A DNA stretch of 39,773 bases from Deltaproteobacteria bacterium. Lineage in GTDB: Bacteria > Desulfobacterota > Desulfobacteria > Desulfobacterales > JAFDMD01. The translations under genes were made by a program, and so were the position numbers. Position 1 is the first letter of the stretch; every line of letters starts with the position of its first letter. Shown in pieces: positions 1 through 39,773 of this stretch. Under the pieces are notes generated by a model, which ran no database searches, was not told the origin of the DNA, and saw only the letters and a list, made by a program, of their open reading frames with translations. The stretch covers positions 1-39,773 of the forward strand of contig JAFDMD010000007.1 of NCBI GenBank assembly GCA_019306185.1, in the 5' to 3' direction.

Positions 1-1165
1 AAAACTCCTCTTTGCCGTCAAAGCTATTGCTTAACATTATTAGGTTGTTAAATTCTCTGATTATATAATCGCTATGAGTGGATATAAAAACTTTTAAGCC
101 GGAGTTTACGCAAAGCGCCAATAATCTTGCAATGTATATTTGATTTGCAGGATGCAGATGGCTTTCCGGCTCGTCTATCATTAATATATCCCCTTTTTGC
201 GCTTTATGCTTTAAGTAAAAGTAAATATCGGAAAGTCCTCTTGCCGAAGATGAAGCCAAATAAAGGGGAATGTTAAACTTTCCTTTTTTGCGGGCTGTTG
301 ATATAAAATGAATCTCTTTATCTACTTGCTTAAAATATCCGCCCGCCATATCTTTTATCGTCTTTAAAATTTCTTCTCCAAAACTTAAGGAACTTTTGCT
401 TGACTTGAGCTTACTTATATCCCGCGTAAAAAATATGTTGTCTTTAATGGGAAGCGCATAACGGGAGCTATACGCTTCTATAAGCTCGAAAGGATCAAAA
501 TGGCCTCTTTCGCCCGATACTTTTTGTAATTGCTCAATTAACTTGTCCTTATTTATATCGAGCTCTTTATAAAACAAGGATATAGCTTGTCTTTCGGCAG
601 ATAAAATAAACGGAGACGGAAAAGATGACTTTAATAATATATAGGAAAGAATAAAAGTTATACCATCGCTTAAAATAAAAAGAGGCGGCAATTTTTTTTT
701 ATCCTCCGTAATTAAAGACAAAATTACTTCTTTATCTTTTTCATATCTTGCTTCAATTTTGATATTTTTGCCAAATTGAACCACAGGCGAAATTTTATCT
801 ATAAAAGCGGGGCTATTTTGCTCTATTGATACAGATATTTTTGTATTCGGAAATTGATTTTCTCCAGCTCCGAAAATATTATGAATATTATCCGAAAACT
901 CCTCGGATATTTTGTTTATAATATTGGTCTTTTTTTTGTTTAATAATTCTATCGGTATTATTAAGCTTCCTTCTTTTATCAGTGTTTTTGCAAAATTTTC
1001 GCTCTCTTCAAGATGAAGATACTTTTTCCATTCTTCTAATAACCCGTATATCGCATAGGTAATATAGGTTTTGCCTGTATTATTGCCTCCCGCAATTATG
1101 GTAAGGTCATTTATCTTAATATCCGCTTTTTTGATTTGCCCGAGATTTTTAATTGAAACTTTCAT
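1..1165 (-). CDS. AAA-family ATPase (OLD/RecF-like), 3' end runs off the window
   Basis: Minus-strand frame from ATG at 1165: MKVSIKNLGQIKKADIKINDLTIIAGGNNTGKTYITYAIYGLL... (Walker A GGNNTGKT), ...DILMIDEPESHLHPANQIYIARLLA... (Walker B, D-loop). Absent from the ORF track because it has no stop inside the window. Confidence 0.85.
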   Translation of the reverse strand, partial: MKVSIKNLGQIKKADIKINDLTIIAGGNNTGKTYITYAIYGLLEEWKKYLHLEESENFAKTLIKEGSLIIPIELLNKKKTNIINKISEEFSDNIHNIFGAGENQFPNTKISVSIEQNSPAFIDKISPVVQFGKNIKIEARYEKDKEVILSLITEDKKKLPPLFILSDGITFILSYILLKSSFPSPFILSAERQAISLFYKELDINKDKLIEQLQKVSGERGHFDPFELIEAYSSRYALPIKDNIFFTRDISKLKSSKSSLSFGEEILKTIKDMAGGYFKQVDKEIHFISTARKKGKFNIPLYLASSSARGLSDIYFYLKHKAQKGDILMIDEPESHLHPANQIYIARLLALCVNSGLKVFISTHSDYIIREFNNLIMLSNSFDGKEEF

Positions 1166-1166
1166 T

Positions 1167-2119
1167 TTAACTTTCTAATTTTTTTTCTATTTTATCTATT
1201 CTTCTTTTTATTTCCGGAAGTTTTGGGATAACATGCTGAACTCTAAGCCATGTTTTGTGGGGCATTTGGACTAAAGTACTTGATACTGTTTCCCCTTTTG
1301 TTATTGATTTTGATACGCCGCACTGAGGACCTATTATAACCTGATCTTCTATGTTAAGATGCCCGCCTATTCCTGCTTGTCCTGCTATTATTACATTTTT
1401 TCCGATTTTGGAGCTTCCGGCGATTCCCACTTGAGCTATTATGAGGCTGTTTTCTCCTATTTCAACATTATGGGCTATATGAACGAGGTTATCTGTTTTT
1501 ACCCCTTTTTGTATCCATGTTTTATCCAAAGCGCCTCTGTCTATGGTCCGTCTGCATGAACATATCCGAAGCCGTCGCTTCCTATTACGGAACCGGCATG
1601 TATTATTACTCTTTTTCCTATAATGGTTTCCGCATAAATAACAACGTTCGGATATATTACGCTATTATCCCCTATTGTAACATTATCTCCTATAAAAACG
1701 TTGGGATGAATTATAACGCCATTTCCTATTACGGTTTTTTTGCCTATATACGAAAACGCGCCTATTGTAACGTTTTTGCCTATGCGTCCGCTTTTTTCTA
1801 TGCGGGCGTCCGGGCTTATTTGCGGATTTGGCTTGGGCTGCGGATAAAGGATTGATAGCGCCTTTGCAAAGGCAAGTCTGGGATTATCTACTATTATGGC
1901 GTTATTAAAAGAAGCTGAGTTGAAAAGATTTGCGGTAAGTATAACCGCTCCTACTTTTTGAGCGGAATCTTTTTTTTTTAATATTTTTTTATCCGTCAAA
2001 AATGTAATGTCATTTTCGCCGGCATTTATAAAGGAAGCAGCCTTTGCTACGGTTTTTTCGCCTTCTCCCTTTAATTTACCGCCTATTTTTTCGGCTATCT
2101 CTATTAGTTTTATTTTCAT
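1167..2119 (-). pseudogene. lpxD: UDP-3-O-acylglucosamine N-acyltransferase LpxD, split into two frames (1541-2119 N-terminal part, 1167-1529 C-terminal part)
   Basis: N-terminal LpxD domain plus hexapeptide repeats end at ...[18 protein letters not shown] different frame resumes at [32 protein letters not shown].... The usual KIPQIGxVxIGDxVEIGAN segment is absent between them. Confidence 0.88.
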
Positions 2120-2176
2120 AACTTATAACCGGCAGTATTTTTTTACGTCCGAATTTGATCATAGACGTTTATAAAT

Positions 2177-2213
2177 AGCGGTATAGACTTTGCAATGCAA
2201 AGTCTATACCGCT
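2177..2213. repeat. Perfect palindrome with GCAATGC core between skp and lpxD
   Basis: AGCGGTATAGACTTTGCA-A-TGCAAAGTCTATACCGCT: 18-bp perfect arms around one base. Confidence 0.9.
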
Positions 2214-2260
2214 TCAATTGTATATCTTAATTAGATTATTAAGACATAAGTTGCGGATTG

Positions 2261-2782
2261 TTATTTTAAAGAGTTATACCCTTTTATAACTTTATCCGTT
2301 ATATCTATGCCCGCAGAATATAATACTCCGCCCTGAACTTTTTCAACTATTAAGGAGTAGCCTTCCTTTTTGCCTATTCCTTCTATAACCGTAACGATCT
2401 TTTTTTGTATTTCTACCATCAGTTCTTGATATAACTTACCGGTATCATCGTTATATTTTTTTTGCGTTTCTCTGAATTTAACCAATTTTGCATTTAATTT
2501 GCCCTCTTTCTCTTTTCGCTTTTCGTCGGAAAGAACCGCTGCTTCTTTATCAAAGCTTTCTTTCATTTCTTTTAGTTCCGCGCTTTGTTTTTCAAGGTCT
2601 GCGCGCATTTTTTCCGCCTCTTTATTAAGCGTTTCGGATGCGGCTTTTCCTTTTTCCGAGCTTTCTATTATTTTTTGGAAATCCACTATGCCTATTTTAG
2701 GCATATCCGCCGCAGAAGCGGTAGAAGTAAGTATAAAACAAGAACCTATTATTAAAAAAAATAACCTTAAACTTTTAAACAT
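2261..2782 (-). CDS. skp: OmpH/Skp family periplasmic chaperone
   Basis: Signal peptide MFKSLRLFFLIIGSCFILTSTASAADMPKIGIVDFQKIIESSEKGK..., coiled-coil body; GGAGGAG RBS just upstream of ATG at 2782; adjacent to bamA and lpxD. Confidence 0.88.
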   Translation of the reverse strand: MFKSLRLFFLIIGSCFILTSTASAADMPKIGIVDFQKIIESSEKGKAASETLNKEAEKMRADLEKQSAELKEMKESFDKEAAVLSDEKRKEKEGKLNAKLVKFRETQKKYNDDTGKLYQELMVEIQKKIVTVIEGIGKKEGYSLIVEKVQGGVLYSAGIDITDKVIKGYNSLK

Positions 2783-2984
2783 TTCTCCTCCAAAATAAAA
2801 TTGTTTGTAATGATTTAATCTGCCTATTAACTTTATAAAAACTTTTGCATACCCTATTATTTTGCCCGTTTTATATGTTATGCCGAAATTATACGGACTC
2901 TGCAATGACCAAAATTATATCAAGACTTGCAAATAAATAATTTTTTTTGTTATGCAAAATTTTTACGGATAAATATAATATTTT

Positions 2985-5618
2985 TTAAAACGCGGAGCCT
3001 ATGGTAAACTCCCATCTGCCGCCGCCCTCGCCCTCTTCTTTATCAAGGATATGCCCGTATTCCACTCGGATTGGACCTAACGGGGAAATCCATCTTATTC
3101 CTCCGCCTATGCTTTCTCTTAAAGAGCTTAATTCTATATCCTCATTGTCGTCATATACGTTTCCGGTGTCAAAAAATACTACTCCGCTCATTCCGGCTTT
3201 TTCAAATATCGGAAATACTGCTTCAAGGTTTAACTGAACAAATTTATTTCCTCCTTTGTAAACTTTAACGCCGTTTTCTGTATAAGAAGGACTTAAATCT
3301 TCCCAATAAAAACCGCGTAAAGAATTGATGCCTCCGAGATAAAAACGTTCGTAAGTAGGAAGAAGTCCGTCGGAATTTTCGGTTACATAACCGAATTTTC
3401 CATGTATTACTCCTGTTATTTTAAAAAAAAGCGGATAATACCAGCTTGTTTCGCCTCTTACTTTTGTAAAAGCTATATCGTCCGCTCCTACGCCCGCATA
3501 TTGAACCGATATGCCATGAGTAGAGCCTTTGGTAGGGTTAAAGCGTCTGTTTCTGGAATCGTAACGCAACCCTAGTGTAACGCTGCTTTCGACATTGCTT
3601 CCTTCGTCTTCCATATCGCGTATGCTTTCCGTAGCATCATCTTCGACATTGGATATTTCAATATCTTCAAAAAGATAGGAAAAATATGCTCTGGTATTTT
3701 TCAAGATAGGATACCCGAACTCAAACTCTATTCCTCTGTCAACTTTATCATAGCTATCATAATCGGTTTCCCAATTAAAAAGCCCTAATCTTCCGGATAG
3801 CGGTATATCGAACATCCAAGGTTCCGTAAAACTAAAATCGTATCTTGTAGTAGATGAACCAGTATTGATTTTTAAGGATATTTCCTGTCCTTTTCCCAAA
3901 AAGTTTCTCTGAGTAACCGAGGCGACCCCGTATAATTTATCTAAACTGCTGTAACCGCCTCCGAAACTAAAATTTCCGGTAGGTTTTTCGGTTACGTTTA
4001 CCGCAAGCCCCATTGTATCCTGCCCGTCTCCTTCTATCGGATTTACCTGCACGCTTTCAAAAAAATCCAATCTGTTTAATTTGCCTACGCTTTTTTTAAT
4101 ATCGGAACCGCTGTAAAGCTCTTTTTCCCTTACTTCCAATTCTCTGCGGATAACCTTATCTCTGGTTCTTGTATTGCCGGTTATTTCTATTCTGTCAAAA
4201 TAAACTTGAGGCCCTTTTGTAACATTATATTTCACGTCTATTGTTTTATCCGCCGCATTCTCATTTGTAAGCGGAACTATGTTGGCATGAGCATACCCCT
4301 CGTCCGAATATAAGTCCGTTAAAAGGAGTATGTCTTCTCGCAATATTTCTTTGTTGAAATATTCCTCTTTTTTAATTTTTATGCTTTTTTCAAGTTCCTC
4401 TTTTTTAATAACATCGCCTGTTAATTCTATATTTCCTACTTTAAAACGTTCGCCTTCAATTATATTTATCGCTATGTATATGCCGTCTTCTTTGTAGCTA
4501 ACTATCGGCTCGCCTACTTTGGCGAATACATATCCTTTGGTTTGATAAAAAGCCTCTATTAACGCGGCGTCCTGCTCCAGATTTTGCATTTTAAGTTCTC
4601 CGGAAGATGTAAGCCACGATAAAAAACCTTCCTCGTTCGTTTTCATAAGTTTTTTTAATTTTTTTTCGGAATAGACTGTATTGCCTGTAATTTTTATGTC
4701 TTTTATGCGTATTTTATTGCCTTCGTTTATTATAAATTCAACGTTGGCTTTGTCGTTTTGGGTTTCTCCGATTTTATAACTTGCTTTTACGTTATGATAG
4801 TTTTCACTTTTGTAAAAATCTTCTATTCTGCCCGCGCTTGTTTGCAAATCTAAAATATTAAGTATCGAACCTGTTTTTACGCTTAAATTCTCGTTTATTT
4901 CGTCGTCGTCATAAACTTCGTTGCCGGATATTGTAATAGCGGCAATAACCGGTTTTTCCACTATGTTAAAGATAACCTTTTTACCTTTAGCGCTTTCCTC
5001 TAATTGAACGGTTACGTCTTCGAAATAACCCATTTTATATATGGATTGTATCTCCGAAGATATTCTTTTTTCGGAAAAAGCGTCTCCTTTTTTAGAAGAA
5101 ACCTTATTTAAAATAGCCGCCGCCTCTATTCGTTTGTTGCCTGATACGGATATTTCGGCTATTTTTTCTCGTTTGAATAGTTTTATTGTTATGTTTTCCC
5201 CTATATCTTCTATTGCTCCGAAAAAAGCGCCCGCATTTTGTCCGTCCGCAAAAAATACTTGGGGTTCGTTGTTTGAAAAGGTCTCGATTAATTTTGCATC
5301 TACGCTAAATCTATCGCCAAGCCATATAACGCCGCCGGATACTATATAATCGGCTTTTGCCTTTAGCCCGATCTCTCTTGCTTGAGCCGCGTCTATAACG
5401 TCAAGCGGCATATTTTGCCCGCTTATAATAACGGCGCCCGCCTGTTCAAAACGTTTTTCCAATGTCTCTTTTATTTTGGGCTGCAGTTCCGAAATATCCC
5501 TATCCGAATTCAAACTAAACGGGATAACCAAAATTTTGGCCGATTCCGCAAAAAGAATGCTCGGGATAAAAAAAATAATTGCTAAAAATATTATTGTCCG
5601 GTTTAACCTTTGTTTCAT
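2985..5618 (-). CDS. bamA: Outer membrane protein assembly factor BamA (POTRA repeats + Omp85 barrel)
   Basis: Repeated POTRA-type motifs (ISGNEVYDDDEI..., ITGNTVYSEKKL..., ITGNTRTRDKVIRREL) and Omp85 end (FYLGGINSLRGFYWEDL..., GGGIRWISPLGPIRVEYGH). Start set at MKQRLNRTIIFLAIIFF preceded by GAGGTGG. Confidence 0.93.
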   Translation of the reverse strand: MKQRLNRTIIFLAIIFFIPSILFAESAKILVIPFSLNSDRDISELQPKIKETLEKRFEQAGAVIISGQNMPLDVIDAAQAREIGLKAKADYIVSGGVIWLGDRFSVDAKLIETFSNNEPQVFFADGQNAGAFFGAIEDIGENITIKLFKREKIAEISVSGNKRIEAAAILNKVSSKKGDAFSEKRISSEIQSIYKMGYFEDVTVQLEESAKGKKVIFNIVEKPVIAAITISGNEVYDDDEINENLSVKTGSILNILDLQTSAGRIEDFYKSENYHNVKASYKIGETQNDKANVEFIINEGNKIRIKDIKITGNTVYSEKKLKKLMKTNEEGFLSWLTSSGELKMQNLEQDAALIEAFYQTKGYVFAKVGEPIVSYKEDGIYIAINIIEGERFKVGNIELTGDVIKKEELEKSIKIKKEEYFNKEILREDILLLTDLYSDEGYAHANIVPLTNENAADKTIDVKYNVTKGPQVYFDRIEITGNTRTRDKVIRRELEVREKELYSGSDIKKSVGKLNRLDFFESVQVNPIEGDGQDTMGLAVNVTEKPTGNFSFGGGYSSLDKLYGVASVTQRNFLGKGQEISLKINTGSSTTRYDFSFTEPWMFDIPLSGRLGLFNWETDYDSYDKVDRGIEFEFGYPILKNTRAYFSYLFEDIEISNVEDDATESIRDMEDEGSNVESSVTLGLRYDSRNRRFNPTKGSTHGISVQYAGVGADDIAFTKVRGETSWYYPLFFKITGVIHGKFGYVTENSDGLLPTYERFYLGGINSLRGFYWEDLSPSYTENGVKVYKGGNKFVQLNLEAVFPIFEKAGMSGVVFFDTGNVYDDNEDIELSSLRESIGGGIRWISPLGPIRVEYGHILDKEEGEGGGRWEFTIGSAF

Positions 5619-5628
5619 TATAACCACC

Positions 5629-6312
5629 TCAATTGATTTCAACGAGTTTGCCGTCGATAATGGTAACTCTTTTTTGCATATATCCGGCAAGCTCCAAATT
5701 ATGAGTAACTATCGCCATAGTCATATTTAATTCTTTATTTAATTGAAAGAGTAAATTGTGAATTTTTGCGCTGTTTTTCTCGTCAAGATTGCCCGTAGGC
5801 TCGTCCGCCAAAAGTATTTTCGGCTCCATTATTATAGCCCGCGCCAAAGCTACCCTTTGCTGCTCTCCGCCCGAAAGCTCCGCTGCTATGTTATTGCGCC
5901 TGTCTTGCAACCCTACCTTTACCAAAAGGGCTTCCGCTTTCTCCTTTGCCTTCTCTTTTTTCATTCCGTACATCAGGCATGGCATCATTATATTTTCCGC
6001 CGCCGTAAATTCGGCGAGAAGATGATGAAACTGAAAAACAAATCCTATATGTTTATTTCTAAATTCCGCAAGCTTTACTTTATCGAATAAAAAAATATCT
6101 TCGTTTTCAAAAAATATCGAGCCGGAATCCGGAAAATCAAGCGTCCCTAATATATGTAAAAGAGTTGATTTGCCTATGCCGGATTCGCCTACAATAGCAA
6201 GACTTTCCGCTTTGTTTATATTAAAATTAATATTTTTTAATATATCAAAAGTAAAATCTTTTCCTTTAAAGGTTTTGCTTAAATTTTTTATGCTTATAAA
6301 GTTTTGTTCCAC
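5629..6312 (-). CDS. lolD: Lipoprotein-releasing system ATP-binding protein LolD
   Basis: GESGIGKST Walker A, LSGGEQQRVALARA signature, LADEPTGNLD; next to a LolC/E permease. Confidence 0.92.
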   Translation of the reverse strand: MEQNFISIKNLSKTFKGKDFTFDILKNINFNINKAESLAIVGESGIGKSTLLHILGTLDFPDSGSIFFENEDIFLFDKVKLAEFRNKHIGFVFQFHHLLAEFTAAENIMMPCLMYGMKKEKAKEKAEALLVKVGLQDRRNNIAAELSGGEQQRVALARAIIMEPKILLADEPTGNLDEKNSAKIHNLLFQLNKELNMTMAIVTHNLELAGYMQKRVTIIDGKLVEIN

Positions 6313-6327
6313 AAATCATCCTCTTTC

Positions 6328-7563
6328 TTATCCGTATCTTATGGCGTCAACGGGGTTAAGTCTCGCTGCCTGACGCGCCGGATAAATAGTGGCTATAAAG
6401 CATATAAATAAAGAAGAAGCCGTTATTGCTATTATGTCCGTAAGTTTTAGTTCAACCGGCAGAGTGGCAAAAAAATATATATCTTCCGGAAGACTTATAA
6501 ATTTATATTTGCTAAGCGCAAAGGTAAGGCAAATTCCGAAAACAACCCCTATAAAAGTTCCGATGCCTCCTATTGTCAAACCTTTTAACATAAATATTCT
6601 TTTTATTATTTTATCGGAAGCGCCCATTGCTTTTAATATTGCAATATCTTTCCTTTTTTCCATAACCATCATTATAAGCATACTCGCTATATTAAAAGCC
6701 GCCACCAAAACTATTAAGATTAGGATTATAAACATTGCGGTTTTTTCCATTTTTAACGCGGAAAATAAATTTTTGTTCATACTCATCCAATCTTTGCCCC
6801 AGTATGAAGGTCCCGCCTCCGCCACAATCTCATTTAAAACTTTGCCCGCGTTATATATGTCTTTTACGTTTATGGCAATCCCGTTTACAATTTTTTCCAT
6901 ATTAAGTATTTGTCGCGCATCTTCCAAAGGGGTATATATAACGGCAGAATCATATTCGGACATTCCGGAATCGAAAATTCCGGCTACCGCCACTCTTTTC
7001 ATAACAGGGATATAGCCTATTGGCGAAACTCTTCCTTTGGGAAGCATTACATATACCGTATCTCCAGCGTTAACTCCTATTTCTTCCGCAAGACTTTTTC
7101 CCAAAACAATTTTTGATATTCGCTTTTTGCCGTTTTGACGCTCCGCTGTTTCGGAATATTGAGCAATTATTTTTTTAACGCTTTTTTCTACGGTTCCCGC
7201 GGAGGAATTTAAATCTATACCTTTTAATACGGCGCCGGAAGTATTGGAAGCGGATTTGATTATTATTTGAGAATATATAAAAGGAGTAGCCGAAACTACG
7301 GAATCGAAATTTTTAACGGTTTCTATTTTTTCCTTATAATCGTAAAACTCTCCTCCGTAACGCATTAATAATATATGAGATTCCACTCCGAGTATTTTAT
7401 TTCTCAGCTCTGTTTTAGCCCCTGTCATAACCGCTATTACAACGAGTAAAGCCATAACTCCTACGGCTACGCCGGATATGGATAGCAGGGTAATAAGGGA
7501 TAAAAATCCCCCTTGATTTTTTGATCTTAAGTATCTTTTGCTTATAAAAAATTCAAATGGCAA
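6328..7563 (-). CDS. Lipoprotein-releasing ABC transporter permease LolC/LolE
   Basis: MPFEFFISKRYLRSKNQGGFLSLITLLSISGVAVGVMALLVVIAVMTG... FtsX-like permease with ILKAMGASDKIIKRIF and C-terminal YPARQAARLNPVDAIRYG. Confidence 0.92.
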   Translation of the reverse strand: MPFEFFISKRYLRSKNQGGFLSLITLLSISGVAVGVMALLVVIAVMTGAKTELRNKILGVESHILLMRYGGEFYDYKEKIETVKNFDSVVSATPFIYSQIIIKSASNTSGAVLKGIDLNSSAGTVEKSVKKIIAQYSETAERQNGKKRISKIVLGKSLAEEIGVNAGDTVYVMLPKGRVSPIGYIPVMKRVAVAGIFDSGMSEYDSAVIYTPLEDARQILNMEKIVNGIAINVKDIYNAGKVLNEIVAEAGPSYWGKDWMSMNKNLFSALKMEKTAMFIILILIVLVAAFNIASMLIMMVMEKRKDIAILKAMGASDKIIKRIFMLKGLTIGGIGTFIGVVFGICLTFALSKYKFISLPEDIYFFATLPVELKLTDIIAITASSLFICFIATIYPARQAARLNPVDAIRYG

Positions 7564-7602
7564 AGTATTTTACCTTTTTAGAATGTTATTTAAATGCTTT
7601 TG

Positions 7603-9456
7603 CTATGATTGTTTAATTTTTTCGTGCAGATTTTCACAAAAATTATAATAGGCGCTATATTTTTCTTTTACGTCAGCCTTTTTTAACTTGCCGACATCGT
7701 TAATTACTTTTTTACAAAAATCGGCTTTTAGCTCTTTTAAGTTATCTTTTTTACCGATTTTTTTATTATTTTTTAATTTCTTCTTAATTTCCGCAATTAA
7801 AGGAAGGTTATCAGGGACTTCCAAATCCGTATTATATCTTTCTTTGACGCAGTCTAATAAAATATTTTTATCAAACATGTCCTCTAAAGTAGCTTCAATG
7901 TTTGTGTCGAAAATATCATTTATTGTAAATAAATTTTTATTATCAAAATTTTCATCCTTTAAAACTTGCTTTTTTATCTTTAAACCGTCTTTATCCGCAT
8001 CTAACGCTATATAGCCTTTAATTAATTTCTGATGAAAAAACTTGGTATATTTAGGAATAGATTCAACGCCGTCCGCAGATATTGAACATATGTTTTGGGG
8101 CTTCAAATCGCTTTTAAATTTTTTTGTAAAAGCGTCAAAAATATCTCTATCCGTTTTTCCCTCAAAAATTAACATATTAGGTTCAATCATCTCAAATATA
8201 GAGGTTCCCAAAGCTTCATATAAAACCTCCTCTTTATACGGATTATTTTTATCAATCGGAGTAATTTTAGTTAAAGAATGCTTACGCTCTACGCTAATAT
8301 GCCTATCAATATTTTTTTTATCTATCATATAAATGGAATGAGTAGCCAATAAAACCGTATTATTTTCGGCTATACGCAAAATTTCGTCTCTTAAATAACG
8401 GACGCCGCTCGGGTGCAGATGAGTTTCCGGTTCGTCAAGCAAAATAATCTTATTTTTCAATATATTAGTTTTGTTTTCCGCGGAAAGGTTTAATAAAATT
8501 GAGATAAACTGCTTAAAGCCGTCGCTTCTTTGATTCATTTTATACTTTGGAAGGCTGTTATCCTTATCCTCGACGCTTACCTTACAATTTAAATTCTCCT
8601 CAATTCTTATCTTTATTTTTATCTTATGCTCTTTCCAAATTTCATTAATATGTTGCGTTATATTTTTGGAAAGCAATTCCTCTGTTTCCTGCCTATTTTC
8701 ATCGCTTTTTTTAATCAGATCGATTCGCTGCTCTATATCTTCAATTTCAGAAATTTTAAAAATATTTCTTAACGGAATTGAAATGCTATTATTATTTTTA
8801 AAATTCTCCAAATGAACAGGTTCGTTAATCAAATATCGATCTTTGGATTCCCACAAAATAACTTCGGGCATATAAGCTTCAAGCGCCTCAAATAGGTCTA
8901 TATGACGTCTTAATAATGTCAGCGTTAATAAGCTATAGGTATCTCCTAATAGTTCTTTAACATTTTCAGCTGTAATTTTTTCTTCGCCATTATAGAGCTC
9001 TTTAATATGAACTATAATATCCTCTTCTTTGTCAAACACGTAATTTTGAAACTCTTTATTAGCATCTATACTAACATCTAAGAAACTATCCTGCCGCTTA
9101 TTATCTTTATCAATTTCAACATATCTATAAATTGATTTATTAATCTTTATTAACTTTGCAAGTTCAGGGCTGATTATTTCTTTAAGTTTTTCAATATAAT
9201 GATCCGTATCTTCAATCTCCAAACTATAAGTAACCGAAATAGATTCGCCGGAATTAAATGCCTCTTTATTACAATCAAGATCGTAATCAACTTGTTGATC
9301 TTTATTCAAAAGAGATATTGCTTTTAATATATTACTTTTTCCGCTCTCGTTTATTCCTAACAATATAAAGCAGTTTTTTTCGGAAATATCGTTAAAATCC
9401 AGCTCTAATTTTTTAATACTTCTAAAGTTTTCTATTGCTATTTTTTTAAGTATCAT
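7603..9456 (-). CDS. OLD-family ATP-dependent endonuclease (AAA ATPase + TOPRIM)
   Basis: GINESGKSNILKAI Walker A; LLDEPETHLHPSGVRYLRDEIL; C-terminal TOPRIM-like IFEGKTDRDIFDAF...GYIALDADKDG. Confidence 0.88.
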   Translation of the reverse strand: MILKKIAIENFRSIKKLELDFNDISEKNCFILLGINESGKSNILKAISLLNKDQQVDYDLDCNKEAFNSGESISVTYSLEIEDTDHYIEKLKEIISPELAKLIKINKSIYRYVEIDKDNKRQDSFLDVSIDANKEFQNYVFDKEEDIIVHIKELYNGEEKITAENVKELLGDTYSLLTLTLLRRHIDLFEALEAYMPEVILWESKDRYLINEPVHLENFKNNNSISIPLRNIFKISEIEDIEQRIDLIKKSDENRQETEELLSKNITQHINEIWKEHKIKIKIRIEENLNCKVSVEDKDNSLPKYKMNQRSDGFKQFISILLNLSAENKTNILKNKIILLDEPETHLHPSGVRYLRDEILRIAENNTVLLATHSIYMIDKKNIDRHISVERKHSLTKITPIDKNNPYKEEVLYEALGTSIFEMIEPNMLIFEGKTDRDIFDAFTKKFKSDLKPQNICSISADGVESIPKYTKFFHQKLIKGYIALDADKDGLKIKKQVLKDENFDNKNLFTINDIFDTNIEATLEDMFDKNILLDCVKERYNTDLEVPDNLPLIAEIKKKLKNNKKIGKKDNLKELKADFCKKVINDVGKLKKADVKEKYSAYYNFCENLHEKIKQS

Positions 9457-9550
9457 TTCGATATAATCGACTGCCTTTATTTAATTCGCCTATGTTATAC
9501 ATTCTATAAATTATCATATTTTTTATTAAACGATTTTTATTTTTTTAATA

Positions 9551-10600
9551 TCATATCCCGCCGGCAATATTAAAAACCGGCAAGTACATAGCAAGCAGAA
9601 GAAATCCTATTATAATTCCCAAAAAGAGTATCATAATAGGCTCTATCATAGAAACTACGGTATCGAGGCTTAACTCAATCTGTTCGTTATAAAACTCCGC
9701 GATTTTACTAAGGGTAATCTCTATCGCTCCCACATTTTCCCCTACGGCAACCATTTGGCATACCATATTCGGAAAAATACCGACCCGTTCTAAAGAATCC
9801 GCAATCCCTTCCCCTTTTATAACCTCGTCTCGAACTTCTAAAAGCCCTTTTTCAATCGCCTTATTGCCTGCCGTTTTTGCGGAAATAACAAAAGTATCCG
9901 TTATTAATACCCCGCTTTTAAGCAGTATGCTTGTCGCGCTCGCAAACTTTGCAATGGCGATTTTACAAAAAAAATCTCCCGCAATCGGAAGTTTTAAAAC
10001 CGTTTTATCTATAATAAAATTTATCCTCTCTATTTTTTTTAATCTTAACAAGAGAATGTATAAAACAAAAACTCCGAGAAACATAAAATAGAAATATTTT
10101 TTTACAAACTCGGAACAATCTATAACAACCTCCGTTATATAAGGAAGGCTATTTCCGGAACTTAAAAATATATTCTTAAAAACAGGTATTACATAAACAA
10201 GTATAAAAGCTACCGTAATTATAGATACTATAAATAAAATTATAGGATACGTCATTGCGGCTTTCGCCTTTTTTTTAAGCTTAAAATTCCGCTCTTTATA
10301 ATCGGCAATGCTTTTTAATACTACATCCAAACGCCCGGAAGCCTCGCCCGCCGCTATCATTGCCGTAAAAAAAGGACCAAAATATTCCGAAAATTCGGCA
10401 AAAGCGTCGGATATGGTTTCCCCTTGCTCGATAGTTTCTTTAATTCTTTTTATCGATTGCGCAAATTTTTTATCGCTTTGACGCTCATATAAAATTTCCA
10501 AAGAAGATATAACGGGCAAACCGGCTTCGATCATTATAGAAAATTCTCGAACAAAAAGAATAATAAAAGTCTCTTTTATTTTGGCGTTTAAAAAAGCCAT
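9551..10600 (-). CDS. Type II secretion / type IV pilus inner membrane protein (GspF/PilC family)
   Basis: FVREFSIMIEAGLPVISSLEIL..., GEASGRLDVVLKSIADY, ...MIEPIMILFLGIIIGFLLLAMYLPVFNIAGGI. Confidence 0.92.
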   Translation of the reverse strand: MAFLNAKIKETFIILFVREFSIMIEAGLPVISSLEILYERQSDKKFAQSIKRIKETIEQGETISDAFAEFSEYFGPFFTAMIAAGEASGRLDVVLKSIADYKERNFKLKKKAKAAMTYPIILFIVSIITVAFILVYVIPVFKNIFLSSGNSLPYITEVVIDCSEFVKKYFYFMFLGVFVLYILLLRLKKIERINFIIDKTVLKLPIAGDFFCKIAIAKFASATSILLKSGVLITDTFVISAKTAGNKAIEKGLLEVRDEVIKGEGIADSLERVGIFPNMVCQMVAVGENVGAIEITLSKIAEFYNEQIELSLDTVVSMIEPIMILFLGIIIGFLLLAMYLPVFNIAGGI

Positions 10601-12084
10601 TATACATTTTTCAATCTATCTTTTAATATAAGATCGGATATAAGCCTTACTCCAAAGCCTGTTCCTCCGGCTTCGCAATAATCGGAGGCTTTTTTTGCGG
10701 AAGCGGGACCCGCTATATCTATATGCGCCCATTTTGTATCTTTAACAAACGCAGATAAGAATAACGCGGCGGTAATAGCGCCTCCCCATCTTGAAGCGCC
10801 TATGTTGGATATGTCTGCAACGCCGCTTTTTAAAAGTTTTTTGTAGTCCAAAGGCATTGGCATAGCCCAACATCGCTCGTAAACGCTATTGCCGGCGTCG
10901 CTTATGGCTTTCGCAAGTTTTTTATCCGAAGAAAAAACTCCGGCTATATCTTCGCCCAAAGCAACGACGCATGCTCCGGTAAGAGTGGCTATATCTATTA
11001 TAACTTTCGGCTTATACTCCTTTTCGACGTAAGAGATAGCGTCCGATAGAATAAGCCTTCCTTCCGCGTCCGTATTGCCTACCTCTATTGTTTTGCCGGA
11101 AAAAGACTTTATAACGTCTCCGGGACGCAAAGCGTTTCCGGAAGGCATGTTTTCTACAATAGGAATAGCCGCTATTATACGATATTTGCTTTTTAATTTT
11201 GCAAGGGTTATTACGGCTGCCGCCGCGGCTGCCGCTCCGCACATATCAAATTTCATTCCTTCAAGTCCGGAACCCGGCTTTAAATTAATGCCGCCGGAAT
11301 CAAATGTAACCCCTTTGCCTACAAAGGCGTAAGTCTCTTTTGCCCCTTCGGGATTATAATCCAATATAACCATAAACGGCTTTTCTTCGCTTCCAAACGC
11401 GACTCCAAGTATGCCGCCCATTTTTAATTTGGAAATTTCTTTTTCGGACAAAAGGGTTGTTTTTATATTATCTTGTTTCGCGGCTTTTATTATGGAAGCG
11501 GCAAATGTTTTAGGCTTTTTATCGTTGGAAGGAGTGTTCGCCCATTTTCTTGCCATTAATGTCCCGTCGCAAACGGTTTTAATTTGCGCAAAAAGTTTTT
11601 TAACCTGCGTAACATTTTCAGGCTTTGCGGATAGATAAATCTTTTTTAAGGGTTTTTTCTCTTTTTTACTTTTATATTCTAAAAAGATATTATTTGCGAG
11701 ATATGCGCCCTCGCCTGTCGCCTTTATAAGCGCTTCCGCCCCTATTTCAAGCTTTTTTGCGTCCGGAATAAGAACGGCGATATTTTCAAAGCCTTTTGCA
11801 ATAGCATCCTTAACCGCCTTGCCTGCGGTTTTTCTAAAGGTTTCTTCGGTTATGTCGCAAAACTTGCCTATGCCTAATAATATAATCCTATCCGCCGCAA
11901 TATTCGACATGCCGTAAAAAGCTATTTTATCCCCTTCTTTGCCGGAAAATTCTTTATATTCCGATAAACCCTTTGGAAAAAACATTTTATTTTTCGCAGA
12001 ATATATATCCTTATCTTCGCAAACAGGTATTATAAGAGCGTCCGTTTTTATCTCTTGGACTCTTTCGCTTTTTAATTCTATCAT
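10600..12084 (-). CDS. pepA: Leucyl aminopeptidase (M17)
   Basis: VGKGVTFDSGGINLKPG, MKFDMCGAAA, NTDAEGRLILSDA, IDIATLTGACVVALG. Confidence 0.95.
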   Translation of the reverse strand: MIELKSERVQEIKTDALIIPVCEDKDIYSAKNKMFFPKGLSEYKEFSGKEGDKIAFYGMSNIAADRIILLGIGKFCDITEETFRKTAGKAVKDAIAKGFENIAVLIPDAKKLEIGAEALIKATGEGAYLANNIFLEYKSKKEKKPLKKIYLSAKPENVTQVKKLFAQIKTVCDGTLMARKWANTPSNDKKPKTFAASIIKAAKQDNIKTTLLSEKEISKLKMGGILGVAFGSEEKPFMVILDYNPEGAKETYAFVGKGVTFDSGGINLKPGSGLEGMKFDMCGAAAAAAAVITLAKLKSKYRIIAAIPIVENMPSGNALRPGDVIKSFSGKTIEVGNTDAEGRLILSDAISYVEKEYKPKVIIDIATLTGACVVALGEDIAGVFSSDKKLAKAISDAGNSVYERCWAMPMPLDYKKLLKSGVADISNIGASRWGGAITAALFLSAFVKDTKWAHIDIAGPASAKKASDYCEAGGTGFGVRLISDLILKDRLKNV

Positions 12085-12102
12085 TATTTTTATTCCGTTT
12101 TT

Positions 12103-12588
12103 TTATAGCAGATTAAACTCGCAAACTTTCCATTTTCCGTCCTCTTTTACCACTTTAAGCTCATGCTCTATCTTTTCCATCTTTCCCAATCCAAAAAGTC
12201 CTGCGACATAAGGATAAGGGCTTCTTATAAAGCGTCTTTTGCGGGCTTCTATTTTTACCTCTACATGCGAGTCGTCTTGATTTATTCTGTATTTTTCGGC
12301 ATGAAAAAGGGTATACGTCATATAATTTGGCGAATATCCTCTTGCTTTTGCCTCTTCATGAATAGACTTAACATATTCTTGAACTTTATTGATTTCTCCA
12401 TCCATAACCTCCGCTTTGCAAAGCCTTTGTTCCATGTTCGGATCAACCTTATAATACATGCTTAAAAATTCAAAAGCCGCCTTTTCGGGGGCGTCTATTG
12501 CTTCGGCTTTTATTAAAAAAAACTGTAAAGCTATGCCGAGTATTAACGCTGGTATAAAAGAAAGTATCATATTAGAGCAAGATTTCAT
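12103..12588 (-). CDS. Conserved hypothetical protein with N-terminal signal/anchor
   Basis: Hydrophobic N-terminus MKSCSNMILSFIPALILGIALQFFLI, then a soluble NTF2-like-looking region (VKVEDGKWKVCEFNLL-type ending). Confidence 0.6.
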   Translation of the reverse strand: MKSCSNMILSFIPALILGIALQFFLIKAEAIDAPEKAAFEFLSMYYKVDPNMEQRLCKAEVMDGEINKVQEYVKSIHEEAKARGYSPNYMTYTLFHAEKYRINQDDSHVEVKIEARKRRFIRSPYPYVAGLFGLGKMEKIEHELKVVKEDGKWKVCEFNLL

Positions 12589-12911
12589 TGACTTTTACCT
12601 CCTTGATTAATTAAATTAAAATCAATCGGAAATAGCATATATTATAATATGATACAAGCTATAATATTAAATATTTGTATAAGAAGTCTAAAATTTTTTC
12701 GGATTGATTTAAAACATATTGCCTCTTTATATGTTTTTTAAAATAACTTATTGATTCAATTTAAATAAAATATTAGTTGTTATCCGAAAGTTTGATACTT
12801 ACATAAAATAAGCGAAAAAAAACAGGATTATAATTCGAATCGTTAAAAATAAAGCGGTAATATAAATCTTAATAACCGTAAATTATAAACAGCATAAAAA
12901 AGGAACAACTT

Positions 12912-13856
12912 ATGCAAAAAATATCGCTACCGCAAAAAGTAGAAAACCTGCTTAAAGCAAATCCAAATGAAAAATTTACAGCCCGCCAAATTGCAGAACA
13001 GATTACAAAAATATATGCCGAAGATTATAAGGAAAAAAGGGCAAACCCCAGATTTGAAAACGATAACGCATTTATTCAACAAATAGTCGCCGAAATAGGA
13101 ACGCATAAAAAACCAATTCTAAAAAAAAATTTACATATCTTTTGTATGGATAAACCGCGCCCGCGTCTCTTTTGGTATGACCCGGACAATATAAATAACG
13201 ATATATCTTTTATGGAATCCGAAATTGTCGAAAATAGCGATAAACCCGTTTTTGTATCAAAAGACAAGGTTACGGAACATGACTTATATCCCCTGCTTAT
13301 AGATTATCTTAAAAACGAACTCGACTTATTTTGCCAACGAATAGACGAAAAGCGTTCCAAAAATAGCTATAGAGGCGGAGGCAATCAATGGCTGCATCCG
13401 GATATTGTGGCAATTAAACCGATTGACAAAGATTGGAACAATCTGATTAGAACATGCGTAAAGCATGGGGCGGGGCAGCGGGTTAGCTTCATGTCTTTTG
13501 AAGTAAAAAAAGAGCTTAACGGATCAAACCTCCGAAAAAGTTTTTTTCAGGCGGTAAGCAATTCAAGCTGGGCAAACGAAGGATATTTGGTTGCGCCTTC
13601 AATAACCAATAATATTGAACAAGAATTAAGAATGTTATCCGCACTGCACGGAATAGGCGTTATTATTCTTAATCCGGAAGATCCCAGCGAAAGCGAAATA
13701 TTTTTGCCTGCAAAAGCAAAAGCGAACGTAGATTGGCAGTCCGTAGATAGAATAACAAAAGAGAATGAAGATTTTAAGGATTTTATCGAACTAGTATCTA
13801 CATATTATCAAACCGGCAGAATTAGACAAAGAGATTGGAATAAGGTTAAAAGATAA
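12912..13856 (+). CDS. HrgA/COG2958-like protein (N-terminal winged helix, putative restriction-like C-terminal region)
   Basis: N-terminal wHTH-like LPQKVENLLKANPNEKFTARQIAEQI; C-terminal LYPLLIDYLKNELDLFCQRIDEKRSKNSYRGGGNQWLHPDIVAI...VSFMSFEVKKELNGSNLRKSFFQAVSNSSWANEGYLVA (PD-(D/E)xK-like arrangement). Confidence 0.65.
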   Translation: MQKISLPQKVENLLKANPNEKFTARQIAEQITKIYAEDYKEKRANPRFENDNAFIQQIVAEIGTHKKPILKKNLHIFCMDKPRPRLFWYDPDNINNDISFMESEIVENSDKPVFVSKDKVTEHDLYPLLIDYLKNELDLFCQRIDEKRSKNSYRGGGNQWLHPDIVAIKPIDKDWNNLIRTCVKHGAGQRVSFMSFEVKKELNGSNLRKSFFQAVSNSSWANEGYLVAPSITNNIEQELRMLSALHGIGVIILNPEDPSESEIFLPAKAKANVDWQSVDRITKENEDFKDFIELVSTYYQTGRIRQRDWNKVKR

Positions 13857-13857
13857 A

Positions 13858-14026
13858 AATCATATAGCCGCCGCTTTACTGCCGTTTCAAGCATATGAAT
13901 AGCTTACAAATTTTGAAAAAATGCCCGAATATTTCGAAATATGTGAAATGATAAAAAACAAACCGATAAATTATGACCCGAAAAAATCTATTGATTGGGC
14001 TGATATTGATGATATTAAGGAATAAA
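13858..14026 (+). pseudogene. Possible truncated Phd/YefM-type antitoxin remnant with internal TAG
   Basis: Frame beginning 13858: NHIAAALLPFQAYE*LTNFEKMPEYFEICEMIKNKPINYDPKKSIDWADIDDIKE*, resembling the C-terminal half of Phd antitoxins (..AVLLPxxxYExL..). Confidence 0.4.
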
Positions 14027-14105
14027 AATGTATTAGCTATAAAAGCCTCTATAAAAAAATTATTATGAGAAAACTCTAACTAAAATAAGAAAGGGAAAAA
14101 ATAGT

Positions 14106-15083
14106 ATGAAAAAAATACGCCGTATATTTCTCGCTATATTATTCGCAGCATTACTGTCTTCATGCGCAATGGTTGAAAAACCTGAGATAAAAACAATTGA
14201 CGAAAAAACAAAAATTAGCAAAACCATTCAACATAAAAAAGCAAATATTGGAAATAAAAAAGGGTTAAAGCGTAAAATCGCTATTGCTCGTTTTACTAAT
14301 GAGACTAAATACGGTCAGAGCTTTTTTATTGACGACAATAATGATCGAATTGGCAAGCAAGCCGTAGATATATTATCTTCAAAACTTATAGCGACTAACA
14401 AATTCATCCTAATAGAAAGAGCTGACCTTGACAAAATAACCAAAGAGTTGGCTATGGAGAATTATCAACCTTTAAAAAATATGGCAGACTACTTAATTGT
14501 TGGTTCCGTTACGGAATTTGGAAGAAAAGACCAAGGGGAAGTAGGTATTTTTAGCCGCACTAAAAAACAGATTGCGTTTGCGAAAGTACACGTAAGACTC
14601 ATTGAGGTGCGTTCCGGCCAAATATTATATTCGGAGGAAGGAGAAGGGGAAGCATTTTCGGAAGCAGGCACAGTATTCGGCGTAGGCGGACGCGCAGGGT
14701 ATAACTCTGCAATTAATGATAAGGCGTTAGATGCGGCAATAACAAATTTAGCTTCCAATATTATAGAAAATCTTCTTGACCGCCCATGGAAAAGTTATAT
14801 TCTCGGATTCGAAGATGGAAAACTTATTATTGCCGGAGGAAAATTGCAAAATATTAATGTCGGAGATGTATTTAAAGTAATGAAAGAAGGTAAAAAAGTT
14901 AAAAATCCTCAAACCAATATGATGATTACTCTTCCCGGTAGGCAAATAGGCAAAATAAAAGCTGTTATGTCCGTAGGAGATACTCCTGAAACCGAAGTTA
15001 CTTTGTGTGAAATTATTGATGGAAATTTTGAAAAATATATCGTTTCTAAAGCATTTAACCAACTGTTTATTCAAGAAAATTAA
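14106..15083 (+). CDS. CsgG-family lipoprotein
   Basis: Lipobox LLSSC; KRKIAIARFTNETKYGQ...DILSSKLIATNKFILIERADLDKI..., VGSVTEFGRKDQGEVGIFSRTKKQIAFAKVHVRLIEVRSGQILYSEEGEGEA. Confidence 0.88.
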   Translation: MKKIRRIFLAILFAALLSSCAMVEKPEIKTIDEKTKISKTIQHKKANIGNKKGLKRKIAIARFTNETKYGQSFFIDDNNDRIGKQAVDILSSKLIATNKFILIERADLDKITKELAMENYQPLKNMADYLIVGSVTEFGRKDQGEVGIFSRTKKQIAFAKVHVRLIEVRSGQILYSEEGEGEAFSEAGTVFGVGGRAGYNSAINDKALDAAITNLASNIIENLLDRPWKSYILGFEDGKLIIAGGKLQNINVGDVFKVMKEGKKVKNPQTNMMITLPGRQIGKIKAVMSVGDTPETEVTLCEIIDGNFEKYIVSKAFNQLFIQEN

Positions 15084-15101
15084 TTTAAGGAAGAAAATGT
15101 T

Positions 15102-15449
15102 ATGTTATATAAAATAATCGGCTACGTATGTTTAATCCCTCTACTTTTATGCGGCGGATGCGGCATCAATGAAGGCGTTTTGAATAAAGAACCTGCAAGT
15201 TTCCTCCGCTTTACGGGAAACGTTCAAAATGCAATAGCTTATATTGATAATCTTGATCCGATTGAGATAGATAAACCAGCCCCCATAGGAAACAATGTAA
15301 ATGAAAACAATAATAATAGAATCAGGCAAACTCATTATCAAATCTCGCCCGGAAAACATACTATTATAATAAAAAAATCAGGCGTAGAAGTTGTCAATAG
15401 AATTATTTTGATTGGAAACGGAATTACTAAGGAGATTCAAATACCATGA
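15102..15449 (+). CDS. Small putative lipoprotein, PEGA-like
   Basis: Lipobox LLLCGGC; HYQISPGKHTIIIKKSGVEVVNRIILIGNGITKEIQIP resembles a PEGA-type beta repeat. Stop overlaps start of next gene. Confidence 0.6.
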   Translation: MLYKIIGYVCLIPLLLCGGCGINEGVLNKEPASFLRFTGNVQNAIAYIDNLDPIEIDKPAPIGNNVNENNNNRIRQTHYQISPGKHTIIIKKSGVEVVNRIILIGNGITKEIQIP

Positions 15450-15820
15450 AAAAACATACTTTATTATTCGGATTGCTCCTAACGTTTATTTTTTTTGCGG
15501 GATGCGTTAAGCAAAAAATGTACTATTTCGGCAATTATTCTAATACGCTGTATAATTATCAAAAAAATCAAAATGAAGAATCGCTTATTAGCCACAAACA
15601 AGAACTTGAAAAAATTATTGCCGAATCAAAAACAAAAAACCTACGCGTGCCTCCCGGAATTTATGCGGAGTTGGGATATATTCATCTAAAAGCAAATAAA
15701 GTTAAAGAAGCAATTAGGCTTTTTAATACCGAGTCCCATTTATATCCGGAATCTAAACATTTGATGGACAGGTTAATTCAAAATGCGGAAACAAAAACAA
15801 ATTCAAAAAATAATAACTAG
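15446..15820 (+). CDS. DUF4810 domain lipoprotein
   Basis: Lipobox FFAGC; MYYFGNYSNTLYNYQKNQNEESLISHKQELEKII...LRVPPGIYAELGYIHLKANKVKEAIRLFNTE SHLYPESKHLMDRLI. Confidence 0.82.
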   Translation: MKKHTLLFGLLLTFIFFAGCVKQKMYYFGNYSNTLYNYQKNQNEESLISHKQELEKIIAESKTKNLRVPPGIYAELGYIHLKANKVKEAIRLFNTESHLYPESKHLMDRLIQNAETKTNSKNNN

Positions 15821-15833
15821 AACAGAGGATTAA

Positions 15834-16526
15834 ATGAAAACAAAGAACTATTTAATATTTGGCATATTGATAATGTTTTTAATGCCGGCTTGCGCTACTA
15901 TGTCTACAAAGTTGGCAGAATTTCCTCGGATGTATGAAGAGCAACCGGCATCTATACTTATATTACCGCCAATGAATGAATCAACGGCTGCAGACGCAAA
16001 AGAATATTACTCGACTACCATACAAGAGCCATTAGCGTTTTCCGGTTATTACACATTCCCTTACCCAATCACCGCCGATATTTTAAAAATGGAAGGGATA
16101 TACGATTCCGAACTTTTAGTTAATATGCCTTTGGCAAAATTTAAGGAATACTTTGGCGCGGACGCCGTATTATTTACAACAATTAAAAAATGGGATTTGA
16201 GCTATATGATTTTAGCGTCAACCTTAACCGTTTCCATTGATTGTAAATTAAAATCAACAACGTCAGATCAAACATTATGGAAATATACAGGCACGGTAGT
16301 CGTTGATTTATCAGGCGGTGATACAGGCGCAGGGGTTGCGGGTTTAGTGGCAAAAGTCATTATAACCGCCGTAAGTTCCGCCATAGCAGATTATGTGCCA
16401 TATGCCCGTCAGGCAAACTATCAAGCGTTAACCTCTATGCCTTTAGGAAAGTATCATACCCAGCATAGTAAAGATCAAGATATGCCGTTTATTGACCAAA
16501 CGCCGGAAAAAACAGCTAAAAATTAA
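15834..16526 (+). CDS. DUF799 / GNA1162-family lipoprotein
   Basis: Lipobox LMPAC; ASILILPPMNESTAADAKEYYSTTIQEPLAFSGYYTFPYPITADILKMEGIYDSEL, FGADAVLFTTIKKWDLSYMI. Confidence 0.85.
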   Translation: MKTKNYLIFGILIMFLMPACATMSTKLAEFPRMYEEQPASILILPPMNESTAADAKEYYSTTIQEPLAFSGYYTFPYPITADILKMEGIYDSELLVNMPLAKFKEYFGADAVLFTTIKKWDLSYMILASTLTVSIDCKLKSTTSDQTLWKYTGTVVVDLSGGDTGAGVAGLVAKVIITAVSSAIADYVPYARQANYQALTSMPLGKYHTQHSKDQDMPFIDQTPEKTAKN

Positions 16527-16585
16527 ACGTTTTTAGCCTGCATTAATTCTTTAAACGGTTAATTGAGCCGAGATCGTAATAATTA

Positions 16586-18139
16586 TTAAGGATACCCGGT
16601 AATCTTTTTTATATCCTTATAAAAAGGCTTTAATCTTTTATACATTTTTTTATAAACTTTTTGGTAAAGCCTGTTATATATATCATAATTTTTACGGCTC
16701 GGCTTAAAAACCTCTCCGGTTGCAGTCATAGCCTCTATCGCGCTATACCAATCTTTATGTAAATTTAATCCTACCGCGGCTATAATTGCCGCGCCTAACC
16801 CGGAAGTTTCATAAACGCTTCCTCTTGTAGCATTCATCCCGAAAATATCCGCGGTTATTTGCATTGTTTGATCGCTTTGGGAGCCTCCGCCCGTAATATA
16901 AAGTTTTGTCGTCTTTTGTTTTGTTCTTTTTTCCAATTTTTCTTTGCCTTCTCTAAGCCCGTAAGCCAAACCTTCGAGTATTGCTTTATAAAAATATCCT
17001 TTTGTATGAACGTCTCCAAAGCCTATAACCGCCCCTTTTGCTTCGGGTCCCGGATATTTAATCCCGGGCGTCCAATACGGTTGGAGCATAAGCCCCATGG
17101 ATCCGGGCGGTATATCTTTTATAAGTTTATCGAATAAAACTTCCGGCGCAACGCAAAGCTGTTTTGCTTTAAGTTTCTCCTTATATCCGAATTCCTCTTT
17201 AAACCAAGAGATCATCCAATACCCCCGATATATCTGCTCTTCCAAAAGATAATGTTCCGGTATTGCCGCAGGATATGCCGGAAGTAAAAAGGAGGGTTTT
17301 ATGTATTTTTTTTCGGTTATGTTTATTGTGGCGGTTGTTCCGTAGCTTATGCAGCAGGCGTTCGGAGTAACGCTTCCGGTTCCCAATACTTCGCATGCTT
17401 TATCCGCGGCGCAGGCTATAAGCGGAATCGCTTCCGGAATCCCGGAAGCTTGAGAAGCCTTTTTTGTAATTACGCCAATTACTTTGCCAGGGTTGTATAA
17501 TTTCGGCATTAAATTAGGCTCAAGCCCTAATATTTTCCATTTCCAATTCTGTTTTTTCTCCCATTTGTTTTTTTTATAATTAAAAGGAAGATAACCGACT
17601 TGGCATGCCGACGAATCTTTAAACTCTCCGGTAAGCTTATATGTAAGATACCCTGATAAAAGCAGATATTTATAAGTGTTATCCCAAATATCTTTTTGAT
17701 TATATTTTATCCAATTACTTTTTGCTTTTTGCCGAAAAGGTTCTACTGTTTTGTTTATTCCGGTTATTTTTAAAAAAGCCTCCAAGCCTTTGCTTGTAGT
17801 TGGTATTGCTCCGGCTTTTCTTTGGTCTAACCATATTATTGCGGGTCTTAAAGGCTCCCCATTTTTATCTACGTTTACTACGGTCGCTCGTTGAGTAGTA
17901 AGCGCGGCTCCGGCTATTCTTTTTTGATAATCCCCTTTTTGCCATATTTTTTTACACGCGGCGCATAGGGCGTTCCAAAATATTTGCGGGTCTTGCTCCG
18001 CCCTACCCGGCTTTTCCGAAAAATAGGGGGCAAATTCAACCTTTTCTTTTATTACAATATTTCCGGCGGAATCAAAAAGCATAGCCCTTAAACTCTGAGT
18101 TCCGTTATCTATGGATAATATTAAGTCTCTGTTATACAT
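16586..18139 (-). CDS. FGGY-family carbohydrate kinase (xylulokinase-like)
   Basis: DLILSIDNGTQSLRAMLFDSAGNIV, IIWLDQRKAG, LYITGGGSQSDQTMQITADIFG, ETSGLGAAIIAAVGL. Confidence 0.9.
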   Translation of the reverse strand: MYNRDLILSIDNGTQSLRAMLFDSAGNIVIKEKVEFAPYFSEKPGRAEQDPQIFWNALCAACKKIWQKGDYQKRIAGAALTTQRATVVNVDKNGEPLRPAIIWLDQRKAGAIPTTSKGLEAFLKITGINKTVEPFRQKAKSNWIKYNQKDIWDNTYKYLLLSGYLTYKLTGEFKDSSACQVGYLPFNYKKNKWEKKQNWKWKILGLEPNLMPKLYNPGKVIGVITKKASQASGIPEAIPLIACAADKACEVLGTGSVTPNACCISYGTTATINITEKKYIKPSFLLPAYPAAIPEHYLLEEQIYRGYWMISWFKEEFGYKEKLKAKQLCVAPEVLFDKLIKDIPPGSMGLMLQPYWTPGIKYPGPEAKGAVIGFGDVHTKGYFYKAILEGLAYGLREGKEKLEKRTKQKTTKLYITGGGSQSDQTMQITADIFGMNATRGSVYETSGLGAAIIAAVGLNLHKDWYSAIEAMTATGEVFKPSRKNYDIYNRLYQKVYKKMYKRLKPFYKDIKKITGYP

Positions 18140-18184
18140 AATTTAATTGATGCTGAAAAACCTGCATTCTAAGCATAAACGGTT

Positions 18185-19189
18185 TTATATCGCATTAGCG
18201 AGAGCAGCGGCTCTTATAGGCGCCGGATAGCCTTCTACGGTTTTATTAAAATCATCTTTATCTAAAAAATCTTCAAGCGATTGAGTGTTAACCCAATCGG
18301 TTTTTCTTTGTTCTTTTACTGTTGTTTTTGTAATATCAACTATTCTTATGTTTTTAAAACCGGCTCTTTTAAGCCAGTTTTTAAGACATAATATTGTAGG
18401 CAAAAAATATATGTTGTTCATTTGCGCATATCTTTTTTCCGGAAAAAAAGCTTTTGAATCATCGCCTTCTATTATAAGGGTTTCCAATATTATTTCTCCG
18501 CCTTTTTTTAAGCTTTTATTAATGCGTTTTAAAAAATCTACGGGGGAGCGGGCATGATAAAGTATTCCCATGCAAAAAATAGAGTCAAAATAGTTTTCCA
18601 TAATGGGAAACTCCTCTGATTTTGCGGGAATACAAAATATATTAGGCAGGTTTATATAACGCGTTAGCGCTTTATATTGAAAGTAAAAGGTAAGATACGG
18701 CTCAAGCCCTATTACGATTTTAGGTTTTAAAGCTGCCATTTTAAACATATAATATCCGGAACTGCTTCCTATATCCAAAACCCGCCTGTTTTTAAGCGGC
18801 GCGATTTTATCTTTTATTCTGTTCCATTTAAGATGAGATTCCCATTCGGAATCTATATCTATTCCGAATAGCCTATAAGGTCCTTTACGCCACGGCATAA
18901 GCTTATAAAGAGATTTTATAAGGCTGTTTCTATCTTGTTTGCTTATATCGGAATTACTTCCTATTTTTATCCGATCCGAACAAAGATCAAGCGTAATAGG
19001 CTTTACGGATGGCATCTCCTCTAGTGCCTTAAGATATTTCGGAGCGTTGCCGTTTTCGGTTAATATATATTTTTTTTTATCCTCTATAAGCTTTAAAAGC
19101 CTATTCCGATATTCTTGACGATTTTTTATATTAACCGTCTCAAAAAAATTATCCGAAATTATATCCTCAATGCTCTCTATTTTATACAT
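18185..19189 (-). CDS. cmoB: tRNA U34 carboxymethyltransferase CmoB
   Basis: MPWRKGPYRLFGIDIDSEWESHLKWNRI..., VLDIGSSSGYYMFKMAALKPKIVIGLEPYLTFYFQYKAL; adjacent to CmoA. Confidence 0.9.
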   Translation of the reverse strand: MYKIESIEDIISDNFFETVNIKNRQEYRNRLLKLIEDKKKYILTENGNAPKYLKALEEMPSVKPITLDLCSDRIKIGSNSDISKQDRNSLIKSLYKLMPWRKGPYRLFGIDIDSEWESHLKWNRIKDKIAPLKNRRVLDIGSSSGYYMFKMAALKPKIVIGLEPYLTFYFQYKALTRYINLPNIFCIPAKSEEFPIMENYFDSIFCMGILYHARSPVDFLKRINKSLKKGGEIILETLIIEGDDSKAFFPEKRYAQMNNIYFLPTILCLKNWLKRAGFKNIRIVDITKTTVKEQRKTDWVNTQSLEDFLDKDDFNKTVEGYPAPIRAAALANAI

Positions 19190-19896
19190 ATAAACGCCGT
19201 AAAATTAAACCATTTAAGCCAAATGTCCGTTTTTTGAAAACCGGCTTTTAAAAAACGTCGGTTATGATCCGAAATTGTTTCCGGTATTAAAACATTTTCC
19301 AAAGCCTCTCTTTTTTGGCTTATCTCAAGCTTGGAATACCCGTTTTCCTCTTTTAATTTATAATAAAAATCCTGTTGAAGTTTAGATATATCCTCTTTTT
19401 GATGTATAATTTTTTCCGCGGTTAAAAGTATTCCTCCGGGAATAAGAGCATCGTAAATTTTCTTTATCATAATCTTTCTTGCTTCAACCGGCAAAAATTG
19501 AAATATAAAGTTCGCCGCTATTACGGAGGACTTTTTTAAGTCTATTTTAAGAATATCTTTGCGGACAAATTTAATGTTATCGGTATCTTTTATTCGGTTT
19601 TTACAAATCTCAAGCATGGGCTCCGAATTATCTACGCATATCATTTTAAAAGGTCTATTATAAAAAATTTCGGAAAAAGCGGAACAAAAATTGCCGGTAG
19701 AACATCCCAAATCGTATATATAAGTATCTTTTGTATAAAATTTTTCCGCTATTTTTGCCTCTTTATCTATTATTTCGGAATAAAGCGGAACAGAACGCCG
19801 TATCATGTCGTCAAAAACTTCGGCTACCTTTTTGTTGAATTTAAACTTTTTTATCTCTTTTTGTCTTATGCCGTAGATGTTATCTTTTTGCTTCAT
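19177..19896 (-). CDS. cmoA: Carboxy-SAM synthase CmoA
   Basis: FNKKVAEVFDDMIRRSVPLYSEII...YDLGCSTGNFCSAFSEIF, VIAANFIFQFLPVEARKIMIKKIYDALIPGGILLTAEKI. Confidence 0.9.
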   Translation of the reverse strand: MKQKDNIYGIRQKEIKKFKFNKKVAEVFDDMIRRSVPLYSEIIDKEAKIAEKFYTKDTYIYDLGCSTGNFCSAFSEIFYNRPFKMICVDNSEPMLEICKNRIKDTDNIKFVRKDILKIDLKKSSVIAANFIFQFLPVEARKIMIKKIYDALIPGGILLTAEKIIHQKEDISKLQQDFYYKLKEENGYSKLEISQKREALENVLIPETISDHNRRFLKAGFQKTDIWLKWFNFTAFICIK

Positions 19897-19990
19897 AACT
19901 ATAATATAGTCGATACTGAAAAACTTAATAAAAGGTATAAAAAATCAACCTGTTATTTATCGCTCTGTTATTACTTCCTCGCTTTTCATT

Positions 19991-20086
19991 AAGGGATTTC
20001 TCCTCGCTCCGCTCGTCGAAATGACAAGCAAAAATAACTTATGTTAAATTTCCCCCGTCATTTCGAACCGAAGGGAGAAATCCCTT
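19991..20086. repeat. Dispersed palindromic element, GTCATTTCGA...GAGAAATCCCTT type
   Basis: Left arm AAGGGATTTCTCC...CGTCGAAATGAC (19991-) and right arm GTCATTTCGAACCGAAGGGAGAAATCCCTT (to 20086) are inverted copies; second copy at 32251-32360. Confidence 0.8.
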
Positions 20087-20315
20087 TATTATTGACTTAT
20101 GCCTTTACCGCGATTTGTTTTCTTTTGCGGCTATTCTTTATTATAATAGGCTGCATTTAATAAATTGCGCTAAAAGCGTCAACCTGATTTTTATGACCGA
20201 TTTTTTATTGCGTAAAAGCCATAGTTTTAATATGCGTATGCGAAAAAATAGTATTACAGCCTGATTACTATAAATTGATTGTAAAAGTATGCCATAAAGA
20301 ATGCTTAAGAAAGGA

Positions 20316-20503
20316 TATGTCCGAAGTTTATTTGCGTAGCGGCTCTTGTTGTCGAGGAAATAATTTTCGGCTGGTTTTGCGTAAAAAAGTGTGAACTATT
20401 TGAAAGCTGCGCATAGCGCAGCTTGAGTTTTCACACTTTTAGAAAAACAAAGCCGAAAATCCGAGACAACAAGCAAAAAGCGGAGCAAACAAACTCGGAC
20501 ATA
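20316..20503. repeat. ~188-nt imperfect inverted repeat / long hairpin element
   Basis: Ordered paired blocks: TATGTCCG/CGGACATA; CTTGTTGTC/GACAACAAG; ATTTTCGGCT/AGCCGAAAAT; AAAAGTGTGAA/TTCACACTTTT; AAGCTGCGC-ATA-GCGCAGCTT apex (20404-20424). Confidence 0.85.
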
Positions 20504-20625
20504 GCCGAATTGATTTAAATCGGCATACGCTTATTACTCAGTCCAACAAATCTTGTTAAATCATTGTATTGAAATCTATCTATATATGCGTATAAGTCCG
20601 CAAATCATAATATGTTTTGCCCCTT

Positions 20626-21324
20626 TTAATTTATAAGCGGCTTATTTTGCCTTATATCCGGCTTTCTTATATAAACGGGACTGACGTCGTAGAGGTTGTC
20701 TTTATTTTTTAAAAGAGGTTTTTTCGCAAGTTTTCCTATATATTCGGCTTTAATCGTATTAAAATCATCCGAAACAAATTTTGCGGATTCATTAAATATT
20801 GATTTTATTTTTTCTTTATAAGCGACAAGTCCGTCCCCTACAAATAAAGCGGGCTCTTTTATATGTTTTGCAATATCTTCTATGGAACCGGCTTGCTCTT
20901 TTATTTGAAGAGTTAAAATATTATTCCGATATTTATATCCGGCAAAATATACCTGATTTCTATAAGCGTCTATTACGGGACATATTAATATGTCCGTAAC
21001 CAAAGGAGCCGCAAGCGCTTTAAGGCTTGAAACGCCCGCCATTTTTATTCGGAGCGCATAAGCAAGCCCTTTTGCAAAAGCAAGCCCTATTCTTACTCCG
21101 GTAAAACTGCCGGGGCCGGCGCAAACTCCTATTCCGGATATATCGAATAAACCGACTTTTGCTTGCTCCAAAACCTTTTCGGTTAATTTTAGAATGCGCG
21201 TAGAATGGGTTGTTTTGCTTGTATCTTTTATTTGCGCAATAACCGAAAAATTTTTCAAAACCGATAAGCTTGCGTTAAAGGTTGTAGTATCAAACGATAG
21301 AACAAAATAATCTGATTTTTTCAA
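20626..21324 (-). CDS. tsaB: tRNA threonylcarbamoyladenosine biosynthesis protein TsaB
   Basis: (TTG)KKSDYFVLSFDTTTFNASLSVLK...STRILKLTEKVLEQAKV...GIGVCAGPGSFTGVRIGLAFAKGLAYAL. Track ORF start at 21420 overlaps lon; TTG at 21324 is more plausible. Confidence 0.88.
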   Translation of the reverse strand: MKKSDYFVLSFDTTTFNASLSVLKNFSVIAQIKDTSKTTHSTRILKLTEKVLEQAKVGLFDISGIGVCAGPGSFTGVRIGLAFAKGLAYALRIKMAGVSSLKALAAPLVTDILICPVIDAYRNQVYFAGYKYRNNILTLQIKEQAGSIEDIAKHIKEPALFVGDGLVAYKEKIKSIFNESAKFVSDDFNTIKAEYIGKLAKKPLLKNKDNLYDVSPVYIRKPDIRQNKPLIN

Positions 21325-21328
21325 TTTT

Positions 21329-23701
21329 TTATACGTCAAACGCCGTTTTAAGCGCCTCGTCCATATTTTTAATCGGTACAAACCGTATTTTTTCTTTAAC
21401 TTTATCCGGAAGCTTTTCAATCTCCTGCTCGTTTTTTTTCGGAATAATTATTGTTTTTATCCCCGCGCGCAAACCTCCGAGAGTTTTCTCCTTTAATCCG
21501 CCTATAGGAAGAACTCTTCCTCTTAAGGTTATTTCACCGGTCATAGCGACGTCTTTTGAAATCGGCTTTGAACTTAAGGCAGAAATAAGAGCCGTAGCCA
21601 TAGCTACGCCCGCCGAAGGTCCGTCTTTTGGTATTGCGCCTGCCGGAACATGTATATGAATATCGGTATTTTCAAAAAAATTCTTTTTCAAACCGTAATC
21701 TTCTAAATGCGCTCTGGCGTAACTTACCGCGGCTCTTGCGGATTCTTCCATAACGTCTCCGAGCTGTCCCGTTGTTATTAATTCGTTTTTGCCCGGAATC
21801 AAAGAAACCTCTATATAAAGAACTTCGCCGCCGGTTTGCGTCCATGCAAGCCCTGTAGCCACTCCTACTTGGCTTTCCTCTTTATCCATTTCCGGATAAT
21901 ATTTCGGCAGCCCGAGATAATTTTTTAATCCGCTTTCGGTTATATTTAAAGCGCCTTTTTTTCCTTCTACCGTTTTTCTTGCGATTTTTCTAAATATTTT
22001 GTTTAGCTGTCTTTCAAGATTTCTTACTCCGGCTTCGGAGGTATAGCCGTTGATTATAGCGAATAAGGCTTTTTCATTTACGGTTATTTTTCTTCTTTTA
22101 AGCCCGGCGTCCTCTTTTTGTCTTGGTATAAGATGACGTTTTGCTATCGCAACCTTCTCTTCTTCGGTATAGCCGGATAATTCTATTAATTCCATTCTAT
22201 CGAGAAGAGCCGGAGGTATTGTATCGGTTACGTTTGCGGTAAGTATAAACATTACTTTGGAAAGATCGAAGTTAAGGTTTACATAATGATCGCTAAATTC
22301 GGAGTTTTGCTCCGGATCAAGCGCTTCAAGCAAAGCGGAAGCCGGATCGCCTCGAAAATCGGCGCCTATTTTATCTATTTCGTCCATCATAAAAACCGGA
22401 TTCGAGCTGTTGCATTGTTTTAAACTTTGTAAAACTCTTCCGGGCAAGGAGCCTATATATGTTCTTCTGTGTCCTCTTATTTCAGCTTCGTCTTTTATGC
22501 CTCCCAAAGATATGCGGACAAACTTGCGCTTCATAGATTTTGCTATTGCCTTGCCCAAAGATGTTTTGCCTACGCCAGGAGGTCCTGTAAAGCATAAAAT
22601 GGGACCTTTCATGTCCGGATTTAATTTTTTAACGCTAAGATATTCTATAATTCTATCTTTAATATCCGATAATCCGTAATGATGTTTATCTAAAATTGCT
22701 TTCGATTTTTTTATATCGTAATTATCCTTTGTATATTTGCTCCATGGAAGCTCTACAAGCCAGTCCAAATATGTTCTTACGGTAGAGGCTTCCGAAGCTT
22801 CCGGATGCATCTGTTCCAAACGGGTTAATTGTTTTTCCGCCTCTTCTAATGCATGTTCGGGCATTTTTGCCTTTTTTATCTTTTTTTCGTATTCGATTAT
22901 CTCTTCATATTTCTCATCCGTTTCCCCAAGCTCTTTGTTAATTGCCCGCACCTGCTCTCTTAAAAAATAATCTCTCTGACTTTTTGTAATTTCCTCTCTA
23001 ACGTCCGCCTGTATTTTCGCCTGCATTTTGGAAAGCGAAACCTCTTTTGAAAGAAATCGGTTTACTTTTTTAAGACGCTTTATAGGGTCTATTATTTCCA
23101 AAATCATTTGGCATTCTTCGTTTCTTAATCTCAAATTTGTAGCGACTATATCCGCAAGTTTGCCCGGCTCGGTTATTTTGGCAAGAAGCGCCGATATCTC
23201 CCCGTTCATTTCTCCGTTTATATGAAGAATCTTTTCGCAGTTTTGACAAACCGTTCGCATAAGAGCCTGACTTGCAATATCTTTCGCCGATACTTTAGGC
23301 TCCTTTATGATTTGGACTTCAACCATAAAAAATTTTCTTTTTTTTCTATATTTTAATATTTGAGCTCTTACAATCCCGCGAACAAGAAGTTTTGTTTGTC
23401 CGTTGGGAATTTTAATTACGCGCAATATTTTGCATACGGTTCCCATAGTAAATATCGAATCGGCTTTGGGATCGTCTATTTCCGCATCTTTTTGCGTCGC
23501 CAAAAAGATAAAATTATCTTTTGATATAGCCCCGTCCACAGCGTTAATCGATTTATCTCGCCCTACAAAAAGCGGAAAAAGCATATCCGAAAAAACAACT
23601 ATATCTCTTACCGGAAGCAGAGGCATAACATTAGATATTTTATCTAAATCCTCTTCGGCAAAATTTAGTATGGGATCCGTGTCTGTTATAGATATAGTCA
23701 T
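21329..23701 (-). CDS. lon: ATP-dependent protease Lon
   Basis: GPPGVGKTSLGKAIAKSMKRKFVRISLGGIKDEAEIRGHRRTYIGSLPGRVLQSLK, GPSAGVAMATALISALS, TGEITLRGRVLPIGGLKEK. Confidence 0.97.
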   Translation of the reverse strand: MTISITDTDPILNFAEEDLDKISNVMPLLPVRDIVVFSDMLFPLFVGRDKSINAVDGAISKDNFIFLATQKDAEIDDPKADSIFTMGTVCKILRVIKIPNGQTKLLVRGIVRAQILKYRKKRKFFMVEVQIIKEPKVSAKDIASQALMRTVCQNCEKILHINGEMNGEISALLAKITEPGKLADIVATNLRLRNEECQMILEIIDPIKRLKKVNRFLSKEVSLSKMQAKIQADVREEITKSQRDYFLREQVRAINKELGETDEKYEEIIEYEKKIKKAKMPEHALEEAEKQLTRLEQMHPEASEASTVRTYLDWLVELPWSKYTKDNYDIKKSKAILDKHHYGLSDIKDRIIEYLSVKKLNPDMKGPILCFTGPPGVGKTSLGKAIAKSMKRKFVRISLGGIKDEAEIRGHRRTYIGSLPGRVLQSLKQCNSSNPVFMMDEIDKIGADFRGDPASALLEALDPEQNSEFSDHYVNLNFDLSKVMFILTANVTDTIPPALLDRMELIELSGYTEEEKVAIAKRHLIPRQKEDAGLKRRKITVNEKALFAIINGYTSEAGVRNLERQLNKIFRKIARKTVEGKKGALNITESGLKNYLGLPKYYPEMDKEESQVGVATGLAWTQTGGEVLYIEVSLIPGKNELITTGQLGDVMEESARAAVSYARAHLEDYGLKKNFFENTDIHIHVPAGAIPKDGPSAGVAMATALISALSSKPISKDVAMTGEITLRGRVLPIGGLKEKTLGGLRAGIKTIIIPKKNEQEIEKLPDKVKEKIRFVPIKNMDEALKTAFDV

Positions 23702-23963
23702 ATAATAATCTCCTGATTTTTTTCTTTTTTCATCTGTTTATTTCTTGCATTGATATTTTTGTTCTAATCTTTATTCCCGCTTTGCTGCTTTAAGACGAAC
23801 GGCAAAACAAATTATCTTTCGTTCCGTTTTATAAAGCGAGAAACTTTATTATTTTCTTTATATTTTTATAATCATACTTTATTATGTTTGGAATTCAACT
23901 AATGTTATTTAATATTTATCAATAGTTTCTTTTAGAAACGAGTTTTATTATAATCTAATCAAT

Positions 23964-24794
23964 ATGATTGCAATACTATTTTTTATTTTAGGCGGCTATA
24001 TCGGCAGTTTTCTTAACGTCTGTATTTACAGGCTTCCGCAAAACAGGTCGATAGTCGCGCCCCGCTCCTTTTGCCCCGAATGTAAAACTTATCTTAAATT
24101 TTATCATAATATTCCGATAATAAGTTATATTATTCTTAAAGGAGTATGCCCTTTTTGCAAAAAAAAAATATCCTTTTTATATATAACGGTAGAGCTGTTA
24201 ACCGGATTTTTTGCTTTATTATATTTCTTAAGATTCGGCTTTTCGCCGGATTTTGCATTTTTTTTTCTTTTTACAAGCCTGCTTATTATAATATCTTTTA
24301 TAGATCTTCAACGCGGCATAATTCCCAATTCCATAACCATTCCTTTTATTTTAATAGGTTTTGCTTTTTCTTTTGTTTTAAAAATAATTAAGCCTTTTGA
24401 CTCTTTTTTAGGAATCCTAACCGGCGCGGCGCTTCTTACGCTTGTAGCCGCAATTTATAAAGCGGTCGCAAAAAAAAACGGTATTGGCGAAGGAGATATT
24501 AAACTCTTAGCTATGATCGGCGCTTTTATAGGTTTTAAAGGGGTATTGTTTGCCGTTATTATAGGTTCTTTATCCGGCAGTATTACGGGAACGCTTGTTT
24601 TGATTATTATGAAAAAAAAGGATTCGGAACTTTTACGGCGTTTTTTATCGATAACCTCTTTTATGCCTACCAAAGCGCAAAATCCGGTTTCGCTTCCTTT
24701 TGCCCCTTTTTTATCCGCCGGCGCTTTATTATATATTTTTTTCGGCGATGCTTTGATTAATTGGTATATAAATTTTTTTGAAGGTTTTATGTAA
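23964..24794 (+). CDS. pilD: Prepilin leader peptidase / N-methyltransferase (PilD)
   Basis: GSFLNVCIYRLP, CPECKTYLKFYHNIPIISYIILKGVCPFCKKKI (two CxxC), GIGEGDIKLLAMIGAFIGFKG. Confidence 0.94.
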   Translation: MIAILFFILGGYIGSFLNVCIYRLPQNRSIVAPRSFCPECKTYLKFYHNIPIISYIILKGVCPFCKKKISFLYITVELLTGFFALLYFLRFGFSPDFAFFFLFTSLLIIISFIDLQRGIIPNSITIPFILIGFAFSFVLKIIKPFDSFLGILTGAALLTLVAAIYKAVAKKNGIGEGDIKLLAMIGAFIGFKGVLFAVIIGSLSGSITGTLVLIIMKKKDSELLRRFLSITSFMPTKAQNPVSLPFAPFLSAGALLYIFFGDALINWYINFFEGFM

Positions 24795-24811
24795 GAGGCT
24801 TTTAAAAAAAA

Positions 24812-24838
24812 TAGAGGCGTCGCAATGCAACGCCTCTA
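24812..24838. repeat. Palindrome with GCAATGC core, between convergent pilD and the HdrA-like gene; possibly a bidirectional terminator
   Basis: TAGAGGCGT-CGCAATGCA-ACGCCTCTA: 9-bp stem, 9-nt loop. Confidence 0.75.
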
Positions 24839-24855
24839 CCGTAAACCCAAAATCA

Positions 24856-27288
24856 TTAAGATTTTATAGAAAATAGAGGCTCCCGCTCTTTGTATTCGCA
24901 CCCTATTAAAGCCTCTTCAATCAGTTCCATAAGACTTTTTGAAATATCCTTTTTTTCTTCATCCAATATTTTTTCAAGGTCGTCTAAAGTAAAAATGGCT
25001 TTTTCGGTTTTAAAAAGATATTTTATCCTTGTTTTTAAAAATTCTTCCCGTAAAGCTTTTGTAAGGTCTTTATCATAATCTAATACCTGCGTATCGTCGC
25101 CTCTGTAATTATGTTCGTAAGGCAGTCTTAAGCTTGAGGCTATCATATGTCTTATGCGGCTGTTATATTTTATTACATCGTATATGCAGTTTAATTTTGC
25201 CTCGATTGAAGCGGTTCTACGAATGGGATCTAAATTTTCTATGGTTTTAACAAAATGATCGATTATAACCGCAAAATTTTCGACTCTTTTTATATCGGTA
25301 TGCGCCAAAGCTATTCTTCGTCTGTCGATTCCGCTTATTGTAAAAAGTTTTTTTATTGCGTTTACTCGACTCCAAGCATGATCTATGCCGTAAGAGTGAT
25401 GGCATGCATTCGGATCGCATCCTATTATTATAAGTCCGGGCGCGCCGGAAACAAAAGCTTTTGCAAATATCGAGGGGTCAAGCTGCCCGGCGCATGTAAT
25501 AGGAATAATATGCACTCTGTCGTCGTATTTGATCCCTTTTGTACCAGCATTATCAGCCGCCGGAGTTCCCGCCCACGCGCATGTAAGCGCTATTACCTGA
25601 TCCGATTCCATCTGACTTGCCAATACGGAAATTCCGTTTTCTTGACGCTCGCAGCTATTATTTTGCAGGGTTATCGCATTATACGGGCAGGATGCGGCGC
25701 ATGTTCCGCCTCCGCTGCAGCGCATAGGGTCTATTATTCTTGTTAAAGCGCCTCCTTCCGCTTGAGACACGCTTATGGACCCGTTTTCGCAAAGCTGTTC
25801 GCAAAGTCCGCATGCAACGCATTTTTCCGGGTCTATGAAGCTTATAACATCAGGTATTCTAAGACGTTTTAAGGGCGATTCCTTCAACATATCCGAAACT
25901 TTTCTTGCCGCTTGTCTGCCTTGAGTTAAAGAGCGACTTAAATCGCACGGATAAAATGCGCTTCCGGCAACGTAAGTCTCTTTGCATCCTATCATTTCGG
26001 GACGAACTTTAGGATCCGCCGAAAATATTAATTCTCCTTTAATATAAGATGAATTAATAAGTCTTATTGTTTCTGCGGATTTGGCTCCTATGTCTCTTTT
26101 GGGAGATAATACCGTCCAATCAAAAGATATATCTTTTTCTATGTTTGTTTTCGGATCGCAATAAACAATATATCCCTGCTGCAGTATAGGAGGCGTTATG
26201 TCCGAATACGGTATCCAAGATATTTTTAATTCTCTGCTCAGTTTTCGCTCCTCCGGGGTTAAGGGAATAGGAATTTTATGATTAAATAATATTGTCGCCT
26301 CGGAATTATGGTAGCTTTCTCTGATTCGCTTTGAAATTTTCCAAGCCGATTTAATAGAAAGTTTTGCAAATTCCGGCTGTTCTATTTCGTAATCGTTGAT
26401 TAAAAATACTATTTTTTTGTTTAACGCTCCGTTTTCATTTATATATTTTTCGATTTTATCCATACTAATTACGGATCCGCTTTTCTCTTTACATTCGGGC
26501 GAGGCGGACTGAAGATCTCCGTCCAAACAGACTATTATGGCGGAAACCGAATATATTGTATCTTCTTCGTTTCCAAAATTTTCAACCGATATTCCATATC
26601 CGCCGGTAACGCCGAATATGTTTTTAATTTTGCCTTCCTTTATAATTTCGGCGTTAGGGTCCTCTTTTATTTTTTCGATTGCGTTTTCTATAAATTTATC
26701 CTGATCTCTATCCCCGGGATACTTATTTCCGATATTTTCAAACGCTTTATCATAATCATCGATAAAATCGGATAAAATACATTTATGACCGTTTGCAAGA
26801 AGCTCCGCAGCCGCCGAATATAAAGCGGCTCCGTCTCCCAGTATCATAACCCGACCTTCCACGTTTGCGCTCTCTCTTTTCACAGGTTTTAAGGCATTAA
26901 TATCAGCTGCCGCCGATTTTATTAACTTTATGCTTTTTATCGCCTTTAATTCGGGACTAATATCCGATACGGAAGCGACATGCCCTCTGATATTAACAAT
27001 TTTTATTCTTTTTTTGGTAATCGGCGTATCTTTTAATTCATTCTCGAATTTTTTAAGCATAAGCCGTTCTTCGCAGCCCGCTATAACTATGCGGTTTAAA
27101 TTATTATCCGCTATCGCCTCTTTTATCTTTTCAATGCCCGGCTTTAAACAAGGATAAGGCATTATTTGGCTGCAACAAATAGCGGCGTCCTTTTTTAATT
27201 TATTATCAATTATATTTAAATCTATTTTCGGTTCTATTTTTTGACCGCATTTGCATATAAAAACGCCGGTTTTCGGATTGTTATTCAT
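24856..27288 (-). CDS. HdrA-like protein fused to an MvhD-like domain
   Basis: N-terminal FICKCGQKIEP; Rossmann-like MILGDGAALYSAAAELLANGHK; two 4Fe-4S clusters CVACGLCEQLC and CSGGGTCAASCPYNAI; MvhD-like CAWAGTPAADNAG...ITCAGQLDPSIFAKAFVSGAPGLIIIGCDPNACHHSYG. Confidence 0.8.
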   Translation of the reverse strand: MNNNPKTGVFICKCGQKIEPKIDLNIIDNKLKKDAAICCSQIMPYPCLKPGIEKIKEAIADNNLNRIVIAGCEERLMLKKFENELKDTPITKKRIKIVNIRGHVASVSDISPELKAIKSIKLIKSAAADINALKPVKRESANVEGRVMILGDGAALYSAAAELLANGHKCILSDFIDDYDKAFENIGNKYPGDRDQDKFIENAIEKIKEDPNAEIIKEGKIKNIFGVTGGYGISVENFGNEEDTIYSVSAIIVCLDGDLQSASPECKEKSGSVISMDKIEKYINENGALNKKIVFLINDYEIEQPEFAKLSIKSAWKISKRIRESYHNSEATILFNHKIPIPLTPEERKLSRELKISWIPYSDITPPILQQGYIVYCDPKTNIEKDISFDWTVLSPKRDIGAKSAETIRLINSSYIKGELIFSADPKVRPEMIGCKETYVAGSAFYPCDLSRSLTQGRQAARKVSDMLKESPLKRLRIPDVISFIDPEKCVACGLCEQLCENGSISVSQAEGGALTRIIDPMRCSGGGTCAASCPYNAITLQNNSCERQENGISVLASQMESDQVIALTCAWAGTPAADNAGTKGIKYDDRVHIIPITCAGQLDPSIFAKAFVSGAPGLIIIGCDPNACHHSYGIDHAWSRVNAIKKLFTISGIDRRRIALAHTDIKRVENFAVIIDHFVKTIENLDPIRRTASIEAKLNCIYDVIKYNSRIRHMIASSLRLPYEHNYRGDDTQVLDYDKDLTKALREEFLKTRIKYLFKTEKAIFTLDDLEKILDEEKKDISKSLMELIEEALIGCEYKEREPLFSIKS

Positions 27289-27302
27289 TTTTTTCTCCTT
27301 GT

Positions 27303-27896
27303 CTAATAAACCGTCGAAATACTTTTTTTGCGAACATTATCGAATATGCTCTCCATTTTGCTTGTAGGACATACCGTAACGCAGCAACCGCAGGCTACGC
27401 ATACGTCCGTAGGCGCCATAAAAGGAGCGCCTATTTTTTTACGAACTCCTCTATCGACTATCGATATTGCGGATAATCCTACCGCCTCTTCGCATATTCT
27501 TACGCAAAGTCCGCATAAGATGCAGGTTTCGGTCGGATCTTTTATTGCAAATCTTGTGGATGTTACCCCGTATTTTTTCGCCATATCGGCTATTTCGAAA
27601 CTTGCGGGACATGTGGAAAGAAGCATTTCAAATATCCATCTCCGGATATTGCTTATTTTATCGGTTTCGGTATATACGTTAAGCCCTTCCTGCGCCGGAT
27701 ATATACAAGACGCTACGGTTTTAGACCAATCTCCTTCTCTTAATTCCACCATGCAAAGTCTGCATGCGCCGCTTGGAGCTACCGCCTCGTGAAAACAAAG
27801 AGTCGGTATTTCGATATTATATTCTCTTGCGGTTTCGAGGATTGTCCATCCTTTCCGCGCCTTAACCTCTTTATCGTTAATTTTAAAACGAATCAT
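27303..27896 (-). CDS. 2Fe-2S/4Fe-4S iron-sulfur subunit (HoxU/NuoG N-terminal-like)
   Basis: PTLCFHEAVAPSGACRLCMVEL 2Fe-2S motif; CILCGLCVRICEEAVG and CVACGCCVTVCPTSKM. Confidence 0.86.
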   Translation of the reverse strand: MIRFKINDKEVKARKGWTILETAREYNIEIPTLCFHEAVAPSGACRLCMVELREGDWSKTVASCIYPAQEGLNVYTETDKISNIRRWIFEMLLSTCPASFEIADMAKKYGVTSTRFAIKDPTETCILCGLCVRICEEAVGLSAISIVDRGVRKKIGAPFMAPTDVCVACGCCVTVCPTSKMESIFDNVRKKSISTVY

Positions 27897-27978
27897 TATG
27901 TTGCGCCTCCGTATTCTCCGTACAGCGGATATCTTATCCTTTTTTAACGGAAAATATCCTGATTCTATCAGATGAAAT

Positions 27979-29886
27979 TTAATAAACCATTATCGCGTTG
28001 AACTTGCAAGTATCCATACATATGCCGCATCTGATACACTTTTCTGCGTCTATTATATGCGGCTTCTTTTTTTCTCCGCTAATACACCCTTGCGGGCATT
28101 GAGATTTACAGCTTCTGCAGCCCGTGCAAAGTTTAACGTCTATTTCGTAAGTTATTAAATCTTTGCATACTCCTGCGGGGCATTTTTTTTCTTCTATATG
28201 AGCAAGATATTCCTCTTTGAAGTATCTTAATGTTGTTAATACCGGATTCGGAGCGCTTGTTCCCAAAGCGCATAAAGCTCCGTCCCGAATAGCCTGCGCC
28301 AAGCTTTCCAAAGCTTTAATATCCTCTTTAGAACCTTTTCCTTTGGAAAAATCTTCTAATATCTCGCGCATTCTTGTAAGTCCAAGTCTGCAAGGTATGC
28401 ATTTTCCGCAGGATTCCTCTTCTAAAAAACGTAGAAAATAGAGCGCTATGTCAACTACGCAGTCCTTTTTATCCATTATAATCATTCCGCCGGACCCCAT
28501 CATTGAACCTACTTTTGTCAGGGAATCAAAATCAACGGGACTGCCCTTTAGATGATAAGGAAGACAACCGCCGGAAGGGCCGCCGGTTTGCACAGCTTTA
28601 AAAGGCTCGCCTCCGGGAACGCCTCCGCCGAGTTCTTCCACTATAGTATCCAAAGGAGAACCCATAGGGACTTCGACTAATCCGACATTATTAATTTTTC
28701 CGACTAAAGAAAAAACTTTTGTTCCGGTACTCGAAGGAGTTCCTATCCCCGAATACCATTTTGCGCCGTTTGCTATTATTTTAGGAATATTTGCCCAAGT
28801 TTCCACATTATTTAAAACCGTAGGTCTTCCCCATAAACCCTCCTCTACGGAACGAACATATTTAGGACGGGGGTTGCCCGCTTTTCCCTCTATAGAGGTA
28901 AATAACGCCGTTGATTCGCCGCATACAAAAGCGCCCGCTCCTTTGTTAATTCTAACGTCAAAAGAAAAACCGGAATTAAGGATATTATCTCCTAATAATC
29001 TTAATTTTCTTGCCTGTTCCATAGCTATTTCAAGATGTTTGATGGCAAGAGGGTATTCCGCCCTTACATAAAGATAACCGTTTTTCGCTCCCAAAGCGTA
29101 AGCGCCTAATATCAGACCTTCCAAAACCGCATGAGGATCCCCTTCCATAATAGCCATATCCATAAATGCTCCGGGGTCACCTTCGTCTCCGTTAACCACT
29201 ACATAAACGGGTCTTCCTTTTTTTTCTATAGCCATAAGAGCGGATCTCCACTTTCTGCCCGTAGGAAAGCCTGCTCCGCCTCTGCCTCTTAAACCGGATT
29301 TTTCAATTTCCGACACTGCCTGTTCAGGACTCATTGAAGTCAAAGCTTTTCCTAAAGCCATATAACCTCCGGAACCGATATAATCGTTTATACTACAAGG
29401 ATCTATTGTCCCTATATTTTTTAACACAATCCTTTTTTGAAGCTTATAAAAAGGAATTTCTTTTTCGGTTACAATTTCATTGCCTGTTTTAGGATCTTTA
29501 TATAAAAGCCTTTTAACCGGCTCCCCTTTTTTTATGGTCATCTCAACTATATCTTTACAATCTTTTGCTTTTACCTTTTGATAAAATATCCCTTGAGGAC
29601 GAATAACCATAAGAGGACCTCTCGAACAAAATCCCTGACAACCTGTAGCCTTTATATAAGGAATTATATCCGCTTCTATCCCTGCTTCGTCAAGAGCCTC
29701 CTGCATAGCCTCTTTAATCTCCAAACTTCCGTTTGCCGCGCATGCGGTTCCAAAACAGATTGCCACAACAGGTTTTTTCGGATCTTGGGAAGCTATAATT
29801 TTATCTTGAAAGTTTTTCAATTCTTCATAAGAATTCAAGGACATAATATCGGCGTTTCCCTCCGCTTGTTTAAATGCAGCTTTCAC
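27979..29886 (-). CDS. NuoF/HndC-type NADH-binding flavoprotein subunit
   Basis: N-terminal thioredoxin-like 2Fe-2S (CFGTACAANGS...ATGCQGFCSRGP), RGRGGAGFPTGRKW, GAGAYVCGEST-like GAGAFVCGESTALFTSIEG, ESCGKCIPCRLG, C-terminal 2x4Fe-4S. Confidence 0.92.
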   Translation of the reverse strand: MKAAFKQAEGNADIMSLNSYEELKNFQDKIIASQDPKKPVVAICFGTACAANGSLEIKEAMQEALDEAGIEADIIPYIKATGCQGFCSRGPLMVIRPQGIFYQKVKAKDCKDIVEMTIKKGEPVKRLLYKDPKTGNEIVTEKEIPFYKLQKRIVLKNIGTIDPCSINDYIGSGGYMALGKALTSMSPEQAVSEIEKSGLRGRGGAGFPTGRKWRSALMAIEKKGRPVYVVVNGDEGDPGAFMDMAIMEGDPHAVLEGLILGAYALGAKNGYLYVRAEYPLAIKHLEIAMEQARKLRLLGDNILNSGFSFDVRINKGAGAFVCGESTALFTSIEGKAGNPRPKYVRSVEEGLWGRPTVLNNVETWANIPKIIANGAKWYSGIGTPSSTGTKVFSLVGKINNVGLVEVPMGSPLDTIVEELGGGVPGGEPFKAVQTGGPSGGCLPYHLKGSPVDFDSLTKVGSMMGSGGMIIMDKKDCVVDIALYFLRFLEEESCGKCIPCRLGLTRMREILEDFSKGKGSKEDIKALESLAQAIRDGALCALGTSAPNPVLTTLRYFKEEYLAHIEEKKCPAGVCKDLITYEIDVKLCTGCRSCKSQCPQGCISGEKKKPHIIDAEKCIRCGICMDTCKFNAIMVY

Positions 29887-30397
29887 TATTTCCTCCTCCT
29901 CCTATCTCCTCTTTATCTATTTCGGATAAAACCTTCCCGATCTTTTTTGCGTTCGTATTCGGATGATATTTTTCATCGACTATCATAACCGGAGAAAGAG
30001 CGCATGCGCCTACGCAGTTTACCGTTTCCAACGTATAACGCATATCTTTTGAAGTGCATCCGGGTTCGACGCCTATGCGACGCTGTAATTCCTCCGCCAA
30101 GCGCCCCCCTCCTTTAAGGTGGCAGGCGGTGCCCAAACAAACCTTGATTTCATGTTCCCCTTTAGGTTCGAGTCTAAAAGATTTATAAAAGGTCGCCACG
30201 GAATATGCTCTGCTTATCGGAACATTTATATGTTCGCATACTATTTCCATATTTTCGCCCGATATATAACCGTAAGCCTCCTGTATATCTTGCAATAAAA
30301 ATATAAGATACTCGGAAGCGGCGGGATACTTTTGAAGTATTTCGTTTATTCCTTTTTTAGCTCCGCGTTTACACATGTTTTTTTCTCCTTTATCCAA
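29870..30397 (-). CDS. NuoE/HndA-type 2Fe-2S subunit
   Basis: SEYLIFLLQDIQEAYGYISGENMEIVCEHINVPISRAYSVATFYKSFRLEPKGEHEIKVCLGTACHLKGGGRLAEEL...TVNCVGACALSPVMIVD. Confidence 0.92.
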   Translation of the reverse strand: MDKGEKNMCKRGAKKGINEILQKYPAASEYLIFLLQDIQEAYGYISGENMEIVCEHINVPISRAYSVATFYKSFRLEPKGEHEIKVCLGTACHLKGGGRLAEELQRRIGVEPGCTSKDMRYTLETVNCVGACALSPVMIVDEKYHPNTNAKKIGKVLSEIDKEEIGGGGNSESCI

Positions 30398-30830
30398 CTG
30401 AATTTATAACTTTTTTCGGAAATATCCGATTTATTTTTCATATAATATACGTTAATTATCAAAGTTATTATAATTAGAATAAGACGCCTGTTTTGTAAAG
30501 GAAAAATACCTATAGAATATGCAAATAATATTTTATTATAGCTTTTATTTGTATTATTTTGGCTAAAACAAGCAAAATAAGAATAAAAATATCAAAATAT
30601 GTAGAAGTATTCAGGTAAAATTTAGTTTTTCGAGTTATGCCTTTTTTAAAATTGATTTAATTTCATTGCATCGCTATCTTTTTTACGAATTTGATTTAAG
30701 GCTTGATAAAAATAAAAATCGTATAGTATATTAAAAATTATAAATAAAAATTGCCCTTAAAATTAATAAAATACTTTATAATATATACCCGTTAGCCCCT
30801 TATAATATTTACAATCTACAGGATATAACA

Positions 30831-31652
30831 ATGGATAATCAGTTTGAAATTTTTCATTTCGATAAAAATAGAACAAATTTTGAAAATTTCAGCCATAGCA
30901 ATGATATAACATATTGGTATGCAAGAGACTTAATGACTTTTTTAGGGTATTCAAATTATGCAGGCTTTAAAAAAATCATTAATAAAGCAATATCCGCCTG
31001 TATGACTTTAGATATTGACGTTTCGGAAAATTTCAAACAGGTGGAACGCGATATAGAAGGCAAAAAAGAAAGAGATTATAAACTTTCCAGATTTGCTTGC
31101 TATTTGGCGGTAATGAACGGAGACCCTCAAAAAACAAAGGTGGCTCAAGCTCAAGCCTATTTTGTTGTTATAGCGGAAAGTTTTAGAAATTATTTTGAAG
31201 AAGCCGAAAATATCGAAAGGGTTTTAATACGAAACGAGGTTACGGATAGAGAGAAAACATTAAGCGGAACCGTAAACGAAAGAGACATTTACAATTACCC
31301 TCTATTTCAAAATGCAGGTTATAGAGGCTTATATAATATGAATTTAAATCAACTTAAAGATTATAAAAGGTTTTATAAAAAAGGAAGAACATTATTAGAT
31401 TTTATGGGAAAAGAGGAGCTTGCCGCCAACCTATTTCGATTAACCCAAACCGAATTAAAAATAAAAAAAGAGAATATAAAAGGGCAGAAACCGCTTGAAG
31501 CCGCAGCGGAAATAGCAGGAATAGAGGTAAGAAAAACAATCAAACAGATAAGCAATATACTGCCCGAAGATTTAGAACTTGTAGAAGATATAAAAAAGGT
31601 TAAAACCGGAATTAAGCAAACACATAAAAAGCTTTTAAAACAAAGCAAATAA
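30831..31652 (+). CDS. dinD: DinD-like DNA-damage-inducible protein
   Basis: WYARDLMTFLGYSNYAGFKKIINKAISACMT...KERDYKLSRFACYLAVMNGDPQKTKVAQAQAYFVV..., GYRGLYNMNLNQLKDYK, LLDFMGKEELAANLFRLTQTE. Confidence 0.82.
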   Translation: MDNQFEIFHFDKNRTNFENFSHSNDITYWYARDLMTFLGYSNYAGFKKIINKAISACMTLDIDVSENFKQVERDIEGKKERDYKLSRFACYLAVMNGDPQKTKVAQAQAYFVVIAESFRNYFEEAENIERVLIRNEVTDREKTLSGTVNERDIYNYPLFQNAGYRGLYNMNLNQLKDYKRFYKKGRTLLDFMGKEELAANLFRLTQTELKIKKENIKGQKPLEAAAEIAGIEVRKTIKQISNILPEDLELVEDIKKVKTGIKQTHKKLLKQSK

Positions 31653-31720
31653 GTCTTTTTATTCGTCATAATTCCTTTTCATACAAACTTTTATACAAAC
31701 TCAATTAAAATATTATATAA

Positions 31721-32212
31721 ATGGAAACAAACTCAATCAATATCTCTTTTTCTATAGTCATAGGGGTGATCAGCGGCGTTTTAACTACGATGCTGATTTT
31801 TTTTATTGGCTTTGTTTTTAAAAAATTCTTAATTCCTTGGTATCAAAGCATAACTTATCGGGGGTTGGATATATCAGGACAATGGGAATATGAAATGAAG
31901 CATGGCGACGGAAGCGATCTTATTACAATGAATTTACGCCAAAAAGGGCATAATATAACCGGAATAGACGAAGCATTTAAAATTGATAATAACGGCAAAC
32001 ATACAAAAGCCACCTCGTTTAAAATAAGCGGGCTTTTTTTTGACGGATATTTGGTTGCCTACTTAATATCCGAAAATCGTACAAGCAGAGGCTGCGGAAG
32101 CCTTACTTTACAGGTTATAAAAGCAGGTTCGGAAATGGAAGGGTATTTTAGTTATTATGACGTCAAACTTAATTGCGTTAATAGTAACAAAATTACCTAT
32201 ATAAGAAAGTAA
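31721..32212 (+). CDS. TM-anchored beta-rich protein of unknown function (lipocalin/barrel-like)
   Basis: One N-terminal TM helix (FSIVIGVISGVLTTMLIFFIGFVF) followed by ITYRGLDISGQWEYEMKHGDGSDLITMNLRQKGHNITGI... alternating beta pattern. Confidence 0.55.
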   Translation: METNSINISFSIVIGVISGVLTTMLIFFIGFVFKKFLIPWYQSITYRGLDISGQWEYEMKHGDGSDLITMNLRQKGHNITGIDEAFKIDNNGKHTKATSFKISGLFFDGYLVAYLISENRTSRGCGSLTLQVIKAGSEMEGYFSYYDVKLNCVNSNKITYIRK

Positions 32213-32250
32213 AAGTTTAAACGTAATAATTCGGTTGATAGTTTTAATAA

Positions 32251-32360
32251 AGGGATTTCTCCTTGCCGCTCTCATCGACAGGACAAACACAAATAAAAAC
32301 CGGCAAAATAATAAAAAAAAAATTACTTCCCGTTATTTCGAGCAAAGTGAAAAACCCCTT
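32251..32360. repeat. Degenerate second copy of the AGGGATTTCTCC...GTTATTTCGAGC...CCCCTT palindromic element
   Basis: AGGGATTTCTCCTTGCCGCTCTCATCGA (32251-) and CCCGTTATTTCGAGCAAAGTGAAAAACCCCTT (to 32360) match the arms of the 19991-20086 element. Confidence 0.65.
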
Positions 32361-32411
32361 AATTATTTCCCTTACCTTTTTATAATAATTCTTTTTTCCG
32401 ATTAATTTTTT

Positions 32412-35408
32412 TTAACAATCAAGGTCTCCCTCTTTATAAGCGCCTTTTATATCCTCTACGCTAATCGAAACAATATTTTCGTTTTTACTTCCTTTTATAA
32501 TAAATTTTTTTTCATCGGTTGTTCTACCTATACAAAAACAAGGAAGCCCTTTAAAAATTCTTTCTATCTTTTTTTGATTTTCAGATTTTACGCTTATTAT
32601 AAATCTGCCCGAAGATTCGGAAAATAATAAAGCGTTGTTTCTTATCTTTTTTGGCGATATGATTTTATTTAAATCAATCTCCGCCCCGATTTCTCCTGCG
32701 GCGCAGCAAAGCGCAAGATGAACCCCAAGCCCGCCTCTATATATGCCTCGAGCCGAAGATATAAGAGATTTTTTTATTGCGGCGCAAAGGGCGTTATATA
32801 ATGATAAAGATTTTTTTAAATTATCTGTTTTCGGAACATTTAAGCCTGTATAACCAAGCGTCTCGTAATAGGCGGAGCCTCCGAGTTCATTTTTTGTATT
32901 TCCGAGCAGATATATAATATCTTCCGAATTTTTAAAGTCCATAGTAACGCATTTTCTTATATCATCTACTATGCTTACCGAAGAAAAGCATAATGTTTCC
33001 GGCGCGGATATTTTATATATGTTTCCGTCCCGATCCGGTATTTGCCCGTCCGCATACATGCTATCTTTGCCGGAAATAAGCGGGATTTTATAAGCCGAGC
33101 ATATTTTTTTTAACGCAATGCAAGAACGAACCAATTTTGCCGCTTTTAATTTGCCGTCCGGATTATTTTTTTTATCGTATCTTATGTCGGGCCAGCAAAA
33201 ATTATCTACTCCGCTTATATCTTCGATATTTCCGCCTACCGATATAACTCGTCTTGCCGCCTCGTCCACAACCGCAAGCGTCATATAATAGGTATCTATT
33301 TTAGAATAAAAAGGAAGTATTCCGTTTGCAAAGGCTATTCCTTTATAAGAATTAAAATCCGGTTTTATTACGACCGCATCCGAAAAAACGTCTCTGTTTT
33401 TTCCTATAAGCGGCTTTATAACGCTTTGCCCTAACACTTCATGATCATATTGTCTTATAACCGCTTCCTTTGAAGATATATTGCGGCTTTTTAAAATATT
33501 TTTTAATAATCGGTTATAATCTTTCGGCTCTGTTAGCGCCGGTTCAAATAATCCTCTTTTTTTCGGCGAAATCCATACCGCGTCGAATTGAGATTGCGCA
33601 AAACCGTTTTTTAAAAAATCAAGATTTATATAAGCTAACGTTTTTTCTTTATAGGTTACATGCAAAAAGCCGCTTTTGGTATATTCTCCTATTACGGAGC
33701 TTTTAACTCCATGCTTTTTTGAAATGCGCATAAATTTTTTAAGATTGTTCGGCGATATTGCAAGCGTCATTCTTTCTTGAGATTCCGAAACCCATATTTC
33801 CCAAAAATCAAGAGTATTATATTTTAAAGGAACCTTTGAAAGATCAACCTTAGCGCCGCCGGAAATATATGCGGATTCGGTAACCGAGCCGGATAATCCG
33901 CCCGCGCCGTTGTCTGTAATATATTCAATTAATCCTTTATCTCTCGCTTCAATAATAAGATCCTGCATCTTTTTTTGAGTATAAGGATCGCCTATTTGAA
34001 CATGACTTGCAGGAGTATCCGCAGATAATATTTCGGAAGATGCCGTAGCGCCGTGAATGCCGTCTTTGCCTACCAATCCGCCGGACATTATTATAAGATG
34101 CCCCGCTTCCGCCTTTTTTATTTCCGAAGGCTCTTTTTTTATTTTTGCCGGCATTATTCCTAACGCTGTTACAAAAACAAGACTTTTTCCTATATATTTA
34201 TCATTAAAAAGAATAGCGCCGAAACAGGTTGGAACTCCGCTTTTGTTGCCTCCGTCTTTTACCCCTTCTATTACTCCGTCTAAAAGCCGTTTCGGATGAA
34301 GCGTCGGTTTTAAATTTCCTTTATAATTAATGTCGCCTACGCAAAACCCGAAGCTTCCCATTATAGGCTTTGCCCCTTTTCCCGCCCCCATTATATCTCT
34401 AAAAACTCCGAGTATGCCGGTAATAGCTCCGCCGTAAGCTTCTAAATTAGACGGCGAATTATGAGTTTCGCCTGTAACCGCATAATTATAACGTTTGTTA
34501 AAACGAACTATTCCTGCGTTATCCCATAATACGGAAACAATCTCTTTTTTATTTTTTTTAAGCTTTAATGTCGGTTTTTTTATATACTGCTCAAAAAGAT
34601 TATTAATTGTTAAGCTTTTGCCCGTATCCTTGTCAACGTAACGGTACAAACCTTTAAAGGTATTATGACAACAATGATCGCTTCTTGCCTGAGCTATACA
34701 TTCCAGCTCCAAATCGGTAGGTTTGCTTAAATTATATTTTGCCCTTGTCTGTAATATTTTATTATCCTTAAAATAAGAAAAAATTGCAAAAATATCCTTT
34801 TGAAAAAGAGGTATCCCTCTTTTTTTAAGTATCAAGTTTAAAGCGTTTGCGGAGGCTGCGGATATTATTTCAAGTTGCGGCTTATAACCTTCTTCTATTT
34901 GCGGAATAATATCGGCTATCCCTTTTTTAAAATCGATTTCCTTATTATTATATATTTTTGTCGCGGATATTATACTATTTGATAAAAGTTCCTCCGCAAT
35001 CTTTTTAATATCTTCATAAGCAAGGTTTGCGCCTTGTATGCAGTATCTTGTTGAAGTATGAATAGAATCTTTTTTACCGAATCTTTTAATCTTTAAAAAA
35101 TCCTCGATAGCCTCTTTTGCGCAATCCGCGCTATTATCTTTTACGCCGGATTTATACCCTACTTGAATTGTCCAATCAAAACTTATAGGCAAAAAATTAT
35201 AAGAAAAAATTTGAGTAACCGGATTTGTAAATTCTTCGGCTATAAAATCAAGCTCTTTTGCCGATAAATCCGCGTTAAAAGCTATAACATTGATAACTCG
35301 GATATTTTCCATATCAATATTAAAATACTCTTTTGCCTTTTTTTTAATCTTTGCGCCTTCCGCGTCAAAAATATCCGGCTTTAAAGCTATTTCCAATATA
35401 TGCGGCAT
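32412..35408 (-). CDS. purL: Phosphoribosylformylglycinamidine synthase, PurS-PurL fusion
   Basis: N-terminal PurS-like region (ILEIALKPDIFDAEGAKIKKKAKEYFNI); PurL core SDHCCHNTFKG, GETHNSPSNLEAYGGAITGILGVFRDIMG, ITDNGAGGLSGSVTESA. Confidence 0.9.
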   Translation of the reverse strand: MPHILEIALKPDIFDAEGAKIKKKAKEYFNIDMENIRVINVIAFNADLSAKELDFIAEEFTNPVTQIFSYNFLPISFDWTIQVGYKSGVKDNSADCAKEAIEDFLKIKRFGKKDSIHTSTRYCIQGANLAYEDIKKIAEELLSNSIISATKIYNNKEIDFKKGIADIIPQIEEGYKPQLEIISAASANALNLILKKRGIPLFQKDIFAIFSYFKDNKILQTRAKYNLSKPTDLELECIAQARSDHCCHNTFKGLYRYVDKDTGKSLTINNLFEQYIKKPTLKLKKNKKEIVSVLWDNAGIVRFNKRYNYAVTGETHNSPSNLEAYGGAITGILGVFRDIMGAGKGAKPIMGSFGFCVGDINYKGNLKPTLHPKRLLDGVIEGVKDGGNKSGVPTCFGAILFNDKYIGKSLVFVTALGIMPAKIKKEPSEIKKAEAGHLIIMSGGLVGKDGIHGATASSEILSADTPASHVQIGDPYTQKKMQDLIIEARDKGLIEYITDNGAGGLSGSVTESAYISGGAKVDLSKVPLKYNTLDFWEIWVSESQERMTLAISPNNLKKFMRISKKHGVKSSVIGEYTKSGFLHVTYKEKTLAYINLDFLKNGFAQSQFDAVWISPKKRGLFEPALTEPKDYNRLLKNILKSRNISSKEAVIRQYDHEVLGQSVIKPLIGKNRDVFSDAVVIKPDFNSYKGIAFANGILPFYSKIDTYYMTLAVVDEAARRVISVGGNIEDISGVDNFCWPDIRYDKKNNPDGKLKAAKLVRSCIALKKICSAYKIPLISGKDSMYADGQIPDRDGNIYKISAPETLCFSSVSIVDDIRKCVTMDFKNSEDIIYLLGNTKNELGGSAYYETLGYTGLNVPKTDNLKKSLSLYNALCAAIKKSLISSARGIYRGGLGVHLALCCAAGEIGAEIDLNKIISPKKIRNNALLFSESSGRFIISVKSENQKKIERIFKGLPCFCIGRTTDEKKFIIKGSKNENIVSISVEDIKGAYKEGDLDC

Positions 35409-35432
35409 AGTTTTATTTTTTTCTCTAAATCT

Positions 35433-36347
35433 TTACGGACTGACGCTTACAGACCCGATTTTTTGATTGAAAAGAGAAATTTGCTTGGCTTTTTTCCTGT
35501 TTAAGTTTTTTTTATAAACAACCGTAAAATTAGTTACTAACGCTTCTAACATAGGATTCCGATTTTTCTCGTAACCTCCTACATGATAAAAATGCTCTTT
35601 TGTAATAACGTCAAAAGAACTCCAAAGCGTATCAAGATATTTGTTTTTACGATAATCATTGCTATGCCAAGTGGAGAGAATAAACATACTTTTACAATTT
35701 TTTAAAAACGCGTTTAATCTCATCTCGGATTTTTCGTTCCATCCGTTATAATAGTCTACATGACGTCCTATATAAGGAGGATCGCAATAAATAATATCTC
35801 CTTTTGAAGCGTTAGTTATTATTTTTTCAAAATCTTGACATATAAACTCATAATCGTAACATTTAATTAAATTTTGAATATATGAAACCTGATTAACAAT
35901 CTCAGTTATGTATGATCGGGCAAATCTTTCCGGCTTTTTGCAAAACGGAACATTAAAACCGCCTTTACCGTTAAAACGTATCATACCGTTGAAACATGAA
36001 CGGTTAAGAAAATCCAAAGGTTCTTGATTTTTGTTAAATCTTTCTCTTACCTCGTAATAATAGTCCTCCCCGTTTTCCTTAAGTTTTTTTCCTTCGCTTT
36101 TAAGAAAGCTTTTTACGGTAGAAGGGGCAATTGCTCCGCTTTTAATTGCGTTATAAAAATTTATCAGGTGCGGATTTATATCGCATAAAATAGCCTTGCG
36201 AGGCTGAACATTAAAAGCGACAACGCCGGATCCCATAAACGGCTCTATCCATTCTCCTTTGAAGTCGTCTGGAATAACATTTTTAATCCAATCGGATAAT
36301 TTTGTCTTTATACCCTGACATTTAATAGGCGGAACTATAACTTTCAT
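35433..36347 (-). CDS. D12-class N6-adenine DNA methyltransferase, M.EcoRV-like
   Basis: [34 protein letters not shown] (motif I), [49 protein letters not shown] (motif IV), [23 protein letters not shown]. Confidence 0.93.
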
Positions 36348-37195
36348 AAAGCCTTCTTTCTTTTTTTTGCTTTGGGAACAATTAAGGATATATCGCCGTT
36401 ACGATATTTAACAAAATCTTCCAAATTTCTTATCTTTTCTGTTTTGCCATTATTTTTAGCAATACTGATCTTGTTATAATTCATCCAATAATCGTCAAAC
36501 CATTTTTCTCCGAGTTCGGAGAAAACTCCCCTGCCGCTGATAATATCCGAAATCTTATTTATGCTTCCTATATTCGCAGTGTTTCCGCTTCCGCTTTTAT
36601 CGCTTGCTATATTCCATTTTTCGGCGACAAAAAATTAAAAGTCTTTAATTACGGATGTAATGGATATTAGATCGTCTATTTTATATATTTCCGTTTCTTT
36701 AATAGTTTTTCCGCTATGCCTGCTATAAATTATACCAAGACAAAAATGTCCTTTATATTCTCCGTAAGGAAATTGTATATTCTTTTTGCTTGCTCAATTT
36801 ATAAAATATTCGCCGTGTGATCCGAGAGTAAAACCATTGCAATATTCGGGGTTATTAGCAAGGCGATAAGTTGTTTTAAAATCAACGGCAAATTTTATTG
36901 CTTCCTCTTTTTCATAAATAAAAGAAATATCGGGATAATAATTTTGATGATCCGCTAATACTATTTTAAAGTTATTATCTTCGGCAAATTTCAATATCTT
37001 ATGAAAAATATGTATTTCCAAAATTTTTGAAATAATTTTTGTATCCGTAGAAATAGTATATATATTTTTAAAAACGTCAATAAAGCCTTTAATTGTCCAA
37101 TCCCCATGTTCAGTAACTATCTCCTTGTTTAAAGAGGATACGAATTTAGATAATTTATTAAAAAAATCAGCTTTTATTTCAAACAAATCTTTCAT
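36344..37195 (-). pseudogene. EcoRV-family type II restriction endonuclease with two in-frame premature stops (TGA 36794-36796; TAA 36635-36637)
   Basis: One continuous frame from ATG 37195 to TGA 36344-36346: ...DHQNYYPDISFIYEKEEAIKFAVDFKTTYRLANNPEYCNGFTLGSHGEYFIN*ASKKNIQFPYGEYKGHFCLGIIYSRHSGKTIKETEIYKIDDLISITSVIKDF*FFVAEKWNIASDKSGSGNTANIGSINKISDIISGRGVFSELGEKWFDDYWMNYNKI...[10 protein letters not shown]. Confidence 0.92.
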
Positions 37196-37211
37196 TAAAA
37201 ACTCCCCTTCC

Positions 37212-39761
37212 TCAAGCCAACGCGTCATAAATAGCCGTTTTTAACCCTTCAATCTTATCAGGGGAAACTATTTTTTCGCCGTATAAATTTCTTACATAAA
37301 AAACGTCTATTATTCTGTCCGCTTTAGTGGCTATTTTTGCGATCCTAATATCTATATCTTTCTCGAATATTGCATCTGTTATTCTAAATAAAATATCCGG
37401 CGCATTGTAAGTGGTAACCTCTATAATCGAAAAAAATTTAGATATATTATTATTTATATGGGCATTATCCGCCTTATTTTCCCCCTTGTTTTTATCTCTT
37501 TCGATATTATAATCTCTTTTTCTTTTTTTAAGAGCCTCTTTTATATTAAGTTTTCCTGCAAGAGCAAATCCAATATCTATCGCCGCTTTTTTCCATTTTT
37601 CTTTTTCAAAAATCTTATCTTGCGGGGGCTTGACTTTAAAAATATCCAGCGCAATCCCGTTTGTCCAAGTATTAATATTAGCGTCCAATATCTCTATTCC
37701 GTTTAATGTAAGTACTCCTGCAATTTTAGAAAAAAGTCCTGGTTTATCTTGGGCGCACAAGGTAATTTTTCTTGTATCCGATTCAATTACCTTTTTTATA
37801 TGCCATACAAAACTATTATTTTTTAATCTCCCGTATAATTTTATATGATCCTTTATATCTTTTATATCCGTATATAAAAGGTATCTCGGAGACATTGCCT
37901 TAAAAACGGACGAATTTAACGGAATAATCTCCTTTTTTTTCTCCTCGATTATCTCAATTGTTTGTTCGCTTGCCAATTCTCCTTTATCGATTATATTGTA
38001 GGTTTTAAAAAAAATATCCTGTAGCAAAGCCTCCGTCCATTTATTCCAAGCTTTAGGTCCTGTGGCTATCGAATCCGCGACCGTTAAAAGATACAACATT
38101 GCAAGACGCTTAATACTTTTTATTTTACGCGCGCAAAAAATAGCGGTTCCTTCGTCCTGTATATCTCTTCTTGTCGCGGTTTTTATTAAAAAAAGATGAT
38201 TCTCTATTAAAAAAGATACTACGTCTATATCTTTGGTTTTTAATTTTTTACGTTTTAAAATTTCGGTCGCAATCTTTGCGCCTATTTTAGAATGCTCGCC
38301 TACGGAATACCCCTTGCCTATATCGTGTAAAAGCGCCGCCCATAAAAGAGGCTTTTTATTTTCAAGAGTCGTATAAAGCTCGTCGCAAAGCGCGTCCGAT
38401 GTTATATCTTCGGATCTTCCAAAGCGTTTAATTGTTTTAAGAGTATAAATAGAATGCTTGTCTACCGGATATAAATGATAATCGTTATATTGTATCAAAT
38501 CCGTTATCTCTTTAAATTCCGGTATATATTTAACCAAAACCCCTATATTTAACATTAAGTTTAAGGGGTTGAAATCGGATAATGGCGCAAGAAGTATATT
38601 TTCAAAAGACTTTAAAATTTCCGGCGAGTTTTGATATTTTCCCTCTATTAAATATAAAAAATCTTCGGTAACCCTGTTTGCTTCCGCGCTTAACGGAATA
38701 TTCAGTTTTGCGCTGTATTCAAAAATTTTAATTAAAAGTTTCGGATCTTCCAATATCGCTTCCGAAGAGACGTATTGAATATACCCCTCTTTTATTACAA
38801 GCCTTTTATCCGGTTTATCTACTTGTTTATCTTTAATCCTCTCCGTTCTCGATCTACATTTTTCATATATAAAAATTAAAAAAAGATATTTTATAAACTC
38901 CATTCTATTATGAAGAATTCCCAAAAAAACCTCTACCGGCTTTCTATTTTTTTCTTGAGTAAAACCCATATCCAAAGCAGCAGGCATCTGATACTCTTTA
39001 TAAAAGTAATCGCATTTTCTTTTTGTAATATAATGAAGCCTGTTTCTCACGTTCCATATAAAATCAAGACAATCCTTTAATCTGTTAAACTCTTCATGCG
39101 AAAATATGCCAACGCGTTCCAGGTCTTTGAAATCTTTAAGCCCGAATTTAATACGAGCTATCCATAATATAGTATGATAATCTCTAAGCCCGCCTTTTCC
39201 CTCTTTTAAATTCGGCTCCAACAAATATGAAGAATCTCCGAATTTTTTATGGCGTTTTCTATTTGTTTCTATAAGCCAATCCGTTATTGTTTGAGATTCG
39301 GACGATTCTAATTTCTCCTTAAGATTTTTTACAAGCTTTAAATATAAACCCTTATTTCCGCATACAAATCGCGAATCAAGCAAAGCCGTAAAAGTTTCAA
39401 AATGCTCCTTTTCAATCTTTATCGGCTCATTTACATTTTTAAAAGAATATCCCAATTCAAACTTCAAATCCCATAAAGGATATACAACCTCGCTTATAAA
39501 ATCTTCGGAACTCTTCGGAATGCCCTCTTCAAACAGAATCATTATATCAATATCCGAGCATATCGCCTGCTCCCTTCTTCCGTAACCTCCCAAAGCTACA
39601 ATTGCATACCTTTCAATATCCGGCTTAATACTTTTATTTCCGCCCGCAACCTCAAATGCAGATTTAAAATATTCGTCTATTAATCCGCAATGCTTATATA
39701 AAAAATCGGAAGACTTATTTTGTAAAAATAAATTTATAAGCCCTTCTCTTTTCTCTTCCAA
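37212..39761 (-). CDS. glnD: Bifunctional PII uridylyltransferase/uridylyl-removing enzyme GlnD (5' end may lie beyond the window)
   Basis: ALGGYGRREQAICSDIDIMILFE nucleotidyltransferase motif; LLWAALLHDIGKGYSVGEHSKIGAKIA HD motif; two C-terminal ACT regions. Confidence 0.93.
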   Translation of the reverse strand: MEEKREGLINLFLQNKSSDFLYKHCGLIDEYFKSAFEVAGGNKSIKPDIERYAIVALGGYGRREQAICSDIDIMILFEEGIPKSSEDFISEVVYPLWDLKFELGYSFKNVNEPIKIEKEHFETFTALLDSRFVCGNKGLYLKLVKNLKEKLESSESQTITDWLIETNRKRHKKFGDSSYLLEPNLKEGKGGLRDYHTILWIARIKFGLKDFKDLERVGIFSHEEFNRLKDCLDFIWNVRNRLHYITKRKCDYFYKEYQMPAALDMGFTQEKNRKPVEVFLGILHNRMEFIKYLFLIFIYEKCRSRTERIKDKQVDKPDKRLVIKEGYIQYVSSEAILEDPKLLIKIFEYSAKLNIPLSAEANRVTEDFLYLIEGKYQNSPEILKSFENILLAPLSDFNPLNLMLNIGVLVKYIPEFKEITDLIQYNDYHLYPVDKHSIYTLKTIKRFGRSEDITSDALCDELYTTLENKKPLLWAALLHDIGKGYSVGEHSKIGAKIATEILKRKKLKTKDIDVVSFLIENHLFLIKTATRRDIQDEGTAIFCARKIKSIKRLAMLYLLTVADSIATGPKAWNKWTEALLQDIFFKTYNIIDKGELASEQTIEIIEEKKKEIIPLNSSVFKAMSPRYLLYTDIKDIKDHIKLYGRLKNNSFVWHIKKVIESDTRKITLCAQDKPGLFSKIAGVLTLNGIEILDANINTWTNGIALDIFKVKPPQDKIFEKEKWKKAAIDIGFALAGKLNIKEALKKRKRDYNIERDKNKGENKADNAHINNNISKFFSIIEVTTYNAPDILFRITDAIFEKDIDIRIAKIATKADRIIDVFYVRNLYGEKIVSPDKIEGLKTAIYDALA

Positions 39762-39773
39762 TATTTTTATAGG

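Follow-up and report, generated by a model that had tools for sequence, protein, structure and literature searches.

The stretch of DNA analysed here, referred to as the window, comprises 39,773 nucleotides of contig JAFDMD010000007.1 from a Desulfobacterales draft genome. Between glnD and purL it carries an EcoRV-family restriction endonuclease pseudogene followed by an intact D12/Dam-type adenine methylase (Table 1). The likely start of the endonuclease is the ATG at 37195 (MKDLFEIK), approximately 17 bases beyond the glnD stop; the listed open reading frame of 144 aa starts upstream, inside glnD. From the ATG to the first stop the product has 133 residues.

Table 1. Coordinates of the genes and sequence features of the glnD-purL region (window positions)
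Feature	Position	Strand	Remarks
glnD, upstream flank of the insertion	37212..39761	-	orthologues in G002 and G000:C98
EcoRV-family restriction endonuclease pseudogene	36344..37195	-	PF09233; 283 codons including two internal stops, plus terminal TGA, which overlaps the methylase ATG as ATGA
Catalytic PD...DxK (D89, D105, K107), kept in truncated product	36875..36931	-	sequence and R.EcoRV alignment
First in-frame nonsense codon, TGA (codon 134)	36794..36796	-	Arg column in 23/23 relatives
Second in-frame nonsense codon, TAA (codon 187)	36635..36637	-	Gln column in 14/23 relatives
GSGNTANIG recognition-loop segment, past both stops, untranslated	36566..36592	-	alignment to R.EcoRV (GSGNTTNIG)
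Approximate recombination break in endonuclease 3' part	36475..36517	-	sliding identity, diagnostic sites, tree discordance
Intact D12/Dam-type adenine methylase	35433..36347	-	PF02086 2.1e-54; TIGR00571; start overlaps endonuclease stop
purL (FGAM synthase), downstream flank of the insertion	32412..35408	-	orthologues in L058 and L059

The initial annotation, made from the letters alone, had described an EcoRV-type gene with two in-frame nonsense codons and no frameshift, and its coordinates proved exact. With the stops masked, the translation matches the Pfam family Endonuc-EcoRV (PF09233) with an e-value of 9.6e-114 (379 bits) over profile positions 2-243 of 244, i.e. 242 of 244 positions, a full-length match through both stops that is far beyond chance. 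The three pieces separated by the stops each match PF09233 individually (1.9e-51, 1.5e-18 and 1.6e-32), which bears out the suggestion that the part after the stops also resembles EcoRV. In a search against solved structures the top matches were R.EcoRV (4.9e-35). The catalytic spacing is that of EcoRV as well, with D89, D105 and K107 corresponding to D74, D90 and K92. The recognition-loop role of the GSGNTTNIG segment is established from the EcoRV structure. Relatives are encoded by thirty-one loci from a scan of the genome collection and by two same-order genomes. In the alignment, in which 23 relatives were compared at the stop columns, there is no indel at either stop site and the flanking residues align; together with the Arg and Gln columns of the relatives, this identifies both stops as point nonsense changes. 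The frame is thus confirmed as a collinear, full-length EcoRV-family endonuclease gene interrupted by two stops, and the full-length open frame of a working enzyme is broken by an in-frame TGA and TAA. Phase variation of the endonuclease was considered and rejected since the alignment with the relatives shows substitutions at the stops and no indel. Excess change at invariant sites was also rejected as a sign of decay by itself: the window copy carries Q32D and P65H, but these are within the range of the other rows.

A full-length enzyme could in principle be made by stop-codon readthrough or recoding, which the purifying selection on the gene body would fit. However, the two stop codons are different, the relatives carry Arg and mostly Gln at these columns rather than Sec or Pyl, and genes elsewhere in the window are open, with normal ends, under the standard code, which makes this highly improbable. 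An active nuclease assembled from separate N- and C-terminal chains, through splitting or reinitiation, would fit the family-level similarity kept by every segment, but it has next to no chance of being correct. There is no in-frame ATG, GTG or TTG from the first stop to 36484, where only 46 codons remain, so no second chain is encoded; the middle piece of 52 codons cannot start, and such an arrangement was seen in none of the relatives compared.

Assembly, base-calling or strain-mixture artefacts would mean that the organism, or some of its population, has an intact endonuclease. The draft is fragmented, with a contamination of 5.87%, a second co-binned congener and two glnD copies. Apparent pseudogenes have often been overturned by resequencing before (a Brucella example is cited in PMC3488263), and a frameshifting deletion in lpxD on the same contig may stem from faulty assembly. 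On the other hand, the two endonuclease defects are both substitutions and fall within a single gene of 851 bp, while the ~12,000 codons of the other main ORFs have none. The probability that two random errors over roughly 12,300 codons would both hit the endonuclease gene is about 5e-4. No second endonuclease copy was found in the organism's own genome, and the same type of decay occurs in many independent assemblies. An assembly error behind the stops is therefore unlikely, and so is an artefact of this kind in general.

As for lpxD itself (1167-2119, minus strand), the gene is broken by a 70-bp deletion (around 1547) relative to the congeners G001 and G002, which either reflects a genuine loss or was introduced by the assembly. 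A neighbouring stretch of 229 bp has 100% identity with the end of a G002 contig, and the organism's own genome yielded no further lpxD copy.

The methylase behind the dead endonuclease is, as the initial annotation held, intact. It is full length, has intact FMGSG and DPPY motifs, scores above the TIGR00571 cut-off and is 64% identical to M.EcoRV (plasmid matches). It also has its own ribosome-binding-like site, GAAAGAAGG. A whole-genome search of the draft (G000) detected a single PF09233 copy, with one TGA and one TAA in its interior; with this sole copy interrupted, the methylase stands alone. As a solitary methylase it is predicted to keep its sites methylated, and the predicted specificity of the operon is GATATC.

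Intact endonucleases occur in related genomes, as had been anticipated: those of G034 (L062) and G013 (L004) are 78-80% identical to the window endonuclease (78% for L062 and 79% for L004). A codon model was fitted to endonuclease residues 1-227 of five sequences. On the window branch omega was 0.078, compared with a background of 0.038. The value of omega=1 was rejected on this branch (2dlnL 10.5), and the elevation above background was weak (2dlnL 2.9, p about 0.09). The likelihood profile bounds the window-branch omega below about 0.2, so that the neutral part of this branch amounts to no more than about one sixth. Most of the window branch was under purifying selection, which supports a death of the endonuclease that is recent relative to its divergence. 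Synonymous change on the endonuclease tree is large, and the "recent" inactivation of the initial annotation is upheld as a relative statement only.

The surroundings indicate how the operon arrived. In the congener co-binned in the same draft (contig C98, locus L059) purL lies 17 bases after glnD and the slot is empty. Its glnD is 80% identical to that of the window, i.e. two species are co-binned in the draft. In G002 (contig C173, L058 5228-5857) the slot contains an NYN-domain gene with a match to the candidate defence family HEC-09. Neither the EcoRV-type endonuclease nor the methylase was found in the congeners G001 and G002. Given the empty slot in C98, the other cargo in G002 and the absence of the system from G001 and G002, the EcoRV-type operon was most likely inserted into the glnD-purL slot within the window lineage.

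The slot takes differing cargo and is perhaps a small defence hotspot. Further defence-like genes are found in the window at 2-1165 (minus strand), 7603-9456 (minus strand) and 30831-31652 (plus strand). Their products are, in this order, an AAA ATPase with a match to PD-T4-4_A (7e-116), a protein of the OLD-like ATPase-TOPRIM type and a BRO-N protein that matches PDC-S13.

Three results go beyond the initial annotation: the empty site in the congener, the mosaic ancestry of the operon and the recurrent decay of endonucleases beside live methylases. While the window endonuclease is close to those of L004 and L062, the methylases of these loci share only 57-58% identity with the window methylase, which is 64% identical to the Cloacimonadota copy L011. 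In trees of 26 pairs the window endonuclease groups with L004 and L062 (99/97) and the methylase is placed in another clade (100/98). Forcing the two trees to agree was rejected in either direction (AU p 0.0002 and 0.0001), and with 53 pairs including EcoRV the discordance holds (AU p 0.0002 and 0.005); these p-values are somewhat generous, as the tested clades were named after the identities had been seen. The break falls at about residues 227-241 of the endonuclease, within the conserved GEKWFDDYWMNY stretch. Upstream of it the sequence is sister to Desulfobacterota copies, whereas the downstream part and the methylase belong to a Cloacimonadota/Campylobacterota/EcoRV clade. The operon is therefore a mosaic, in which the endonuclease body and its 3' end together with the methylase come from different ancestral sources. 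This discordant ancestry shows that type II partners are exchangeable between lineages. Both nonsense codons are upstream of the break. Recombination in the 3' end of the endonuclease may have exchanged the native methylase for a methylase of a different clade, and incomplete or mismatched protection could then have made the endonuclease harmful and led to selection for its inactivation. That such a partner swap caused the death of the endonuclease is rather doubtful.

A methylase-anchored search was conducted in four phyla to see how common the situation is: the phylum of the window (395 genomes), Chloroflexota, which includes L012 (400), Poribacteria, which includes L007 (85), and the phylum of Ignavibacteriales L029 (346). 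The phyla were chosen for holding a relative, the genomes within each are related and the sample is modest. The neighbourhoods, about 1.5 kb on each side, were classified with the endonuclease profile in drafts that are fragmented. Among 75 methylase loci, 72 were classified and 3, all in Poribacteria, were at contig ends. The endonuclease was intact at 37 of the classified loci, present as a remnant at 17 and lacking at 18. The counts of intact, remnant and no endonuclease were 0/4/0 in the phylum of the window, 10/1/3 in Chloroflexota, 17/8/15 in Poribacteria and 10/4/0 in the Ignavibacteriales phylum. Single nonsense codons account for the remnants L075, L093, L106 and L132; L133, with a stop near the N-terminus, is uncertain. 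Other remnants arose by frameshifts, by truncations or, in L082/L029, by a deletion that removes the catalytic region in frame. A live endonuclease beside a dead EcoRV-type methylase was found at none of the 72 loci. Among the fully read methylases, L145 alone has premature stops, and the endonuclease at this locus had already been destroyed. The L149 methylase contains one stop as well, but its locus is cut by a contig end. In Poribacteria the EcoRV-type methylase occurs in 41 of the 85 genomes (loci L096-L123 and L137-L149), far above the other sampled phyla.

These counts bear on a published disagreement on whether solitary methylases commonly come from decay in situ. Oliveira et al. 2014 (PMC4176335) concluded that solitary restriction-modification genes rarely result from degradation, contrary to earlier suggestions. 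Ershova et al. 2012 (PMC3488263) described the converse case, endonucleases beside corrupted methylases, and warned of sequencing errors. For the EcoRV-type family the survey, with its modest sample, favours decay in situ. The window operon is one clear and well-preserved instance of a common, known process; its mosaic origin is unexpected.

Taken together, the locus is very probably a horizontally acquired EcoRV-type operon in which the endonuclease is dead by two nonsense substitutions and the methylase is intact. An EcoRV-type (GATATC) restriction-modification operon would have been acquired horizontally and inserted between glnD and purL. Two nonsense substitutions would later have inactivated the endonuclease and reduced it to the 133-residue fragment. 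The fragment is expected to be inert because, despite its catalytic residues, it is without the recognition loop and the C-terminal half. The system has thus probably lost cutting, and the methylase, with its own ribosome-binding-like site, would persist. The operon may be regarded as a clear snapshot of a restriction-modification system turning into a solitary methylase.

Avoidance of GATATC was considered as a footprint of past restriction. The window contains 2 sites compared with 10 expected, and G000 has 300 compared with 763 in the reversed control. However, congeners without the system are equally depleted (202/626 in G001 and 211/640 in G002), and GATATC is not rare in G013 and G034 despite their intact systems. 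The footprint was therefore rejected. GATATC is strongly under-represented across the whole genus (about 0.3-0.4 of the reversed control), regardless of the restriction-modification system.

Among known systems, EcoRV itself (R.EcoRV/M.EcoRV, on E. coli plasmids such as pEC159) has in common with the window the endonuclease fold family, the catalytic spacing, the GSGNTxNIG segment and a closely similar D12 methylase. R.EcoRV, however, is only about 36% identical to the window endonuclease, over part of the length, and the window copy is dead. The window genes are co-directional and overlapping, whereas the EcoRV genes are divergent with a helix-turn-helix gene between them. In the 53-pair tree M.EcoRV of pEC159 (L150) falls inside the methylase family, while extreme divergence sets R.EcoRV apart (branch length over 8); the histories of the two EcoRV genes are thus very unequal. 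The operons of G034 and G013 are closer, with the gene order and overlap of the window and similar endonucleases, but in these both genes are open and the methylases are from another clade. Solitary (orphan) methyltransferases from decayed restriction-modification systems likewise combine an intact methylase with a lost endonuclease. The window methylase differs in that its dead partner has stayed beside it, which makes the route of decay visible.
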